Assembly: GCA_902776765.1 (NCBI GenBank)
Contig: CACYRP010000011.1
Location: forward strand, 1-64,000
Direction: 5' to 3'
Length of the DNA: 64,000 bases
Origin: Fibrobacter succinogenes
GTDB taxonomy: Bacteria > Fibrobacterota > Fibrobacteria > Fibrobacterales > Fibrobacteraceae
The notes beneath the pieces were generated by a model that was not told where the DNA came from, made no database searches, and saw only the letters and a program-made list of their open reading frames with translations. The first letter of the stretch is position 1. Every line of letters starts with the position of its first letter. Position numbers and translations under genes: made by a program. Below are positions 1-64,000 of the stretch, piece by piece.

Positions 1-167
1 ACGCGTAAGCGTCAAAAGCATCAAAGGCGAATGCTGCGGTTGCACTTGTGCAAACATAGCTGAGCCGTAATTGCTGATGCTGAAAGCATCCACTCCGAGT
101 TGGGGCCCCGCCCGCAAGATTTTCTTTTTACGTTATAAAGAGTCACTTGGAGCGATAAGCCATTTCT

Positions 168-626
168 CTACATCTCTATGAGAATTCCGGCTTGCAAGTA
201 CCAGTAGCCTTCGCCGGAGTGGTTCAAGAATTGATAGCCTGTCGAAAAAATGATGGACGAGTTGTCGCCATTCTTAATGTCGAGCCCACCACCTGCGCGC
301 CAGAACATTTGATTGTCCTTGCCGAACAGGTAGCCGAAATCGCCCGTAGCAATCGGCAAAACGGTTCGCCCAATGGGCAAGCGCACCCAAAGGCTACCGG
401 ACAACGGCATAAGGCCAACATTATCCAGTTCTTGATACCCGATGCCCACGCCAGCAAAAACCATCTGGTCAATCGGATACCACAGATGACCATAAAAACT
501 CATGTTGAAATCACCCATGTGGCTCACGCGATTGCAGAAACCGCCCTGCGCATCCATCGTGAAAGCGCTTGCCGGAACCGCGACGAAAGCCAAAGCGAAT
601 ATAATAGCTGTCAAAAATTTTTTCAT
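168..626 (-). CDS. small secreted, probably outer-membrane protein of unknown function
   Basis: The 152-residue product opens with a clear signal peptide (MKKFLTAIIFALAFVAVPASA). The mature part is rich in Gly and aromatic residues in an alternating pattern (for example YGHLWYP, GVGIGYQEL, YLQAGILIEM) and ends in a hydrophobic strand, which suits a small outer-membrane beta-barrel. I do not recognise a specific family. It stands alone: the next minus-strand gene upstream starts at 2024 and the gap between holds palindromic repeats. The ATG at 626 is the natural start because the signal peptide begins there. Confidence 0.7.
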   Translation of the reverse strand: MKKFLTAIIFALAFVAVPASAFTMDAQGGFCNRVSHMGDFNMSFYGHLWYPIDQMVFAGVGIGYQELDNVGLMPLSGSLWVRLPIGRTVLPIATGDFGYLFGKDNQMFWRAGGGLDIKNGDNSSIIFSTGYQFLNHSGEGYWYLQAGILIEM

Positions 627-676
627 ATTATACTCTAATATATAAATTCTAATTCATTTAGGAATGACTTCAAAAG

Positions 677-813
677 GAGATTCCCGATCAAGTCGGGAAT
701 GACAACGCCAGGACAACGATTGCGTAGGGAGATTCCCGCTCGGTGGCGGGAATGACAGCATAATACAAGACATCACTGGATCCTTCGACTCCGTTACACT
801 TCGCTCAGGATGA
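677..813. repeat. cluster of REP-like intergenic palindromes
   Basis: Three palindromic units sit side by side between two genes. Two have the form ATTCCCG-loop-CGGGAATGAC (about 677-703 and 728-756); one has the form GGATCCTTCG...CGCTCAGGATGAC (about 778-813). Similar units recur across the window, for example near 7560, 10900, 12810, 16790, 23100, 25190, 45000 and 61030. Nothing in the stretch looks coding. The following bases (about 838-870) are a short word repeat built on CCTA. Confidence 0.75.
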
Positions 814-872
814 CAAGTCGAAGGCAGCAATTATACCCTAAGACCTAAAACCTACTACCTAACCCCTAAATA

Positions 873-2024
873 TCACTCGTCGCTGCGGGCTTCGCGGGCC
901 CAACCGCCACTGCGTTCACGCTTAAACGCCAAGAAGAAACCCTTGAGCATCGCAAGATTCATGAGCAAGAAATAATAGGCGCTAGGCAAAATTCGCGTCA
1001 CCGCCACAATAAACGCAAGCGTCATGCACCCAAACGAGATCTGGTAGAAAAGGCCCTTTGTCAAAAGCAATGCGTTTGCAACATACAAAAGAATGATGAT
1101 ATGCGGCGAGAACCAACGAACAATCTTATGCGAGAAGAACAAGTAAGCAAGCAACGGGCGGAACGGGTTCAAAAGCGGCAAGTAAGAGAACAAGTAGTTG
1201 AAATTGGCGCGGCCAATACGCACCTTGCGTCTGTATTCACCACTGGATTCCTTCGATGTCTGTTCCGTACCGATAGCGCTATCCACGAACGTACAAAAAT
1301 AGCCTTTCTGCAAAATTTTCGTCGTTACAAAGAAGTCGTCCATGACGCTCTTCTTGACCGGAAGTTCCGTATAAAGTTCCTTGCGAATGGCATAAAGCGC
1401 ACCGTTGCCGCCAATCAAGCGGTCCAGCACGCCTTCAAACTTCTTGATTTCGCTTTCCAAGTCCCAATAAGAACTTTCGCCTTTACCGAGAACGCTTCCA
1501 CTCTTGTCCGACAAAATCAAGTGACCGCAAGCGCAACCCATTTTCTTGTCCTTGAACGGGTCCACAAGCTTACGTACAACATTCGGGAAGAACATCGTAT
1601 TGGCATCACAGAACAGCAAAATATCGTTCTTAGCTATTTTCTGCAAGCGGTTCAACATCGCCGCCTTGCCCGCATTCTTCGGAGCCTTCACCAACGTAAT
1701 TCCCTGATCTGCATAACGCGCCACAATCTCAGCAGTCTTATCTGCAGAACCGTCATCGCCAATCAAGACTTCTAACTTGTCCTTGGGGTAATCAATTTCA
1801 AGAATGTTCTGAATTTTGCGTTCAATCACCGCTTCTTCGTTATAAGCAGAAATCAAAATCGACACCGTCGGGAGTTCGGCGTTACCGTCCATCGACTTTT
1901 TTTTGCGCTTGAAGATTTCACTCACGAACGGGAGTGTCATCGGGAACAGCAAATAGCAATGTACAATCAGGAACAATAAAATCCAGAATGCAATTTGTGC
2001 ATAAAAGAGAACGTTTTCACTCAT
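873..2024 (-). CDS. membrane-bound family 2 glycosyltransferase
   Basis: The 383-residue product has an N-terminal membrane segment (about 8-30), then a GT-A catalytic domain with VSILISAYNEE, the nucleotide-binding LIGDDGSADKT, a metal-site region with CDANTMF, GGNGALYAIR and the acceptor region DDFFVTTKIL. Two or three further hydrophobic segments follow near the C-terminus. This is the architecture of processive or lipid-linked GT2 enzymes; the usual QxxRW is replaced by RRKVRIGRANF. The start is placed at 2024, where ATGA overlaps the stop of the thioredoxin gene and AAGGAG lies upstream, rather than at the GTG at 2036. Last gene of the clpP-ftsY operon; substrate unknown. Confidence 0.85.
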   Translation of the reverse strand: MSENVLFYAQIAFWILLFLIVHCYLLFPMTLPFVSEIFKRKKKSMDGNAELPTVSILISAYNEEAVIERKIQNILEIDYPKDKLEVLIGDDGSADKTAEIVARYADQGITLVKAPKNAGKAAMLNRLQKIAKNDILLFCDANTMFFPNVVRKLVDPFKDKKMGCACGHLILSDKSGSVLGKGESSYWDLESEIKKFEGVLDRLIGGNGALYAIRKELYTELPVKKSVMDDFFVTTKILQKGYFCTFVDSAIGTEQTSKESSGEYRRKVRIGRANFNYLFSYLPLLNPFRPLLAYLFFSHKIVRWFSPHIIILLYVANALLLTKGLFYQISFGCMTLAFIVAVTRILPSAYYFLLMNLAMLKGFFLAFKRERSGGWAREARSDE

Positions 2025-2497
2025 TTCGAAATCCACTCCTTCTCTTTTTCAAGAATCTGGTAAAGCAAATACTTCATTTCTTCGGCGGTAAAGGAATCCT
2101 TTATGGTCATGATGGAAAGCCCCTTCGGAGCGATTAGAACAAACGCCGGCAGCACACTCAATTTCCACACGTCAAAATAGCAGCGCTGCACGGTCTTGCG
2201 CATTCCATCGCAAGTAATTGTATCCTGCGAATCCACATCAAGTTTTGTCGAAATAAAACGCGTGTTCAAGATCGAGGCCACCGTTGGGTCCGAATAAGTG
2301 TTCGCATCCATGATTCGGCACGGGATGCACCAGTCCGCATAAAGGTCGACAAAAACAATTTTTTTAGATTCCTTTGCTTTTTCCAAAGCTTCGGTGTAGT
2401 CCAGCCAACGCACAAGCTTAGGCTTCGCCGGAGGCGCCGCAAACGCAGAAAGAGCAAGGCAAAATACAGCAACAATCCATACACTCGTTTTCATCAT
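2021..2497 (-). CDS. secreted thioredoxin-fold protein
   Basis: A 158-residue protein with a signal peptide (MMKTSVWIVAVFCLALSAFA) followed by a thioredoxin fold. The redox motif is DLYADWCIPCRIMD, CxxC at about residues 56-59, of the type in the C-terminal domain of DsbD and in thioredoxin_7-like proteins. It should act in the periplasm as a disulfide reductase or isomerase. Its start overlaps the stop of the lipoprotein gene by 4 bp (ATGA), and its own stop overlaps the start of the GT2 gene, so the three are translationally coupled. Confidence 0.85.
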   Translation of the reverse strand: MMKTSVWIVAVFCLALSAFAAPPAKPKLVRWLDYTEALEKAKESKKIVFVDLYADWCIPCRIMDANTYSDPTVASILNTRFISTKLDVDSQDTITCDGMRKTVQRCYFDVWKLSVLPAFVLIAPKGLSIMTIKDSFTAEEMKYLLYQILEKEKEWISK

Positions 2498-2826
2498 TTT
2501 TTGTCCTTCTTTTGCACCGGAATAACTTTGGGGATTCCAAGCAAAGAATCTATTCTATCCGAAACAGCCGTCTGGAACACCATCCAACGCTTTCCGTCAT
2601 CAAGAACGTTGTCACAAGCCTTGACGAACTCTTCGCGGGTGTAACCGTACTTTTTCAAGACATCGCGGCGGACAAGGCGCCCCATGGGAGACTCTCCACC
2701 GTAAAGTTGTTCGGCAACGCGCATTTCGACAAACGCAGCAACAAGGCGTTTATCCGCTTTCGGAGCTGAATCCGTACAGGCGCAAAGCGCAAGCGCCACC
2801 ACACCGAAAAGCAACAAACGCCTCAA
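2494..2826 (-). CDS. small lipoprotein, DUF4296-like
   Basis: A 110-residue protein with a signal peptide and lipobox ending LALCAC, so Cys at about residue 16 would be lipidated. The rest is helical and charged; LVAAFVEMRVAEQLYG followed by KKYGYTREEF matches what I know of the DUF4296 family of short lipoproteins. The function is unknown. It lies 2 bp downstream of ftsY and overlaps the thioredoxin gene by 4 bp, placing a lipoprotein in the same transcript as the membrane-targeting receptor. Confidence 0.7.
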   Translation of the reverse strand: MRRLLLFGVVALALCACTDSAPKADKRLVAAFVEMRVAEQLYGGESPMGRLVRRDVLKKYGYTREEFVKACDNVLDDGKRWMVFQTAVSDRIDSLLGIPKVIPVQKKDKK

Positions 2827-2828
2827 GA

Positions 2829-3749
2829 CTACTCCCTATTTTCCAGAGCGTTTTCGAAAAGACCATCAACGTAATCGCGCTTGTTGAATTCCACAAGCTG
2901 GTCGATGCGTTCGCCCATGCCTACCCAACGGATTGGAATCTGCAACGAACTTGCAATCGAAAGCACGGAGCCGCCACGCGCGGTTCCATCGAGCTTCGTC
3001 ACGACAAGTCCTGTGAGCGGGAAACTCTGGTTGAAAATCTTCGTCTGGTTGATCGTATTCTGTCCGGTATTGCCGTCAATCACGAGCCACATGTCGTGAG
3101 GCATTTCCGGGCTCACCTTCTTGATGACTCGAACAATCTTCTTGAGTTCTTCCATCAAGTAATCTTTATTGTGCAAGCGGCCAGCGGTATCAATCAACAC
3201 CACATCGCAACCGCGAGCAACAGCAGCACTGCAAGCATCAAATGCAACGGCCGCCGGGTCAGAGCCTTCCTGGTGCTTCACGAATTCAGCACCGGAGCGT
3301 TCGGCCCACGTTTCAAGCTGGTCAATAGCTGCCGCACGGAACGTATCGCAAGCGGCAATCATCACCTTCTTGCCTTGGTCCTTGAGGCGGGCCGCAAGCT
3401 TTCCAATCGTCGTCGTCTTGCCGGCTCCGTTCACGCCAATCACAAGCACCACATGCGGCTTGCCCTTGAGTTCAAAGGGAGGCGGGTCCTTGAGCAAACG
3501 TTCCGCTTCATTGCGCATAATGTCGAGCACCTGCTCGGTCGTGAGCGACTTGCCGAGCGCATTTTCGCGAAGCGCATCCGTCAAAAGAAACGCCGCTTCG
3601 ACACCAACATCAGCCTTGATGAGATGCTCTTCAAGTTCTTCGAGCGTCTCGTCCGTAATTTTACCGGCACCGACAATACCCTTCAATTCGCCCATCAAGG
3701 CGTCGCGGGTTTTTGCCAAACCGTTCTTGATTGCTGAAAATAAACCCAT
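2829..3749 (-). CDS. ftsY: signal recognition particle receptor FtsY
   Basis: A 306-residue SRP-type GTPase. The N domain (about 1-90) is followed by the G domain with the P-loop GVNGAGKTTTIGKLA, DTFRAAAIDQL, DTAGR and TKLDGTARGG, all intact. The long acidic N-terminal A domain of E. coli FtsY is absent, as in many other bacteria. It docks ribosome-nascent-chain-SRP complexes at the inner membrane. It follows clpP by 21 bp and precedes the DUF4296-like lipoprotein by 2 bp. Confidence 0.97.
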   Translation of the reverse strand: MGLFSAIKNGLAKTRDALMGELKGIVGAGKITDETLEELEEHLIKADVGVEAAFLLTDALRENALGKSLTTEQVLDIMRNEAERLLKDPPPFELKGKPHVVLVIGVNGAGKTTTIGKLAARLKDQGKKVMIAACDTFRAAAIDQLETWAERSGAEFVKHQEGSDPAAVAFDACSAAVARGCDVVLIDTAGRLHNKDYLMEELKKIVRVIKKVSPEMPHDMWLVIDGNTGQNTINQTKIFNQSFPLTGLVVTKLDGTARGGSVLSIASSLQIPIRWVGMGERIDQLVEFNKRDYVDGLFENALENRE

Positions 3750-3770
3750 TAGGGAACCTCTAAAGGACCA

Positions 3771-4352
3771 TTAGATGATACTCTCGACTTTATCCACGAG
3801 ACCGTAAGACTTGGCTTCTTCGGCAGACATGAAGTTATCGCGTTCGGTATCGCGGTCAATCTGTTCAATCGTGTGGCCAGAAGTTTCGGCAAGAATCTTG
3901 CCCGTGATACCACGGATGCGCAACATTTCTTCGGCCTGGATCTGGATATCGCTTGCAGGGGCCACAATTTCGCCATGAATAAGCGGCTGGTGGATCATAA
4001 TGCGGGCGTTCGGCCATGCACAACGCTTGCCCTTTGCACCAGCAGTGAGGAGCACGGCGCCCATAGAGGCAGCCTGTCCGCAGCAAACCGTCACGACATC
4101 GCTCTGGATAGCGTTCATGCAGTCGTAAATGGCAAGACCGCTCGAAATCACGCCACCCGGGCTATTGATGAAGAAAACAATGTCATCGTGATTTAAAGAA
4201 TCCAAATACAAAAGTTGCTTGACAATACGTTCAGCACTTTCGTCATCGACACCACCCCACAAGAAAATTCTGCGCTTGGAGGCAAGGTATTCTTCCGCCT
4301 TCTTGAGCATGTCCGGGGTCTGCTTTTCTTTATTTTCGTTACAATCAGCCAT
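3771..4352 (-). CDS. clpP: ATP-dependent Clp protease proteolytic subunit
   Basis: A 193-residue ClpP. The nucleophile Ser96 lies in CGQAASMGAVLL and His121 in RIMIHQPL; the acid lies in the segment IDRDTERDNFMS, and FINSPGG forms the oxyanion/substrate strand. It should form tetradecamers and work with a Clp ATPase, which is not in this window. AAAGGATTATTT precedes the ATG as ribosome binding site. It heads the operon with ftsY; an upstream TTTTCTAAATTATAG resembles the -10 elements of other genes here. Confidence 0.97.
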   Translation of the reverse strand: MADCNENKEKQTPDMLKKAEEYLASKRRIFLWGGVDDESAERIVKQLLYLDSLNHDDIVFFINSPGGVISSGLAIYDCMNAIQSDVVTVCCGQAASMGAVLLTAGAKGKRCAWPNARIMIHQPLIHGEIVAPASDIQIQAEEMLRIRGITGKILAETSGHTIEQIDRDTERDNFMSAEEAKSYGLVDKVESII

Positions 4353-4387
4353 AAATAATCCTTTTGTTCCGCTATAATTTAGAAAAT

Positions 4388-4560
4388 AGTTACTAGCTAC
4401 TAGTTCATAGTTATTAGAAATAGACGCAATTGGTTGTGTTTAGTTACTAGTCAATAGTTAGTAGTTACTAAAGTTTGCTATATAAACATTTCTAGTAACC
4501 AGTAACTTGAAACTTAGAACTGCGACAAAGTCGCCCTAGTAACTAGGAACTCAGAACTAT
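4388..4560. repeat. word-repeat element (TAGTTACTAG family)
   Basis: The gap between clpP and aroD is almost wholly made of degenerate copies of TAGTTACTAG and AACTTAGAAC words on both strands, around a short GC hairpin GCGACAAAGTCGC (about 4522-4534). The spacing is irregular, so it is not a CRISPR array, and no protein is encoded. Relatives of this element lie at about 9006-9066, 18206-18245, 36896-36980, 45079-45128 and 62088-62170. Confidence 0.75.
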
Positions 4561-4564
4561 TAAC

Positions 4565-4570
4565 TATATT
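4565..4570 (+). promoter_or_regulatory. -10-like element immediately before aroD
   Basis: TATATT ends 6 nt before the aroD ATG and no Shine-Dalgarno sequence is visible. If used, transcription would begin at or next to the start codon. The same arrangement is seen before rpe and several other genes. There is no good -35 box. Confidence 0.45.
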
Positions 4571-4576
4571 TGGCGC

Positions 4577-5338
4577 ATGCCAACCGATTCTCAGAAATAC
4601 CTCGTCGGGCTTGTTGACCCCGAGACTCTCGACGCCGCCGAAAGCGAAGACCTGCACCCATCGCGCATTGACTACGAAAGCTGCGACATCCTCGAAATCC
4701 GTTACGATTTTTTTGACGAATCCGACTGGCCAACGCTAGCAACACGCGTCCGCAAGCTCGCCCCAAACGCAATACAATTGGGCACTATCCGCCTCAAGCG
4801 CGATGGCGGCGCATTCCCCAACGCCCGCGCCATTGAACGCCCCGCATTGTGGAAGAAAATTCTCGAAGCCGCAGACGTCCCGGAATGGCTGGACCTCGAA
4901 CGCGACTATCTCCACGACTACAACGAACTCCGCAAAATCGCTAACACGAAGGGCGTAAAAATTCTCGTCTCCGAGCACAACTTTACCCGTATTCCAAACG
5001 ACCTCGAACTCAAGAACTACCTCACCGATGTCAAACGGGTCAAGGCGGACGGCATCAAGATTGCCGCCATGAGCAACTCCGACGAAGACTGTTCAAGGCT
5101 TTACAAGTTTGCCAAAAAGGCTAAAGGGTTCAAGTTCATTGCGGCATTTGGCATGGGCGAAACCGGAAAAATCAGCAGAATTTGGTCGCTAAAGGAGGGT
5201 GCGAACCTCACTTACGGCTCCATCGGAAAATCTGCCGCCCCCGGTCAAATCGACGTTGCCCTCATGCGAAAAGCAATCGACAAGCTCGAAACGACCACTT
5301 CTCAGCTAGAATTATCTTCTTTTTTAAACATATTTTAA
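4577..5338 (+). CDS. aroD: type I 3-dehydroquinate dehydratase
   Basis: A 253-residue class I (Schiff-base) dehydroquinate dehydratase, third step of the shikimate pathway. Diagnostic segments are LEIRYDFFD near the N-terminus, the catalytic His in VSEHNFTRIP, the Schiff-base Lys in ADGIKIAAMSNS and the substrate loop FGMGETGKISRIW, with the closing SIGKSAAPGQI. It supplies chorismate, which the pabBC fusion at 21.5 kb uses. No ribosome binding site is visible upstream; a TATATT lies 6 nt before the ATG. Confidence 0.93.
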   Translation: MPTDSQKYLVGLVDPETLDAAESEDLHPSRIDYESCDILEIRYDFFDESDWPTLATRVRKLAPNAIQLGTIRLKRDGGAFPNARAIERPALWKKILEAADVPEWLDLERDYLHDYNELRKIANTKGVKILVSEHNFTRIPNDLELKNYLTDVKRVKADGIKIAAMSNSDEDCSRLYKFAKKAKGFKFIAAFGMGETGKISRIWSLKEGANLTYGSIGKSAAPGQIDVALMRKAIDKLETTTSQLELSSFLNIF

Positions 5339-5415
5339 ATATCCCCCTCTCCAAACGAGATTTTATTTTCTAAAATATTTGTTTGATTGGTTCATAAAAA
5401 GGAAAAAATTACACC

Positions 5416-5880
5416 ATGCGTCTATCTGAAAGATTTGTGGATAATTGCATCTTGATAAATTCTTCCAGTGAAACAAAGGAAGCCATTCTTAACGAATTGG
5501 TTGATACACTCTGCAGCGCATACAAGCTTGATCACCGTGACGAAATCTTCGAAGCCATCTGGAACCGCGAACAAAGTCGTTCCACGGGCATCGGTTGCGG
5601 ACTCGCTGTCCCGCACGCAAAGATTGACTACGTGGATCGCATGTGCATGGTCGCGGCCACCATCGAAAAGGGCCTGGACTTCCAGTCTTTCGACGGCGAA
5701 CCGGTATTCTTGCTTATCCTCATCGTAAGCCCGGGCAATACCGTAGGCCCGCACCTCAAGGCACTTTCTTCAGTGAGCCGCTTGTTGGCAGACGGAAACG
5801 TGCGCAAGGACCTCATCGCCTCGAAAACCCCGGCCGAGTTCCTTACCATCCTCCGCGCCGCAGAAGATAAGTACTTGTAG
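5416..5880 (+). CDS. PTS EIIA domain protein, fructose/nitrogen-regulatory type
   Basis: A 154-residue stand-alone EIIA domain. The phosphorylatable His67 is in GIGCGLAVPHAKID, the classic PTS_EIIA_2 motif, and FLLILIVSPGNTVGPHLKAL is the typical second half. Single-domain proteins of this type (PtsN-like) usually regulate rather than transport. No HPr or EI gene is nearby, so its partner is not known from this window. AAGGAAAA lies 12-16 nt before the ATG. Confidence 0.85.
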   Translation: MRLSERFVDNCILINSSSETKEAILNELVDTLCSAYKLDHRDEIFEAIWNREQSRSTGIGCGLAVPHAKIDYVDRMCMVAATIEKGLDFQSFDGEPVFLLILIVSPGNTVGPHLKALSSVSRLLADGNVRKDLIASKTPAEFLTILRAAEDKYL

Positions 5881-6026
5881 TTAGACGAAAGAACGGCTCT
5901 ACGAGCCTACAGACGAAAGACTAGAGATTTTCAATATCATCCCGGACTCCGTTCCGGGATTGAATTTTATAGAAAGCAACTTCTTTCGTCTCTCGTCTAC
6001 CAGCGTAAGCGGTCTTTCGTCTAAAA
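5881..6026. repeat. inverted word repeat (AGACGAAAG / CTTTCGTCT)
   Basis: Two copies of AGACGAAAGA at about 5882-5892 and 5911-5920 face two inverted copies, CTTTCGTCT, at about 5982-5991 and 6013-6021. Between them lie the GC hairpin GGCTCTACGAGCC and a REP-like palindrome (TCCCGGACTCCGTTCCGGGA, about 5942-5961). No gene is present. This is a member of the window's word-repeat family but with a different word. Confidence 0.7.
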
Positions 6027-6030
6027 CCAC

Positions 6031-6059
6031 TTGACAACTTTCAATAGCTTTTCTATATT
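6031..6059 (+). promoter_or_regulatory. sigma-70-type promoter of tRNA-Val
   Basis: TTGACA at 6031-6036, a 17-nt spacer and TATATT at 6054-6059 form a near-consensus promoter 12 nt before the mature tRNA 5' end. Confidence 0.8.
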
Positions 6060-6071
6060 TGCTCTCACCTC

Positions 6072-6146
6072 GGACGGTTAGCTCAGTTGGTTTAGAGCGC
6101 TGCTTTCACACGGCAGAGGTCACTGGTTCAAATCCAGTACCGTCCA
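6072..6146 (+). tRNA. tRNA-Val (anticodon CAC)
   Basis: A 75-nt cloverleaf. The acceptor stem GGACGGT pairs exactly with ACCGTCC and the discriminator base is A. The D arm contains AGCTCAGTTGG, the T arm is CTGGTTCAAATCCAG, and the anticodon loop TTCACAC reads CAC, decoding GUG valine. The 3' CCA is not encoded (the next bases are TTCG), so the CCA-adding enzyme encoded at 38.2 kb is needed. It has its own promoter and terminator. Confidence 0.95.
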
Positions 6147-6150
6147 TTCG

Positions 6151-6177
6151 AAAAGGCTTCCCTACGGAAGCCTTTTT
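6151..6177 (+). terminator. rho-independent terminator after tRNA-Val
   Basis: AAAAGGCTTCC, loop CTAC, GGAAGCCTTTTT: a perfect hairpin ending in a T run just after the tRNA. Confidence 0.9.
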
Positions 6178-6246
6178 GTGTATGTACAAATTTTCTATTT
6201 TAAAAAGAAAGGCAACCAAAATATATAGCTGGGGCATCTAAAAGGT

Positions 6247-7545
6247 ATGAATTACAAAAAAGCAGTCGTTCTCGGTATTTTTGCATCAGCATCACTTGTT
6301 TTCGCTGACGGTCCATGGACCTTAAGCGCATGCCTCAAGCAGGCAAAAGAAAAGAGCCTCAAGCTCGAATCCGCAAAAATACGCGAACAGAAAGCGGACG
6401 TCAGCCTCGAACAGGCTAAAGTTGCAAACTACCCCTCGCTTTCAGCAAGCATCGGCAACACCCTTTACGATTCCCCATTCAGAGATGGTCCACAAGACCA
6501 TTACCGCTTAAGCGCAGGCCTCAGCGCCTCCTACACATTGTGGGACGGCGGTTCTACGCGCCTTTCCATTCAGGCAAACGAGCTGAATAAAGAAGCAACA
6601 CGCCTTTCGACCAAGGAAACCGAACGCTCCATTCAAGAAAGCGTCTTGAACGCCTACATGAACTTGCTCGCCACGATTGAAAAGCTCCACACTGCAGAAG
6701 CATCCGTTGAACTAGCCAAGGCGGAATTTGAGCACTACAGCACTTTGTTCGAAGCAGGCTCCATCACCAAGAAAGACTTGACCCAGTCACAGGCAAACGT
6801 CTTGCAAAAGGAAGCCGCACAACTTGCAGCGCAATTGAGCGTGAACACTTCGAGGACAACGCTCAGGCAGCTCTTGGAACTCCCTGAAAGCGAAACATTC
6901 GAAGTTGCAGCGCCGGAAACCGAAATCCAGACACCGGACGCCCTCGCCGCGATCCCGTCATTAAACGATATCCAAAAGACAGCAACGGACAATTCCCCCA
7001 GTTTAAAGTCCGATAGCCTCTCTATCCAGGTCGCACAGAAGAATACCGAAATTGCTGGCAAGGGCAAGTCCATCAAGGTCTCGCTCGGTGCAAGCGCAAG
7101 CACAGGCCTCCAGGCTTGGGAATCCAAGAAATACGGGAGCCAAATCAAGAACGGCTATTCGCACAGCATTTCATTGAACATCAACATCCCGATTATTGAT
7201 GGCGGAGCTACCGAGAACAAGGTGTTGCAAGCCCAGCTCAGCGAAACTGAAAGTGCAGTAGCCTTAAAGGAACAGGCCAAGTCGCTTGAAAACACCATCG
7301 AAAAACTTTACTTGAACGCCCTCAGCGCCGACATGCAGTGGAAAGCCGCGATCCTCCAAGTCGAAGCCGAAAACGAAGCATTGCTGGTCGCTGAAGAACA
7401 ACGTAACGTAGGCGCCCTCACCTACACCGATTACCTTTCTCAAAAGAACCGCCTCGAAAGCGCACAGTCCACGCTCACGAACGCAAAATACACAAGCCTC
7501 CTCGCCAGGAATTTGCTCGATTTGTACCAAGGCAAGCTAGATTAG
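6247..7545 (+). CDS. TolC-family outer-membrane efflux/export protein
   Basis: A 432-residue protein with a signal peptide (residues 1-20, ending VFA) and the two-fold repeated outer-membrane-efflux domain. Typical segments are the first repeat's SLEQAKVANYPSLSASIG, the strand GLSASYTLWDGG and its second-repeat equivalent LNINIPIIDGG, and long alpha-helical stretches (for example 255-300 and 330-400). It should form the trimeric outer-membrane channel of a type I secretion or RND system. No inner-membrane partner is adjacent, so the cargo is unknown. AAAAGG precedes the ATG. Confidence 0.9.
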   Translation: MNYKKAVVLGIFASASLVFADGPWTLSACLKQAKEKSLKLESAKIREQKADVSLEQAKVANYPSLSASIGNTLYDSPFRDGPQDHYRLSAGLSASYTLWDGGSTRLSIQANELNKEATRLSTKETERSIQESVLNAYMNLLATIEKLHTAEASVELAKAEFEHYSTLFEAGSITKKDLTQSQANVLQKEAAQLAAQLSVNTSRTTLRQLLELPESETFEVAAPETEIQTPDALAAIPSLNDIQKTATDNSPSLKSDSLSIQVAQKNTEIAGKGKSIKVSLGASASTGLQAWESKKYGSQIKNGYSHSISLNINIPIIDGGATENKVLQAQLSETESAVALKEQAKSLENTIEKLYLNALSADMQWKAAILQVEAENEALLVAEEQRNVGALTYTDYLSQKNRLESAQSTLTNAKYTSLLARNLLDLYQGKLD

Positions 7546-7832
7546 ACTATCGCAATCGTCATCCTGAGCTCTGCGAAGGATCCAGGGCTATACTTAACTG
7601 GATTGGTCGGAGCCCCAACTCTTTGGCTCGGTTATAAAAATGAGTTCACTCATTTTTGCAACACTCGCCTTCTGAGTAGTCTTCGTCCTAAAGGACTCAG
7701 AATGACGAAGGAGCCGAGCGATGCAAAAAACGTGTCATGCCCGTCCCGAAACAAGTCCGAGATGACAGCGGGAAAGCACAGTGCACTCTCGTCTAAAACG
7801 TACCGCCTACTGCCTACTGCGGCGCAGTCGCC
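7546..7832. repeat. repeat-filled intergenic region
   Basis: This gap between convergent genes holds REP-like units (CATCCTGAG...GAAGGATCCAG, about 7560-7590, and a degenerate GTCTTCG...CAGAATGACGAAGG, about 7680-7710) and word repeats ending in CGCCTACTGCCTACTGCGGCG. No credible coding region or RNA gene is visible. Confidence 0.6.
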
Positions 7833-8987
7833 CTACACCAGTTTCTCGGCTTCGCCGTCGGCGTACTTTCCGTATAAAATAGCAACGATATCTTTCTTGG
7901 GGACTTTTTGCCCCGTCTCTTTGAGGCTCACGCGGAGCCTGTCGAGCATCGCTTTGTCGATTTCTTTCCAGTACTGGTTTGTCTCGGTGAGAGTCCAGAG
8001 TTTGTCATCGCCACCGCTGATGGTCACGAGCTTCGCCTTGAAGAACGTTCCCAATGCGCGGTTGATGATGCTACTTGTCGTGCCGGCAATGTTCTTTGAA
8101 ACAATTTCTTGCACCAAATCTTGCTTGTTCATCGGCACAAACGACGTGATGTCGCAGGCTTCCGCATAAATCTTTTTAAGCATGTTGCGCGGGAACATGT
8201 CCCAGCCTTTACGCTTGAGCGCCTTTGCCAAAATCATCTGTGCATCTTCTTCCACAGCAACCTTCTGTTCGGCGAGCGCGACCGTATAAGAGCCACCGCC
8301 CACATCCGTCATTTGCACAAAGTCTGCCGACTTCACAAAATCCTTGAACGTCTTGAACCCGAGGCGCTTTTCGTTAAACGCGTTATCAATCCCGAGCATC
8401 TTGGGTTTAATCGCGGCAAGCGCAATCGGGCCATCTTCTTTCTGCAAAACGCTGCGGAGCATTTCCATGGAATCAATTTTTTCCGAAACAAGTCGATTTG
8501 CTCGTTCCTTGGCATCCGTCACATCGTCGCCAGAATCTTCATCGGCCACTGTAGTATCGTCCGTATAAATGTAACGAGAGCAAGAATTCTTGACGCACTC
8601 GCTCAGCGGGGATTTGGGCCCCACGCCAATCACTTCTTTACCCTGCTCGCGCAACTTGCGGAAAAGCGGCGAAAAATCGGAATCGCCCGTAGCAAGGACA
8701 ATCCACTGCACCTGGGAATCCAGCGCCACTTCCATCGTATCGACTGTCATCTTGATATCCGTCGAATTTTTACCACTCACCGGGTGGAACGTGTGCACGA
8801 GCTCAAAACCGTTCTCGTTGAGCGTCGATTGCATGGGAATCAGCTGCGGCGAAGACCATTTACCATACGCCTTGCGCACGACAATTTGCCCCAACGGCAA
8901 AAGTTCGTCCATCAAAGACTGCACGCCGTCATGTTTGATCCAATTGGTAAGGTTTTCTGCGTCGATAAAAATTGCAATGTGGTTCAT
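7833..8987 (-). CDS. NYN-domain putative RNase with two OST-HTH/LOTUS-like domains
   Basis: A 384-residue protein. Residues about 1-145 are a NYN (PIN-like, LabA/DUF88) nuclease domain with the acidic residues in [21 protein letters not shown] and [16 protein letters not shown]. Residues about 165-240 and 250-335 resemble winged-helix OST-HTH/LOTUS domains, RNA-binding modules often joined to NYN domains. The likely role is structured-RNA cleavage or RNA surveillance; the target cannot be seen. No Shine-Dalgarno is present, but TTTGCTATATATACCACC directly precedes the ATG, suggesting a leaderless transcript. Not in an operon. Confidence 0.85.
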
Positions 8988-9301
8988 GGTGGTATATATA
9001 GCAAAGTAGGTAGTTACTAGTTTGGAGTTACTAGAATGGAGTTGCTTGGTGAGTTACTAGTTACCGCGACTGCTTAGCGGCATCCTGTTTGTTAATTCCC
9101 TTCTAGCTATTAACCAGCAACAATCAATCAACATCTGCGGTACGCCCCTAAAACTTACAAAATTCTGTTTTAGGCCTAACTTTTTGACAAAATGTCCATA
9201 ACAAAATATTTACATTCGTGATTATTCTATCTTAAAAGAATAAATTTTAATTGGGTTTAGAGGTCCAAAGAGACAATTTTGGATTATAAAAGGAGTGTTG
9301 A
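8988..9301. other. divergent intergenic region with word repeats and a CE1 promoter
   Basis: About 314 bp between the divergent NYN and esterase genes. Positions 9006-9066 are TAGTTACTAG-type word repeats, with a GCGACTGCTTAGC hairpin-like core near 9067-9079. The promoter of the esterase gene is at 9184-9212. No open frame of note. Confidence 0.6.
9184..9212 (+). promoter_or_regulatory. sigma-70-type promoter of the first CE1 esterase
   Basis: Perfect TTGACA at 9184-9189, a 17-nt spacer and TATTTA at 9207-9212. It would give an untranslated leader of about 80 nt with AAAGGAG close to the ATG at 9302. Confidence 0.7.
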
Positions 9302-10813
9302 ATGAAAGCGAAACGTCTTTCGTTAGTATCTGCAGCATGCATTGCTGCGTTATGTTCCACGTCATTTGCTTATACGATCAGCGGTAAAGTTTCCGATGAT
9401 CAGGGCAAGGCAATCAAGGATGTCGATGTCAGCTTGCTCAAGGAAGGCAAGACCACAAAGACAGACGACAAGGGCGAATTCACCATCCACGAAGATGAAA
9501 AAGATTCGATCCCAACCGCCATCCATCCAAATTTCAAAAACGCCGTCGGATATATCAACATCAACAACGGCATTCTTTCTTACTCCCAGAGCAGTACTTC
9601 CCCTGTTCAGGTGAAGATTTACAACTCTCTCGGCAACCAAGTTTTCACCAAAACTTTGCAGGGTGCAGGCACATACGACTTGAGCAAGGGTCTCAGCGCT
9701 AAGGGCACCTACTTTGCACAGGTCTCCGTCGGCAGCGCAAAGCAGAATTTCAAGTTCACGACCGAAGGCAGCTACAGCAGCTCTTTCGGCACACAAGCTG
9801 GCGCAAGCGCCCTCATGAAGGACGCACAAAAGGATGAAGCTATCCAATTTACCACCGAAGGCTACGATACGCTCACCATCAAGCTCAACACGCTCGATAC
9901 CACGCTCAACGTGAAGCTCACGAAGACCCCGCCTCCGGCACCGACATTCAAATTCGGTTACGCCTTGAAGAACGACCCGACCCCGAGTAAGGGCTGCGGC
10001 ACGACTTCCAAGCTGCAGAAGACCAAGAGCGTCGAAAACGGCGACCGTTTCGAAATGAGAGTCGGCAGCGACAACCGCGAATACTTCATCACGCTACCGA
10101 AGAACTACGACAACAAGAAACCTTACAAGTTGCTCTTTGCCATGCACTGCATGGGCTCTAACGCCGAAGACTTCGTCCACCACTATGCGGACCAGGACCA
10201 TCCGTCTCCATACTACGGCCAGCAGAAACTCGACACCGAAGGCAACTACATCTTCGTTTCTCCGCGTGGCGATACCGACGGCATGCCGTGGAGCGTATCT
10301 AGCGACAAGGACCACAAGTTCATCAACCAGTTGCTTACGACTCTCGAAGAAAACTACTGCATTGACACCAGCCGCGTGTTCATGACGGGCTTCAGCTTCG
10401 GCGCCATGGTCACGAACTCCATGGCCCAGGATGCAGTCGCAGTCTATGCAACCGCCGACTACAACATCTACCTGCCGAAGAACAAGGGCTTGCCCATCGC
10501 CTGGATGGCCGTCCATGGCAAGAATGACGGCACCTGCCAGTACAACCGCGCTCGTGACAGTGCACTCAAGCGCATTCTCAAGAACAACGGCAAGGCCGAT
10601 GCAGATGGAAACTTCACCGATGCCAGCGCTGAAAAGCCGAAGGAAGTCGGTGGCAGCGGACACCTCTGCTATGATTTCACGACTGTCGATGAACGCTTCC
10701 CGGTCAAGTTCTGCAGCTGGAACGGTCAGCACCAGTGGACCGCCTACGACAACGGCAACTGGCAAAATACTTGGGTTCCTCAGGAAGTCCACAAGTTCTT
10801 CGAACAGTTCTAA
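9302..10813 (+). CDS. secreted CE1-type esterase with N-terminal regulatory-like and sorting-like modules (copy 1)
   Basis: A 503-residue modular protein. Residues 1-23 are a signal peptide; about 24-75 a carboxypeptidase-regulatory-like beta-sandwich (SGKVSDDQGKAIKDV); about 85-160 a module resembling T9SS C-terminal sorting domains (PVQVKIYNSLGNQVF... GTYFAQVSVG) but placed internally; about 210-503 an alpha/beta-hydrolase of the CE1/LpqC type (feruloyl or acetylxylan esterase). The nucleophile Ser365 is in TGFSFGAM; the acid is probably in HGKNDGTC and the His in NGQHQW. Compared with copies 2 and 3 it lacks six residues just after the nucleophile helix. Probably removes acyl groups from plant-wall xylan. 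Confidence 0.85.
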   Translation: MKAKRLSLVSAACIAALCSTSFAYTISGKVSDDQGKAIKDVDVSLLKEGKTTKTDDKGEFTIHEDEKDSIPTAIHPNFKNAVGYININNGILSYSQSSTSPVQVKIYNSLGNQVFTKTLQGAGTYDLSKGLSAKGTYFAQVSVGSAKQNFKFTTEGSYSSSFGTQAGASALMKDAQKDEAIQFTTEGYDTLTIKLNTLDTTLNVKLTKTPPPAPTFKFGYALKNDPTPSKGCGTTSKLQKTKSVENGDRFEMRVGSDNREYFITLPKNYDNKKPYKLLFAMHCMGSNAEDFVHHYADQDHPSPYYGQQKLDTEGNYIFVSPRGDTDGMPWSVSSDKDHKFINQLLTTLEENYCIDTSRVFMTGFSFGAMVTNSMAQDAVAVYATADYNIYLPKNKGLPIAWMAVHGKNDGTCQYNRARDSALKRILKNNGKADADGNFTDASAEKPKEVGGSGHLCYDFTTVDERFPVKFCSWNGQHQWTAYDNGNWQNTWVPQEVHKFFEQF

Positions 10814-10840
10814 TCAAGTTTCATAAATCAGCTCTCTACC

Positions 10841-10873
10841 AAAAAGCGGTTCCTCCCCAGGGACCGTTTTTTT
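10841..10873 (+). terminator. terminator after CE1 copy 1
   Basis: AAAAAGCGGTTCC, short loop, GGGACCGTTTTTTT: a hairpin with a seven-T tail. Confidence 0.85.
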
Positions 10874-11000
10874 GTACCGTCATCCTAACGCCACTCACGC
10901 CCGTCATCCTGAGGGGTAAAAGCCCGAAGGATCCAGTAATTTTTTGTCGTAACTTTCTAGACTTCACTGGATTCTTCGTTTCACTCAGAATGACGACAAT
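10874..11000. repeat. REP-like palindromes between esterase genes
   Basis: Units of the CATCCTGAGGGG...GAAGGATCCAGT type and their inverted partner CACTGGATTCTTCG...CAGAATGACG form a large imperfect inverted repeat. The remainder of the 363-bp gap (to 11176) is the AT-rich upstream region of copy 2; no gene seen. Confidence 0.65.
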
Positions 11001-11176
11001 CCCCAATCAAAATGACCTCAGAATAGCGGCATGTTCATCTCTTTACTGTAAATATCTTTTTATAGACAATTCATCAACAGACATAAAGTCTCGCCGTGTA
11101 ATTTCAACACCATTCGAAACTAGATTCGCATATATAGAGGTGTGTTCAATTAGGAGTTTTGGTAAAAGGAGTAAAC

Positions 11177-12712
11177 ATGAGTTTCAAATCACCCAAGCTT
11201 TTCACGGCCGCAAGCCTCTTGGCGTTCTGCGGATTAGCATCGGCGTACACAATCTCTGGCACCGTTTCCGACAACGATGGCAAAGCCATCAAAGGAGCCT
11301 CGGTAAGCCTCCTCAAAGAAGATAAAACAGCGACAACCGATGACAAGGGCAAATTCACCATTCACGAAGATGAAGATGTGGGCATTAAAACGGCCTTCAG
11401 AAATTCCGTCGGGTACATCAGTATCAACAACGGCATACTCTCTTATTCGCAGAGCAGCACAGCCCCCGTTCAGGTGAAGATTTACAATTTCCTCGGCAAC
11501 CAAGTTTTCAAGAAGACATTGCAAGGTTCCGGCACGTACGATTTGAGCAAAGGGCTCAGCGCACAGGGCACGTACTTGGCACAAGTGACCGTCGGTAACG
11601 CAAAACAGAATTTCAAATTCACCACAAACGGTGAATTCAGCCGTTCTCTCGGTGCGCAAGGCGCAAACGCCCTCATGAAGGATGCGCAAGCCGGTGAAGC
11701 CATCCGCTTTGCCGCTGAAGGCTTTGACACACTTACAGTGCCGCTGGGAACGCTCGACACGACACTCGATGTGAAACTCGCAAAGACCGTCCCTCCTGAA
11801 CCGACGTTCAAATTCGGCTACGCCATCGGCAACAAGCCGACACCGAGTAAAGGCTGCGGCACCAATTCTACATTGAAAAAAGTCAAGAGCGTCGAAAACG
11901 GCGACCAGTTTCAGATCAGGGTGGGTAGCGACACACGCGATTACTTCATCACGCTCCCCAAGAACTACGACAACAAGAAACCGCACAAGGTTCTCTTTGC
12001 ATTGCACTGCTATGGTAGCCGCGGCGAAGACTTTGTACACCACAAGGCCGACTACGACCACCCCACTCCGTATTACGGCCAGCAGGTGCTCGACAAGAAC
12101 GGCGACTACATCTTCGTTTCGCTCGATGCAGTTGGCGGCGTATGGACCAAGGGACAAGGCGACCACGACTTCTTTGCCCAAACGCTTACTACCTTGAACG
12201 AAAACTACTGCATTGACACAAGCCGCGTGTTCATTACGGGATTCAGCTTTGGCGCCATGTTCAGCTACTCGCTCATGCAAGATATGCAAAGCCGCGTCCG
12301 TGCAGCCGCAACTTATGCTGTCGCCGATTACAACATCTGGCTCCCCGAAGGCAACAACATGAAGAACTTGCCCATTGCCTGGATGAACGTTCATGGCGTA
12401 AACGATGGCCGTTGCGATTACAAGCGCGCAAGAGACAGCGCCCTCCCGAGAATCCTCAAGCGTAACGGCAAGGCCGACGCCGACGGCAACTTCACTGACG
12501 CAAGCTCCGAAAAGCCCGAAGAAGTCAGGGGCAACACTGGGCACGTCTGCTACGATTTCAAGAATGTCGATGAACGCTTCCCGGTCAAGTGGTGCAGCTG
12601 GCCCGGAGACCACCAGTGGACAGCTCACGACACCGGCAATATGGGTGTGGGCTGGAACTGGGAACAAACCTGGGTTCCTGAAGAAGTCCACAAGTTCTTC
12701 GAGCAGTTCTAA
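11177..12712 (+). CDS. secreted CE1-type esterase (copy 2)
   Basis: A 511-residue paralogue of the protein at 9302 with the same order: signal peptide (1-22), regulatory-like beta-sandwich, internal sorting-like module (PVQVKIYNFLGNQVF), then CE1 catalytic domain with nucleophile Ser357 in TGFSFGAMF, acid candidate in VHGVNDGRCDY and His in PGDHQW. The start is ATG 11177, preceded by AAAGGAG; an in-frame TTG at 11159 is less likely. It retains MQSRVR after the nucleophile helix, missing in copy 1. The close tandem arrangement indicates duplication. Substrate preference is inferred only from the family and the cellulolytic context. Confidence 0.87.
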   Translation: MSFKSPKLFTAASLLAFCGLASAYTISGTVSDNDGKAIKGASVSLLKEDKTATTDDKGKFTIHEDEDVGIKTAFRNSVGYISINNGILSYSQSSTAPVQVKIYNFLGNQVFKKTLQGSGTYDLSKGLSAQGTYLAQVTVGNAKQNFKFTTNGEFSRSLGAQGANALMKDAQAGEAIRFAAEGFDTLTVPLGTLDTTLDVKLAKTVPPEPTFKFGYAIGNKPTPSKGCGTNSTLKKVKSVENGDQFQIRVGSDTRDYFITLPKNYDNKKPHKVLFALHCYGSRGEDFVHHKADYDHPTPYYGQQVLDKNGDYIFVSLDAVGGVWTKGQGDHDFFAQTLTTLNENYCIDTSRVFITGFSFGAMFSYSLMQDMQSRVRAAATYAVADYNIWLPEGNNMKNLPIAWMNVHGVNDGRCDYKRARDSALPRILKRNGKADADGNFTDASSEKPEEVRGNTGHVCYDFKNVDERFPVKWCSWPGDHQWTAHDTGNMGVGWNWEQTWVPEEVHKFFEQF

Positions 12713-12750
12713 AAACTCATATAACCTTTTTCCAAACACCTCTCCACATC

Positions 12751-12781
12751 AAAAAGGCTTCCCCAACGGGGAGGCCTTTTT
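12751..12781 (+). terminator. terminator after CE1 copy 2
   Basis: AAAAAGGCTTCCCC, loop AAC, GGGGAGGCCTTTTT: a strong hairpin. Flanked downstream by REP-like units (12804-12866). Confidence 0.88.
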
Positions 12782-12879
12782 ATACTTATTTCGGTAAGTG
12801 AAGGATTCCTGCCTTCGCGGGAATGACGAACACCGAGACTCGTCACCCTTGACTTGATCGAGGGTCTAAACTGAAAAAC

Positions 12880-14220
12880 TTAGATGAGTTTTTCCACCTT
12901 ACTGCACAAGGATTCGGCTTCTTCAGCAGTCGGCGCTTCGGCAATTACGCGAATCACGGGTTCCGTGTTGCTGGCGCGCACATGCACCCAGGACTTTTCA
13001 CTCCCAAGCCAAAGGCCGTCGCGTTCGTCCGTCTTCCAGCCGGCAAATTCAGCCTTGACCTTCGGGAGAATGTCTGCAACCTTCTTATCACCGAGTTCGA
13101 ACTTTTTCTTCGGCATCACATAAGCCGGATTCTCGGCCACGAACTTTTCTGGACCGCCATTGTGGTGAGCCATCCAAGAAAGCACAAGTGCAGCAGCCAC
13201 GAGGCTATCGCGACCGTAGTGGAGCGCCGGGAGAATCACGCCGCCGTTACCTTCACCGCCAATAACGCAACCATTCTCGATCATCTGCAAGCTCACGTTG
13301 ATTTCGCCCACCTTGGCGCGGCTGAATTCGCAACCGTACTTGGCGGCAACATCTTCGTTCATGCGGCTTGTGGAAAGGTTCACGCAAACGCTGCCCTTCT
13401 TTTGCGCAAGAACTTCATCCGTTGCAATGGCAAGCGTGTATTCTTCGCCGATACTTTGTCCAAGACCATCCACAAGAGCACAACGGTCTGCATCCGGATC
13501 AACAGCAAAGCCGACGGCGCAACCGTTTTCCTTGACAGCCTTGCGCAAGTCGCCGAGATTTTCAGGAATCGGTTCTGCGCCACGCGGGAACGTGCCATCC
13601 GGGCTGCAATGGACGCGAACAACTTCACAACCGAGCTGTTCCAAGAGGCGCGGCACGATAAAGCTACCGGCACCGTTCACGGCATCGACAGCGACCTTGA
13701 AATGCTTGGCCTTGATGGCCTCGACATCCACGAACGGAATCTTGAGCGTACCGTCGATGTGAATGCCATCGGCATCCGGAGCGACTTCGTACTTGCCCAT
13801 CGTGCGGTAATCCGGATAGCTGAACTGGTTTGAATCAGCGAGAGCAAAGAGCTGCTTTACATCATCCGGGCCGAGGAAAAGTCCCTTGTTGTTGAGGAAC
13901 TTGAGAGCGTTCCATTCCAACGGGTTATGGCTTGCGGTAATGATGATACCCGCGTCAGCCTTGAAGTGTGTCGTCAGGAGTTCTACTGATGGAGTTGTCG
14001 AAAGGCCAACATCTACCACATCCACGCCGGAGAGGCGGCAGATGCCAGCAACATACTGCACAATAGCATCACCTGTCGGGCGGCTATCGCGGCCAATCAC
14101 TACGCGCTTAGCCTTCGTGATTTCAAGGAAAGCACGCACATGGCTCTGCAAAACTTGCGGAGTGAGGGTATCGCCAACGATTCCGCGAATACCAGAAATA
14201 GAACGCATTAATTTAGACAT
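12880..14220 (-). CDS. phosphohexomutase (phosphoglucosamine/phosphomannomutase family)
   Basis: A 446-residue alpha-D-phosphohexomutase. It carries all four loops: the phosphoserine loop IITASHNPLEWNALK, the metal loop DPDADRCALVD, the sugar loop GEGNGGVILP and the phosphate-binding RASNTEPVIRV. The N-terminal SISGIRGIVGD is typical of GlmM/ManB-like enzymes. It interconverts hexose 1- and 6-phosphates; GlmM activity (GlcN-6-P to GlcN-1-P for cell-wall synthesis) is plausible, but the sequence alone does not separate this from mannose or glucose use. Good ribosome binding site (GGAG). Confidence 0.9.
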   Translation of the reverse strand: MSKLMRSISGIRGIVGDTLTPQVLQSHVRAFLEITKAKRVVIGRDSRPTGDAIVQYVAGICRLSGVDVVDVGLSTTPSVELLTTHFKADAGIIITASHNPLEWNALKFLNNKGLFLGPDDVKQLFALADSNQFSYPDYRTMGKYEVAPDADGIHIDGTLKIPFVDVEAIKAKHFKVAVDAVNGAGSFIVPRLLEQLGCEVVRVHCSPDGTFPRGAEPIPENLGDLRKAVKENGCAVGFAVDPDADRCALVDGLGQSIGEEYTLAIATDEVLAQKKGSVCVNLSTSRMNEDVAAKYGCEFSRAKVGEINVSLQMIENGCVIGGEGNGGVILPALHYGRDSLVAAALVLSWMAHHNGGPEKFVAENPAYVMPKKKFELGDKKVADILPKVKAEFAGWKTDERDGLWLGSEKSWVHVRASNTEPVIRVIAEAPTAEEAESLCSKVEKLI

Positions 14221-14241
14221 ATTTTCTCCATTAAATTAAAC

Positions 14242-14574
14242 TTATCCGAGTTCCGGGACCGTCGCATAAAAGACGAGATCTTCCGGACCTTCATTAATCA
14301 AGCTGTGGGAATGGCCCTTCGGGCAGAAATGGCACTGGCCAGCTTCGACGTATTCAACACCATCGTCAAAAAGCACCTTGCCTTTTCCCGAGACAAAGAA
14401 CATAATTTCACTATTCGTTTCGTGCTTGTGGTAACCAATCGACGCCCCCTGTTCCAAGGTCCCATGCATAATGCGCGTCGTACCGTCAAAATACATCTTA
14501 GCCTTATATTCCTTTTCGCCACCCTTAAAGTTGGGGAGCACGGTCGTTTCCATACCTTTCAAATCAATAATCAT
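14242..14574 (-). CDS. single-domain cupin protein
   Basis: A 110-residue cupin_2 beta-barrel. The metal-ligand motifs are visible: GYHKHETNSEIMFFVSGKG in the first half and CHFCPKGHSHSLINEG in the second. The start is placed at ATG 14574, where AGAGG precedes at normal distance, giving MIIDLKGMET; an upstream extension to 14643 is possible but lacks a good site. It lies 21 bp upstream of the phosphohexomutase on the same strand and is probably co-transcribed. It may be a sugar isomerase or sensor; no specific role can be given. Confidence 0.85.
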   Translation of the reverse strand: MIIDLKGMETTVLPNFKGGEKEYKAKMYFDGTTRIMHGTLEQGASIGYHKHETNSEIMFFVSGKGKVLFDDGVEYVEAGQCHFCPKGHSHSLINEGPEDLVFYATVPELG

Positions 14575-14674
14575 TATAACCTCTTTGTGACGAGGAAATA
14601 ATAGAATTTTAAAAGGGTAAAACAGCCTTGACAGCCCGACCAACGCAATAATTCAAGGGTTTTAAAGGCATTGA

Positions 14675-15445
14675 CTATCTATGGTGGCGATATCCGCTCA
14701 ACGCCAAAGAAATAATGGCCGGAACATAGAATAGCCATATAAAGTTATTCGAAACAGCCGCAAAAATTTCGCGAGCAGAATGATCTTCGCCCGTCAGCAG
14801 GGAAGCTCCAGTCAAAATATCGCAAATTGTAAAGCAAATCATCCCGAACATAATCAAAAATGCGTTTTTTTCAGGGAAAAAGCCTCGCTTCGACGCCCTG
14901 CATGCCACGAACAGCGAACAAAAAAGCGTTGGGGCGTAAACAAGAACCGCCATCAGTTCGAACGATTCAAGAACATGAAAATACGTAAGGAACGCCATCG
15001 AAAAAAATGCAGCAACAGGTATGCAATAAATCCACGGGAAAGAGCAATCGTCTTCACTAACGCGCGTATGGCGGTAAATAAAAATCATCTGCGCAATAAA
15101 GAAAAATACAATCCCAACCGTGATAAAGTTGTCACCATTTTCTATAGTACCAAAATAATTGTACAAGATTTTAAAACAAAAGTCCGCACATAAAATCATT
15201 GCAAAAGCAATCTGCAAAAACAAGCGGTCGCGACTGGCAAATTTGCGTTTGCCCACAGAAAAAGCAAGCAGCGAAGCAATGGCTGTAACGATGAACTTCG
15301 TGACATTTTGAAAATCACTCGAAGTTTCAAGGCAAGACTGTACAGCGCCACATTGGTAAAGGACAAGCCAATCACGAACAAAGAACGCAACAAACAAAAT
15401 TGCGGCCAATGCAGTAAATATAGAGACTAGCTTTGAATATACCAT
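14675..15445 (-). CDS. multi-pass membrane protein, YhhN/TMEM86-like
   Basis: About 256 residues with roughly eight hydrophobic segments. The pattern ICADFCFKIL-type Asp in one helix, then FFFIAQMIFIYRH, ICFTICDILTG and FYVPAIISLALSG near the end, follows the layout of the YhhN family (lysoplasmalogenase-like). The similarity is weak, so the family call is tentative. The ATG at 15445 is preferred; an in-frame TTG at 15469 adds eight residues, and neither has a clear ribosome binding site. Not in an obvious operon. Confidence 0.6.
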   Translation of the reverse strand: MVYSKLVSIFTALAAILFVAFFVRDWLVLYQCGAVQSCLETSSDFQNVTKFIVTAIASLLAFSVGKRKFASRDRLFLQIAFAMILCADFCFKILYNYFGTIENGDNFITVGIVFFFIAQMIFIYRHTRVSEDDCSFPWIYCIPVAAFFSMAFLTYFHVLESFELMAVLVYAPTLFCSLFVACRASKRGFFPEKNAFLIMFGMICFTICDILTGASLLTGEDHSAREIFAAVSNNFIWLFYVPAIISLALSGYRHHR

Positions 15446-15469
15446 AATATAAATATAAGGTGTACTCAA

Positions 15470-15832
15470 GCAAAAAGGAACATTAATTTTAAAAAATTTT
15501 TCATAAACATTCCAATAGGGACGCTTACGTTACTTTAAAAGATTTGAACCAAAATTCTGAATTTTAATAACAATGGGATAAGCCGGAATTTCCATATTAT
15601 TCTTTAACACACCCCGATGGATTTCATGTCCATTAACATCGAATAAAATAAAATAGCATTACGTGCAGCAAGGGAATAATTATTTTTTCATTTTTGCCCT
15701 CCACCCAAAGAGATATCGCAAAGTAAAATTAGTATAATTACTTTACTAAAACACATGCAACATAATATATATCTATATATATCATGTCAAGTTTTTTCTC
15801 AAATTTTTCAAAGAGACTCAGTATTTATCCGT
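15470..15832. other. AT-rich gap with a possible gene remnant
   Basis: About 360 bp of unusually AT-rich DNA. The only notable content is the short coding-like fragment at 15530-15658 on the minus strand and AT-rich runs such as TATATATCTATATATATC near 15764-15783. No complete gene or RNA is seen. Confidence 0.5.
15530..15658 (-). pseudogene. possible remnant of a C-terminal sorting-type domain
   Basis: The minus strand reads 42 residues ending at a stop, including LFDVNGHEIHRGVLKNN and IPAYPIVIKIQNFGSNLLK. The pattern (beta-strand, D-x-x-G, basic end) resembles the C-terminal secretion domains of Fibrobacter and T9SS cargo proteins. There is no start codon or upstream domain: an in-frame stop lies directly before it and the surrounding DNA is AT-rich. 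It may be the tail of a lost secreted enzyme. Chance cannot be excluded for so short a segment. Confidence 0.35.
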
Positions 15833-16732
15833 CTAATTTTTCGGCTTAATCTTTGCCGTCATGTAGCTGAGAACAAGATTTTGCCATACAACGTAGCAAG
15901 TCGGCGCAAGCGCTACCACCGGGCCTGCATAAAGGCTAGAGACCCAAATCACAAGCGTCGTGTTCTTTTGGCCCATGCTCTGCGAGCCTTCAATCGGACG
16001 GCGACCGCGTTCGCACACCCAGCCAAGCCAGAACTGCACAATGCAAAGCACCAGCGAAACTGCAGCCATGAGCGGGAGCTTTCCGCTATTCCACAAGTCG
16101 GCAAAGCCCATCTCGCGAATGTCGAAACTCGCCTTGGACAAAATAATGAACACCGAGAACGTCCAAACGAACATGGTATACTTCTGGTATTTTGCGGCAC
16201 GGTCGGCAAGTTCCGGGTAAAAGTTACGAAGCCCAAACGCAAACGCCAGGGGAATGCTGATAATCGGTTGTATCGTGTTGAAAATTTTCATGGCGATTTC
16301 GGAGAGGTTCGCATTGGACCCAGTCAAATAGCCAAAGACAATCGGAATGCTAAAGCAGGCAATCAAATTGCCGCTGAGGAAGATCTTGAGTGCCAGCGAC
16401 GCACTGCCACCAAGCATTTTTGCCATCGCAGGGGCCGCATTCGCAGGTGGGCAAAGCGCAATAATCGCACCGCCCAGAAGCACCTCGCGAGGCAAGTGGA
16501 AAAGTTCCACAATTCCCCAGAGGAGCGCAATCATGATAAGGCTCACGACAAAAGCTCGAACCTCAATCTTGAACGTGTAGCCATGCGTTTGCGGCGGAAT
16601 CTTTGTCACGAACGTAAGGAACATCATGATGCCGATAGTGAACGGCAAGAGCGGCGACAAAAAGTGCGCCTGAGGAATGAGGATGCCCGCAAGAATTGCA
16701 ATGGGCATGAGAATCGCGCGTAAATTTCCCAT
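15833..16732 (-). CDS. bile acid:sodium symporter-like (BASS) transporter
   Basis: A 299-residue membrane protein with about nine to ten hydrophobic segments. The signatures are IGIMMFLTFV in TM2, the mid-protein crossing segment ALCPPANAAPAMAKMLGG, and near the C-terminus MGQKNTTLVIWVSSLYAGPVVALAPTCY, the conserved second discontinuous helix of this family. It probably moves an organic anion with sodium; the substrate is unknown. The start is ATG 16732 (MGNLRAIL); the longer frame to 16819 only translates a REP-like palindrome. Confidence 0.82.
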   Translation of the reverse strand: MGNLRAILMPIAILAGILIPQAHFLSPLLPFTIGIMMFLTFVTKIPPQTHGYTFKIEVRAFVVSLIMIALLWGIVELFHLPREVLLGGAIIALCPPANAAPAMAKMLGGSASLALKIFLSGNLIACFSIPIVFGYLTGSNANLSEIAMKIFNTIQPIISIPLAFAFGLRNFYPELADRAAKYQKYTMFVWTFSVFIILSKASFDIREMGFADLWNSGKLPLMAAVSLVLCIVQFWLGWVCERGRRPIEGSQSMGQKNTTLVIWVSSLYAGPVVALAPTCYVVWQNLVLSYMTAKIKPKN

Positions 16733-16786
16733 AGTCTTATTTCCGAGACCAAAGGTAGTAATTTGAGTATCGCCTTGGCTAGGAAA

Positions 16787-16816
16787 AAAGAGATCCCCGC
16801 TCGGAGGCGGGGATGA
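16787..16816. repeat. REP-like palindrome
   Basis: GATCCCCGCTC, loop, GGCGGGGATGAC: one unit of the family seen near 680 and 730. A second hairpin pair, GCCTCCGTA and TACGTAAGGAGGC, follows at about 16871-16905, before the 3' end of lysA. Confidence 0.7.
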
Positions 16817-16926
16817 CAATCGAAAAAAAATTTTTTTATTGAATTAGAAACGAGCAGAGCAAGACGCGAGCCTCCGTAGCGTACTAAGATGTACGTAAGG
16901 AGGCGAGCAACGAAGCTATACGAAGT

Positions 16927-18186
16927 TTATAATTCGATAATGCGATCGTTCTGGAGGAGCTGTTCGAAAGTCTGGCGTTCACGGATAAGCTTGATTTCGC
17001 CATTCGTGTACATCGTTTCGGCAGCGTAGCGACGGCTGTTGTAGTTGCTGCTCATGGCGGCGCCGTAAGCACCGGCATCATGGAGAATCAAGAGGTCGCC
17101 CACCTGAGCTTTCGGGAGCTTGCGGGTCACCACAAAACCGCCTTCTTCCTGCGTGAACACGTCACCGGATTCGCAGAGCGGGCCAGCCACAACAGCGTCA
17201 ACAGTTTCGTTCAATTCACGACCATCTCGGGCGACCACAGAAATAGCGTGGTAGCTACCGTAGAAGCTCGGGCGAACGAGATCGGTAAAGCCAGCGTCGA
17301 GCAAGTAGAACAAATTATTGCCCTGTTTCTTCACGGCACGGATTTCAGCAACGAGGTAACCGCTTTCTGCAACAAGGTAACGGCCCGGTTCCACTTCGAG
17401 GTGGACATCGTGACCAATGCTCTGCTGGATGCGCTTGCGGGCGTTGTCCCACAAATCGTAGTAAGCCTTCACGTCAATGCGGTTGCCCTTTTCTTCTTCG
17501 TGGTACGGAATCGGGAGGCCACCACCAGCGCTAATCGTGCGGAGGTGAGAACCCAGGCGGCGGCTAGCATCGACCATGGCATCGCAAACCTGAGCCAAGT
17601 GTTCAAAGTCCGTGCCGGAACCGATGTGCATGTGAAGACCAGTAATCCACATGCCATTGCTCTGGGCGAGCTTGATGCAATCCTTAATCTGTTCGTGCCA
17701 AATGCCGTGCTTGCTCAAATCGCCACCGGTATTTGTCTTGCGGGAATGGCCATGACCAAAGCCCGGATTCACGCGGATCGTGAGTTCAGACTTCACGCCG
17801 AAATCAGCGAGTTGCTGGATCATGTCCGGCGAACCCACGTTCACGGCGATGTCGTACTTCTTCACGAGTTCGAGAGCATCGCGGTCGAAGATATCGGCGG
17901 TGTAAACGATTTCAGGAACCTTGCCCTTCTGCTGTCCACCCTTGAAACCTGCCTTGAGAGCACGCACAATTTCGCCAGCGGAGACTGCATCGACAACGCA
18001 GCCAAGCTTGCGGATAAGCGAAACCACGGAAAGGTTCGGGCATGCCTTCTGGGCAAAGCGTACAGTGTCAAAAACCTGCACGTCCTTTACAGCACGTTCA
18101 ATCGTCGCACGGTCATAAATCCAAAGCGGAGTGCCGTATTCACTGGCCGCTTTCAAAAGCACTGAATCAGGGATGGAATTTTTCAT
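16927..18186 (-). CDS. lysA: diaminopimelate decarboxylase
   Basis: A 419-residue fold-III PLP enzyme catalysing the last step of lysine synthesis. Key regions: the PLP-lysine region in RFAQKACPNLSVV, VDAVSAGEIVRALKAG, HMHIGSGTDFEHL (PLP ring), the glycine-rich SAGGGLPIPYH, EVEPGRYLVAESG, the catalytic CESGDVF and GAYGAAMSSNYNSR near the end. No Shine-Dalgarno is visible; TTTTCTAAATTTG lies 9 nt before the ATG, so a very short or absent leader is likely. Surrounding genes are unrelated. Confidence 0.95.
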   Translation of the reverse strand: MKNSIPDSVLLKAASEYGTPLWIYDRATIERAVKDVQVFDTVRFAQKACPNLSVVSLIRKLGCVVDAVSAGEIVRALKAGFKGGQQKGKVPEIVYTADIFDRDALELVKKYDIAVNVGSPDMIQQLADFGVKSELTIRVNPGFGHGHSRKTNTGGDLSKHGIWHEQIKDCIKLAQSNGMWITGLHMHIGSGTDFEHLAQVCDAMVDASRRLGSHLRTISAGGGLPIPYHEEEKGNRIDVKAYYDLWDNARKRIQQSIGHDVHLEVEPGRYLVAESGYLVAEIRAVKKQGNNLFYLLDAGFTDLVRPSFYGSYHAISVVARDGRELNETVDAVVAGPLCESGDVFTQEEGGFVVTRKLPKAQVGDLLILHDAGAYGAAMSSNYNSRRYAAETMYTNGEIKLIRERQTFEQLLQNDRIIEL

Positions 18187-18205
18187 ACGGGAGCAAATTT
18201 AGAAA

Positions 18206-18245
<40 letters not shown>

Positions 18246-18404
18246 ACGATATTTTCGTTTTTCACCAGCTTACTATTTTACACAAAATGGAAAACGCTGG
18301 GCGATGCCAACGTTTTACGAATAAAATAGCACTGGATTTTTTTTGCGCCTACGGCGTTCAGAATTATGAAATAAAATCGCGAATCCCGCCGGAGGCCTCA
18401 AGCA

Positions 18405-18875
18405 TTACACGTGCTTGATCTTGTTGTCGCCAGCATCCCAGTTCTTGCCATCACAGACAAACTTGTATTCGTAATCGCCGGGAACAAGGGAAATCTTTGC
18501 GACCCAAAGACCCGTCTTCTCGTCTTTCTTGAGCATATCGACATCGACAGTCCAGTTGTTGAAAGAACCGGCAATGGAAACAGTCGTTGCAAGGGGGCAA
18601 TCGGCGATAAATTCCACAGCAACCTTTTTCGGTGCGGCAGCCTTAGCGGACTTTTCAGCAACCTTCTTGGCAGGAGCCTTGGCGGGCTTAACTTCGGCCT
18701 TCGGAGTTTCTGCAACAAGCTTTGCAACCTTGGCAGCCGGCTTAGCGGCCTTCGGCGCAGCCTTCTTTTCCGGAGCGGCCTTAGCTTCGGCCTTCTTGGC
18801 AACCGGCTTCGCAGCCTTCGTCGCCGTTTTCTTTGCAACTGGTTTTGCTACTACAGTTTTAGAGTTTTTGGACAT
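18405..18875 (-). CDS. histone H1-like tail fused to a CBM48/AMPK-type glycogen-binding domain
   Basis: A 156-residue protein in two parts. Residues 1-80 are almost wholly Lys, Ala and Pro, with repeats such as KPVAKKTATKAAKPVAKK, like the C-terminal tail of bacterial histone H1-like DNA-binding proteins. Residues about 85-156 form a glycogen-binding (isoamylase-N/AMPK-beta-type) domain with TVSIAGSFNNWTVD, GLWVAKISLVPGDYEYKFVCDG and NWDAGDNK. The GSFNNW and YEYKFVCDG segments are the family hallmarks. There is no signal peptide, so it is cytoplasmic. AGGAG precedes the ATG. A link between nucleoid and glycogen is inference; the tail could also be a flexible anchor. Confidence 0.85.
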   Translation of the reverse strand: MSKNSKTVVAKPVAKKTATKAAKPVAKKAEAKAAPEKKAAPKAAKPAAKVAKLVAETPKAEVKPAKAPAKKVAEKSAKAAAPKKVAVEFIADCPLATTVSIAGSFNNWTVDVDMLKKDEKTGLWVAKISLVPGDYEYKFVCDGKNWDAGDNKIKHV

Positions 18876-18932
18876 AATAATCTCCTCTTATTCTTAGTGC
18901 TTTTAAATTTAGTAAAAAAAAATTTATTTTGC

Positions 18933-18938
18933 TATATT
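18933..18938 (+). promoter_or_regulatory. -10-like element directly before rpe
   Basis: TTTTGCTATATTTGAACT precedes the ATG: TATATT ends 6 nt before the start codon and there is no ribosome binding site, suggesting a leaderless rpe mRNA. No -35 match. Confidence 0.5.
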
Positions 18939-18944
18939 TGAACT

Positions 18945-19592
18945 ATGCTTAAACAAATCATCGCACCCAGCGTCTTGAACGCAAACTTCCTTGAACTCGG
19001 TAATGGTCTCAAGGCCATCGAAAACGGAGGCGCAGGCCTCGTTCACCTGGACATCATGGACGGGCACTTTGTCCCGAACATCAGCTTTGGTCCGGGAATT
19101 TCCGCTTGCGTTAAAAAAGGCACCAAGCTCCCGCTGGATTGCCACTTGATGATCGAGAATCCCGAAAATTACGTGGGCGAATTTGCAAAAGCCGGCGCAA
19201 GCATCATCAGCGTGCACGCCGAAACCACAAACCACCTTGACCGCTTGCTGCACCAGATTGCAGAACTTGGCGTAAAGCCTGCAGTGGCCATCAATCCGGC
19301 AACCCCGCTAGAAAACATCAAGTACGTGCTCGACATCGTTGACATGGTGCTCATCATGTCCGTGAACCCGGGCTTCGGCGGCCAGAGTCTCATTCCGTAT
19401 TGCCTCGACAAAATCCGCGAACTGCGCGCGCTCAAGCCGGAACTCGATATTCAAATCGACGGCGGTGTTAAGTTGGACAACATCCTCGCCTGCAAGGAAG
19501 CGGGCGCAAACGTCTTCGTTGTTGGCTCGGCAATCTTTGGCAAGCCGGACCCAGAAGCCGTGTGCCGCGAATTCGTGAACTTAGTCAAGTAA
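18945..19592 (+). CDS. rpe: ribulose-phosphate 3-epimerase
   Basis: A 215-residue TIM-barrel enzyme of the pentose phosphate pathway. All signature stretches are intact: IAPSVLNANF, HLDIMDGHFVPNISFGP, LDCHLMIENP, VHAE, MSVNPGFGGQSLIP, IQIDGGV and FVVGSAIFG. The metal ligands (His, Asp, His, Asp) are all present. It stands alone, with a terminator at 19631. Confidence 0.97.
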   Translation: MLKQIIAPSVLNANFLELGNGLKAIENGGAGLVHLDIMDGHFVPNISFGPGISACVKKGTKLPLDCHLMIENPENYVGEFAKAGASIISVHAETTNHLDRLLHQIAELGVKPAVAINPATPLENIKYVLDIVDMVLIMSVNPGFGGQSLIPYCLDKIRELRALKPELDIQIDGGVKLDNILACKEAGANVFVVGSAIFGKPDPEAVCREFVNLVK

Positions 19593-19630
19593 CACTTGCC
19601 AACAAATTCAAATCGCCAAAAACAAATTTA

Positions 19631-19653
19631 GCCCGCGCGAGCGGGCGTTTTTT
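19631..19653 (+). terminator. terminator after rpe
   Basis: GCCCGC, GCGA, GCGGGCGTTTTTT: a short GC hairpin with a T run. Confidence 0.85.
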
Positions 19654-19668
19654 ATAGTGGCAATTCAT

Positions 19669-19752
19669 TTACATCGGCGAAGCTGCTGTCGAAGCAAAAA
19701 GCGCCGATACAAAAACTATTGAAAGAACGATTATAAGATACCAGTTTTGCAT
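19669..19752 (-). CDS. possible 27-residue membrane peptide
   Basis: An ATG at 19752 opens a 27-codon frame coding for a peptide with a single hydrophobic segment (YLIIVLSIVFVSALFAS). It ends just before the rpe terminator. No clear ribosome binding site is present and I know no family, so it may be chance; it is listed because the composition is unlike the shadow frames around it. Confidence 0.25.
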   Translation of the reverse strand: MQNWYLIIVLSIVFVSALFASTAASPM

Positions 19753-19846
19753 GTTAGAAATATATACTGAAAAATTTGGATAAGTTCCACATTCACAAAA
19801 TATTACAATTTTATTACAAAGTGTAATATAAAACCAAGTTTTTAAC

Positions 19847-19874
19847 AAAAAAGTCCTCCCCGTAAGGAGGGCTT
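19847..19874 (-). terminator. terminator after CE1 copy 3
   Basis: Read on the minus strand: GCCCTCC, TTACG, GGGAGGACTTTTTT, directly after the stop of the third esterase. Confidence 0.82.
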
Positions 19875-19900
19875 CATTGTTTACTATGAAGAAAATTCCA

Positions 19901-21364
19901 CTAGAATTGCGTGATGAATTCCCAGCCCGTTTCGGTTGTCCAAACTTTTCCATCTTCGCGGGGGTTGTACGTGTGCTCGCCGTCGAACGTGCACCACTTC
20001 ACGGGGAAACGCGGATCGACGGTCTTGTAGTCGTAGCACACGTGTTTGCCACCGGAGTATTCTTCCGCCTCTTCGCCCCTGGCATCGGTGAATTTTCCAT
20101 CTGCGCCGGGCTTTCCGTTGTTCTTTAAAATCCTGTCACGAGCGCTGCGCCCAAGCTTTGGCGTACAGAGATTGTCGCTCATGCCGACGGTTCCCATCCA
20201 TGCTATTGGGAGCCCCTTGTTCTTGGGCATGTAAATCACCTGGTCCATCGTGGAGAACACCACCACACCACGCAAGCGGTGCTGAAAATCTTGAGCGAGC
20301 GAGTTACTGAACATGGCGCCAAAGCTAAACCCGATGGAGAACACGCGCGATGTATCGACGCAAAGATTTTCGTTCAGGTAAGTGAGGAATTCATCAAAGA
20401 AGACGTGGTCCTTGTCGTCACCGCAGCGCCATGGATTTTCTTTGCCGTTCTCGTCCGTGTATCCGTGCGGTGCCACAAAGATGGTATTTTCCTTGGCGCC
20501 TTTCTGATTTCTAAATCCGTAGTAGCCTTCCCTCGTTGCAACGTTCTTGGCAGAGCCTCCCATGTAGTGCATGCCGAACACCAAACGATAGGGCTTGTTA
20601 TTGTCATAGTTTTCAGGCAAAGTAAGGTAGATTTCGTGTTCGATGCCAGCACTGGTGAACGTGAAGTTGTCCTTCAGCGTGTTTTCCTTGCCACAGCCCT
20701 TACTCGGAGTTGGTTCATTACCCATGGCATATCCAAACGCGTAAGTTTGCTTATCGGCAGCCCTGCTTAGCTTAATGTCTAAAGTCGTATCAAGATTCGA
20801 GAGCGAAACAAACAAAGTATCGTAATCCGTTGCCACAACTCGCAAGGTATCGCCATCATCCCCTTCTTTGAACAAAGCAGGCTTTTCAGCCGAGCCTACC
20901 GCACCCGAAACATTGCCTAGAGTGCTAAAGCGAACAGTTTCTTGTGCAGAACCAAGCTTAATCTTTGCAACATAATTCCCTTGAGCTTGAATAGAAGCCG
21001 CAAGATCAACACTTCCGGAACCTCGCAACGTCTTGGCAAGAACCTGATTTCCGTTCATGTCAAAAACCTGGACCTGCACGGGGGCGCTACCGCCCTGCGT
21101 AAAATTCAGAATTCCGTTCAATAAGCTAAAATGCCCTACCGCAGCACGCAAGTTTCGTAAAGCAACCACATCATCTTCACGAATGACAAAAGCACCAGAG
21201 CGATTCGTTTCTGCTTCAAGCCCCTTCTTCAGCAATTTTACCGTCGCATGAAGTGGAGAAGAATCATTTTTATCTTTAACAGTCCCCTTCAAAGTATAAG
21301 CAGATGAAGTCGTAAAAGCAGTAGCCAAAGCAATGAAAAAAAAGTAAAAGAGAGTTCTTTTCAT
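19901..21364 (-). CDS. secreted CE1-type esterase (copy 3, diverged)
   Basis: A 487-residue protein with the same four-part plan as the esterases at 9.3 and 11.2 kb: signal peptide, regulatory-like sandwich (LKGTVKDKNDSSPL), internal sorting-like module (PVQVQVFDMNGNQVLAKTL) and CE1 domain with the nucleophile in IGFSFGAMF, the acid candidate in GMSDNLC and His in DGEHTY. It is clearly diverged, with a more basic linker, and lies on the opposite strand 7 kb away. ATG 21364 is chosen because AAGGAAA precedes it; an extension to 21394 is not supported. Likely a plant-wall ester hydrolase of different specificity. Confidence 0.83.
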   Translation of the reverse strand: MKRTLFYFFFIALATAFTTSSAYTLKGTVKDKNDSSPLHATVKLLKKGLEAETNRSGAFVIREDDVVALRNLRAAVGHFSLLNGILNFTQGGSAPVQVQVFDMNGNQVLAKTLRGSGSVDLAASIQAQGNYVAKIKLGSAQETVRFSTLGNVSGAVGSAEKPALFKEGDDGDTLRVVATDYDTLFVSLSNLDTTLDIKLSRAADKQTYAFGYAMGNEPTPSKGCGKENTLKDNFTFTSAGIEHEIYLTLPENYDNNKPYRLVFGMHYMGGSAKNVATREGYYGFRNQKGAKENTIFVAPHGYTDENGKENPWRCGDDKDHVFFDEFLTYLNENLCVDTSRVFSIGFSFGAMFSNSLAQDFQHRLRGVVVFSTMDQVIYMPKNKGLPIAWMGTVGMSDNLCTPKLGRSARDRILKNNGKPGADGKFTDARGEEAEEYSGGKHVCYDYKTVDPRFPVKWCTFDGEHTYNPREDGKVWTTETGWEFITQF

Positions 21365-21502
21365 CCTCAGTTTCCTTTTCCCAAGACACCGCAATTTTAT
21401 TTAAATATACCTCAAGAGTAAGCAAAAAATACAAAGTAAAAATAATTTTCATCAGACCTATATATTTATATTTTGCGCCGTTAAAAGAAGAGTTTGGCGA
21501 TT

Positions 21503-23095
21503 ATGCAAATATACGCAGAAAAAATCTTTAAAACGCCCATCGAGACCATCGAAGTTTTCAAGCCAAAAAATGTCAGGCAAGCCCTGGACCGAATTGAAAT
21601 TTTGAAAAGCAAAGGCCTTTATCTCGTGGGATACATGCGATACGACTTGAATACGGCTAGTAACTTGCCTCTTATTTATTTTGAAGCGTTCGATTCCTTT
21701 GAGCCGTTCGTGCAAAAAATCCCCGATAAAAAAATCGGCACTATCATAAAGCCACTCATTTCCAAAGAAGAGTACGCCGCAAAAGTTGCGTTCATCAAAG
21801 AGCAAATCAAGAACGGCATTACATACGAAGTCAATTATACTTACCCTTCGGCGTTAAAAACAAACGCAAACGAAACCGAGCTGTACCATTATCTTTTGCA
21901 AAATCAAAAGACTCCCTACAACGCCTTTTTGCAAAACAAGTACGAGACCATTTTATCGTTTTCGCCAGAGCTCTTTTTCGTAAAGAAAGGCAATAAAATT
22001 TTGACCAAGCCCATGAAGGGAACTGTCAAGAGAGGCAAAACAGACGAAGAAGACACCGCGCTGAAAAACTTCTTGTTTAACGACTTGAAGAACCGCACCG
22101 AAAACATCATGATTGTCGATTTGCTGCGCAATGACCTCGGCCGAATTTCAAAGCCGGGAACCGTCAAAGCCGATAAACTCTTCGATATCGAACAGCATAA
22201 AACGTTGTTCCAAATGACGTCTGAAATTTCATCTGAATTGAAGGAAGGCGTAACACTATACGATATCATCAGAGCGATTTATCCGTGCGGTTCAATCACT
22301 GGTGCGCCAAAAATTTCGACCATGGAAATTATTGATACCACGGAACACATGAGGCGCGATGTTTATTGCGGCGCGATTGGCTACATCCACGGCGATGAAA
22401 TGATTTTCTCCGTGCCCATCCGAATTTTGCAGAAGAAGAACGGCGAAACGGAATACCGCTACGATGCCGGCAGCGCCATCACATGGAATTCCACTGCCGA
22501 AGACGAATGGAACGAAACAATTACCAAGGCAAAATTCTTGGAAACAGACTTTTCGCTCATTGAAACCGGCATCACCGATTTCGAAATGCATATCGAGCGG
22601 TTGCGAGCATCTTCACATGCGCTCGGGTTCACTTGGAACAGCAACATTGAAAAAGTCAAATTCAATCCGAACGTTGTCAATAGAATCGAACTGTTCAAGG
22701 ACGGGCATTTCGAAGTCACGACAAGAGCAATCCCTGCGCCTAAAGAGAATCCAAAAGTCAAGATTGCACACAAAGTCAATTCTGCAAATCCATTCCTGTA
22801 CCACAAAACAAGCATAAGACTTCCGTTCCCGAAGGACGTCTTCGACGAAATCTGCGTGAACGAAAAGGGCGAACTCACCGAAGGAACTTTCACAAACATT
22901 GGAATCCAACTGAACGGCACCATTTACACACCACCCATTGAATGCGGGCTTTTAAACGGCGTGACACGCCAAAAGCTCCTCCGCGAAGGAAAAATCAAGG
23001 AAAAAATTCTGTACCCAAGCGACCTGCAAAACGCCGAGAAAATTTATTGCTTCAATTCCGTGCGCGGCATTGTGGAAGTGGAATGGATTGAATAA
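21503..23095 (+). CDS. pabBC: fused aminodeoxychorismate synthase component I and aminodeoxychorismate lyase
   Basis: A 530-residue bifunctional protein of 4-aminobenzoate (folate) synthesis. Residues about 1-345 are a PabB-type chorismate-binding domain with KPMKGTVKRG, IVDLLRNDLGRIS, PCGSITGAPK and GAIGY. Residues about 350-530 are an aminotransferase class IV (PabC-like) domain with DFEMHIERLRAS, GELTEGTFTNIG and ECGLLNGVTR. The catalytic Lys of PabC falls in the HKTSIR region. The ATG at 21503 is preferred to an in-frame TTG at 21494. The glutaminase subunit PabA is not in the window. Confidence 0.9.
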   Translation: MQIYAEKIFKTPIETIEVFKPKNVRQALDRIEILKSKGLYLVGYMRYDLNTASNLPLIYFEAFDSFEPFVQKIPDKKIGTIIKPLISKEEYAAKVAFIKEQIKNGITYEVNYTYPSALKTNANETELYHYLLQNQKTPYNAFLQNKYETILSFSPELFFVKKGNKILTKPMKGTVKRGKTDEEDTALKNFLFNDLKNRTENIMIVDLLRNDLGRISKPGTVKADKLFDIEQHKTLFQMTSEISSELKEGVTLYDIIRAIYPCGSITGAPKISTMEIIDTTEHMRRDVYCGAIGYIHGDEMIFSVPIRILQKKNGETEYRYDAGSAITWNSTAEDEWNETITKAKFLETDFSLIETGITDFEMHIERLRASSHALGFTWNSNIEKVKFNPNVVNRIELFKDGHFEVTTRAIPAPKENPKVKIAHKVNSANPFLYHKTSIRLPFPKDVFDEICVNEKGELTEGTFTNIGIQLNGTIYTPPIECGLLNGVTRQKLLREGKIKEKILYPSDLQNAEKIYCFNSVRGIVEVEWIE

Positions 23096-23246
23096 AGGAG
23101 ATGCCCGGTCAAGCCGGGCATGACAACGCTACGCGGGAATGACTATGTTTCGCGCGCATTCCCAAAGCGGGAATTATATTGCTAAACAGGATTCGCGCTT
23201 TTTTAAAGGTCATCCCGCAACAAGTGCGGGATGACAATGTGAAAAA
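23096..23246. repeat. REP-like palindromes between pabBC and the GH9 gene
   Basis: Units GGAGATGCCCGGTC...GCCGGGCATGAC (about 23097-23123) and GGTCATCCCGC...GCGGGATGAC (about 23208-23236) lie between convergent genes and probably serve as the shared 3' region. No T-tailed terminator is clear. Confidence 0.7.
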
Positions 23247-25007
23247 TTACTTCACGACAGCGTTAGCGTGGCCGCTGTAGATGGCCTGCAAGGCGCCAGC
23301 GAGGTATGCAAGCGGAGCGTTCCAGTTGATAGCCACTTCATTTGTGGCATAGCTGCAGCGGTTATCAATGTAGGCAAGCGCAGGCTTGTCAGCAGTAGCA
23401 TAGTTCGGGCACTTCCAAAGTTCCGTTCCATCCAAATTAATATCTTGCTTGCCCAAGTGCGGCCCACCCACAAGCATGCCCGGCACCGGATCATCAACAA
23501 AATCCGATTCGCTCACGCGGTGGTGCGGGAAACGCGGGCTTCTAAAGCCAAAGCCGGTCACATAAGAAATTTCCATCGGATTCTTGCCCAAGAGATAGTC
23601 CAAGCACTGCTGGGCGCCATCCAAGAAACTCTTGTCGCCCGTGACATAGTAAGCATGGAGCAACACAATCCCGTTGTTCGCCATGGCGCTGTTACTGCCC
23701 CAGTTCCAGCTAGACGGGAATGCCGGGAGCCTATAGGCACTCGTATCGCCCACATTGCGAAGTTCCTTTGCCACGTGGAGCAAAGTCTTGCGAGCTTCAC
23801 CGCCAACCTTTGCGCCAAAGTCCGCAGAATCAAGCGCTGCATGGTAAATGGCGAGCATGTTCACATCGCCCCACCACGGGCCATCGGCCCTGAACTTGTA
23901 CTGCTTCAAATCCTTGAGGTAATCAGCTTTCTTTGTGGCACGGTAAAGCTCCGTTGCGGCAAATGCAAATTCGTCCTTGCCATCCTCTCCACCGTGCGTG
24001 TAATCGCCCGTTTGCACATCGGACGGTTGCTTGTACAAAGTCTTCGGATGGCGCTTGGCCCAATAGTAAGCCACTTCAGAAGCCTTGAGCATGCGCTTTG
24101 AAAAATCAGCATCGAACTTTGCATACACGCGAGAAGCCTGCGCCATCACCGCCGCAAAATCAAGCGTTGCCGTCAAGCTCTTTTCAATCGCATAACGCAA
24201 GGCGCCATCGAGCTCCGGCATCGTACTCGAACCGAACTTGAGCGATGTGAGTTTGTGATAAACGCCGCCATCCTTGTCTTGCATCGAAAGCATCCAATCG
24301 AGATTCCAGCGGATTTCTTCGAGCAATTCGGGCATCTTCGGGAATTCACGCGGGATGTTCCAATGGAGCGTATCCACGAATGCCGGGAAATGTTCGTACA
24401 TTTCCAAAAGCGTAAACACCGTAATGCCGGAATTCACGATGTACTTGCCATAATCACCGGCATCGTACCAGCCGCGCTGTGACTTGATAATTTTCGCATC
24501 GGCTTTCTTTGGTTCGGGCTTGCCGTTTGCCTTTGCAACCGTCTTTGCCGTCGGTAAATCCGTGCCGTAAACAATCACGCTGTCATCCGTATGGCCCATG
24601 GCGCGCGCCCACTTGCCCGCATAACGCGTTTCGAGCGCCATGCCTGCGCGCTGGAAATAGAACCACTTGAGCGCAGCCTTGGTCACGTCAACATAAACAT
24701 CCTCACCCACCACGACCGGGTTACCGATATAGCCGTCCCTGAACAAACGGTAAGTGCCAGGTTTCTTGATTGCAGAAATATCATACGTCTGCACTTCTTC
24801 ACCGCTGTATTCCCAATCGTAAACCATCGGGGCTTCGAGCGAGAGCACCACCTTCCCTGCCATGTCGCGGACTTCGAGCGGGTTGGCATCGTTACCGGGA
24901 ATCACCACAATCTTTTCGGACTCGGGAGTAAAACCAAGCTGATTTACCAAGGGAATAGCAAAAGACGGAACCGCAACCGCTAACGCAGCGAGCAAATGAT
25001 TACGCAT
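23247..25007 (-). CDS. secreted GH9 endoglucanase
   Basis: A 586-residue cellulase. Signal peptide (about 1-15), N-terminal Ig-like CelD_N domain (about 16-100: QLGFTPESEKIVVI ... YDISAIKKPGTYRLF), then the (alpha/alpha)6 GH9 barrel. The catalytic base region is RGWYDAGDYGKYIVNSG; the conserved His/Arg segment is RFPHHRVS; the acid Glu is in YATNEVAINWNAPLAYL. No carbohydrate-binding module or sorting domain follows; the protein ends shortly after the barrel. ATG 25007 is chosen because GAGG lies 7 nt upstream. It should cut beta-1,4-glucan outside the cytoplasm. Confidence 0.94.
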   Translation of the reverse strand: MRNHLLAALAVAVPSFAIPLVNQLGFTPESEKIVVIPGNDANPLEVRDMAGKVVLSLEAPMVYDWEYSGEEVQTYDISAIKKPGTYRLFRDGYIGNPVVVGEDVYVDVTKAALKWFYFQRAGMALETRYAGKWARAMGHTDDSVIVYGTDLPTAKTVAKANGKPEPKKADAKIIKSQRGWYDAGDYGKYIVNSGITVFTLLEMYEHFPAFVDTLHWNIPREFPKMPELLEEIRWNLDWMLSMQDKDGGVYHKLTSLKFGSSTMPELDGALRYAIEKSLTATLDFAAVMAQASRVYAKFDADFSKRMLKASEVAYYWAKRHPKTLYKQPSDVQTGDYTHGGEDGKDEFAFAATELYRATKKADYLKDLKQYKFRADGPWWGDVNMLAIYHAALDSADFGAKVGGEARKTLLHVAKELRNVGDTSAYRLPAFPSSWNWGSNSAMANNGIVLLHAYYVTGDKSFLDGAQQCLDYLLGKNPMEISYVTGFGFRSPRFPHHRVSESDFVDDPVPGMLVGGPHLGKQDINLDGTELWKCPNYATADKPALAYIDNRCSYATNEVAINWNAPLAYLAGALQAIYSGHANAVVK

Positions 25008-25375
25008 ACAAAACCTCATTTTTTAGGGAGACACCCGACGGGCATGACACCGTAATATATAAACCCTAATTACAATATAAAGATACCTTTAATTTAGAGA
25101 AAACGCACCATAAGGGGGCACTTTAATGTTTACCATAGATAACAAGTGTATTAAGTGTGCGGAGGACTGTGAGGGGAAATGTAACTGGATCCTTCACTGC
25201 GTTCAGGATGACGATGTAAGGAGTAGTAGGTAGAGCTTAGTAGGAAGTAGAAAGTAGACAGTAGGAAGTCAAACCTTTATGGATTCCCGCTCATCCCCGT
25301 CGAGCGAGGACTGGGAGGCGGGAATGACGGAACGCATATAGCGATTTCAAAACAGAGAGTCCACAGTAACAATAC
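25008..25375. other. intergenic region upstream of the GH9 gene
   Basis: About 370 bp. The 110 bp nearest the GH9 gene are AT-rich and hold TATATT and CTAAATT elements on the minus strand suitable for its promoter. Positions 25185-25340 contain REP-like units (GGATCCTTCACTGCGTTCAGGATGAC and GATTCCCGCTC...GGCGGGAATGAC) and a GTAGGAAGTAG word repeat. No gene seen. Confidence 0.6.
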
Positions 25376-25415
25376 AAAAAAATCCTCGGCGCATCTTGTT
25401 GCGTCGAGGATTTTT
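25376..25415 (-). terminator. terminator of the barrel/GH18-like operon
   Basis: AAATCCTCGGCGCA, loop TCTTGT, TGCGTCGAGGATTT (one G-T wobble): a long hairpin with A and T runs on both sides, 25 bp after the last gene of the operon. Confidence 0.9.
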
Positions 25416-25439
25416 AAAGCGTTTGCGTTTTAGCGCGGA

Positions 25440-26498
25440 TTACTTCTTCTTGCCACTCTTGTAGTTGATGCCCGGACGGAGTTCGAGACCAACAGTCACG
25501 AGGAGCGACACAACCGGCTCATAGTGATCCTGAGAGAGGTCATAGACGGCAACGCCAGCCATGCCTTCGCTCTTCACGTGCTGGGCAACAGCCTTCACAG
25601 ACGGAATACCCATGAACACGATAGATTCGGATTCGCTCACAGCCACTTCGGACTTGGTCGCTTCATCGAAGGTCACCGTGTAATCCGGAGTATCGAAGCG
25701 GTTCATGAGTTCTGCGTACGGGAGGTAGCCTTCGTTGCCACTTCCAACGCCCTGATGGCTCGTGCCGAGGCCCTTGGCACCAGCAAAGGACTTACCGTAG
25801 AGGAACACGACCGGAGCAAGGAGATCCTTGTTCACACCGGCAGCGGCAACAGCGTCAAGCGTTTCTTGCACAGAGTTTGCACTCTGGTTCGGAACGAGGC
25901 TGCTTTCGCTTTCGTTCATAAGGTCAGCCATGAACACATCCACATAAGCGGCGCGGTTCAAGACTTCGGCCTTGTAGGCATCCATGCCGGCGGCCGGGTA
26001 AATCACGGCCGTAACTGTAGAGCCCGAAAGACCATCGACCAAGGCGTTCAGCATCTTGGCATAGTCTTCAGAATCGTCCGTCGTAAGGTTCTGCCAGTCG
26101 AGTTCAACACCATCGCCACCGTTTGTCGAAAGCCATTCCTTGACGTTCGAAACGAACGTAGAAAGCGTTTCGTCAGAAGAAGCGATAGCCTTGAGGTTCG
26201 ATTCAGCTTCCATGCCACCCACGGACACGATAAGCTTCACGCCGTTATCCTTCGACATGCTTACGAGATTCTTGAAGTTGTCTGCATCGTATTCGTCAGC
26301 AAAGGCAACAGTACCTTCGGCACTCGGGGCGATAGACATGTAATGAATATCGGTCACGAGATTGTAGCGGATATCCTTTGCATAGAACTGAGAATACTGA
26401 CTCCAATACGGATAGAAGCCAATCACTTTGTCAGCGGCAGCCTGGGCCATAGAAGCACAGCCCATAGCAAGAGCCAATGTAATAACTTTAAAGTTCAT
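25440..26498 (-). CDS. secreted GH18-fold protein with a degenerate active site
   Basis: A 352-residue protein: signal peptide (1-20) and a GH18-type TIM barrel (KVIGFYPYWSQYSQF, VKLIVSVGGME). GH18 enzymes need DxxDxDxE; here residues 129-136 read DGVELDWQ, so the second Asp is Glu132 and the catalytic acid Glu is Gln136. The usual MxYD is FMADLM, so its Tyr is also missing. It is therefore probably not a chitinase but a glycan-binding or structural protein. It is the last gene of a six-gene operon with three outer-membrane barrels. The C-terminus is basic (YKSGKKK). The frame is intact. Confidence 0.85.
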   Translation of the reverse strand: MNFKVITLALAMGCASMAQAAADKVIGFYPYWSQYSQFYAKDIRYNLVTDIHYMSIAPSAEGTVAFADEYDADNFKNLVSMSKDNGVKLIVSVGGMEAESNLKAIASSDETLSTFVSNVKEWLSTNGGDGVELDWQNLTTDDSEDYAKMLNALVDGLSGSTVTAVIYPAAGMDAYKAEVLNRAAYVDVFMADLMNESESSLVPNQSANSVQETLDAVAAAGVNKDLLAPVVFLYGKSFAGAKGLGTSHQGVGSGNEGYLPYAELMNRFDTPDYTVTFDEATKSEVAVSESESIVFMGIPSVKAVAQHVKSEGMAGVAVYDLSQDHYEPVVSLLVTVGLELRPGINYKSGKKK

Positions 26499-26515
26499 TT
26501 TGAATACCTCTTATC

Positions 26516-27193
26516 CTATTGAATCAGACGGTCATTGCCAGCGGCATCACGGCAGTAAAAACCTTCATCCACTATAAAGGTTCCTGTTTGGGAACTAACT
26601 ATGTTTTGTTGTTCCGCCGCAATTGGCAAACTGCTACGAAGCGGATTAGCACTTTCTTCCGGACGGCATAGGCGGTATGCCCAACCATGATCTCTACCAA
26701 AAACGTTAAACTGCTGAGAAACAGCCTGATAGTCTACAGGAACCGCTAACAGGAACGACATGTCATCGTCAATACCGATCAAGTTGTATTCAGCTAAAGC
26801 ATCACGTGCACTCTTGTATTCATCCGTAGAATCGGGCAAAGATAATTTTTCAAGAAGATCATTCCACTGTTGTTCAGTATGGGAACCAATTTGCGAATGC
26901 ACGTAAATAGCCTTGACCACATCCTTATTGGCAATGAATGCCTCATTATCAGCATCCTTTAAAGCCTTGAATTCTTTACTGCTAAGATTAAGATTAGCCT
27001 CAGCCTGACTATTATAATCAGCCACATAATCCTTAATCTCAGCAATATGCAACTCCGGATGAAGAGCCAAGTACTCTTGAGGATTAAAATCAGCAGGAAG
27101 AGCTTCTGCATAAGGTTCATTAACACTCATCGAGCCGCAGGCTCCCAAAACGCCTGCCACGAGAATTAGCATGTACTGGTGAAGATTTTTCAT
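26516..27193 (-). CDS. lipoprotein of unknown function in the barrel operon
   Basis: A 225-residue protein with a lipobox (VLGACGS), so lipidation at about residue 19. The body is mostly helical and acidic (EYLALHPELHIAEIKDYVADYN), with a Cys-containing C-terminal part (YRLCRPEES ... GFYCRDAAG). No family is recognised. The start at 27193 has AGAGG upstream; an in-frame GTG at 27202 is less likely. It begins 12 bp after the third barrel and ends 17 bp before the GH18-like gene, so it is almost certainly part of the same transcript and surface assembly. Confidence 0.8.
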   Translation of the reverse strand: MKNLHQYMLILVAGVLGACGSMSVNEPYAEALPADFNPQEYLALHPELHIAEIKDYVADYNSQAEANLNLSSKEFKALKDADNEAFIANKDVVKAIYVHSQIGSHTEQQWNDLLEKLSLPDSTDEYKSARDALAEYNLIGIDDDMSFLLAVPVDYQAVSQQFNVFGRDHGWAYRLCRPEESANPLRSSLPIAAEQQNIVSSQTGTFIVDEGFYCRDAAGNDRLIQ

Positions 27194-27205
27194 TTTCAGC
27201 ACCTC

Positions 27206-29335
27206 TTAGAAATTCACCGTTACATCGGCAAGGAGAACAAGCTTGCTGATGGAAATTTTGTTAGCAGAAACGCCTGGAATGGTATATTCAAGTTCGTTCT
27301 TAAGCATACCACCCTGGAGAGAGAGGTAAGAAAGCGAAGCGAGCTTTACACGGGCACCACCCAAGGCAAGCATTTCTGTAGCCTTATTGACAACAGCGGC
27401 AGCTATCGGATAGCCAGTTCCAAATTCCTTCTTGTATATCTGGATGCCGCCAAGCAAAGCCAACGGGCCCCAAACATCAGCGGTAAAGCCACCCACAATG
27501 CGGGAAGTCTTACGCTTGAGGAAAGAGTTTTCAGAACCTTGGGCAAAAGATCCCTGGACGAGAATCTGACGGTCAAGGCCAGCAAGTGCGCCAGCTTCGA
27601 CACCGACACCCACAGCAAACTCTGTGAACTTATTTTCGCCCACAGTCAAAGTGGAATAGTCAATAGCATTCGACTGCGTGACAATATTGACGCGAGCATT
27701 GAAGGTCACCTTGTCAGCCCAGTTGACATCGGCCTTGGCGGTAATTCCCTTGCGGTCCGGAGTAGCAAGGCCAAGCGGCAAAGCAAGACCCACAGACGGA
27801 TCAAGAACCATCAACGGATCGAGTTCCATCTTCTTAGCGGTGACTCCAGAATAACCGTTACGGTAGAAGTGACCGTTCTTGTAGTTATTATTCAAGTTAA
27901 AGAACAATTGAGTACTTTCATCTTGGTCAAGCAATGCATGACCGAGATCCGTCGAACTCATCAAGTTTGTAGCCTGCAACGTTGTAGAATTGTAGACATT
28001 GAAGTAGAGGTTTTCAAGGCTAGAAGCACCGAACGTAGCGAGAACAAGGCTATCGGTCGAATTACCATAGAAAGCGTTCGCATTGAAAATTGTCGAACGT
28101 CCCTGATAAACCGGAGAAGAGGCAAGTTCAGACCAGAAACCGGAATCGGTCTGGAAGTAACCTGCATTTACCTTGAAATCGATATCGTTGATATTTCCCT
28201 TCACGAAGAGGTCTGCATAGAAGCTCTTGCCATCCTGATCGAGATATTCTTCGTTCTTATTGACATTAGAAGGAGGATCTGTTTTCTTTTTGAGATAAAC
28301 AAACTTTTGGTTTTTGTCATTATCATAGGTAGTCTCGACAGCATAATAGGAAGTCTTTGATTCCTTAACATTGTAGTCGCGATCAACCGTCCACTTGGAC
28401 ATGGCGAATTCACCATTGAATCCAAATGTCACAGGGAGTTCCGGGAGCACCTTCTTGGAATCGAAAGCAGCATCGACAGAAATCACCCTGTTGTTATCGT
28501 AATAAACCGTATCAGTCTTGATATCTCTAGTACGACGGGTAAGTTTACGGTCCATTGCATTAACAAAGTTCACACCAAGGTGAGCACCGTAAGCATCGGC
28601 ACCGACTCGCGCACCCAAGAGGTAACGGTCAGCGAAGTCAAAGTCGAAGAACACCTGATCCAACTTCTTTGCCGTATTGCGGAGACGGGCACCCGTAAGT
28701 TGAGCCGTGATGTTATCGACAACTCCGGCGACATTACCGCTATTATAAACGATATTGAGGCCATGCAACAAGCGGCGGCTTGTCGTATCGAGGTTGCGCT
28801 TTTCAAGAGCTTCGCGACGCTTTTCCGCAAAGATTTCCGGTTCCTGCAGAATTTCGGTCTGCGGAGTGAAAATGGTGAGCGGAGTATAGCCAACACGCAT
28901 GTAACCCAAGTTAAAGTCCACATGCTTGTTCAGAATCGTACCATCGTAGCTGAACCAGTGACCGATAACCGGGTTATTGTTTTCATCATAGGCGCTCTGC
29001 CAATCCTTGTGCAAACGCAACTGGACATCAATCATGGTCTCGGAACTCGGACGAGCAGTCAAACGCAGGTTCACATCCGTGAATGCCTGATTTTCCTGAG
29101 TCGGAGATTCCTTGGCAAACTGGTCAGAAGTTGCAAAAGAAGCATTAACACCAGCCTTTGCCGTACCATTAATCTTGAGTCCCAGCACAGCTGCATTGAG
29201 AGAATCCAGCTTTTCTAACAGGGACTTCTGTTGCGTCACAACCTCGCCCTGATTATCGGCGGCAAAAGCAGATGCAGCCGAGAAAGCAATTGCGGAGGTC
29301 AATAAAATTTTGCGCATGTTCATATTGAAATTCAT
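27206..29335 (-). CDS. outer-membrane beta-barrel protein (third of the trio)
   Basis: A 709-residue protein with signal peptide (ending SAFA at about 25) and a barrel-like pattern of alternating residues to a C-terminal strand ending in Phe (LLADVTVNF). It shares short motifs with the next barrel: TPLTIFTPQ ... EPEIFAEKRREALEKR corresponds to SPLSIYNPG ... EPTIFARKRHMAQKEQ, and LALPLGLATPDRKG to LALPNGLATPNRKG. A short coiled segment (EVVTQQKSLLEKLDSLNAAV) follows the signal peptide. GGAGG lies 8 nt before the ATG. Function unknown; a porin or glycan receptor is likely. Confidence 0.82.
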   Translation of the reverse strand: MNFNMNMRKILLTSAIAFSAASAFAADNQGEVVTQQKSLLEKLDSLNAAVLGLKINGTAKAGVNASFATSDQFAKESPTQENQAFTDVNLRLTARPSSETMIDVQLRLHKDWQSAYDENNNPVIGHWFSYDGTILNKHVDFNLGYMRVGYTPLTIFTPQTEILQEPEIFAEKRREALEKRNLDTTSRRLLHGLNIVYNSGNVAGVVDNITAQLTGARLRNTAKKLDQVFFDFDFADRYLLGARVGADAYGAHLGVNFVNAMDRKLTRRTRDIKTDTVYYDNNRVISVDAAFDSKKVLPELPVTFGFNGEFAMSKWTVDRDYNVKESKTSYYAVETTYDNDKNQKFVYLKKKTDPPSNVNKNEEYLDQDGKSFYADLFVKGNINDIDFKVNAGYFQTDSGFWSELASSPVYQGRSTIFNANAFYGNSTDSLVLATFGASSLENLYFNVYNSTTLQATNLMSSTDLGHALLDQDESTQLFFNLNNNYKNGHFYRNGYSGVTAKKMELDPLMVLDPSVGLALPLGLATPDRKGITAKADVNWADKVTFNARVNIVTQSNAIDYSTLTVGENKFTEFAVGVGVEAGALAGLDRQILVQGSFAQGSENSFLKRKTSRIVGGFTADVWGPLALLGGIQIYKKEFGTGYPIAAAVVNKATEMLALGGARVKLASLSYLSLQGGMLKNELEYTIPGVSANKISISKLVLLADVTVNF

Positions 29336-29350
29336 TCTAGTTACCTCCCA

Positions 29351-31537
29351 TTAAAATTCCACATTAATGGAAGCTTCAAAAATAGACTGACTAAACTTAT
29401 GCGTGTAAGTCGTAGCAGGCAGAGTTCCCGGAGCTGCCTCAGGAGCTTCGTAGTAGTCCGGCAAGTTACGAGCAGATTCGCCAACAGCAGCAATATTGTA
29501 ATCATTCTTGACATTGATCATGCCATAGTTGATAGCAAGCCATGCATTGTCGCCAACCACATAATCAAAGCCAACCATCCAATGTGTCTGCTGGCTCTTC
29601 AGGAGAGGAACATCAGCACCCACAATCGAATTCATCACGCCACCAATGCCATAATCGGTATTGATCATCTGGAAACCAGCTGTAAAGCCGAGACGCGGCA
29701 AGAACTGGAAGGAAGCACCAACGTTCACAAAGTTGCTCGTAATCTTCGCCGATTCACCCGTCTTCAAACTTGTTTCGTTTTCGGAATGCTTGATAGAACC
29801 AGAAAATTCAGCGGCTTTACTGAAACCAACTATTTTAGCAATGTTAAACTTAGCACCACCGCCAAATTCCTTGTAAGAGACATTGTCAATCACTTCGCTT
29901 CCAGTCTTGACTTGATTGAAGATGCTAGCAAGAGCTTGAGCTTCGATCTTTTCTTCCCAATCGCCCTTAATCAAGGCGCGGAAACCCTTGCGGTTTGGAG
30001 TAGCAAGGCCGTTCGGCAAAGCAAGCTGGACAGCCGGGTCAATCATCATGCTAAGGAGAGCAAGTTGAGCAGCGGAGTAGACATTGGAACCCCAGGAGTT
30101 CTTGTTGTACAAAGCGATATTGTAGCTATTGGACTGCCCCTGCTCGAAACCCTTACCATCCGTCTTAAGTGTTCGAGTCACCGGAGAGAACTTCGGGGAA
30201 TAATTGTAGAGAGCATCGAAGGTGGAGTAAAGCGGAGAGTTCACGCCATACTTGACCGTTTCGCCATCCTTATCCGAGTTCAAAATGCGCTGGGCAAAGA
30301 AACTCGGGGACTGAGCCATGTTATTGAACCACTTTTCGTCGTTCATGATAACATCCAAGGTAAGGCCTGCACTCCAAGAATTATCCACCTTATAGCCAGC
30401 GTTCAAGGTAGCAAGTATTGCAGAACCATTTTCGCTTTCTTCGGTTTCTGGAACAAGAACGACGGTTCCCGTTTCATCCGTAACAGCCGGCATCTTAGTC
30501 TTGTTGATGGACATAGCATATTCACCGACCAAATCAAGAACAAGGTTCTTATTATTGAGGATACCAGCCACATCGGCACCGACACGACCGCTCAACACGA
30601 GCGTGTTCTGAAGACCGACTTCAAGCGGATTGATTTCTTCGCGAGTATAATCCTTTTTATTATAATCATGAACTTCGTAAGAGTAGTGATGTCTATAGAC
30701 ATAGGACTTCGATTTTTCATTATCGAAAATGAGCATCGGAGTCACGCCAACATAAACATTCTTCTGCATCGGCAAAAGTTCGATATTGCCACCGACAAGC
30801 CACTTGTCCGTACTAGAAGCAAGGGAAGCACCGGCAATGGAATCGTTCGGAAGAATGTTTCCTTCGGCACCACTCAAATCAAGCACAGACACGCGGTTGA
30901 CGCGAGCGAGGAAAGCTTCTACACGGAGTTCGCCAATCATCGGGTCGATTTCTTGACGGAACTGGAGATTTACACCCTGAAGGTTACGCTTGTTGCCATC
31001 GAGGAGCTGTTCCTTCTGGGCCATGTGGCGCTTGCGGGCAAAAATCGTCGGTTCGTACATGATGTCGATACCGGGATTGTAAATCGAGAGCGGAGAAATT
31101 TCCTGACGGAAATCACCAAGAACCCAGTAGAAATTCTTGCCGACATTGCCTTCGACATTGAGCCACTTGGCCTCAAAAGTCTTAGATGCAGCAGCAAAAT
31201 ATTCCTGCATGCCACCACCAATGCGCATAATCACATTGGCACGAACGTTTTCGTACGGACGGAAACCGAAGCTCAAGTCTGCGCTAACGAATTCATTACG
31301 CTCGACATCAGGCATCTTCACTTTATCTTTTATGACGCGCTGCTTGTCCTGATCCGAAGAGAAGCCGGAACGCTGTGCAACAGCACGAATGCTACCGCCA
31401 ATTTCGACACCACGCTTTGCATTGGCGCTATCGGCCTTGGCCTGTAATGCCTTTTGATTTTCCGCAACTACAGATGCCGATGCGGCAACCGATGCAGTAA
31501 GAAGGGCGATTAAAATATTTTTCATTTTCATATTCAT
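29351..31537 (-). CDS. outer-membrane beta-barrel protein (second of the trio)
   Basis: A 728-residue secreted protein (signal peptide ending VAASAS, about 22), with a barrel-like strand pattern and C-terminal Phe (FEASINVEF). It is a paralogue of the barrel at 27206, sharing the EPTIFARKR and LALPNGLATPNRKG motifs. Start 31537 is preferred because GGAGG stands 9 nt upstream; the ATG at 31546 touches GGAGG directly. No SusC, TonB box or plug domain is recognisable. It lies 13-15 bp from its neighbours. Confidence 0.82.
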   Translation of the reverse strand: MNMKMKNILIALLTASVAASASVVAENQKALQAKADSANAKRGVEIGGSIRAVAQRSGFSSDQDKQRVIKDKVKMPDVERNEFVSADLSFGFRPYENVRANVIMRIGGGMQEYFAAASKTFEAKWLNVEGNVGKNFYWVLGDFRQEISPLSIYNPGIDIMYEPTIFARKRHMAQKEQLLDGNKRNLQGVNLQFRQEIDPMIGELRVEAFLARVNRVSVLDLSGAEGNILPNDSIAGASLASSTDKWLVGGNIELLPMQKNVYVGVTPMLIFDNEKSKSYVYRHHYSYEVHDYNKKDYTREEINPLEVGLQNTLVLSGRVGADVAGILNNKNLVLDLVGEYAMSINKTKMPAVTDETGTVVLVPETEESENGSAILATLNAGYKVDNSWSAGLTLDVIMNDEKWFNNMAQSPSFFAQRILNSDKDGETVKYGVNSPLYSTFDALYNYSPKFSPVTRTLKTDGKGFEQGQSNSYNIALYNKNSWGSNVYSAAQLALLSMMIDPAVQLALPNGLATPNRKGFRALIKGDWEEKIEAQALASIFNQVKTGSEVIDNVSYKEFGGGAKFNIAKIVGFSKAAEFSGSIKHSENETSLKTGESAKITSNFVNVGASFQFLPRLGFTAGFQMINTDYGIGGVMNSIVGADVPLLKSQQTHWMVGFDYVVGDNAWLAINYGMINVKNDYNIAAVGESARNLPDYYEAPEAAPGTLPATTYTHKFSQSIFEASINVEF

Positions 31538-31552
31538 CTTTAGCATCCTCCC

Positions 31553-33790
31553 TTAGAACCAAGCCTTGGTTTCGGCAGCAATGTAATGGGAATGCCAATC
31601 ATTGTCAGGTACGGTTTCGTCAGAGTGCGTCATGAACTTGTAGCGGAAATGGAGACCTACGCGGTCAGAGAAATCCCAGTCAAAGCCCAAGCCGATTGCA
31701 AAGTCCTTATAATTGATAGGAGCTTTCTTAAGCCAATACGAATCGACTTCATAGGTGTACGTTCCATTTTGTTTACTAATGTCTTTTTTAATCTTCTCAA
31801 GTACATAAGCCTTATCAGACCTAAATGTTTCAAAGCCAAGGATACCCACCATGTGTAACGTCGGCGTCACAGCAATCGTAGGTTCAAACTGGCCATAGAA
31901 GCTAGTCATAAGCATGTTAGACTGCTTTTCGGAAACGGCAATCGGAGCAAAAGAAGTGGAGATTCCAGAAAGGGCGAAGTAACCGGTCATCATGATATTG
32001 CGGTCGGTACCAAACCAGTGACCGATATCGTAGCCACCCATGAAGGAGAGGTAAGAAGACCACTTGGCATGCATCGGAACTTGATTATGGCCAGCCTGGC
32101 TACCGTTTTCATAAGCAGCAAAGGATTCCCACATTTCCCACGTACCACCATAGAGACCACCGCGCTGGCGATACATCTTGGTCCCCATACTAGCTTCATC
32201 GACTGCACCAATACGGTTTCTATAAGTAAGAGTAGTATTGTTACCAGAGTCAGCCACAAAGAGCGGCTTATGCTTGGTCCAGGAGTTCGTGCCTTCCCAT
32301 ATATTGCGGCCGTTCAAACGGTAATTGAACATAACCACATCTTGACTAGGATCAATCTGGCGATGCTGGGCATACTGGAAGTCAAAATAACCACGATTGA
32401 AGCTCGGTTCCAACTTGAAGTTGATACCGGCCAAGTTCGGGGAGTAGCGGAGAGCGCCTGCATTGAGGTAAGTTTCGTCCTTACGCCAGCCCGGGAAACG
32501 TGACGGATTCGTCAAAGAATACGGAGAGTAGAAGCCCGGCTGGAAGAACACGACTTCAGCAGTCATCGGCCAACCTTCAACATACTTGCTCTGAGCCTTG
32601 ATATAAAGGCCAACTTTCGGATCAGCCATGCTAGAACGGTAGCCTTCCTTGTTAGAAATATATGCGCCCGTCGAATCCGGAACAAATACGGTGGAGTCCG
32701 TAATGCTAACACCCACATCGGCCATCAAGTAGAGCTTCGGGGTAACGTTGCCCTTCACGTCAACTGTAGCCACGTGCGTATTGAGAAGTGTCGGATAACC
32801 GAAATCATTTCGTTTAGTCCAATCCTCTTTGAACTCCGGTTCATAGAGGGTTGCCTTATCATAGGTAACACCCATGTAGTTCACGCCGACAGTAAGGTTA
32901 TCAGCAATCTTTTCCTTGGCGATACGACCATGGAGGACTGTACCGCGGAAATCGTAGCCACCGGACATTTCAAGTTCACCCGGCTGACCACCGTACATAC
33001 GGAGACCATCACGAGTACCCATGTCAGCATCAACCGGCTGAGACACGAGGAACTGAGCCTTCATGTCGTACGGGAGCTGATAGATATTGGCAAAGACACC
33101 ACCGAAGGAGCGGTTCGTCCAGAATGCACGGCCACCTTCCTTAACCGGTTTAAAAGCCTTTTCCTTATAGTAGGTAGAAACGGTCTTTTCGTCTTCGAAA
33201 AGTTCATACTGCCAGACGAAACGCGGATTGGTTTCGCGTTCCCACATGGTAAGCGGGGATGCGTTTGCCCAAATAACACCGCCTGCAGTAACGTAGGCAC
33301 CGAACACACCAGCACGAATATCGACACCGGCGTTCATTTCTTCGTTGATAGTCGAAGCGTAATAGTCCGTAGAGTGGTCGAACAAGACACGTTCATTGTT
33401 GGCATTAGATGGAGACTGCGTCGGGTTCTTGGCCAAGTAGTTTGTATAGATACCACTCAAGTCGAACGGGAACATGAGGTTCGTAAACAACGTAATGTAG
33501 GAGTTCGGCATCGCGACGACATTCACGTTCAAGATAGCGTCGACACTTGTGCGGGCTCTATCATCTTTAACCCATGGACTCGGTTCAGAATACTGGAAAT
33601 TCTTCAAACGGAAAGCCATGTAACCGGAGACTGCCAGTGGCAGATCGTCCTTACCCAAGAGAGTCGATTCCATGTTACCGGAAAGAGTATCCAACGAAGC
33701 GTGGAGGGAATCAAGCTGCAACTGCGGAGGGAGTGCCCACGCAGCACCGAGGCTAGACGCTAGTAAAAGGGAAGAAACTGTTTTGCGCAT
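31553..33790 (-). CDS. outer-membrane beta-barrel protein (first of the trio)
   Basis: A 745-residue protein with a signal peptide (MRKTVSSLLLASSLGAAWA) and long amphipathic strand pattern, ending with an aromatic residue (KAWF), as usual for BamA-assembled barrels. It has the SPLTMWERETNPRF segment that aligns with SPLSIYNPG and TPLTIFTPQ in the other two barrels but lacks the GLATP motif, so it is the most diverged member. AGAGGA precedes the start. It follows the beta-sandwich gene by 9 bp. Confidence 0.82.
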   Translation of the reverse strand: MRKTVSSLLLASSLGAAWALPPQLQLDSLHASLDTLSGNMESTLLGKDDLPLAVSGYMAFRLKNFQYSEPSPWVKDDRARTSVDAILNVNVVAMPNSYITLFTNLMFPFDLSGIYTNYLAKNPTQSPSNANNERVLFDHSTDYYASTINEEMNAGVDIRAGVFGAYVTAGGVIWANASPLTMWERETNPRFVWQYELFEDEKTVSTYYKEKAFKPVKEGGRAFWTNRSFGGVFANIYQLPYDMKAQFLVSQPVDADMGTRDGLRMYGGQPGELEMSGGYDFRGTVLHGRIAKEKIADNLTVGVNYMGVTYDKATLYEPEFKEDWTKRNDFGYPTLLNTHVATVDVKGNVTPKLYLMADVGVSITDSTVFVPDSTGAYISNKEGYRSSMADPKVGLYIKAQSKYVEGWPMTAEVVFFQPGFYSPYSLTNPSRFPGWRKDETYLNAGALRYSPNLAGINFKLEPSFNRGYFDFQYAQHRQIDPSQDVVMFNYRLNGRNIWEGTNSWTKHKPLFVADSGNNTTLTYRNRIGAVDEASMGTKMYRQRGGLYGGTWEMWESFAAYENGSQAGHNQVPMHAKWSSYLSFMGGYDIGHWFGTDRNIMMTGYFALSGISTSFAPIAVSEKQSNMLMTSFYGQFEPTIAVTPTLHMVGILGFETFRSDKAYVLEKIKKDISKQNGTYTYEVDSYWLKKAPINYKDFAIGLGFDWDFSDRVGLHFRYKFMTHSDETVPDNDWHSHYIAAETKAWF

Positions 33791-33799
33791 AAAATCCTC

Positions 33800-34543
33800 T
33801 TAAATCTCGTTACGGAACGGATAATGAGCCGGGCCTTCGTACGGCTTGCCGTGCTTCTTAATCACGATATCGTCAATCCAAACCTTGAAGGATTCGTTTT
33901 CATCCTTGCGGACTTCGAGACGGAAACCCTTGAAGTTGGACCAAGCAAACGGGAGCATCACTTCGCGAGTGTTCTTTGCATCCCAGTAAACACCGGTATT
34001 GCCGAACAGTTTGAGAGGAATGCTGAAGTGCTTCCATTCAGTCGTAATTTCGCCAAGGCTCTTGGAGCGGAGCTTTACCTGGAGGGATTCGCCGTTGCTC
34101 TTCACGCCATCGTCAACGAGCACGAACAAGGCATTTTCGCCACCTTGTGCGCCCTTGATCCAGAATTCGAGAACACCTTCTTCGAGATATGGAGTCAAGT
34201 CCACGGAACCCGCAATACAAATAGCAACACCGGAGTAGTCACTGGCGATAAGTTCGATTTCCATGGAAAGAGCACCTTCCATGGCATACTTATCCGTGAG
34301 TACCGGTTCGGGGTTTTCACGCGGGTACTGGTAGGTATAACCACCACCGCGAGGAATAGCCTCACGCATGACAACGGTGACAACTTCCTTATCAGGACGG
34401 AACGGCTTAGGATCCTTCATGACAAAGTGGGACTGGTCGCGGTCGCGGTAATCGCTAAAACCGTAGCCAGCGAAAGAAGATGAAGCAAGAAGCATCGCCG
34501 CTAGAGCGGACTTCCAAATGGCTTTTTTTAAGTTTCCATTCAT
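33800..34543 (-). CDS. secreted beta-sandwich protein, CBM11/CIA30-like
   Basis: A 247-residue protein with signal peptide (about 1-25, ending SSFA) and one galactose-binding-like beta-sandwich (about 60-235). The pattern VLEFWIKGAQGGENALFVLVDD ... (split here as EFWIKGAQGG then LFVLVDD), W-K-x-F-S-I-P-L, GFRLEV and WIDDIVIKK follows that of CBM11 and CIA30 domains. It is the first gene of the six-gene operon and may be a soluble or surface glycan-binding subunit. The promoter GCTATATT lies 35-40 nt upstream. Carbohydrate binding is inferred. Confidence 0.75.
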   Translation of the reverse strand: MNGNLKKAIWKSALAAMLLASSSFAGYGFSDYRDRDQSHFVMKDPKPFRPDKEVVTVVMREAIPRGGGYTYQYPRENPEPVLTDKYAMEGALSMEIELIASDYSGVAICIAGSVDLTPYLEEGVLEFWIKGAQGGENALFVLVDDGVKSNGESLQVKLRSKSLGEITTEWKHFSIPLKLFGNTGVYWDAKNTREVMLPFAWSNFKGFRLEVRKDENESFKVWIDDIVIKKHGKPYEGPAHYPFRNEI

Positions 34544-34577
34544 AATAGGTACAAATCTCCAAATTCGGATCGTCTAC

Positions 34578-34604
34578 AATATAGCTTGTTTTTTGAAAAA
34601 TCAA
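34578..34604 (-). promoter_or_regulatory. promoter of the barrel operon
   Basis: On the minus strand TTGATT, a 15-nt spacer and TATATT precede the first gene by 35 nt; the -10 sits in AGCTATATTGT, close to the TTTTGCTATATTTG pattern of other genes here. Confidence 0.55.
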
Positions 34605-34680
34605 CGATACCCATTTGCAAAAAAGCCTTTGCAAAACACGGTCCCTCAATGGAATACCACTACTGAAGCCGCTTAGACGC

Positions 34681-34779
34681 TGGACTCAAGCGTAAACGGA
34701 AATTTTTACCAGCCCAACGTTTCAGAATGTTTACAAATTAAGATTTTTGACGAGCGTCACAATGGACTCAGGCGTAAAC
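34681..34779. promoter_or_regulatory. paired 17-bp direct repeats between divergent operons
   Basis: TGGACTCAAGCGTAAAC at 34681-34697 and TGGACTCAGGCGTAAAC at 34763-34779 differ at one base and are 82 bp apart, in the same orientation. They lie between the barrel operon (start 34543) and the GH5 gene (start 34872), a position suited to a shared transcription-factor site. The rest of the 328-bp gap is AT-rich with no coding frame. Confidence 0.6.
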
Positions 34780-34871
34780 ACAACATAAGCAAGTTTTCAT
34801 TTTTCTATTTTAGGTTTGAATATAGATTCTGAGAACAGGTCTTATTATGAAACCTTTTTTTGGGGGTCAAC

Positions 34872-36059
34872 ATGTTAAAAAAGTTCTTTAAAACTATGGC
34901 GACCGGTCTTGCGCTCGGATGCTCTTTCTGGGCATGCGATAGCGGTACCGCCACAGTACCGACACCGTCAAGCGGAAGCAGCAACCAACCCGTAAGCACT
35001 GTTGTTCCTGTTGATTACACCTTGGGTAGAATGATGAATACCAGACTTGGTCGCGGCATCAACCTCGGCAACTCCTGGGATTCCCCAGGTAAAGACGACA
35101 GAGGCTGGAGCAATCCCATCCGCGATACAGATTTCAAAGTCATCAAGGACGCAGGCTTTAACTCTGTGCGTATTCCGGTTCAATGGCACCAAGATGCCAA
35201 TAAAACAACCCACACTGTCAACGAAAACCGTTTGGCTGGAGTTTTAGAAGATATTCAACTCGCTATTGCAAACGATCTTGCCGTAGTTGTAAATTTCCAT
35301 CACTATGGCGATTTGAACTGCGCTGGTGGCGGCGGATACAAATGGGATAGCGAAGAGAAAAAACAGGTCAAGTGTACTTATAACGCAGCTGAATTTGAAG
35401 CAGAAAAAGCACATTTCCTTGCAATGTGGTCTCAACTGGCCTCGGTCTTAAACGCATTCCCCGATAACATGCTCGTACTTGAAATCTTAAACGAGCCGAT
35501 AATTCCCAATGGAGAACTCGTTGACAACCTGATGAACGACGCCTACGCCGTTATCCGCGCTGCCGCTCCGGGCAAAACCATCATGTTCGAATCCTACCAT
35601 GCAGCAAAATTTGCAGACCTCGATATATTGCACTTGCCGCAAGACGGAAACATTATTTATAGTGGTCACTTCTACGAACCTTACAGCTTTACCCATCAAG
35701 GACACAGCGATCAATACGAATGCAAGGGCGACGCCCCATTGCTCAATGTCGCACAGGATAGCTTAGCGTATTACAAAACGCAAGCCCTCAAACTCTATCC
35801 CGATGTCAACGGGATAGACCATGTTCCCCTGAACATGGGTGAATTCGGCGTGTCAGGCGGTGATCCGGCAAGATGCCAAAAAGGCGACCCTCCAAGCGAC
35901 AAAACCAAGGCTTATTGGACATCAAAAGCCGCAAAGGCCGCTATCGAAAACGGAATGTCATTCCATTATTGGGGATTTGGCAAAACCGGTGGATTTGACG
36001 CTTACGATACCGTCAACGAAGAGTGGTATTATGGATTCCCTCAAGCACTAATCTTCTAA
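34872..36059 (+). CDS. GH5 endoglucanase, lipoprotein
   Basis: A 395-residue GH5 enzyme with a lipoprotein-type N-terminus (LALGCSFWACDSG; either Cys may be lipidated) and a Ser/Pro/Thr-rich linker to about 45. The barrel starts at GRGINLGNSWDSP. Catalytic acid Glu208 is in VLEILNEPI and nucleophile Glu324 in LNMGEFGVSG; FHHYGD and GHFYEPYSFTHQG are further active-site strands. It should cut cellulose or related glucans at the cell surface. The start is ATG 34872 with GGGGGT upstream; a TATTTT in TTTTCTATTTTAGG (34806) may be its -10. Divergent from the barrel operon. Confidence 0.94.
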   Translation: MLKKFFKTMATGLALGCSFWACDSGTATVPTPSSGSSNQPVSTVVPVDYTLGRMMNTRLGRGINLGNSWDSPGKDDRGWSNPIRDTDFKVIKDAGFNSVRIPVQWHQDANKTTHTVNENRLAGVLEDIQLAIANDLAVVVNFHHYGDLNCAGGGGYKWDSEEKKQVKCTYNAAEFEAEKAHFLAMWSQLASVLNAFPDNMLVLEILNEPIIPNGELVDNLMNDAYAVIRAAAPGKTIMFESYHAAKFADLDILHLPQDGNIIYSGHFYEPYSFTHQGHSDQYECKGDAPLLNVAQDSLAYYKTQALKLYPDVNGIDHVPLNMGEFGVSGGDPARCQKGDPPSDKTKAYWTSKAAKAAIENGMSFHYWGFGKTGGFDAYDTVNEEWYYGFPQALIF

Positions 36060-36103
36060 ATCGATAAACCCGCCGCAAAACCGGCGCGTTACGCGCTAAA
36101 AAA

Positions 36104-36871
36104 TTACGGGCGCACCAAAGTGCCCGACCAGTGTTCATCGAAAAAGGCTTGGAACAAAGGTTCCGGGCCTTTTTTCAATTCCTCGATAACTTCTGCAATG
36201 GGGCGCTTTCCGCGGTAAAGCGCACGGAAGGCCTTCTCGAAAAACGCAATACGTTCCGGCGGGAATTCACTGGCATGGATGCGAAGCGCATGGAGGTTGA
36301 GGCCCGCAAAGCGGAGCGGGTTTCCGAAGGCGCGGCTGCATGGAGGAACGTCATAATCGACCTTGAGCGTGCCACCCACGAACGCATAGGCGCCCACCTG
36401 ATTGCGCTGCTGTACCGCAGTTGTTCCGCCGATAGTGGCAAACCGGCCAATGCGCACATGGCCACCCAGCTGGCAAGCGTTCGCAATGACGGCGCCCTCG
36501 CCAATTTGACAGTCGTGCCCCACGTGAGCGTAAGCCATAATCAAAACGCGATCGCCGAGGCGTGTGCAGCCGCCACCTTGCGCCGTGCCGCGATTGAGCG
36601 TCGTGTATTCGCGAATAATGCAATTTTCGCCAATTTCAAGACGGGTCGGTTCACCGGCGTACTTGAGGTCCTGCGGAGGCGCCCCGAGAATTGCACCATC
36701 GTAAACGTGCGTATTCGCCTTGATGGTCACTCCGCCATACACCCGCACTCGCGATTCAAGCACCACATTTTCCCCGATTTCGGCCCCTTCATCAACAACG
36801 CACCAAGGACCAATAATTGCGGACTCGTGGACTTTTGCGGAAGGATGAACGAAAGCGGAAGGATGGAGCAT
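36104..36871 (-). CDS. lpxA: acyl-ACP--UDP-N-acetylglucosamine O-acyltransferase
   Basis: A 255-residue left-handed beta-helix protein, first enzyme of lipid A synthesis. Hexapeptide repeats run through residues 1-190 (for example VHESAIIGPWCVVDEGAEIG), the catalytic His is in AYAHVGHDCQIG, and the C-terminal helical domain starts at ALRIHASEF. LpxA-specific segments are GAPPQDLKYAGEPTRLEIG and NRGTAQGGG. It shows the organism makes lipopolysaccharide. No other lpx gene is adjacent. Confidence 0.95.
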   Translation of the reverse strand: MLHPSAFVHPSAKVHESAIIGPWCVVDEGAEIGENVVLESRVRVYGGVTIKANTHVYDGAILGAPPQDLKYAGEPTRLEIGENCIIREYTTLNRGTAQGGGCTRLGDRVLIMAYAHVGHDCQIGEGAVIANACQLGGHVRIGRFATIGGTTAVQQRNQVGAYAFVGGTLKVDYDVPPCSRAFGNPLRFAGLNLHALRIHASEFPPERIAFFEKAFRALYRGKRPIAEVIEELKKGPEPLFQAFFDEHWSGTLVRP

Positions 36872-36895
36872 GGACTCGATGCGCCGAAGGCGCAG

Positions 36896-36980
36896 TTACT
36901 AGTTAATAGTTTTTAGTTACTAGCTGAATTTAGAAAAAGAAAGCATACTCTAGTAACTAGTAACTCAGAACTCAAAACTC
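36896..36980. repeat. word-repeat element (TAGTTACTAG family)
   Basis: Next to the hairpin GCGCCGAAGGCGC (36880-36892, inside the 5' end region of lpxA) lie copies of AGTTACTAG, AGTAACTAG and ACTCAGAACTC. It fills the gap between lpxA and the divergent GT2 gene. Confidence 0.7.
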
Positions 36981-36987
36981 TTTTTGC

Positions 36988-36993
36988 TAAATT
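36988..36993 (+). promoter_or_regulatory. -10-like element directly before the GT2 gene
   Basis: TTTTTGCTAAATTTCAGTCC precedes the ATG at 37001: TAAATT ends 7 nt before the start codon and no ribosome binding site is visible. Confidence 0.45.
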
Positions 36994-37000
36994 TCAGTCC

Positions 37001-38104
37001 ATGGGTGGCATTATTATCGCATGCCTGACTGCACTTTACGCATTACTGTTCCTATTCTTCATCATAGGACTGTTAAAGACGCATCGCTATAAAGGCCCAA
37101 AAGCAACCCCGAGCGTGTCCGTCGTGATTCCCATGCGCAACGAAGAGGAATTTGCCGAACGCACACTCGAAGCGATTGATGCACAAGATTACGTTGGCGA
37201 ATGGGAAGTTATCTGCGTCGATGACCGTTCCACGGACCGCACCCGAGAAATCCTCGAAAAGTTTGCCGCCACGCACCCGCGTTTTAGGGTGCTGACGCTC
37301 TCGCCAGACCTGCCGCAAATCGCAAGCCCCAAGAAGCGCGCTCTCGAAAGTGCCTTCAAGATTGCGAAAAACGAGGTGCTTTTGACCATGGACGCCGATT
37401 GCATCCCGCGCAAAAGCTGGATTACGGCCATGGCCGGGCGATTCGTCGATGGAATCTGCATTGTGCAGGGCCCCAAGCAGAACAACGGTACGCGATCCAT
37501 GCCGCACCTCTACCAGAAACTCGAAACGCTGGGCTATACCGCCATGGAAGCCGCAGGGTTCAGTTGGGGTTGTCCCATTGTCGCAAGCGCCGCTTGCCTT
37601 GCGTACAAGAAAGACTTGTTCTTTGCTGTTGGCGGCTTTGGCGACCTTGTGAATCTTTCCAGCGGCGACGACGACATGCTCATCCACAAGATGATGAAAA
37701 TTCCGGGAACAAAGGTCTGCTACAACCTCGATTGCGACGCCGTCATCGAAACGGCTCCGGTACATACGTGGAAGCAACTGTTTAACCAGCGCGCCCGCTG
37801 GAGCAGCAACGGTACCAACTACGAAAGTAAGACTTACATCCTGCTTCTTACACTTATTTATACGTACTATATCTGGATGTTCTTAAGCCCGTGGTGCGCG
37901 ATATTCCTGGATTTCCCGTGGGAGTGGTGCGTGTTCAGCATTTTGCCCAAGTTTACCGTAGATTTCGTGTTCCTCATGATTGCGTCGTGGAAATTACACG
38001 CCAAGCGCAAAATGCTCGCGTTCTTGCCGGTAGAACTGATCCAGATTCCGATGATTGTGTTCTGCGTACCCGCAGGAATCACCGGAATGTTCAGATGGAA
38101 ATAA
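37001..38104 (+). CDS. membrane-bound family 2 glycosyltransferase
   Basis: A 367-residue protein: N-terminal hydrophobic helix (about 4-25), GT-A domain with VSVVIPMRNEEEFAERT, ICVDDRSTDRT and LTMDADC (DxD), the acceptor motif SSGDDDMLIHKMM and QRARW (QxxRW), then about three hydrophobic helices (275-365). This is the layout of chain-forming or lipid-linked GT2 enzymes. The acceptor is unknown; polysaccharide or lipid glycosylation is likely. It differs from the GT2 at 873 in keeping QxxRW. Confidence 0.87.
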   Translation: MGGIIIACLTALYALLFLFFIIGLLKTHRYKGPKATPSVSVVIPMRNEEEFAERTLEAIDAQDYVGEWEVICVDDRSTDRTREILEKFAATHPRFRVLTLSPDLPQIASPKKRALESAFKIAKNEVLLTMDADCIPRKSWITAMAGRFVDGICIVQGPKQNNGTRSMPHLYQKLETLGYTAMEAAGFSWGCPIVASAACLAYKKDLFFAVGGFGDLVNLSSGDDDMLIHKMMKIPGTKVCYNLDCDAVIETAPVHTWKQLFNQRARWSSNGTNYESKTYILLLTLIYTYYIWMFLSPWCAIFLDFPWEWCVFSILPKFTVDFVFLMIASWKLHAKRKMLAFLPVELIQIPMIVFCVPAGITGMFRWK

Positions 38105-38200
38105 AGGCGCCAAAGGCGCCTTAGTTGGCAGAACTTAGCTCGCTTCGCTCTTAGAACTTAGTTATGTTCTTTTAGAGAAAAGAGAGTGTTCTAAGTGAGA
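38105..38200. repeat. word-repeat element with GC hairpin core
   Basis: GGCGCCAAAGGCGCC (38107-38121) followed by AACTTAG words (AGAACTTAGCTCGC..., about 38130-38160). A clear example of the hairpin-plus-word structure; it also runs into the 3' end of the CCA-transferase gene. Confidence 0.7.
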
Positions 38201-39652
38201 TTATCGCTTCGCTCTAATCTCAACCGATAGGCTCGGAAAGTCTCGAAAAGCGAATGAAGCAGTCAAAAAATATTTGACTATTTCTGAGCTCAAGAGACAA
38301 CGCTTTAGCGTTAAATAGGCTTGCAAACTTCTCGCCCATGCGATTGCTTCTTCGGCGTTCTTGATTTTTCCGTCGAGTTGCAGCTCAAAACTCTGCTTGA
38401 TAAGCTCGCCCATTTGCTTGCCCGGCTTGAAACCCATTTCCATGAGCATTTTGCCCATGAGGAACGGCTGCGGAGCAGCCTCAAGCAAGTCAAGTTCCGC
38501 AGCGGCTTGCCACAGTTTTTCGGGGAATCCGGCATCGTTTGCGCAAGCATCGCCAGCGTAAAATTCGCGAGGAGTGCACTTCACTAGCAGGCACAACAAT
38601 TTTAATCCACCTAGCTTTACCGCCAGGCGACGGAGTGCAGGCGCATCGTCCACAATCGCAAAATCAAGTTCGCTATACACCTGCACCAGCAGCGGAACGA
38701 TTTTCAACAAATGCGTTTCGTTCGTAATGCGTTCCAGGAACTTAAGCGAAGTTTTCGGGCTGCCGCAAAGGAATGCAGCAAACGCAAATTCCATGGCCTG
38801 AGCATCCGAAAGCGGCAAGCATTTCGCACCAACCGCCTCGGCACTAGCGTTCGCAAGGGTCCTGCGCAAGCTCTCCATGTTATCGAGCATTTCGCCTAGC
38901 GCATCCCAAGAATCGTGCAGCGGAAAGACTTCCGGGAAAAACTCATTGAGCCGAATGTCCAAAAACGCACGAAGGCCCATTGACGGCTTGCCGGGTTTCA
39001 AAAGCCACTTTTTGAATTCTTCAAAAAGCCTTTCTACCGAAAGGTCGGCAAGCGAAAGCGTCTTGCAAAGTTCAACCGTCTCGGGTGCAAGCGTAAGCGC
39101 AAAGCGGCTCGCGAACTGCACACCGCGCAAAATTCGCAAGGAATCCTCGACAAAAGCAGGCCCCACATGGCGCAGCAGCCCCTTCTTCAAGTCGTCAATC
39201 CCACCATACGGATCGCAAAGCGTAAGCTCCGGCAGTTCCATGCCCATCGCATTAATCGTAAAGTCTCGGCGCAGCGCAGCCTCTTTAAACGAAAGTTTCT
39301 CGTCCGTATGCACCACGAAACCGCGATGCCCGTAACCGACTTTACTTTCTGTCCGCGGGAACGAAAAATCCAGCGAAAGCCCTTTCATCGCCAAGTGGAT
39401 AACGCCAAAAGCCTTGCCCACCAAATTCGTACGGCCGTACTTCTTTAAAATGGGAACAAGTTCATCTTGCGTGAGGTCGTAAACTTCGACATCGTAATCG
39501 CGGCAATCCTTGCCCAACAATGCATCGCGCACCCAGCCGCCCACCAAAAAAGCACGGCCTCCGGCTTCACGGATTTCGCCTGCAATAAAAAGCAAGCGCT
39601 TGGGCAAGTCCGGTTCAAACGGTTTGCCCGCAAGAGTCATTATAGTCGGCAT
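38201..39652 (-). CDS. CCA-adding / poly(A) polymerase-type nucleotidyltransferase
   Basis: A 483-residue class II nucleotidyltransferase. The head has FLVGGWVRDALLGKDCRDYDVEVYD (here split: LVGGWVRDALLG and DYDVEVYD), with the metal-binding DxD, followed by KAFGVIHL, RRDFTINAMG, DPYGGIDDL and SLRILRGVQFASRF. These are shared by CCA-adding enzymes and poly(A) polymerases. The tRNA-Val here lacks CCA, so CCA addition is needed in this organism. The last 30 or so residues run into a repeat element and may not be functional. The start overlaps the upstream lipoprotein stop (TAATG), so the two are coupled. Confidence 0.88.
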   Translation of the reverse strand: MPTIMTLAGKPFEPDLPKRLLFIAGEIREAGGRAFLVGGWVRDALLGKDCRDYDVEVYDLTQDELVPILKKYGRTNLVGKAFGVIHLAMKGLSLDFSFPRTESKVGYGHRGFVVHTDEKLSFKEAALRRDFTINAMGMELPELTLCDPYGGIDDLKKGLLRHVGPAFVEDSLRILRGVQFASRFALTLAPETVELCKTLSLADLSVERLFEEFKKWLLKPGKPSMGLRAFLDIRLNEFFPEVFPLHDSWDALGEMLDNMESLRRTLANASAEAVGAKCLPLSDAQAMEFAFAAFLCGSPKTSLKFLERITNETHLLKIVPLLVQVYSELDFAIVDDAPALRRLAVKLGGLKLLCLLVKCTPREFYAGDACANDAGFPEKLWQAAAELDLLEAAPQPFLMGKMLMEMGFKPGKQMGELIKQSFELQLDGKIKNAEEAIAWARSLQAYLTLKRCLLSSEIVKYFLTASFAFRDFPSLSVEIRAKR

Positions 39653-40029
39653 TACTTGGTTGCCTCGACAGACTTGTAGCGGTCGTAAATGCTCGTCGTC
39701 TTTTCTTCAGAAGAATCCTGCAACAACGTCGAAACGGGAATAACACTTTTGGACGTATCACTCGATGCACCTTCCATATTAGCGAAGCGCTCATAAATGC
39801 TAGTGTTCGATTGCCCGGATTCATTCTTCTTTCTTGCTTCTTCTGCGCGGCAAGTGCGGAGTTCATTTTCAATATAAGCACGCTGGTCCGGAGAATACGT
39901 CTGCGTACTCAGACGGTATTCGATTTCTTCGCAAACAAGCCCCTGGCGTTCGCCGGCACAGCCTGCAATCAATACAGCGGCAAAAAAGAATGTAATTCCA
40001 ACAAATTTATTCATAGTACCAACACTCAT
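39652..40029 (-). CDS. small lipoprotein between PorZ-like and CCA-transferase genes
   Basis: A 125-residue lipoprotein (signal peptide and lipobox ending LIAGC), then an acidic, coiled-coil-prone region rich in Glu, Arg and Ser (RAYIENELRTCRAEEARKK) with a second Cys. The TSIYERF/TSIYDRY segment is repeated near the C-terminus. No family is known. The start codon at 40029 overlaps the TAA of the upstream gene (TAATG); an ATG at 40014 (MNKFVG) is also possible. Confidence 0.7.
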   Translation of the reverse strand: MSVGTMNKFVGITFFFAAVLIAGCAGERQGLVCEEIEYRLSTQTYSPDQRAYIENELRTCRAEEARKKNESGQSNTSIYERFANMEGASSDTSKSVIPVSTLLQDSSEEKTTSIYDRYKSVEATK

Positions 40030-42395
40030 TAATGGACAATCAAGAGTTTACCCTTTTTCACCTTGTTTCTACCACGAACAACATACTGGTAGACGCCTGG
40101 CGCCACAAGGTTTCCATTTTCCATACGGCCATCCCATTGAGCACGGCCACCGGAAATCTTGCCACCGCTTAGCGAAACAACCAGCCTGCCACCTCTGTTG
40201 TAAATACTAATTACAGCATCGTCGGCAACATTGATAAACGAAATATACGGATGGAGCTTCGGACGGAATGGAATAGGAAACACCTTCACATCTCCGGCGG
40301 CATCATTGGTCATGTTATTCTCGGTACTGCGAACATCATTTCTTTGGTAAAGGGTAACTCCATTATCATGAGCAAACCAGACCATGCCAAATACCGTATC
40401 TACAGCCACATCCTGAATACTTTCGCTAAGGAGGCCATGGCGGGTTGTGAAGTGTTCCACGGACAATGTATCCGGGCTTGTCTTGCGCGGGGTCAGGCGG
40501 TATGCGCCTTGCGTTTTTGTTCCAACCCAAAGATTACCACGGCTATCGACATCAATACTCGTAAAGTCCGCACCGCTAAGGCCATTGGTCGAAAGCGGCG
40601 ATTTCAAGTCTTTACCGTCCTTATCCCAATACATAAGCGTAGATGCCGTGACCAACCAAAGATTTTCCGACTTCGGTTCATAAACCAAGTCAACCGGCGT
40701 CGATTGAGCGCCAGAATACGTTTTTCGATAAGATGTATCAACCTTGGATATATCTCCACCCATTTTATTGGGAGGCGGGAAGGTAAACACATCCAAGCCG
40801 CCAGCGGCATCGGTGGACGTCGAAAAACGAGTCCCCACATAGACAACCCAATTACCATTTTCGTCTATTCGGGCAAACATCGGACCGCCAATAGGCATCG
40901 ACCCCACATTGCTAGCACAAGACATCGGGTTGTCATTCACACCGAGTTCTACGTACACTAAGCTATAACCTTTATTCGATGCCGAAGTGGTCAAATAGCC
41001 CAAATTGTTTGGAGCCGGAGTAGTCGATACAGCCAATACCATTGGAGGCTTCGTGGTATCGGAATTCCAATTATCCATGCAATATTTATCACGATTAGGT
41101 ACACCAAAGTAATCTACACCATATAAGGACATTATATCAACAACCGAATCAGCCCATCCTCTATACACGCCAAATCCGGCACCCCAATGGTGATAAAAAG
41201 CGCCATCGGGCGAAAGCACTGACAAGGTTTTCAAGTTATGAGCACGGGCATCAGATCCATTCGCACCAATGCGTGTTTCTTTAGGTTTGCTCCATACATA
41301 CTTTTTATTCTTGTCCGAAAGAATAAAGTACGAGAAATAGCCATCTTCGGTAGCCGCCAAAACGCCCCCCCGGGGAAGCGCCTGGAATTCATAAACAGAT
41401 TTCAGCGGAAACGGCTCATATTCCGTCAAGTCCGTAAATTTTCCATTATCATAATAGAGGATAATTTCGGGGCCAGCCAAAATAGCCTTGCCTGACGGCA
41501 GCAACGACACCCAGCGCACTTTAGACCTGTAATAGGGGAGCCACTTCACCGTCTCGCCCTTAACCTGAACAGAATCTCGCTCGTACAGAATCGAGTCCTT
41601 CAACACCTTTCCACGAATCATAACCATCGATTCAGTTTTGGTAAATACAGAGAACGTATCGAGAGCGACTCGCGTCTCGCCATCCTTGTCCCAAATTCTC
41701 ATGCCTTCCGTGGGGAAGGTCTTCATTTTACCGTCTTTCCAAGCAATAGACTTGATAGGTTCATTGCCTACCGAAGCATCCTTAATGACCTTCCAAGAAT
41801 CCGGGTCGTACAATTGCACATCGGTGTCCAAATTTTCCCAGTCCATCTTGCGCATATAAATACCGCCACCAGCAGCGATAATCAAGGAATCACCACGTAT
41901 ATCCATCGCACTTATCGGAAAAGCGGAAACGCTGATGTTAGCAATACGATCCACCGTGAGTATCGATGTCATGGTTTTAAGATTAAAAAACGATAGGCGA
42001 TCATCAAAAGCGATTACCAAAACCGGGCCACCCAAGAGTGCCATTCCCGGAATTACATGCGTATTGCTACTTGCATAAGAACGGCTAAGAACCTGCCAAG
42101 ATCCATTCGACAACATTATCGAAACGATACCGGCATCGCTCACCGCAAAGGCTCCAAGATCAGAAATAGCAACGGCACTCATCGACTGCTCACCAAGGCC
42201 TTTCGATGTCGTGAAGACGTCGTCGAGATTTTGCGCCCTAAAACGGAGACCACCCCCCGTTGATAGAAGCAAGCCATCACCTGTAGGGATTGCCGCCTTT
42301 ATCGGGAAAGGGCTTGAATAATTGAACCACTGGTCTTGTGCAAAAACCGATGAGGCAATAAAGAAAATGCAAATAAGATTAAGCAGATATTTCAC
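40029..42395 (-). CDS. secreted beta-propeller protein with C-terminal sorting-type domain, PorZ-like
   Basis: A 788-residue protein: signal peptide (ending SSVFA), a first propeller-like region with repeated short blades (GDGLLLSTGGGLRF, GAFAVSDAGIVSI), a long middle, a second set near the end (DVDSRGNLWVGTKTQGAYR and VDTVFGMVWFAHDNGVTLY), and a C-terminal module from KVFPIPFRPKLHPYISF with ISIYNRGGRLVVSLSG ending in basic KKGKLLIVH. Propellers plus a T9SS-like C-terminal domain and ~780-residue length match PorZ, a surface component of type IX secretion. The homology is inferred from architecture. The gene follows the sigma-factor gene by 30 bp. Confidence 0.7.
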   Translation of the reverse strand: MKYLLNLICIFFIASSVFAQDQWFNYSSPFPIKAAIPTGDGLLLSTGGGLRFRAQNLDDVFTTSKGLGEQSMSAVAISDLGAFAVSDAGIVSIMLSNGSWQVLSRSYASSNTHVIPGMALLGGPVLVIAFDDRLSFFNLKTMTSILTVDRIANISVSAFPISAMDIRGDSLIIAAGGGIYMRKMDWENLDTDVQLYDPDSWKVIKDASVGNEPIKSIAWKDGKMKTFPTEGMRIWDKDGETRVALDTFSVFTKTESMVMIRGKVLKDSILYERDSVQVKGETVKWLPYYRSKVRWVSLLPSGKAILAGPEIILYYDNGKFTDLTEYEPFPLKSVYEFQALPRGGVLAATEDGYFSYFILSDKNKKYVWSKPKETRIGANGSDARAHNLKTLSVLSPDGAFYHHWGAGFGVYRGWADSVVDIMSLYGVDYFGVPNRDKYCMDNWNSDTTKPPMVLAVSTTPAPNNLGYLTTSASNKGYSLVYVELGVNDNPMSCASNVGSMPIGGPMFARIDENGNWVVYVGTRFSTSTDAAGGLDVFTFPPPNKMGGDISKVDTSYRKTYSGAQSTPVDLVYEPKSENLWLVTASTLMYWDKDGKDLKSPLSTNGLSGADFTSIDVDSRGNLWVGTKTQGAYRLTPRKTSPDTLSVEHFTTRHGLLSESIQDVAVDTVFGMVWFAHDNGVTLYQRNDVRSTENNMTNDAAGDVKVFPIPFRPKLHPYISFINVADDAVISIYNRGGRLVVSLSGGKISGGRAQWDGRMENGNLVAPGVYQYVVRGRNKVKKGKLLIVH

Positions 42396-42425
42396 GTTAT
42401 AAAATTACGAAATTTTAAGAGCTTT

Positions 42426-43037
42426 TCAACCAGTAAATTCAATAATTTCTCGCAAAGACGCTTCACGACCTGTAATCATTTTAATCCGGTCTTTCTGCAT
42501 AGCCATTTTCTCCTGCATTTTTCGGAGCGCCACCTGCTTCCGCTGGCCAATACTCGCCCTAGACAACCCAATCAACTGGCTTAAATCACGGAGACTAAGC
42601 CCGCCCACCACCGAAAGTTCTATAATCATTTTTTCGAGCGGATTAAGAGCCTCCAGCAAAAATGAAAATTCCTTCATCGCCGTTTCGTCGAGACTATCAT
42701 CGGGTTTTACATACGCATCGGCCCCGCACGCCTCATAAACAGCCCTGGGCTCGGAAAGACTAGAAAAAGGTATTTCCTGCACCATGTGCCTTTTGCGGTA
42801 GTCATTGTAATGGCAATGCAGAAGTACCGTCTGGAGCCACGCAAAGAGATGAACCTGATTGTTCAACGAACCCGCTTTTTTGCAAAATCGGAGAGCAACT
42901 TCCTGAAACAAGTCGTCCGCTTCGTCTTTTGTCGCACACTTTTGCAAGCACAATTTGTATATTCTGTAGGAATATTTTTTCCACACAGACCCAACCCAAT
43001 CAGGGAGACGGTTATAAAGGAAACTAGTAGATGACAT
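42426..43037 (-). CDS. ECF-type RNA polymerase sigma factor
   Basis: A 203-residue sigma-70-family protein with region 2 (KDEADDLFQEVALRFCKK ... FAWLQTVLLHCHYNDYRK) and region 4 (LNPLEKMIIELSVVGGLSLRDLSQLIGLSRAS, a helix-turn-helix). No anti-sigma factor is next to it. It is the first gene of the operon that continues into the PorZ-like propeller, lipoprotein and CCA-transferase. In P. gingivalis an ECF factor (SigP) controls T9SS genes; the parallel is inference. It is divergent from dsbD with only 46 bp between. Confidence 0.85.
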   Translation of the reverse strand: MSSTSFLYNRLPDWVGSVWKKYSYRIYKLCLQKCATKDEADDLFQEVALRFCKKAGSLNNQVHLFAWLQTVLLHCHYNDYRKRHMVQEIPFSSLSEPRAVYEACGADAYVKPDDSLDETAMKEFSFLLEALNPLEKMIIELSVVGGLSLRDLSQLIGLSRASIGQRKQVALRKMQEKMAMQKDRIKMITGREASLREIIEFTG

Positions 43038-43083
43038 AAACGCTTTTCCAATATTTTCTACTTCTTGTAGCGGGAATTAATTT

Positions 43084-44958
43084 ATGAAAATTTTTAACAA
43101 AGTTATAGAATTTGAAAATTTTGCAAACAACCGTTTGCAAAAATCGTCATTTTGCATTTTATTGTTTGCAATGCTAGCATTTGCCCAAGAGTTCAATATG
43201 AACAACATGCCGCCTCCCGAGGCCAGCTTGCAATATTCCGCGGGTACATTGGCAAAAGGTTCGAGCGTCACTGTAGACATTACCATCCCCAACAACTGGC
43301 ATGTGAACGCGAATGTTGCGGCCGATGAATTTTTGAAACCATCGTCTATCGAAATTTCGGCACAAGGTATTCACTTTGGAGAGCCCAAGTGGCCTGAGCC
43401 ACTTAAGGAATACAGCGAAGCTTTGGACCTTGAGAATCTCGTTTTTAAGGGGCATTTCCAAATCATGCTCCCCATCGAAGGAATCGACGACAAATACGAT
43501 AGCCTCACCACTTCGGCTACGTTCCATTACCAGGCCTGCGACAATTCCATTTGCCTTGCACCGTCGAAAGTCACGTTTGGAGTAAACTCCACTGGATTTG
43601 CAAAGAAAAGCGGCTTGCAACCGGCATCCTTAAAAAAAAACGATGACGACATCCAAAGCGCCCCAGAAACCGCACAAGACCATTTTGCCGAAGAAAGTTC
43701 CGCAGGCACACTGATTTTGCTTTTATCGGCACTGCTTGGCGGTATCATTTTGAACCTCATGCCGTGCGTTTTGCCGGTCCTTTCGCTCAAGCTTTTTAGC
43801 CTCATCAAGCAAGCAGGGGAAAGCAGAAAGCGACTCCTTACTTTAGGCATCGCGACAACCGCTGGCATTCTCACCAGCTTCTGGATTCTCGCAGGCATTG
43901 TCGCAGTAATCAAGGCTGGCGGCGGAAACGCGGGCTGGGGAATGCAGTTCCAGAGCGCGGGTTTCATCGCATTCATGGTCGTAATCCTCACAGCATTTGC
44001 CATGAGTTTCTTTGGCGTTTTCGAAATATGGATTCCAGGAAGCGCAACAACTCGCATGGATTTTACAAGCCGAAAGCAAGGTTTTGCAGGCGCTTTCTTT
44101 ACAGGCGCACTCCTCGTATTGCTCAGTACGCCATGCTCTGCACCATTCCTCGGAACCGCCATGGGTTTTGCATTCACGACATCGACCCCCGTACTGTTCC
44201 TGTTCTTTACCGCAGCAGGCATTGGCCTTGCACTCCCCTACATGCTCGTAAGCGCATTCCCGAAAGTCTTGAAAGTTTTCCCAAAACCAGGCGCCTGGAT
44301 GGTTACGCTCCAGAAAATCATGGGCGTTCTTTTGCTCGCTACCGTCGTTTGGCTTTTGTGGATTGTGCACGAACAGTCCGGTAACTTTGGCGTTGGCATA
44401 TTCGCCGCCATTTCGCTATTGAGCATCGCCTTGAGTTTTGCCATCGGGAACATCGCCCCGCCGGGTGTTGCATTTTTCCGTGAAGTTCTCGCCGTTGGAG
44501 GTTCCGTAATCATCCTCTTTGTAATCTGGTTTGCATTCGCTTCCCCCAAATACGAAGACGAAGTCAATGCGAGATTCAAGGCAAGATCGGTACAGCTCGT
44601 CACAGAAGACGGATGGTACCGCTATACGCCGGAACTCATCGAAGATTTCGCCAAGGCCGGCCGCACCGTTTTTATTGACGCCACCGCCGACTGGTGCATC
44701 ACCTGCAAGGCAAACGAAGCCGCCGTCTTGAACCGCGAAGATTTTAGGCGCGCCATGGATAGCCTAAACGTAGCCCTCGTGAAGGCCGACTGGACTCGCG
44801 AAACGCCCGAAGTCACAAAGCTCCTCCGCAGCATGGGCAAGTCCGGCGTGCCCGCCTACGCCATTTACCCCGCCGGCGACAAGAGCAAACAAATCGTGTT
44901 GCCGGAATTGCTCACGACAAATGCGATCGTGGAGAAGATTACGGGGAGAAGGAAGTGA
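43084..44958 (+). CDS. dsbD: thiol:disulfide interchange protein DsbD
   Basis: A 624-residue three-domain protein. N-terminal periplasmic domain with its Cys pair in QACDNSICLAPSK; eight hydrophobic helices (about 210-480) with the conserved membrane Cys residues in NLMPCVLPVLSLKLF and LSTPCSAPFLGTAM; and a C-terminal thioredoxin domain with DATADWCITCKANE. All three Cys pairs are present, so electron transfer from cytosolic thioredoxin to the periplasm should work. N-terminal signal peptide ends AFAQ. No strong Shine-Dalgarno. The thioredoxin-like protein at 2.0 kb could be a client. Confidence 0.95.
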   Translation: MKIFNKVIEFENFANNRLQKSSFCILLFAMLAFAQEFNMNNMPPPEASLQYSAGTLAKGSSVTVDITIPNNWHVNANVAADEFLKPSSIEISAQGIHFGEPKWPEPLKEYSEALDLENLVFKGHFQIMLPIEGIDDKYDSLTTSATFHYQACDNSICLAPSKVTFGVNSTGFAKKSGLQPASLKKNDDDIQSAPETAQDHFAEESSAGTLILLLSALLGGIILNLMPCVLPVLSLKLFSLIKQAGESRKRLLTLGIATTAGILTSFWILAGIVAVIKAGGGNAGWGMQFQSAGFIAFMVVILTAFAMSFFGVFEIWIPGSATTRMDFTSRKQGFAGAFFTGALLVLLSTPCSAPFLGTAMGFAFTTSTPVLFLFFTAAGIGLALPYMLVSAFPKVLKVFPKPGAWMVTLQKIMGVLLLATVVWLLWIVHEQSGNFGVGIFAAISLLSIALSFAIGNIAPPGVAFFREVLAVGGSVIILFVIWFAFASPKYEDEVNARFKARSVQLVTEDGWYRYTPELIEDFAKAGRTVFIDATADWCITCKANEAAVLNREDFRRAMDSLNVALVKADWTRETPEVTKLLRSMGKSGVPAYAIYPAGDKSKQIVLPELLTTNAIVEKITGRRK

Positions 44959-45045
44959 CTTAAGGCTATTTTCGCTTTTTACAATTTCAACGAAAAATGT
45001 ATGGATCCTAGCGAAGCGAGGATGACCGCTATAAATCTAGACACG

Positions 45046-45077
45046 AAAATGCCCCGCTATAAGCGGGGCCATTTTTC
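45046..45077. terminator. bidirectional terminator between dsbD and the GT4 gene
   Basis: GAAAATGCCCCGCT, ATA, AGCGGGGCCATTTTT: a hairpin with A and T runs on both sides between convergent genes. Word repeats and REP-like DNA surround it. Confidence 0.82.
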
Positions 45078-45150
45078 TAAGTTCTATGTTCTGCCAAATT
45101 CTCTAGCAACTGTTTCTAGTAACTTTTAGCTGAAAACTGCCGCGAAACCG

Positions 45151-46380
45151 CTATCGCTTCCCTTCGCGCTTGTAGCGTTCGATGCATTCGGCGTAGAAGT
45201 CAAAGGTCTGCTTCGCGATGGTTTTCCAGCTGAACACGTCAATGGCGCGCTTGCGGCTGACTTCGCCCATCTTCTTCGCCAATTCCGGATTTTCGAGAAT
45301 CTTGTTAAGCTTGTTTGCAAAATCAGTCTGGAAGGCCTTCGGATCAGCCGGTTCGAAGTTCGTGGCAGACACGGCCTTGAGCGGCACGAGGTAACCCGTT
45401 TCGCCATCGACGATGATTTCCGGGATGCCACCCACAGCAGAACCCACGACAGGCGTTCCGCAGCTCATAGCTTCCAGGTTGATGATGCCGAAGGGTTCGT
45501 AAAGAGACGGCGTTGCAAATACGGTTGCGTGGCTATAAAGCACGCGAAGTTCCGTATGCGGCACCGCATCCTGAATCCACACGACACCGTCGCGCGTCTT
45601 CTGGACTTCTTCAATCAAGTGCTTGCATTCGTCGGCAAGTTCCTGCGTATCCGGCGCCCCAGCGCAAAGCACCACCTGAGCGTTCTTGTCGATTTGCGGA
45701 ATAGCTTGAATCAATTGGCTAATGCCCTTCTGGCGCGTAATGCGACCCACGAAAAGTACGAACGGACGATTCGGATCCACGCCCCACTTTTTCAAGATTT
45801 CTTCGTCGAAAGTCGGCTTGTAAAAGTCCGGATCGATACCATTGTAGATAACCTTCACGCGGTCTTCCGGCACACCATAAAGTTTCATCACGTCGCGCTT
45901 CATGCCTTCGCTCACGGCAATCACGCCATCAGCGGCTTCGTAAGCGGTACGTTCAATCCAGCAGCTCATGTTATAGCCGCCGTCACCGAGCTGTTCGGCC
46001 TTCCACGGGCGATGCGGTTCGAGCGAGTGCGTCGTGAGAATGAGCGGGCACTGCAAAAGGCGACTTGCAACAACACCACCAAAATGGCTATACCAAGTAT
46101 GGCAATGAATCACATCAATATCCTTGAGCGAAGACATCCACTGGAGATTGATATCCAAGGGCTTCAAGATTTTCTTGAAACGTTCATCAGCCGGAGTGCA
46201 TTCGAGTTTCTGGCTAAAACCAATGGCACGAATATTGTCCGCATCATCATTCTGCGGGCCAAAGCAACGAGCTTCGATGTGGCAGAGCTTGGAAAGTTCC
46301 TGACTGAGGAATTTTACGTGGATACCTGCACCGCCATAGATTTCTGGCGGAAATTCATTAGTAAGGATAGCTGCGTTCAT
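45151..46380 (-). CDS. GT4 glycogen synthase / maltose-1-phosphate synthase-type glycosyltransferase
   Basis: A 409-residue GT-B enzyme. N-terminal EFPPEIYGGAGIHVKFL matches actinobacterial-type glycogen synthases (TIGR02149-like; GlgM). HCHTWYSHFGG, NGIDPDFYKPTF, FVGRITRQKGI, and the C-terminal EPFGIINLEAMSCGTPVVGSA with GIPEIIVDG are donor-binding GT4 features. It should transfer glucose from ADP- or UDP-glucose to glycogen or to glucose 1-phosphate. Whether the product is glycogen or maltose 1-phosphate cannot be decided here. Fibrobacter stores glycogen, and a CBM48-type protein is encoded at 18.4 kb. Confidence 0.85.
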   Translation of the reverse strand: MNAAILTNEFPPEIYGGAGIHVKFLSQELSKLCHIEARCFGPQNDDADNIRAIGFSQKLECTPADERFKKILKPLDINLQWMSSLKDIDVIHCHTWYSHFGGVVASRLLQCPLILTTHSLEPHRPWKAEQLGDGGYNMSCWIERTAYEAADGVIAVSEGMKRDVMKLYGVPEDRVKVIYNGIDPDFYKPTFDEEILKKWGVDPNRPFVLFVGRITRQKGISQLIQAIPQIDKNAQVVLCAGAPDTQELADECKHLIEEVQKTRDGVVWIQDAVPHTELRVLYSHATVFATPSLYEPFGIINLEAMSCGTPVVGSAVGGIPEIIVDGETGYLVPLKAVSATNFEPADPKAFQTDFANKLNKILENPELAKKMGEVSRKRAIDVFSWKTIAKQTFDFYAECIERYKREGKR

Positions 46381-46518
46381 AGTTCAGTAAACAGTGGTTA
46401 GTGGACAGTGGTTAGGAGTGTTGTCCTGAAACTGTTTCCGCAAATAATTATAAAAAAAATTAAAGGTATCCGCCATGACGCTAAGCACAATTAGAGAAAT
46501 GTTTCTTGAGCCGCAAAT

Positions 46519-46558
46519 ACCAAAAGCCCCCGACCATAAAGATCGAGGCGCTTGGTGT
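46519..46558 (-). terminator. weak terminator-like hairpin after the first Ser-rich hydrolase
   Basis: On the minus strand ACCAAGCGCCTCGAT and GTCGGGGGCTTTTGGT pair imperfectly around CTTTATG. The T run is short (4 nt), so this is only a candidate. Confidence 0.5.
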
Positions 46559-46580
46559 TTGGAGTGTTTAGAATGAAAAG

Positions 46581-47816
46581 CTAGAAGTTCTTGCAGGTGC
46601 CTTTCCAGCGGCCACGTTCACCGATGATTTCACCGTTGATATAACGGCCGCTCGTACCGACGAAATCTGCCTTGCGGAAGTCTTCGCCACCGAGGTGCCA
46701 ACGCATCCAGGCAACCGTTGCAGCCATGCCGCCCCACGGACCAGAACCATGGCCCCAGCCGCATTCGCCCTGCTGGCATTCATTGCCCTGACCGCCCGTC
46801 ATCTTGATGAGGCATGCCGGAACCTTGACGCCGGGATTGTTGTAGTCGGCTTCGGCGTTCGGGCGTTCCATGCCACCTTCGCCATACACGATACCGATTG
46901 TTTTGCCCTGCGGAACTTTAGACATTGCAGAATGTCCAAGGTCACCGCTATTGTTGAGCATGGCGGTAATAACGCGACTGTCCTGAATGACCATCTGTTC
47001 GGATTCGAGACCGCCCATGGAGTGACCGGAGCAGCCGACCTTCGTCATGTCAAGCTTATTGTACAACGGATCGTTCGGATCTTTGTTCTTCTTTTCGAGC
47101 CAGTCGAGAGCGGGCTTGCCCTGCGAAGCGTTACCCGGAGATTCGCGGAGCGCAATCACCACGAAGCCGTGAGAAGCAAGGCGACGAATCATTCCACCGT
47201 ATGCACCCGGTTCCGTGCTGCCACCCGGACCCCACACGACAACAGCGTGTTTCTGGTCGTTAGAAAGCTGTTCCGGATAAGCAAGGATTCCACCACCATC
47301 GTGACCGGTGCGTTCAATGTACTTGACTCGCATCTGGTCCTTCGTTTCGTCCTTGCCTTCGGCAAGGAAAACGCCCTTCGGCTTCGCCTCTTCGCTCGAA
47401 GAAGATTCGACCTTCTTTTCGGAGCTAGAAGAGCTAACAACAGGAGCCTTTTCGGAACTGGAGCTTTCGACCTTAGCTTCGCTAGAGGAACTTGCCGGAG
47501 CAATACCTGCGCTAGAAGCCGGAGCCACTCCGCTTGAAGAACTTGCGGCAACATCAGCAGAAGATTCCGGATTTTGGACTGTCGCGCTACTAGATTCCGC
47601 GGCAGAAGAAATTTCGGTGCCACCTTGTTGGTTTAATTCGCCACCGCCCTGAACATCGGATGTAGAGCTAGACGAATCGTCGCCCGGCTGAACTTCACCT
47701 GAACTAGACGAAAGCCCACCATAATTGTTAATTGCAGATGTGACAGCATCGTCGCCACAATTGAAGAAGGCAAGCGAGCTCGCCAACACCATTGTCTTTA
47801 AAAGTTTGGATTTCAT
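46581..47816 (-). CDS. Ser-rich-linker lipoprotein alpha/beta hydrolase (copy 1)
   Basis: A 411-residue lipoprotein (lipobox AFFNCGD). Residues about 35-145 are a linker made of SSSS-containing repeats, the type common in Fibrobacter surface proteins. The C-terminal ~260 residues are an alpha/beta hydrolase of the PET hydrolase/cutinase/lipase-like class (VVVWGPGGSTEP oxyanion strand; nucleophile in GCSGHSMGGLESEQ; His in GHGSGPWGGM). The acid residue is not obvious. Tandem paralogue of the gene at 48033. Substrate unknown; plant-wall ester or polyester hydrolysis is plausible. Confidence 0.85.
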   Translation of the reverse strand: MKSKLLKTMVLASSLAFFNCGDDAVTSAINNYGGLSSSSGEVQPGDDSSSSTSDVQGGGELNQQGGTEISSAAESSSATVQNPESSADVAASSSSGVAPASSAGIAPASSSSEAKVESSSSEKAPVVSSSSSEKKVESSSSEEAKPKGVFLAEGKDETKDQMRVKYIERTGHDGGGILAYPEQLSNDQKHAVVVWGPGGSTEPGAYGGMIRRLASHGFVVIALRESPGNASQGKPALDWLEKKNKDPNDPLYNKLDMTKVGCSGHSMGGLESEQMVIQDSRVITAMLNNSGDLGHSAMSKVPQGKTIGIVYGEGGMERPNAEADYNNPGVKVPACLIKMTGGQGNECQQGECGWGHGSGPWGGMAATVAWMRWHLGGEDFRKADFVGTSGRYINGEIIGERGRWKGTCKNF

Positions 47817-47970
47817 TTTTTGTTCTCCTATTTACCATAACCTGATTAGAAACTACCTTATAATTTCGCAGATTTTCTTCATTTTGAATAAAGTCTCGTG
47901 GACAAAAAATCCAAATAGTTAATTTGTATAAAACACATAAATTTCCGCCTTCGCAGGAATGACGATTGAA

Positions 47971-48002
47971 AAAAAATCCCGGCCACAAGGGTCGGGATTT
48001 TT
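47971..48002 (-). terminator. terminator after the second Ser-rich hydrolase
   Basis: AAAAATCCCGGCC, ACAAG, GGTCGGGATTTTT: a near-perfect hairpin 30 bp after the stop codon at 48033. Confidence 0.88.
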
Positions 48003-48032
48003 GGTTGTTGGAGTGTGAAAACTATAATTAGA

Positions 48033-49319
48033 TTAGAAATTCTTGCACTGGGTTTTCCATTTGCCCTGCTTGCCAATGATATTGCCGTCAATGTACTTGC
48101 CACTGCGTCCAACAAAATCAGCCTTGCGTTCTGTTTCGCCACCGAGATGCCAGCGCATCCATGCAACGGTTGCAGCCATGCCGTCCCAAGAGCCAGAACC
48201 GTGACCGTAACCGCCTTCAGAGTTACGCGGGCCACCCGTCATTTCGATGAGGCAAGCCGGAGCCTTCACGCCAGCGTTGTTGTAGTCGTTCTTGGCGTTG
48301 TCCTTTTCCATACCGACTTCACCGAAGAGGATTGCAATCGTTCTGTCCGTTGCGACCTTGTTGGCGCCAGCGCCATTCCAGTCACCGCTGTTGTTGAGGA
48401 ATGCCGTAAGCACGCGCTTGTCCTTGATGACAGCCTGTTCAGATTCGAGACCGCCCATGGAGTGGCCAGAACAGCCGACCGTATTCATGTCGAGCTTGCC
48501 AAACAGCGGGCTATTGGAATCCTTGTTCTGCCTGTCAAGCCAATCCAAAGCCTTTATGGCCTGAGAAGCATCACCCGGAGATTCCTTGAGTGCAATCACG
48601 ACGAATCCGTGAGAAGCCAAACGACGGATCATGCCTTCGTAAGCACCCGGTTCGGTACCGCCACCCGGTCCCCAAACCACGACGCCGTGCTTTTGCGTAG
48701 AAGAGAGCTGTTTCGGATACGAGAGGATTCCACCGCCATCCCAGCCGGTACGTGTCTTGTATTCCACTTGCATCTGGTCTTTTTCTTCTTCCTTGCCGCT
48801 AGCAAGGAAAATGCCCTTCGGCGCTTCGCTAGAGCTAGATTCCACCTTCTTTTCGCTGGAGGAACTTGCAGGTTTTACAGCCTCACTGGAGCTAGAGACA
48901 GGCTTTTCGATGATGGCGCTAGAGCTAGATGCCGGCTTTTGCACATCGGCGCTGGATGCAGGATCCTGAACGTCAGCACTGGAGCCCGGTGCAACACCGC
49001 TGCTCGATGTCGGAAGCGGATTCGTTTCCGAGCCGCAAGCATCGGGCAGGCTAGAAGCCAAGCAACTTTCATCAACACTGCTAGAGCTAAGCGTTTCAAC
49101 CGTCCCCGTAGAACTGGACGAAACTCCAGAGATTTCGCCCTGTTGCTGACCAGCTTGTTCCGCAGAGCTAGAAGAGGCCCCATCACCCGACTGAACTTCA
49201 CCCGAACTAGACGAAAGTCCGCCATAATTGTTTATTGCAGATGTGACGGCATCATCACCACAATTGAAGAAGGCCAAAGTACTGGCCAACACCATTGCTT
49301 TTAAAATTTTTGATTTCAT
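48033..49319 (-). CDS. Ser-rich-linker lipoprotein alpha/beta hydrolase (copy 2)
   Basis: A 428-residue paralogue of the preceding gene. The first 45 residues are nearly identical (NCGDDAVTSAINNYGGLSSS), then a longer SSSS linker with VQDPASSADVQKPASSSS, then the hydrolase domain with VVVWGPGGGTEP, nucleophile in GCSGHSMGGLESEQ and His in GYGHGSGSWDGM. The near-identical start, different linker and moderate divergence of the catalytic part show a tandem duplication with separate later evolution. Each copy has its own terminator. Confidence 0.87.
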   Translation of the reverse strand: MKSKILKAMVLASTLAFFNCGDDAVTSAINNYGGLSSSSGEVQSGDGASSSSAEQAGQQQGEISGVSSSSTGTVETLSSSSVDESCLASSLPDACGSETNPLPTSSSGVAPGSSADVQDPASSADVQKPASSSSAIIEKPVSSSSEAVKPASSSSEKKVESSSSEAPKGIFLASGKEEEKDQMQVEYKTRTGWDGGGILSYPKQLSSTQKHGVVVWGPGGGTEPGAYEGMIRRLASHGFVVIALKESPGDASQAIKALDWLDRQNKDSNSPLFGKLDMNTVGCSGHSMGGLESEQAVIKDKRVLTAFLNNSGDWNGAGANKVATDRTIAILFGEVGMEKDNAKNDYNNAGVKAPACLIEMTGGPRNSEGGYGHGSGSWDGMAATVAWMRWHLGGETERKADFVGRSGKYIDGNIIGKQGKWKTQCKNF

Positions 49320-49467
49320 TCTAAGTACTCCTCTTATTTTTTACAAAACCAGCCACCCATCCATTAGCCCTTAAAGGGGGCTATTTTTTAAACTAAATCA
49401 AAACGTGAGGAGAAACTATATATGTAAAATTCCTTTTATTGATAAAAAATCCATAACGACCTTAAAA

Positions 49468-49497
49468 GGAAAAAGCCGGAACAAAAGATTCCGGCAA
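49468..49497 (-). terminator. terminator after folE
   Basis: GCCGGAATC, TTTT, GTTCCGGCTTTTTCC on the minus strand, between folE and the second Ser-rich hydrolase. Confidence 0.8.
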
Positions 49498-49577
49498 ACA
49501 AGCATACGCAAAAATTTTTCGCCCCAATTCCCCTAACTTTGCATCAGGACAGGGCACAAAATAACAATATACCGCAA

Positions 49578-50144
49578 TTATCTGGGAGCGTAAATGCGGG
49601 ACATGAACTCGGCGCGAGTCTTTTCGTCGGTCTTGAAACGGCCCAAAAGCTGCGTCGTGACCATCATGGCGCCCGGCTTTTTCACACCGCGCATTGTCAT
49701 GCACATGTGGCTTGCTTCCAAAACGACCGCAACACCCTTCGGCTGCAACACTTTTTGAATGAGTTCGGCAATCTGGCGGGTCATGCGTTCCTGGATTTGA
49801 GGCATGCGGGCATAATATTCCACCACGCGCGGGATTTTCGAGAGGCCGACCACGCAATCACCCGGGATGTAAGCCACGTGGGCCTTGCCCGTGAATGGCA
49901 AAAAGTGGTGTTCGCACATGCTTGCAAACTGGATGTCCGGCACGATGATCATTTCATCGTACTTCTCGTGGAAACGGGTCTTGAGGATGTCTTCGGCCTT
50001 CATTTCGCCCGTAAGGCTCGTCATGAGCTCAGCGTACATCTTTGCAACACGCTTCGGCGTATCGATAAGTCCTTCACGGTTCGGGTCTTCGCCCATGCCT
50101 TCCAGAATCATCCGGAAGCCGTCTTCCATTTTCTTAAAATCCAT
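49578..50144 (-). CDS. folE: GTP cyclohydrolase I
   Basis: A 188-residue enzyme making dihydroneopterin triphosphate, the first step of folate synthesis. Signatures: [21 protein letters not shown] (Zn Cys and His), [22 protein letters not shown] and [17 protein letters not shown]. The ATG 50144 (MDFKKMEDG) is the natural start, the N-terminus being short; the frame upstream to 50243 is a word-repeat segment. Together with pabBC and folD it completes several folate steps in this window. Confidence 0.96.
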
Positions 50145-50286
50145 AATGTACCCGCAAGCTGTGAGGTATGAGGTAGGTTGCCTACGGCTCCCTTCGAGGT
50201 ATGGGATACATCTAGAATCGCCAAGGCAATGCAAAGATAGCAAAAAACGTCAAGAATTACGATTTCCTAGTTATGGGGCAAAGCTG

Positions 50287-50877
50287 CTACACAAACACGA
50301 CTTCGTTACCTGTGCGGGGCGTTTCCGTACGGTTCGGGAGTCCCGATTCGGTGTCGGCATAGCCAATCGCAACGGATGCATACACGCGTTCATCTTCTTT
50401 AAGGCCAAAGCCGCGCAAGTATTCCAGAAGCGTCGGGTCTTCGTTAAGCCACTTGAGCTGATTGATATAGCAGCTGCCAAGGTCGAGTTCATTTGCGGCA
50501 AGCATCATGTTTTCGACAGCGCAGGCGACATCTGCCATGTTGTTGCCATATTCCTTCTTGTTCGCAACGACGATAAGCACGGGCGCCGTGTAGCAGAAAG
50601 AATAATTGCCCTTGCGCGAAAGCGTGATGGAATTCTTGAGGCTCTTGTAAAGGTCTTCGCGAAGTTCCATTTTTGCAAAAGCAGCCTGCACGAGTTCCTT
50701 GAGCTTTGCAATCACCGCCGCATCTGAAATCACAAAAAAGTGGTTGCTCTGCGCATTGCCGCCGGTAGGTCCAAAGCGCCCAGCTTCGACAATGGCTTCG
50801 AGCTTTTCGCGCTCCACCGTTTTTTGCTGAAATTTCCGCGTACTGCGGCGTGTCTTGATAGCTTCGAGTGTATTCAT
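50287..50877 (-). CDS. nitroreductase-family NAD(P)H:FMN oxidoreductase
   Basis: A 196-residue nitroreductase fold. MNTLEAIKTRRSTRKF is the usual N-terminal FMN-binding segment, followed by RFGPTGGNAQSNHFFVIS, VACAVENMMLAANELDLGSCYI and VAIGYAD. It should reduce nitro or quinone compounds, or act in flavin chemistry. The start at 50877 avoids overlap with the upstream gene (stop at 50894); the short gap suggests the gene is read through from the lipoprotein operon. Confidence 0.87.
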   Translation of the reverse strand: MNTLEAIKTRRSTRKFQQKTVEREKLEAIVEAGRFGPTGGNAQSNHFFVISDAAVIAKLKELVQAAFAKMELREDLYKSLKNSITLSRKGNYSFCYTAPVLIVVANKKEYGNNMADVACAVENMMLAANELDLGSCYINQLKWLNEDPTLLEYLRGFGLKEDERVYASVAIGYADTESGLPNRTETPRTGNEVVFV

Positions 50878-50893
50878 ATTTTTAAATGTAATA

Positions 50894-53101
50894 TTATTCT
50901 TCTGGCTCTTCAATGCCGGACAAATACCATGTGCCACTTGTCGTCGGAGTAAAACGATAAACCATCCCGTCAACATCCACGGTATAAAGCATGGTGCTTA
51001 CACGGGTTCCGCCTGCAAAACGGCTCAAGTCTAGCGGGTCCGGCAAAGAAACGCCTTCCCTTTCACGCAATTCAACTTTACCCCACCGAGTTTCGCTACC
51101 GAATTTAACGCAACTCCAAAGCGCCGAAGTTTCCTTGTTCCAATGCAAGCCCACATTCGAAAGAGTATCACAGCTTCCAAGGCTATCGCGATACGCATAG
51201 CTGACAGACGTTACGGTATCAACATCAAACCACATGTTCAACGTAGTGCATCTATAGTAAACCCCATCGTACCTTTTTACGGTATCATAAAGCGCCAAGG
51301 AACAGATATCTCCCGCCTTTTCCGGAGGCGTCAGTTTTTCCTTGTCTACAGGGTGCCACTTTCCATTCTCGCACATGTAATAATTTCCATCATAAACCTT
51401 TTTCAAAAAGTCATAGGGCATTATATTTTCACACGAATCCATGTGAATCACAGGAGGAATCACTTCTGCACTATCGAGCTTACGCCATTTGTACACCACG
51501 CTGGAATCACTCTTTTTCAAACCGCTATTTTCGCAAATGAAATAATCCAAGCTGTCTTTTGATATCTTTCTCAATTGTTTTCCAGTGCAGGGTTCACCCG
51601 CATAGACTGGCCACGGGATTTCGGCCCATACGGTATCGCCGGCACCGTAATCAGCATAACTACGGCATCCATAATAAATTCCAAGGTGTTTCCCTTTTTC
51701 ATTATCCTTTGCACAATGGCCGATAGAGTATGTCAGCGAATCCACCTCAAACCATTTTGAATTAATGCACTGTATATACAAATTATCTAGCTTTTTCGTA
51801 TCGCCATAACCATTGGTATAGCACCTTCCGAATTTCGCGGTCGCTTTCGCTTCGATATACTTTACAAAAGCAGCAGAATCCCTCCGGGAAACTTCCTTGC
51901 CGGCATACTTATCGCTCCAGGCACAATTATCCGATTTGTCGCATTCGCAAATGAACAACGAATCCCTGGTATAAATAGCCTCGCCATTCTTGGAACTCCC
52001 ACAGGAACCATAATAGCTATCTAGCAGTTTATCATGATGCACATTCTTTTTCCAAATGTTCGAGCCATTTTCACATAAATATTCATCGCCCTTGAACGAG
52101 ACAATAGACTTTGTACTAAGAATACACAGTCCAAGGGTATCCTCAATAGGATTTTTAAATCTCCATTGCGCATCATATTCGCTATAGCCATCGCGGTCAT
52201 AATAAAAGTATTTCCCATAGAACTTACTAGACTTCTTCTCGATTCTCACAGAATCTTTCGTCGTGAATTTTATCTCATAGACTTGGCCAAAAAAGTCCTT
52301 CTGCATATTCTTCAAGCCCACGACTGTATCCCTCGAAACACTCTGGAATACAGTCTCGCGCAAATTTTCGTCGGGAACATTTTCAAAAGTCGAAAGCCAT
52401 GCATCTGCCGCCGTAATAGCCATTGCCGTATCCACAAAGCTCTTCTCGGCATAGTAATCACGCAACTTCTTAAAATCACTGTAGAACAGGCTATCCGAAA
52501 TTTCGTGCCTGCAAATTACGTACAAAAGCAGATCGCTAAACCCAATATCGTGAGAAGAAATTTCATACGTTTTGATTCGATTTGCATTGAGGCCAAACCG
52601 TTTCGACATTTCTTCCAAAACCGTATCTTCGGCATCTGTAAAACTATAATTTTCCTTCTTTACAAAATGCTCGATACGCGAAGATGCAAGCGCCATGTAA
52701 ATATTCTGGCTGATGTTATAGTTACGGCTATTCGAATTTAGGCGATGGTACTGCGTAAATTCCATCTTGGATTTTTCGCCATACGGGAACTCCGTTACAA
52801 TCCTCAAAAGCGGATATTCAATATCCCTGGAAACCATGGTGAAACAGTTTTCTCTCCAATTCGCAGAATCCCTCGACAACTCGATTGTATCTACAGCATT
52901 CAGTTGCTCATCGACAACTTCAATACGGACCATCGAAGGCATCATCGTTGGCAAATACTCAACAGATACACTCACTGACGCCGGTGAATACTGGTATCCG
53001 TTTTCGTCCATTCGGGCAATAATTACACCCTCATCGTTATCGGAACATGCGACAAGATACATCGCCGCAAATATCGTTAAGACTGCACTTTTAAATTTCA
53101 T
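50894..53101 (-). CDS. Fibrobacter-type surface lipoprotein (paralogue without FISUMP domain)
   Basis: A 735-residue lipoprotein (lipobox YLVACSD). The N-terminal ~260 residues share a conserved block with its two neighbours (CRHEISDSLFYSDF, then AADAWLSTF, then SVSRDT). The remainder is a series of Cys-containing repeats of the form Y-x-C-x-(N/G)-x-W, for example YYMCENGKWHPVD and YYRCTTLNMWFDVD. I do not recognise the domain from other phyla. It ends shortly after the YTVDVDGMVYRF segment, where the paralogue at 53117 goes on into a FISUMP-like domain. Probably exported to the cell surface. Confidence 0.82.
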   Translation of the reverse strand: MKFKSAVLTIFAAMYLVACSDNDEGVIIARMDENGYQYSPASVSVSVEYLPTMMPSMVRIEVVDEQLNAVDTIELSRDSANWRENCFTMVSRDIEYPLLRIVTEFPYGEKSKMEFTQYHRLNSNSRNYNISQNIYMALASSRIEHFVKKENYSFTDAEDTVLEEMSKRFGLNANRIKTYEISSHDIGFSDLLLYVICRHEISDSLFYSDFKKLRDYYAEKSFVDTAMAITAADAWLSTFENVPDENLRETVFQSVSRDTVVGLKNMQKDFFGQVYEIKFTTKDSVRIEKKSSKFYGKYFYYDRDGYSEYDAQWRFKNPIEDTLGLCILSTKSIVSFKGDEYLCENGSNIWKKNVHHDKLLDSYYGSCGSSKNGEAIYTRDSLFICECDKSDNCAWSDKYAGKEVSRRDSAAFVKYIEAKATAKFGRCYTNGYGDTKKLDNLYIQCINSKWFEVDSLTYSIGHCAKDNEKGKHLGIYYGCRSYADYGAGDTVWAEIPWPVYAGEPCTGKQLRKISKDSLDYFICENSGLKKSDSSVVYKWRKLDSAEVIPPVIHMDSCENIMPYDFLKKVYDGNYYMCENGKWHPVDKEKLTPPEKAGDICSLALYDTVKRYDGVYYRCTTLNMWFDVDTVTSVSYAYRDSLGSCDTLSNVGLHWNKETSALWSCVKFGSETRWGKVELREREGVSLPDPLDLSRFAGGTRVSTMLYTVDVDGMVYRFTPTTSGTWYLSGIEEPEE

Positions 53102-53116
53102 TATCTCCTCCAGAAT

Positions 53117-55921
53117 TTATTTATCTTGGACGCAAAGCGCCTGCACCATCGGGTACAAATCCTTGGGGCAATCTACGATGCGACGGCCCTTCTCTCCATC
53201 TCGATGGTGCCAAGCATATTCAAAACATTCCTGAGTTGATTCGTCCTTTTCGTTACTCGTCCAGAACAAATCCAAATAAATCAAGTTACCGTAAACAGAG
53301 CACCCGCTTATATAATAGTCCCACATAAGTGGAGAATCGTTTCGAAGAGTCATATCTGTAGTCAAGTAGGCAATATAATCCTCTTGCATAAATTCTTCCG
53401 ATGAAGGAATATGATATCCTGCGGGGCAGAACTTGCTTGCTCGATTCCAGTCCATATAATCCTTGTAGGAGTCTACGTTAAAACGCGTCAAGTACACCGT
53501 ATCCACATTCGCAGTTTGATTATTGCCACACAGGCTATAACTTGTGATACCGGAAACCCATGTTTTATAAAATTCCTCAAACGTTTCTGTCGTACTTTTT
53601 AGGGAATCTACACGGAGCCTTTCTTGCGGTCGTTCAACATGCAAGAACAAGTTACCGTTATAGAAATACGCATCGTATCCACCGCTAGGCAAATCAACAT
53701 GTGAAAGGTACAATGTATTTTTCAAAAAAACAAAACGATACGTGACATCATTGACTTCTACAGTATAAACAGAATCTCCAACAAACTTACCGCCCTTGAA
53801 ATTTTCACGCTTGAAAGATTCCGGCATTGTATATGGTTTAACACCCAAAAGTATTTCAGACCAATCCCATGCATTGCCTACTTTTGCACAACCAAAAAAA
53901 GTAGATGCAGATTCATTCCAATAAATAGTCTTATTTGTAATCGAGCCACAAGATCCTAGACTATCGCGATATACATAAGGAGCGCCCTTGAGTGCAGGCA
54001 CAGTACGCCATTGGAAATATCCATCGCACATGTAATAGGTATCGCCGTAATGCTTGACATGATCATACAAGCTATCGGAACAAATAAAGCCCGCTTTTTC
54101 AGGAGGCGACAGAGAATCCTGAGGCACCACGTTCCATTTTCCATTCTGACACTCGTAGAAAATGCCATCGTACGTCACTTTCTTATTTATGCTATTCCTA
54201 TCGCAAACATCCATATTCATGACGGGTGGAATCATCTCGGCATTTCCCATCTCTTTCCAATAGAAATCGCAACCTAAAGCACGTTGCCGTTCGGAAACTA
54301 CAAAGTAATCTTCATCTTTACACGGACCCGTTGATTCACAAATAAAATAAGTGCTATCGTAATTTACAACTTTACCATAATTCGATATAGAACAATTTTG
54401 CCCATAATATTCTGGAGCCGATATTTCCTTCCATATATTCAACCACGCCAAGTAATGATCATCATACCGGCTCCCTTCACACGAATAGTAAGCTCCCAAA
54501 TGTTCTGCTTTATCCCTTGAACAGCCTCCCAGATAATACGTCAGTGAATCAATCCGCACCCATTTACCTAATTGGCACTCGACAAAAACACTATCCAGTG
54601 GATATTTTTCGCCCGAAGAGGAATTATTCGATTGGCAAGTTCCAAACTTTTGCACCCCCCTCGCATTCAAAACGGTCACATACAGCGAGTCTCCTTCCCC
54701 GATATCCTTATTCACATACTTATCCGACCAAGAGCACTTATCACCTTTACATTCACAGAAAAACAGCGAATCCTTCATATAAAAAAACTGATTTTTTGTC
54801 GCAGAAGAACCGCACTCCCCAAACCTGTATTTCAATAAAGTATCGATTTCGCTTTCGACTTTCCATACATTGTCTTTTTCTTTGCACACGTAATACGCAT
54901 TGTTATATTCAGCAACGGTAGAAGTCTGCATCAGGCACAAACCAAGCGAATCCTCAACAGGGTCCACCAATCGATAATAACACGTAGACGACCAACCTTC
55001 ATTTTCGCAGGGGCAAACAAACTTGCGACCATAAAACTCACTTTTTTTATTTTCTATTGTCACCTGGTTATTATAACTATTGCATGGTGGCATGGTTATT
55101 CCATATAAACGTTCAAAAACGCGACCATAATTGGCATAGCTGACAAACAAAGTATCTCTCGAGAAGCTCTTGAAAGTAGGCCTGTTATTTTTATCTTTGC
55201 CCGGAGCAAAAGTAGAAAGCCACGCATCTGCAGCGCGGACAATCATCGAAGAATCGATTTTCCCCGTCTTGGCAAAATGTTCGCTCAGTTCCCTGTAGTC
55301 GCTATAAAACAGGCTGTCCGAAATCTCATGACGGCAGTAAAGGTACGGTTCATACAATCCCCACGTGTTTGCACAATGCACACCGTTATACCGATTCGCA
55401 TAGAGAGCATTAAAATCAAGGCCAAACAATTGCGTCATTTCTGAACGCGCTTTTTCTTCGGCTGCGGCATAATCAAAATTTTCTTTTTGCATCAAGTAAT
55501 CGATGCGGCCAGCAATCAAAGACTCGTTAATATTCAATTTCAAATTGTTGTTACTTTCCCAAAGTCGCACATATTGCGGAAATTCAACTTTCTTTTTTCC
55601 ATCCATAAAAACCGCCACAATTTTCACGAAAGGGCTTTCGTAATCGCGCTCACCGACTTTAAAGACAAAGGCATTTTTGATAGTAGAATCAACTGGGACT
55701 TCAACAGAATCTATCGAATTAAACTTTTCATCAAGGCGTTCAACCCTTACCAATTCCGGTATCATGAGCGCATATTCAACTGCACCCTGCAATTCCGTCG
55801 GAGAATACTTGAATCCAATATCGTCATATCGAGCAACCACAACATCGTCCTTGTCGCCGGAACAGGAACTTGCCATTAAGCCAAATAGCGCTAACAATAC
55901 AAAAATTAATTTAGAATTCAT
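53117..55921 (-). CDS. Fibrobacter-type surface lipoprotein with C-terminal FISUMP-like domain
   Basis: A 934-residue lipoprotein (lipobox MASSCSG). It has the shared N-terminal block (CRHEISDSLFYSDY ... AADAWLSTF), at least six Cys/Trp repeats (for example YYMCDGYFQWRTV), and a C-terminal domain of about 170 residues with FCPAGYHIPSSEEF, typical of the Fibrobacter succinogenes major paralogous (FISUMP) domain though diverged. Start 55921 is chosen because ATGA overlaps the stop of the preceding gene. Second gene of the three-gene tandem. Confidence 0.85.
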   Translation of the reverse strand: MNSKLIFVLLALFGLMASSCSGDKDDVVVARYDDIGFKYSPTELQGAVEYALMIPELVRVERLDEKFNSIDSVEVPVDSTIKNAFVFKVGERDYESPFVKIVAVFMDGKKKVEFPQYVRLWESNNNLKLNINESLIAGRIDYLMQKENFDYAAAEEKARSEMTQLFGLDFNALYANRYNGVHCANTWGLYEPYLYCRHEISDSLFYSDYRELSEHFAKTGKIDSSMIVRAADAWLSTFAPGKDKNNRPTFKSFSRDTLFVSYANYGRVFERLYGITMPPCNSYNNQVTIENKKSEFYGRKFVCPCENEGWSSTCYYRLVDPVEDSLGLCLMQTSTVAEYNNAYYVCKEKDNVWKVESEIDTLLKYRFGECGSSATKNQFFYMKDSLFFCECKGDKCSWSDKYVNKDIGEGDSLYVTVLNARGVQKFGTCQSNNSSSGEKYPLDSVFVECQLGKWVRIDSLTYYLGGCSRDKAEHLGAYYSCEGSRYDDHYLAWLNIWKEISAPEYYGQNCSISNYGKVVNYDSTYFICESTGPCKDEDYFVVSERQRALGCDFYWKEMGNAEMIPPVMNMDVCDRNSINKKVTYDGIFYECQNGKWNVVPQDSLSPPEKAGFICSDSLYDHVKHYGDTYYMCDGYFQWRTVPALKGAPYVYRDSLGSCGSITNKTIYWNESASTFFGCAKVGNAWDWSEILLGVKPYTMPESFKRENFKGGKFVGDSVYTVEVNDVTYRFVFLKNTLYLSHVDLPSGGYDAYFYNGNLFLHVERPQERLRVDSLKSTTETFEEFYKTWVSGITSYSLCGNNQTANVDTVYLTRFNVDSYKDYMDWNRASKFCPAGYHIPSSEEFMQEDYIAYLTTDMTLRNDSPLMWDYYISGCSVYGNLIYLDLFWTSNEKDESTQECFEYAWHHRDGEKGRRIVDCPKDLYPMVQALCVQDK

Positions 55922-57162
55922 TCCATTTCTTTCCATGCGCAATCGTCCTCACTAGCACAAGTACATATAAACTTAGAATCACCTATATTGACAATTTTGT
56001 CTCTCTGATATTCACGATCCACACATTTTCCATACTTATAAATCAACAGAGTGTCAGAATTTATTTCTTTTTTCCATAGGCGCAAATCACGCTTACACAC
56101 ATAAGAATCTCCTTCATATTCAGCATAATTGGATTCCCAAACCGTACAGGAGCCAATCGAATCTTCCAAAACAGATGCTAAACGCCACCTATAAACATAA
56201 ACTTTTGATTGAGGATTCTGTGCATAGTCATAAACGAAAGACCTTCCATAATAAGCACTTTTTTCGTTTGTTATTTTAATGGGATCTTTCGAATACCATG
56301 AGCAATCAAGACCATAGGCCCATTCAAAAAATTCATCATCTGTAGTTTTTAAATCGTTAACCGTATCCCTCGATACGCTCCTGATATGAAATGTTGAATC
56401 GCTAGTAGATTTTTCAAATGTCGAGAGCCAAGCATCGGCAGCACGCACTAGCATAGAATTATCGACCGTTCCAGTATTACCGAACTTTTCGCGGAATTCC
56501 TTGAAATCACTGTAGAACACGCTATCCGAAATTTCATGACGACAAAAAACATACGGAGCCAAATCATTCAAATCGCCATTATCAAAAACTCCGCCATCCC
56601 AGCCCTTATACTCATGATGATAAAAATCATTGATTTCCAGATTGAGCGCTTTCGATAATTCCTGATAAGCATGATCTTCGACTTCTTCAAAGTTCATCTT
56701 CTTTTCTCTCATAAGCGTTTCAATTCGATTTGCGACCAAGGCGCCATAAAAATGCAGCTTTATGTTTCCATTATAATCAAATAAGCGCACATATTGCGCA
56801 AATTCCATATTCTTCCCATTATTCTCTGCAGGGAATTCAATCAATATTTTCACATACGGATATTCATAATCGCGAGAAAAAGATGTAAACTTATAAGGTT
56901 TCCAATAGTAACTTTGCGATTCGCTAGAATCAATCAAAATATCAAAAGTATCAATAGAATTCAACTGTTCATCTACGCGAACGACCTTCATGTTCACCGC
57001 TTTCATGGAAGGCAAGTATTCAATGGAGCCTTTTAATTCTGTTGGTGAAAATTCATTACCGTCTCCATCATATCGACCAACAACAATGTCATCACTAGAA
57101 CTGCACGCGACAATAGTCAACAACGCAGACGACAAAACAATGGCTGATTTTCTAAATCGCAT
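55918..57162 (-). CDS. Fibrobacter-type surface lipoprotein (shortest paralogue)
   Basis: A 414-residue lipoprotein (lipobox IVACSSS) with the N-terminal block (CRHEISDSVFYSDF ... AADAWLSTF ... SVSRDT) and only the first Cys repeat region, ending FICTCASEDDCAWKEME, which matches the position of FICECDKSDNCAWSDKY in the 735-residue paralogue. It may be a truncated copy, but the frame is intact and the stop overlaps the next start. GGAG lies 5 nt before ATG 57162. First gene of the tandem trio. Confidence 0.82.
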   Translation of the reverse strand: MRFRKSAIVLSSALLTIVACSSSDDIVVGRYDGDGNEFSPTELKGSIEYLPSMKAVNMKVVRVDEQLNSIDTFDILIDSSESQSYYWKPYKFTSFSRDYEYPYVKILIEFPAENNGKNMEFAQYVRLFDYNGNIKLHFYGALVANRIETLMREKKMNFEEVEDHAYQELSKALNLEINDFYHHEYKGWDGGVFDNGDLNDLAPYVFCRHEISDSVFYSDFKEFREKFGNTGTVDNSMLVRAADAWLSTFEKSTSDSTFHIRSVSRDTVNDLKTTDDEFFEWAYGLDCSWYSKDPIKITNEKSAYYGRSFVYDYAQNPQSKVYVYRWRLASVLEDSIGSCTVWESNYAEYEGDSYVCKRDLRLWKKEINSDTLLIYKYGKCVDREYQRDKIVNIGDSKFICTCASEDDCAWKEME

Positions 57163-57253
57163 CTTTTCTCCAAATTTCTTATAAATATACAAACAATACT
57201 TTGGACAGAATTAAAAAAAATGATAGAAGGGAACATCACACAAACAAAACGAC

Positions 57254-57280
57254 AAAAGCGCCGCCCAGAATGGCGACGCT
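57254..57280 (-). terminator. terminator after argA
   Basis: On the minus strand AGCGTCGCCATTCTGGGCGGCGCTTTT: an inverted repeat of about nine base pairs, with one mismatch, ending in TTTT. Confidence 0.65.
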
Positions 57281-57306
57281 CAAAATAAAACGCTATAAGC
57301 GGAATT

Positions 57307-58665
57307 CTATTTATCCAGTGGAAGCATCAAAATGCGGGACTTGCGCTTTTGATTGTAATGTTCGCGTTTGCTCTTTGGCAAATCGGCAACGGTTCCATCC
57401 TCAAATCCAAGCTGATAGAACCAATCGAGCGCCTGAGTCGTAAGCAAGAACAAAGTCTTGTAACCCTTCATGCGACCTAGCGAAATCAAGTGGCGCACAA
57501 TCGCTTCGCCAATACCCGACTTGCGGTAGTTCGCGCCAACGGCGATTCCTGCCACTTCGGCCATTCCGTCTTCGAATGCATGGAGTGCACCGCAACCGTG
57601 GATGCTGTTGTCAATACTATAGACAACATAATCTTCCAACTTTTCGGAAATAGAATCCTGCGTGCGCGGAACCAAATAGCCCTTTGCAATGTAGTCCTGC
57701 ATAATGCGCAAGATATCCGGAATATCCTCGATATTTGCCGGACGGATACTCGAATACTGGTTCGCGTACACCATGGTTCCGTCACCGCGGGCACTGAAAA
57801 CTTCTTGTAGCACGCTGCCCTGGAATTCGCCGCTCAACAAATGCACGCGGTTTGCGCCAGCCTCGCAAGCATGGATGGCATTCATCAAGTAGTCCATCTG
57901 TGCAAAGTCAAGCACATCGGAATTGAGTTCCAGAAGTTCCTTCGCCTGGTCCACATCCATTGCAGAAATAAGCCCGTTATCCGTCGGTTCAAGATACTTG
58001 GTGTTCTTGCCCGTCACAAGGCCTTCAAGCTTGATGCCGCTTTCGCTTCCGATAAAGAAGAGTTTGCCGACTTTGAGGTACTTGCAGAGTTCCGTCGCCA
58101 GTTCCGTACTCGAAATGTTGTATGCATGCCCAATCTTGTTCCAGCCAATCGGCGGAATAATCGGCACAAACTTTTCGTCCATGAGCTGTTCCAGCAAATC
58201 GCGCTGGATGCGTTCGATACGCCCGGTGCGCATGTAATCGACACCGTTAATCACGCCCATGCTGCGCGCCAAAATCCAGTTGCCCTGAATGCCGCTAAGC
58301 CCGCTCGCCGTAAGGTGGCTCATGATGCGTTGCGCAACGCCCAAGGATGCCTGTTCCACAAGCGGCAGCGCTTCTTCGTTCGTGAGCCTCACGCCATTAT
58401 AGAATTCCGTTTCAAGGTCCCACGCCTTGAGCTGAGCGTCGATGCTATTTCGCGTTCCCGGCACAATGATAATGCGGATGCCCGCCTTGTGCAAAAGGGC
58501 AATATCGCGCATCAGCACGGGGAACATCGGATGGTCCATCAGGCTATCGTCGATTTTCAAGACGAAAAGCTGGTCCTTGAACCGATCCATGTAGCCAAAC
58601 ACTTCCCGGATGAACCCGGCAACTTCAAAGTGTTGAGAATAAAAATCAGACGCTGCGTTATTCAT
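57307..58665 (-). CDS. argA: N-acetylglutamate synthase (amino-acid kinase plus GNAT domain)
   Basis: A 452-residue protein for the first step of arginine synthesis. Residues about 1-290 form the amino-acid-kinase-like domain (FVLKIDDSLMD, IIIVPGTRNSIDAQL, NGVRLTNEEALP, FVPIIPPIGWN). Residues about 300-452 form a GNAT acetyltransferase with VAGIAVGANYRKSGIGEAIV (acetyl-CoA loop) and DWFYQLGFEDGTVADLP. Such ArgA-type fusions are usually arginine-inhibited. No Shine-Dalgarno; TTGCTACTTTTTAGCCC directly precedes the ATG. Confidence 0.93.
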   Translation of the reverse strand: MNNAASDFYSQHFEVAGFIREVFGYMDRFKDQLFVLKIDDSLMDHPMFPVLMRDIALLHKAGIRIIIVPGTRNSIDAQLKAWDLETEFYNGVRLTNEEALPLVEQASLGVAQRIMSHLTASGLSGIQGNWILARSMGVINGVDYMRTGRIERIQRDLLEQLMDEKFVPIIPPIGWNKIGHAYNISSTELATELCKYLKVGKLFFIGSESGIKLEGLVTGKNTKYLEPTDNGLISAMDVDQAKELLELNSDVLDFAQMDYLMNAIHACEAGANRVHLLSGEFQGSVLQEVFSARGDGTMVYANQYSSIRPANIEDIPDILRIMQDYIAKGYLVPRTQDSISEKLEDYVVYSIDNSIHGCGALHAFEDGMAEVAGIAVGANYRKSGIGEAIVRHLISLGRMKGYKTLFLLTTQALDWFYQLGFEDGTVADLPKSKREHYNQKRKSRILMLPLDK

Positions 58666-58685
58666 GGGCTAAAAAGTAGCAACAG

Positions 58686-58718
58686 AAAAAGCGAAGGACA
58701 TAAAGTTCTTCGCCTTTT
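58686..58718 (-). terminator. terminator after the FKBP gene
   Basis: AAAAGGCGAAGAAC, TTTAT, GTCCTTCGCTTTTTC on the minus strand: inverted repeat with T run. Confidence 0.75.
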
Positions 58719-58766
58719 GAACAAAAATTTGGCACTTTTCGTGCGAATCAGCTCTCGCCCACCAAG

Positions 58767-59579
58767 TTACTTGGAAGGGAACACCTGCAACAATTCCACT
58801 TCGAATACCAAAAGGGAATTAGACGGAATGGACGGCGGAGCGCCAGCTTCTCCATAAGCAAGATGACTTGGAATCCAAGCTCTCACCTTTTCACCGACTT
58901 TCATATCCATGAGCAAGTCTTGCCAGCCTTCAATTACAGCCGAGACCTCAAATTCCATCGGGGCACCGCGCTTGACGCTATTGTCAAATTCGGTTCCATT
59001 GAGAAGGGAGCCCACATAATGAACTCGAACCTTATCGTTAGCCTTTGGCCTAACTCCAGTTCCTTCCTTGAGCATTAAATACTGTACGCCCTTTTTCGTG
59101 ACCCAGATTCGTGGATCCTGGATATTCTTTGCTAGGAATGCGGCCTGATCGCAAAGCGCCTTGCGTGAAGCTGCCGACTCATCAATTTCCTTTTGCACCT
59201 GCATCTGGTTCAGCAAATCCTGAAGTGCGGCCTCGGACTGCGAATCCGTCATGAGAACTTCACGGCTGGAATCAAGGACATCGCGCATGGCATCGACAAG
59301 GACATCAAACTTTACAGGAACGTTGATATTAGAAACAGCCCTGCCAAAATCAACACCAAGTGCATAGCTATAGCGGTCAACGGCATTGTCCAAGAACACC
59401 TTCTGCTCATGGACTTGTTTGGGTTCAGGCAATGGCGATAAATCGGGAACAGCGGGAGCAGGTTTTGCGGTTGCTGCAGCTGCTGGGCTCGGATTAACAG
59501 CTGGTGCAGGTTTACTACCACCACAGGCCACAAGCCCATTCACTGCAAGAAATGCCAGCAAATAACAAATTTTTTTCAT
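58767..59579 (-). CDS. FKBP-type peptidyl-prolyl isomerase lipoprotein
   Basis: A 270-residue protein: lipobox GLVACGG, an Ala/Pro-rich linker (about 25-50), a helical FKBP-N dimerisation-like domain (about 60-150, YSYALGVDFGRAVSN) and a C-terminal FKBP domain (about 160-268) with VRVHYVGSLLNGTEFDNS, VIEGWQDLLMDMKVGEK and RAWIPSHLAYGEAGAPPSIP, all typical active-site segments. It acts as a periplasmic or outer-membrane folding helper, akin to FkpA and Mip. Not in an operon. Confidence 0.93.
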   Translation of the reverse strand: MKKICYLLAFLAVNGLVACGGSKPAPAVNPSPAAAATAKPAPAVPDLSPLPEPKQVHEQKVFLDNAVDRYSYALGVDFGRAVSNINVPVKFDVLVDAMRDVLDSSREVLMTDSQSEAALQDLLNQMQVQKEIDESAASRKALCDQAAFLAKNIQDPRIWVTKKGVQYLMLKEGTGVRPKANDKVRVHYVGSLLNGTEFDNSVKRGAPMEFEVSAVIEGWQDLLMDMKVGEKVRAWIPSHLAYGEAGAPPSIPSNSLLVFEVELLQVFPSK

Positions 59580-59750
59580 AAAAATGTTTCCAATCCTAAA
59601 CTTTTAAAAAAAAGATACCTTTTTTGGCGAAAAAAAACGAAAAAAATTGTGACTTAAATCTCTAATTTTTGCAATTGTAAAATATTTCACACATTCCCCC
59701 TTTGAAATTAGATATTTATTTACTATCTTACAATCAGAAGGGAAAAAACA

Positions 59751-60005
59751 ATGACAAATAGCTTTAAATGTTATATCGATTCTGCCGCGGCTCAGAAAAA
59801 GCTGTTCGATGAATCCATCGGTAACGTTAAAGATTCTTTAGTGAAAGTCGTAGCAGAATCCACATTGCATCGCAATAATGAGCTACAATTCCTGAAGAAA
59901 CCTGAACCCGTTTACTCGACCGGCTGGCTTAAAGGTTCTCTCTCTTATCCTTGGGCCATTATCGTCGGCATCATCATTCCCTCGTTCTTCGGGAATAAGT
60001 TTTAA
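59751..60005 (+). CDS. 84-residue conserved-looking protein of unknown function
   Basis: A short protein with its own ribosome binding site (GAAGGGA) and a terminator directly after it. The N-terminal part is helical and charged; the C-terminal part has one short hydrophobic segment (YPWAIIVGIIIPSFFGNKF), possibly membrane-associated. I do not recognise it. The clean gene borders argue it is real. Confidence 0.65.
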   Translation: MTNSFKCYIDSAAAQKKLFDESIGNVKDSLVKVVAESTLHRNNELQFLKKPEPVYSTGWLKGSLSYPWAIIVGIIIPSFFGNKF

Positions 60006-60036
60006 TTCAAACCAATTAAAATTAATTTTTTCTTGT

Positions 60037-60068
60037 CATGCCCGCCACCAAGCGGGCATCTCTTTTTT
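60037..60068 (+). terminator. terminator after the 84-residue gene
   Basis: GCCCGC, CACCAA, GCGGGC then ATCTCTTTTTTT; the hairpin also resembles the window's REP-like palindromes. Confidence 0.7.
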
Positions 60069-60122
60069 TAAGCCTTTAGAAACAGGCCCAAATTTTTTAA
60101 ATTTGTGGAAAATGGAGATTTT

Positions 60123-60962
60123 ATGGCAGCACTCATTCTAGACGGCAAGGCTCTTGCCAAGACTACTGAAGAAGAACTCAGCGCCCGCGTGGCAAAGCTC
60201 AAGGAAAAGACCGGCAAGACCCCGATTCTTGCAACGATTCTCGTGGGCGACGACCCGGCAAGCGCCACTTACGTCAAGATGAAGGGCAACGCCTGCGCGC
60301 GCGTGGGCATGGAAAGTATCCGCGTGGTGATGGACAAGAACACCACCACCGAAGAACTCCTCAACAAAATTCAAGAACTCAACGAGAACCCGAACGTGCA
60401 CGGCATCCTCTTGCAGCACCCGGTTCCGCGCCACATCGACGAACGTGCCGCCTTCGAAGCTATCGATGCTCGCAAGGACGTGGACGGCGTGACCTGCCTC
60501 GGCTTTGGCCGCATGTCCATGGGCGAGCGTGCTTACGGTTGCGCAACGCCGGCCGGCATTATGCGCCTCCTCAAGGCTTACAACATCCCGCTTGCAGGTA
60601 AGCACGCCGTAGTCGTTGGCCGCAGCGCCATCCTCGGAAAGCCGATGGCCATGATGCTCTTGAACGCGAACTGCACCGTGACCATTTGCCACAGCAAGAC
60701 AGAAAACCTCCCGGATTTCGTGAAGCAAGCTGACATTCTCGTAGGCGCAGTCGGCAAGCCGGAATTCATCAAAAAGTCCTGGATCAAGCCGGGTGCAGTC
60801 GTCGTGGACGCTGGTTACCATCCAGGTGGCGTGGGCGATATCGAGAAGGGTCTCGAAGATGTCGCATCCGCTTACACTCCGGTGCCGGGCGGTGTCGGTC
60901 CGATGACCATCAACACCCTCATCTACCAGAGCGTGGAATCTGGAGAATCGTTGATTAAGTAG
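60123..60962 (+). CDS. folD: bifunctional methylenetetrahydrofolate dehydrogenase/cyclohydrolase
   Basis: A 279-residue FolD. Signatures: [20 protein letters not shown] (catalytic Lys region), [37 protein letters not shown], the Rossmann [25 protein letters not shown] and [11 protein letters not shown] with [10 protein letters not shown]. It interconverts methylene-, methenyl- and formyl-tetrahydrofolate. ATG 60123 is chosen because GGAG lies 7 nt upstream; a GTG at 60105 is less likely. Confidence 0.96.
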
Positions 60963-61031
60963 GTATTAGGTTTTAGGTGTTAGGGATTAGGTAATGTCAT
61001 CTGAACAAAAGCCTGTCTCCCGAAACGAAAC

Positions 61032-61086
61032 CTTGTCATCCTGAGTAAAGAACCACAGGTTCGAAATCGAAGATCTAGAGCATTTA
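61032..61086. repeat. REP-like unit upstream of the AlgJ-like gene
   Basis: TTGTCATCCTGAG...GGTTCGAAATCGAAGATCTAG, a degenerate unit preceded by a GGTATTAGGTTTTAGG word repeat (60962-60995). No gene. Confidence 0.55.
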
Positions 61087-62058
61087 ATGATTGATTCATC
61101 CGTCTGCAAATGGTTTAAAGTAACGAAGAGCGCCCTAGTGGCGCTTTTCGCTTTGTGCACTTTGTGGCCTGCGCAAGTGAATGCCGCATCCGAGCTCCAC
61201 AAGCAAATGGTGCGCGACATGAAGAAATGCGGCAGCGACCAAGTCGAAATGACCTGCGTTGTCGAAGGCAAAGACGGATGGTTGTTCTTGCAAGAAAGCC
61301 TGCTCAATGCAACCAAGCGCTGGAACGACAACACACCGCAAATCATCGCCTTCAAGGATTCGCTCGAAGCACGAGGAGTCAAGCTGATTGTCGTTCCCGT
61401 TCCAGACAAACTCTTAGCTATCCCCGAGCAATATTCCGACAAAGCGAAAAAAGGAATCAAGTTACCACAATACAAGAAGTGGGTCGAGAAGTTACGCAAG
61501 CATAACGTCACCGTCATCGACGCACTCGACAAAATCAAGGAACTTCAAAAGAACCAAGGCAATGAAATGCCCATGTTCGAGCCGTATGAAAGCCACTGCA
61601 CTGGCCCCGCAAGGCTCGTGCTCGCGAACATGGCCGCTGATTCCATAGCACCACTCCTATATGGCATGAACCGCAAATACTACCCGCACAGAGACACGAT
61701 TGTTGATGGCACCGGGAATCTCTACGATTTGCTCCACGGTCAAGAAATTGAATATAAAATAAAAGAACAAAAAGTTCTAGGCACAGACGGCTATAAATAC
61801 CGTGGTTCCAAAAAAGCCCCTATCATTGTCATTGGCGATAGCAATGTAGGCCAAGGAAAATCTTACGGAGCCCACATCGGCGCATACATCGCAGCAGCGA
61901 CAAGCGTCGAGACTTTCACCATCAGCAAAGTCGGCGGTGGCAATATCGGCCCGCAAATGTTCAAAGGCAAAGGGAATTTCCTAGAAGGCAAAAAAGCTGT
62001 TGTCTGGGTATTCGACGGTCGTGAACTCTACGGACATTTCAAAGACCCGGAATTTTAG
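61087..62058 (+). CDS. secreted SGNH-like protein, AlgX/AlgJ-type
   Basis: A 323-residue protein with a signal peptide (about 1-33). It shows the AlgX/AlgJ SGNH-like pattern: GKDGWLFLQ, VPVPDKLLAIPEQYSD, FEPYESHCTGPARLV and a nucleophile serine in IVIGDSNVGQG. In polysaccharide acetyltransferases of this group the Asp-His are in DxHW; here the segment is ESHC, so Glu may replace Asp and the Trp is lost. It may O-acetylate an exopolysaccharide or be inactive. No other acetylation genes are adjacent. Confidence 0.75.
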   Translation: MIDSSVCKWFKVTKSALVALFALCTLWPAQVNAASELHKQMVRDMKKCGSDQVEMTCVVEGKDGWLFLQESLLNATKRWNDNTPQIIAFKDSLEARGVKLIVVPVPDKLLAIPEQYSDKAKKGIKLPQYKKWVEKLRKHNVTVIDALDKIKELQKNQGNEMPMFEPYESHCTGPARLVLANMAADSIAPLLYGMNRKYYPHRDTIVDGTGNLYDLLHGQEIEYKIKEQKVLGTDGYKYRGSKKAPIIVIGDSNVGQGKSYGAHIGAYIAAATSVETFTISKVGGGNIGPQMFKGKGNFLEGKKAVVWVFDGRELYGHFKDPEF

Positions 62059-62087
62059 GGATGCGGCGTCACCGCAATTAACAACGA

Positions 62088-62170
62088 TTAGTTACTAGTT
62101 AATAGTTACTAGAAAATTTAAGAGAAAAGGTTTCTTGTTTGAAAGCTAGCTAGTAACTTAAAACTCAGAA
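62088..62170. repeat. word-repeat element reaching into the SIR2 gene end
   Basis: AGTTACTAGTTAATAGTTACTAG and AGTAACTTAAAACTCAGAACT words with the hairpin CGCCGAAGGCA. The last few codons of the SIR2-like gene lie inside it. Confidence 0.7.
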
Positions 62171-63159
62171 CTACGCCGAAGGCACTTTTCTATAAATTCC
62201 TTGGCGTCGCACGATTCAACGAGTTTTTCGCCTAGCAATTTTTGCAAGCGTTGCAAGTCATGTCGATCGACGCTATCGAGCACAACCGCTTTTTTAAAAC
62301 GGTCGCGGTGGCGTAACAGAAATTCCAAATTGTTGATATCCGTCTTCGGAAAGCCGTAACCGATAAAGTAAATTTCTTCGGCATTTTTCAAGTAGTAATC
62401 GGCCTTGGACCAAAGCAAATTGAAAAGGCTCCCGCGCAAAAAAGATTCCTTTGCATGTGCCATCGGAATGAATATCGGGGTATCTTCGCAATAAATCGGG
62501 AAACTGCGGTCATGCGGTTCAACCACACAAACATTTTTCAAATCGAGTTCATCACTTGCGCCCTTGACCGGGAACCAGTTGAGCGAACCATGCAATTTTA
62601 TAAGGTCAATCGTATGGGGTTTCAAGCCGCGCTTTGCAGAACGATCAGCAGGGTCAATTTTCACACCGTAATCTACAGAAACTTGTTCGCAAAATTCCTT
62701 GTCATTTGCAATTGCCGTTTCAATCAGCGTGTCATAATTAAACGAAAGCAAAAGCGTTTCGCGAGAACCTGCCGTCGAATCATTTTCGCAAGACACCAAG
62801 AATTTTTTAAGGATTGTTGCCGCCGATTCATCAAGCGCATTGTCGTTGCGGATGACGCTTGCAATAAAGCGCAAAAGTTCAAAGCGGAGCGATGCATGAT
62901 AAAGCCTTTCGCGCTCGCCCGGGAAAATCTGCGCCGAGAGAATCGAAGTCGCCAACGGCTCAATGCCCAAGTATTCTTCATCACCATTGCACAATTCGAG
63001 GAACCGCTTGCAGTAATCGCGAAAGTGCGGAAATTCGTCAGGAATGCCAAAAGGGATAAGCTCGTTCAAGTCGCGGAGCGTAGGCATCTGCGGCGAAAAC
63101 GACTTGCTGAAACCAGAGCCAAGCACAAAAATACGGCGATAACAATTCGACTGCATCAT
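62158..63159 (-). CDS. stand-alone SIR2-like protein
   Basis: A 333-residue SIR2_2-type protein. Motifs: VLGSGFSKSF near the N-terminus (NAD-binding GxGxS), SFNYDTLIE, KLHGSLNW and FIGYGFPKTD. Bacterial proteins of this family, alone or fused, often hydrolyse NAD+ in antiphage defence; no partner (argonaute, HerA, toxin or other defence gene) is next to it. The last residues overlap a word-repeat element. No Shine-Dalgarno; TTATACATTAACACC precedes the ATG. Confidence 0.85.
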   Translation of the reverse strand: MMQSNCYRRIFVLGSGFSKSFSPQMPTLRDLNELIPFGIPDEFPHFRDYCKRFLELCNGDEEYLGIEPLATSILSAQIFPGERERLYHASLRFELLRFIASVIRNDNALDESAATILKKFLVSCENDSTAGSRETLLLSFNYDTLIETAIANDKEFCEQVSVDYGVKIDPADRSAKRGLKPHTIDLIKLHGSLNWFPVKGASDELDLKNVCVVEPHDRSFPIYCEDTPIFIPMAHAKESFLRGSLFNLLWSKADYYLKNAEEIYFIGYGFPKTDINNLEFLLRHRDRFKKAVVLDSVDRHDLQRLQKLLGEKLVESCDAKEFIEKCLRRSSEF

Positions 63160-63489
63160 GGTGTTAATGTATAATTTTTAGGTGAAACGCGCCCTATTGC
63201 ATGCGCATTTTAGATTATTTATTTTTTTTGGTACGACGAGAAGGGCCTGCCGACCGAGGCGTACGCATCCACGGGCAGGAACATTCCTCCTCGCAGTTGT
63301 AGGTCCGGTATTGACGGAAGCGATAGCTTGACTATCCCTGCCTTGGAAAACCCATGCGGAATACGCTGCGATACATATCCCGATACAGGTAAGTATCGGC
63401 TTTAAAATATCAATCAACAAAAAAATACACCAACAGTGTACGTTTTTCAGCGTACACATTCTTCCGTCATTTGACGGAATTGGAGCTCT
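63160..63489 (+). ncRNA. hairpin-rich leader of the Rpn-type gene, possibly a structured RNA
   Basis: A 330-bp non-coding stretch with five hairpins in series: CCTGCC/GGCAGG (63246-63279), GATAG/CTATC (63322-63336), CCGATAC/GTATCGG (63380-63399), GTGTACG/CGTACAC (63436-63457) and a tight TTCCGTCA/TGACGGAA (63462-63479) just before GGAG and the ATG. I do not recognise an RNA family. It may control expression of the downstream nuclease or be part of the element's end. Confidence 0.4.
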
Positions 63490-64000
63490 ATGACTAGAGA
63501 ACAATATGCAGCAATGCTCAAAGACATCTGCGAAACCCATAAAGCCGGTGGCGACACGGCCGCTTGCATCGCTAAATACAATGAACGCTATAAGTTCATG
63601 TACGTCTATAATGATAACGTATTCAAGATTCTTTTCGGGAGTCCCGAAAACGAAAAAATCACCATTGATTTTCTCAATGCGGTTCTTGGCCTCATCGGAA
63701 GCGATTGCATCAACAATCTCGCATACATCAACCCCGCTCTTCCCGATGCATTTGGCAAAAGCATCACCTCGGATATCGTAGCAACAGATCAGCGTCTCGA
63801 TAGGATTGTGCTCGAAGTTCAACATGTCGAAGACGATTCGTACAACGCACGCCTGGTTCTTTACACGGCAAAGCACACTATCGCAAGCCGCATCAAAGGA
63901 GAAGGCTACGCTTTGCAGAATCTGAACCTCATTAGTCTCCAAATGTTCAATGGATTCCCCAAATCACCTAATTACAGGCATTGCATCCGCCTCAAGAATC
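63490..64000 (+). CDS. Rpn/PDDEXK-family nuclease or transposase (partial, cut by the window end)
   Basis: 170 residues are visible before the window ends, without a stop. The start MTREQYAAMLKDIC is preceded by GGAG. YKFMYVYNDNVFKILFG, DFLNAVLGL and RLDRIVLEVQHVEDD (PD-(D/E)xK-like Glu-x-Gln) with LVLYTAKHTIASRIKGEGY match recombination-promoting nuclease (Rpn) or PDDEXK_2 transposase-like proteins, which often occur in many copies per genome. The hairpin-rich leader directly precedes it. Confidence 0.8.
   Translation, partial: MTREQYAAMLKDICETHKAGGDTAACIAKYNERYKFMYVYNDNVFKILFGSPENEKITIDFLNAVLGLIGSDCINNLAYINPALPDAFGKSITSDIVATDQRLDRIVLEVQHVEDDSYNARLVLYTAKHTIASRIKGEGYALQNLNLISLQMFNGFPKSPNYRHCIRLKN

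Follow-up and report, generated by a model that had tools for sequence, protein, structure and literature searches.

A conserved six-gene operon of Fibrobacter succinogenes as a candidate outer-membrane component of cellodextrin acquisition

A six-gene operon on the minus strand of a 64,000-nucleotide stretch of Fibrobacter succinogenes DNA (the window) is probably the missing outer-membrane route for cellulose fragments in these bacteria. Fibrobacter ranks among the main cellulose degraders of the herbivore gut. The mechanism of cellodextrin transport has been stated as unknown, and a TonB-dependent route was hypothesised for which no receptor was identified (PMC6851124). Cel51A and the GH9 enzyme Fisuc_1531 were found in the periplasm, and import of cellodextrins was proposed with the transporters not delineated (PMC4668043). 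It is considered fairly likely that the operon supplies the outer-membrane portion of a cellulose and cellodextrin acquisition system, with its barrel-type proteins B, C and D as porin-like channels. Concrete candidates for cellodextrin transport would then be the genes that lie between FSU_2007 and FSU_2012 in F. succinogenes, and an outer-membrane protein family new to Pfam, together with a phylum-wide locus layout, makes the transport question directly testable.

The six open reading frames, A to F, run in the window from 34543 down to 25440 with gaps of 9, 6, 15, 3 and 17 bp, and a single terminator hairpin follows F (Table 1). The operon is real: coordinates and hairpin agree with the preliminary description of this DNA, made from the sequence alone, which had read the genes as one single-strand unit with gaps of 3-17 bp and one terminator. 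The promoter that it placed at the front was also recovered, as a promoter-like -10 (CTATATTGTAG) that precedes A in the one conserved promoter region and is kept in relatives, and the adjacent divergent cellulase proved to be a GH5 enzyme upstream of A.

Table 1. Features of the operon and of its surroundings in the window
Feature	Position	Strand	Basis or remark
Direct repeat TTTACGCYTGAGTCCA, copy 1, possible regulator site	34763..34778	-	Kept in close species
Direct repeat TTTACGCYTGAGTCCA, copy 2, possible regulator site	34681..34696	-	Kept in close species
GH5 cellulase, divergent, associated, outside the operon	34875..36059	+	PF00150 3.8e-32
Probable -10 TATATT of the operon promoter	34578..34583	-	AAAAACAAxCTATATTxTAG before A kept in relatives
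A, secreted CBM30 protein, 247 aa	33800..34543	-	PF21582 5.5e-18; PDB CBM30 chains
B, outer-membrane barrel-type protein, 745 aa	31553..33790	-	Signal peptide, C-terminal Phe, strand-type alternation
C, predicted outer-membrane barrel, 728 aa	29351..31537	-	Low-confidence AF2 barrel, Foldseek matches, C-terminal Phe
C, alternative start, 731 aa	31546		Upstream ATG
D, paralogue of C, 709 aa	27206..29335	-	hhalign C-D, C-terminal Phe
E, lipoprotein, 225 aa from ATG	26516..27193	-	Signal peptide ending LGAC
E, alternative start, 228 aa	27202		GTG
F, predicted GH18-fold pseudo-enzyme, 352 aa	25440..26498	-	PF00704 5.6e-30
Intrinsic terminator after F	25374..25413	-	GC-rich hairpin AATCCTCGACGC...GCGCCGAGGATT, then T-run
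GH9 cellulase beyond the terminator, probable counterpart of Fisuc_1531	23247..25019	-	PF00759 1.5e-90

Pfam assigned A to CBM30 and F to GH18; B, C, D and E gave no significant family match, hence E receives no SusD-like assignment. None of the six proteins matched an NCBIfam model above the cut-offs. Domains of SusC, SusD and TonB-dependent receptors are absent from all six in both collections, as had been noted beforehand, and no SusC-like receptor or plug was found by the same searches in B, C, D or their distant homologues.

Protein A had been described as CBM11- or CIA30-like. It belongs to CBM30 instead: the match to PF21582 scores 65.9 bits against a curated cut-off of 27, CBM_11 in Pfam reaches 0.012 only, and the nearest solved structures in the PDB are the CBM30 chains 2c24 and 1wmx (E=4e-6). 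The CIA30 identity was rejected, as CIA30 is not listed for A and the matches of the genome to that family lie elsewhere.

The three marks of outer-membrane beta-barrels (signal peptide, alternating strands and a C-terminal aromatic residue) are found in B, C and D, the last of them as a C-terminal Phe in 54/54, 54/55 and 38/38 homologues, respectively. Hydrophobic residues alternate by position in C and D. By a simple score devised for this analysis, two-residue hydrophobic alternation exceeds that of shuffled sequence (median z of 3.8 for B, 2.8 for C and 2.9 for D) and is absent from F (z 0.2). An AF2 model of C, built from 12 sequences, was weak (pLDDT 51, pTM 0.52). In this low-confidence model about 20 long hairpin strands follow one another from residue 44, with no plug domain; the Foldseek matches listed were outer-membrane barrels of the MtrB, TonB receptor, FadL and AlgE types, led by 6r2q_B from the Mtr complex (E=2e-8). 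Six close sequences of B gave no usable model (pLDDT 27.5), and no fold claim is based on it. The expected barrel structure is thus supported for C at low confidence. Profile searches of the PDB with the alignments of B and C returned no match.

Profile comparison leaves no doubt that C and D are paralogues (hhalign P=100, E=2e-60), and their duplication predates the split from genus g14 in the tree. B, which had been counted as a third paralogue, joins them at best as a probable remote relative: deep profiles from all loci align B with C/D over 628 columns (P=97, E=1.9e-10), but smaller profile sets give P values of 2-16 only. Likewise, of the motifs thought common to all three barrels, the SPLT stretch occurs in B (as SPLTMW), but EPxIFAxKR is confined to C and D. 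B is very conserved, and both B and C stand outside every Pfam family. In one genome (G135) B and C are read as a single frame of 1638 aa (L113:7406-12319); this fusion was attributed to a short deletion or an assembly join at an MKKTMNMKKT repeat, which removes the C-terminus of B, and was dropped as evidence.

F has the fold of GH18 chitinases and matches them over its whole length (105.5 bits against a cut-off of 29.6), but its motif reads DGVELDWQ in place of DGxDxDWE, with Gln at the position of the catalytic Glu. The Glu is replaced in all 34 Fibrobacteraceae F proteins and intact in the relatives from genus g14. These losses confirm the early description of F as catalytically degenerate, and all relatives read indicate an inactive GH18 pseudo-enzyme. 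E was seen in Fibrobacteraceae only, where it is present in 34 of 35 loci, the remaining locus ending at a contig end.

The order A-B-C-D-E-F is kept in 35/35 Fibrobacteraceae loci as far as the contigs reach, with intergenic gaps that are mostly below 20 bp or short overlaps; the search of relatives that had been suggested thus found both order and membership conserved, which argues against a chance arrangement. The outcomes named beforehand as refuting, separate promoters with no kept order or models other than barrels, did not arise. Most of these loci include the divergent GH5 gene, and the GH9 gene adjoins F in the closest species only. Among 168 Fibrobacterota genomes, relatives of B were found in 145, relatives of C in 145 and CBM30 in 146. 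Outside the Fibrobacteraceae, 35 genomes contain both B and CBM30, three B only, one CBM30 only and 18 neither (Fisher 7.5e-11, a p-value that ignores genome kinship and overstates independence).

The pairing of B-C with a CBM30 gene and with importer and GH94 neighbours outside the Fibrobacteraceae is new here. In 27 of the 28 loci where this could be tested (families f4-f8 and f10-f12), the gene immediately after B-C encodes a CBM30 protein. This protein is usually of the full Cel51A type, with two CBM30 domains, a CBM11 domain and a GH51-like C-terminal part; the GH51 assignment is taken from the published F. succinogenes architecture, since Pfam named no more than the CBM domains and, weakly, GH79. 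The sole exception (L104, family f2, a relative from the same order) reads B-D-D without a CBM30 gene and has a large ORF (1261 codons) upstream. Genes for ABC importers or their binding proteins adjoin B, on the same strand or divergently, in 20 of the 27 loci with upstream sequence. They are of two types: SBP_bac_5/Opp, in most cases accompanied by two permeases and two ATPases, and SBP_bac_1, which occurs in genus g14 together with a MalK-type ATPase. The presence of two unrelated importers in one slot points to a functional link rather than to one frozen gene order. A GH94 cellobiose phosphorylase lies downstream or nearby in eight loci and giant GH9 cellulases in four. In genus g21, a glycogen-type phosphorylase (PF00343) follows Cel51A in place of GH94 at one locus (L081), and a similar 809-aa protein, probably also a PF00343 phosphorylase, follows it at another (L082). 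In the genome of the window, the cellodextrin pathway is, by sequence assignment, present but dispersed: Cel51A stands alone on contig C17, unlinked to the operon, family-5 binding proteins are on C4 and C39, the latter also with permeases, and one GH94 gene is on C57.

A second locus in genus g14 (L065, L067) has the composition A-B-C-D-GH20-GH18-GH18 with a further, divergent GH18 gene. The catalytic motifs of its GH18 proteins are intact, and by its content it is apparently a chitin-utilisation counterpart; one genome (G158) carries both loci. This pairing of A-B-C-D with GH20 and intact GH18 enzymes suggests that the enzymes change with the substrate and the barrels stay. In FastTree trees with midpoint rooting, B, C and D of the Fibrobacteraceae are each sister to their counterpart from the chitin-type locus. 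Read together with the lost Glu of F, these trees make a chitin-type or shared locus, in which the GH18 turned into a pseudo-enzyme, the probable ancestor of the Fibrobacteraceae operon.

By content, position and numbering, A matches Fisuc_1525/FSU_2007 and F matches Fisuc_1530/FSU_2012; from content and gene numbering, F is the probable orthologue of FSU_2012/CBP-9. FSU_2007 was reported to carry a cellulose-binding domain and to be present on every substrate (PMC4619616), and FSU_2012 is CBP-9, a cellulose-binding protein annotated as chitinase (PMC6851124, PMC3079729); the claims of cellulose binding for both originate with Jun et al. 2007 and are given here as relayed by citing papers. Expression of FSU_2012 in strain S85 was high and stable (PMC6204037) and, on cellulose, slightly below its level on glucose (-1.30; PMC6851124), thus no induction by cellulose was seen. 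As FSU_2012 is judged from its relatives to be catalytically inactive, the change in chitinase activity reported for S85 is unlikely to be due to it, and its reading as an active chitinase is thrown into doubt. No mention of FSU_2008 to FSU_2011 was found in the published Fibrobacter studies consulted.

The CBM30, ABC importer and GH94 neighbours and the chitin-type locus suggest that B and C carry out the outer-membrane step in the uptake of beta-glucans. Together with D, an old duplicate of C, they would be porin-like channels that let beta-1,4-glucan oligosaccharides into the periplasm. The secreted A would hold glucan chains at the channel mouth, in place of the CBM30 domains of Cel51A elsewhere in the phylum, F would likewise bind cellulose, and E would contribute a lipoprotein subunit to a putative complex. 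A periplasmic family-5 binding protein, an ABC importer and cellobiose phosphorylase would complete the uptake. Against this, the importer, GH94 and Cel51A genes are unlinked to the operon in Fibrobacteraceae, and the rise of TonB/ExbBD on cellulose in S85 (PMC6851124) favours a different, TonB-dependent route. A bolder form of the uptake reading, in which B, C and D make one hetero-oligomeric channel with CBM30 at its mouth that threads single cellulose chains, and not just short cellodextrins, across the outer membrane to periplasmic cellulases such as Cel51A and GH9, is judged unlikely; if true, cellulose and chitin would be imported as polymers throughout the phylum with no part played by TonB or Sus proteins.

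The preliminary description had left open glycan capture distinct from Sus or adhesion. The former is well supported by the conserved order, the CBM30 partner, the published binding and the missing Sus and TonB domains. In favour of the latter are the reports of the counterparts of A and F as envelope proteins that bind cellulose, the lost catalytic residue in 34/34 F proteins and the need of Fibrobacter for contact with cellulose: the barrels would anchor the CBM30 protein and the GH18-like binder for sticking to cellulose, and no sugar would be transported. Adhesion alone explains too little, since distant relatives have the ABC importer on one side of the barrel pair and Cel51A/GH94 on the other, a context that suggests uptake; it also leaves the chitin version with GH20 without explanation, and one study recovered the counterparts of A and F largely from the extracellular medium. 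A pure adhesion platform is rated as unlikely.

The constancy of the CBM30 neighbour would suit a role of B-C in moving Cel51A and A across the outer membrane or in holding them there, and S85 Cel51A has been found in outer membrane and periplasm. The six proteins and the Cel51A proteins scanned gave no match to POTRA or Por_Secre_tail domains; the lack of a listed type IX sorting domain in A, F and these Cel51A proteins leaves room for such a role, but that of POTRA or any other secretion-pore domain in Pfam speaks against it. With importer and phosphorylase neighbours also left unexplained and Cel51A unlinked in Fibrobacteraceae, secretion or anchoring is regarded as decidedly unlikely. It is highly improbable that B, C and D belong to the PopA-like superfamily of lipid-trapping oligomeric outer-membrane proteins and serve to shape the membrane and form vesicles. 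Members of this superfamily are present in Fibrobacter (FSU_2404, FSU_0230) and have been connected with vesicles and with growth on cellulose, and Cel51A has been linked to membrane blebbing (PMC6204037), but the named members are other genes, and the low-confidence model of C has about 20 strands, against the 16 strands and loop-8 oligomer of that superfamily, with listed matches of the MtrB, TonB receptor, FadL and AlgE types.

As in the Sus-type loci of Bacteroidota, a surface glycan binder is encoded together with an outer-membrane barrel and, among distant relatives, with hydrolases; the binder here is the CBM30 of A, and the relatives carry Cel51A, GH9, GH94, GH18 and GH20. The operon differs in having neither a SusC plug or TonB receptor nor SusD, in its two or three barrels outside Pfam, in CBM30 as the binder and in the coupling to ABC importer and phosphorylase. 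A is homologous to the CBM30 domains of F. succinogenes Cel51A (endoglucanase 2, FSU_0382, CBM30-CBM30-CBM11-GH51), whose relatives follow B-C in other families, but lacks a catalytic domain. The neighbouring SBP_bac_5 importer is of the same class (family 5, Opp-like) as the CbtA/Opp cellobiose importers of Thermotoga and Pyrococcus, which are not known to have a B-C outer-membrane partner. LamB, OprB and chitoporin may be analogous as barrels for oligosaccharides ahead of a periplasmic binding protein, but B and C are paired barrels of about 700 aa, and B, C and D gave no Pfam match to LamB/OprB, nor B and C a PDB sequence match.

The two copies of the direct repeat TTTACGCYTGAGTCCA lie 82 bp apart, between the promoter of the divergent GH5 gene and that of the operon. 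A genome-wide search for exact copies found none beyond these two, and the repeat was rejected as a genome-wide regulon signal. A further element, TTTGCAAAGGCTTTTTTGCAAA, is located at 34611-34640, just upstream of the conserved -10, and is kept in close relatives.
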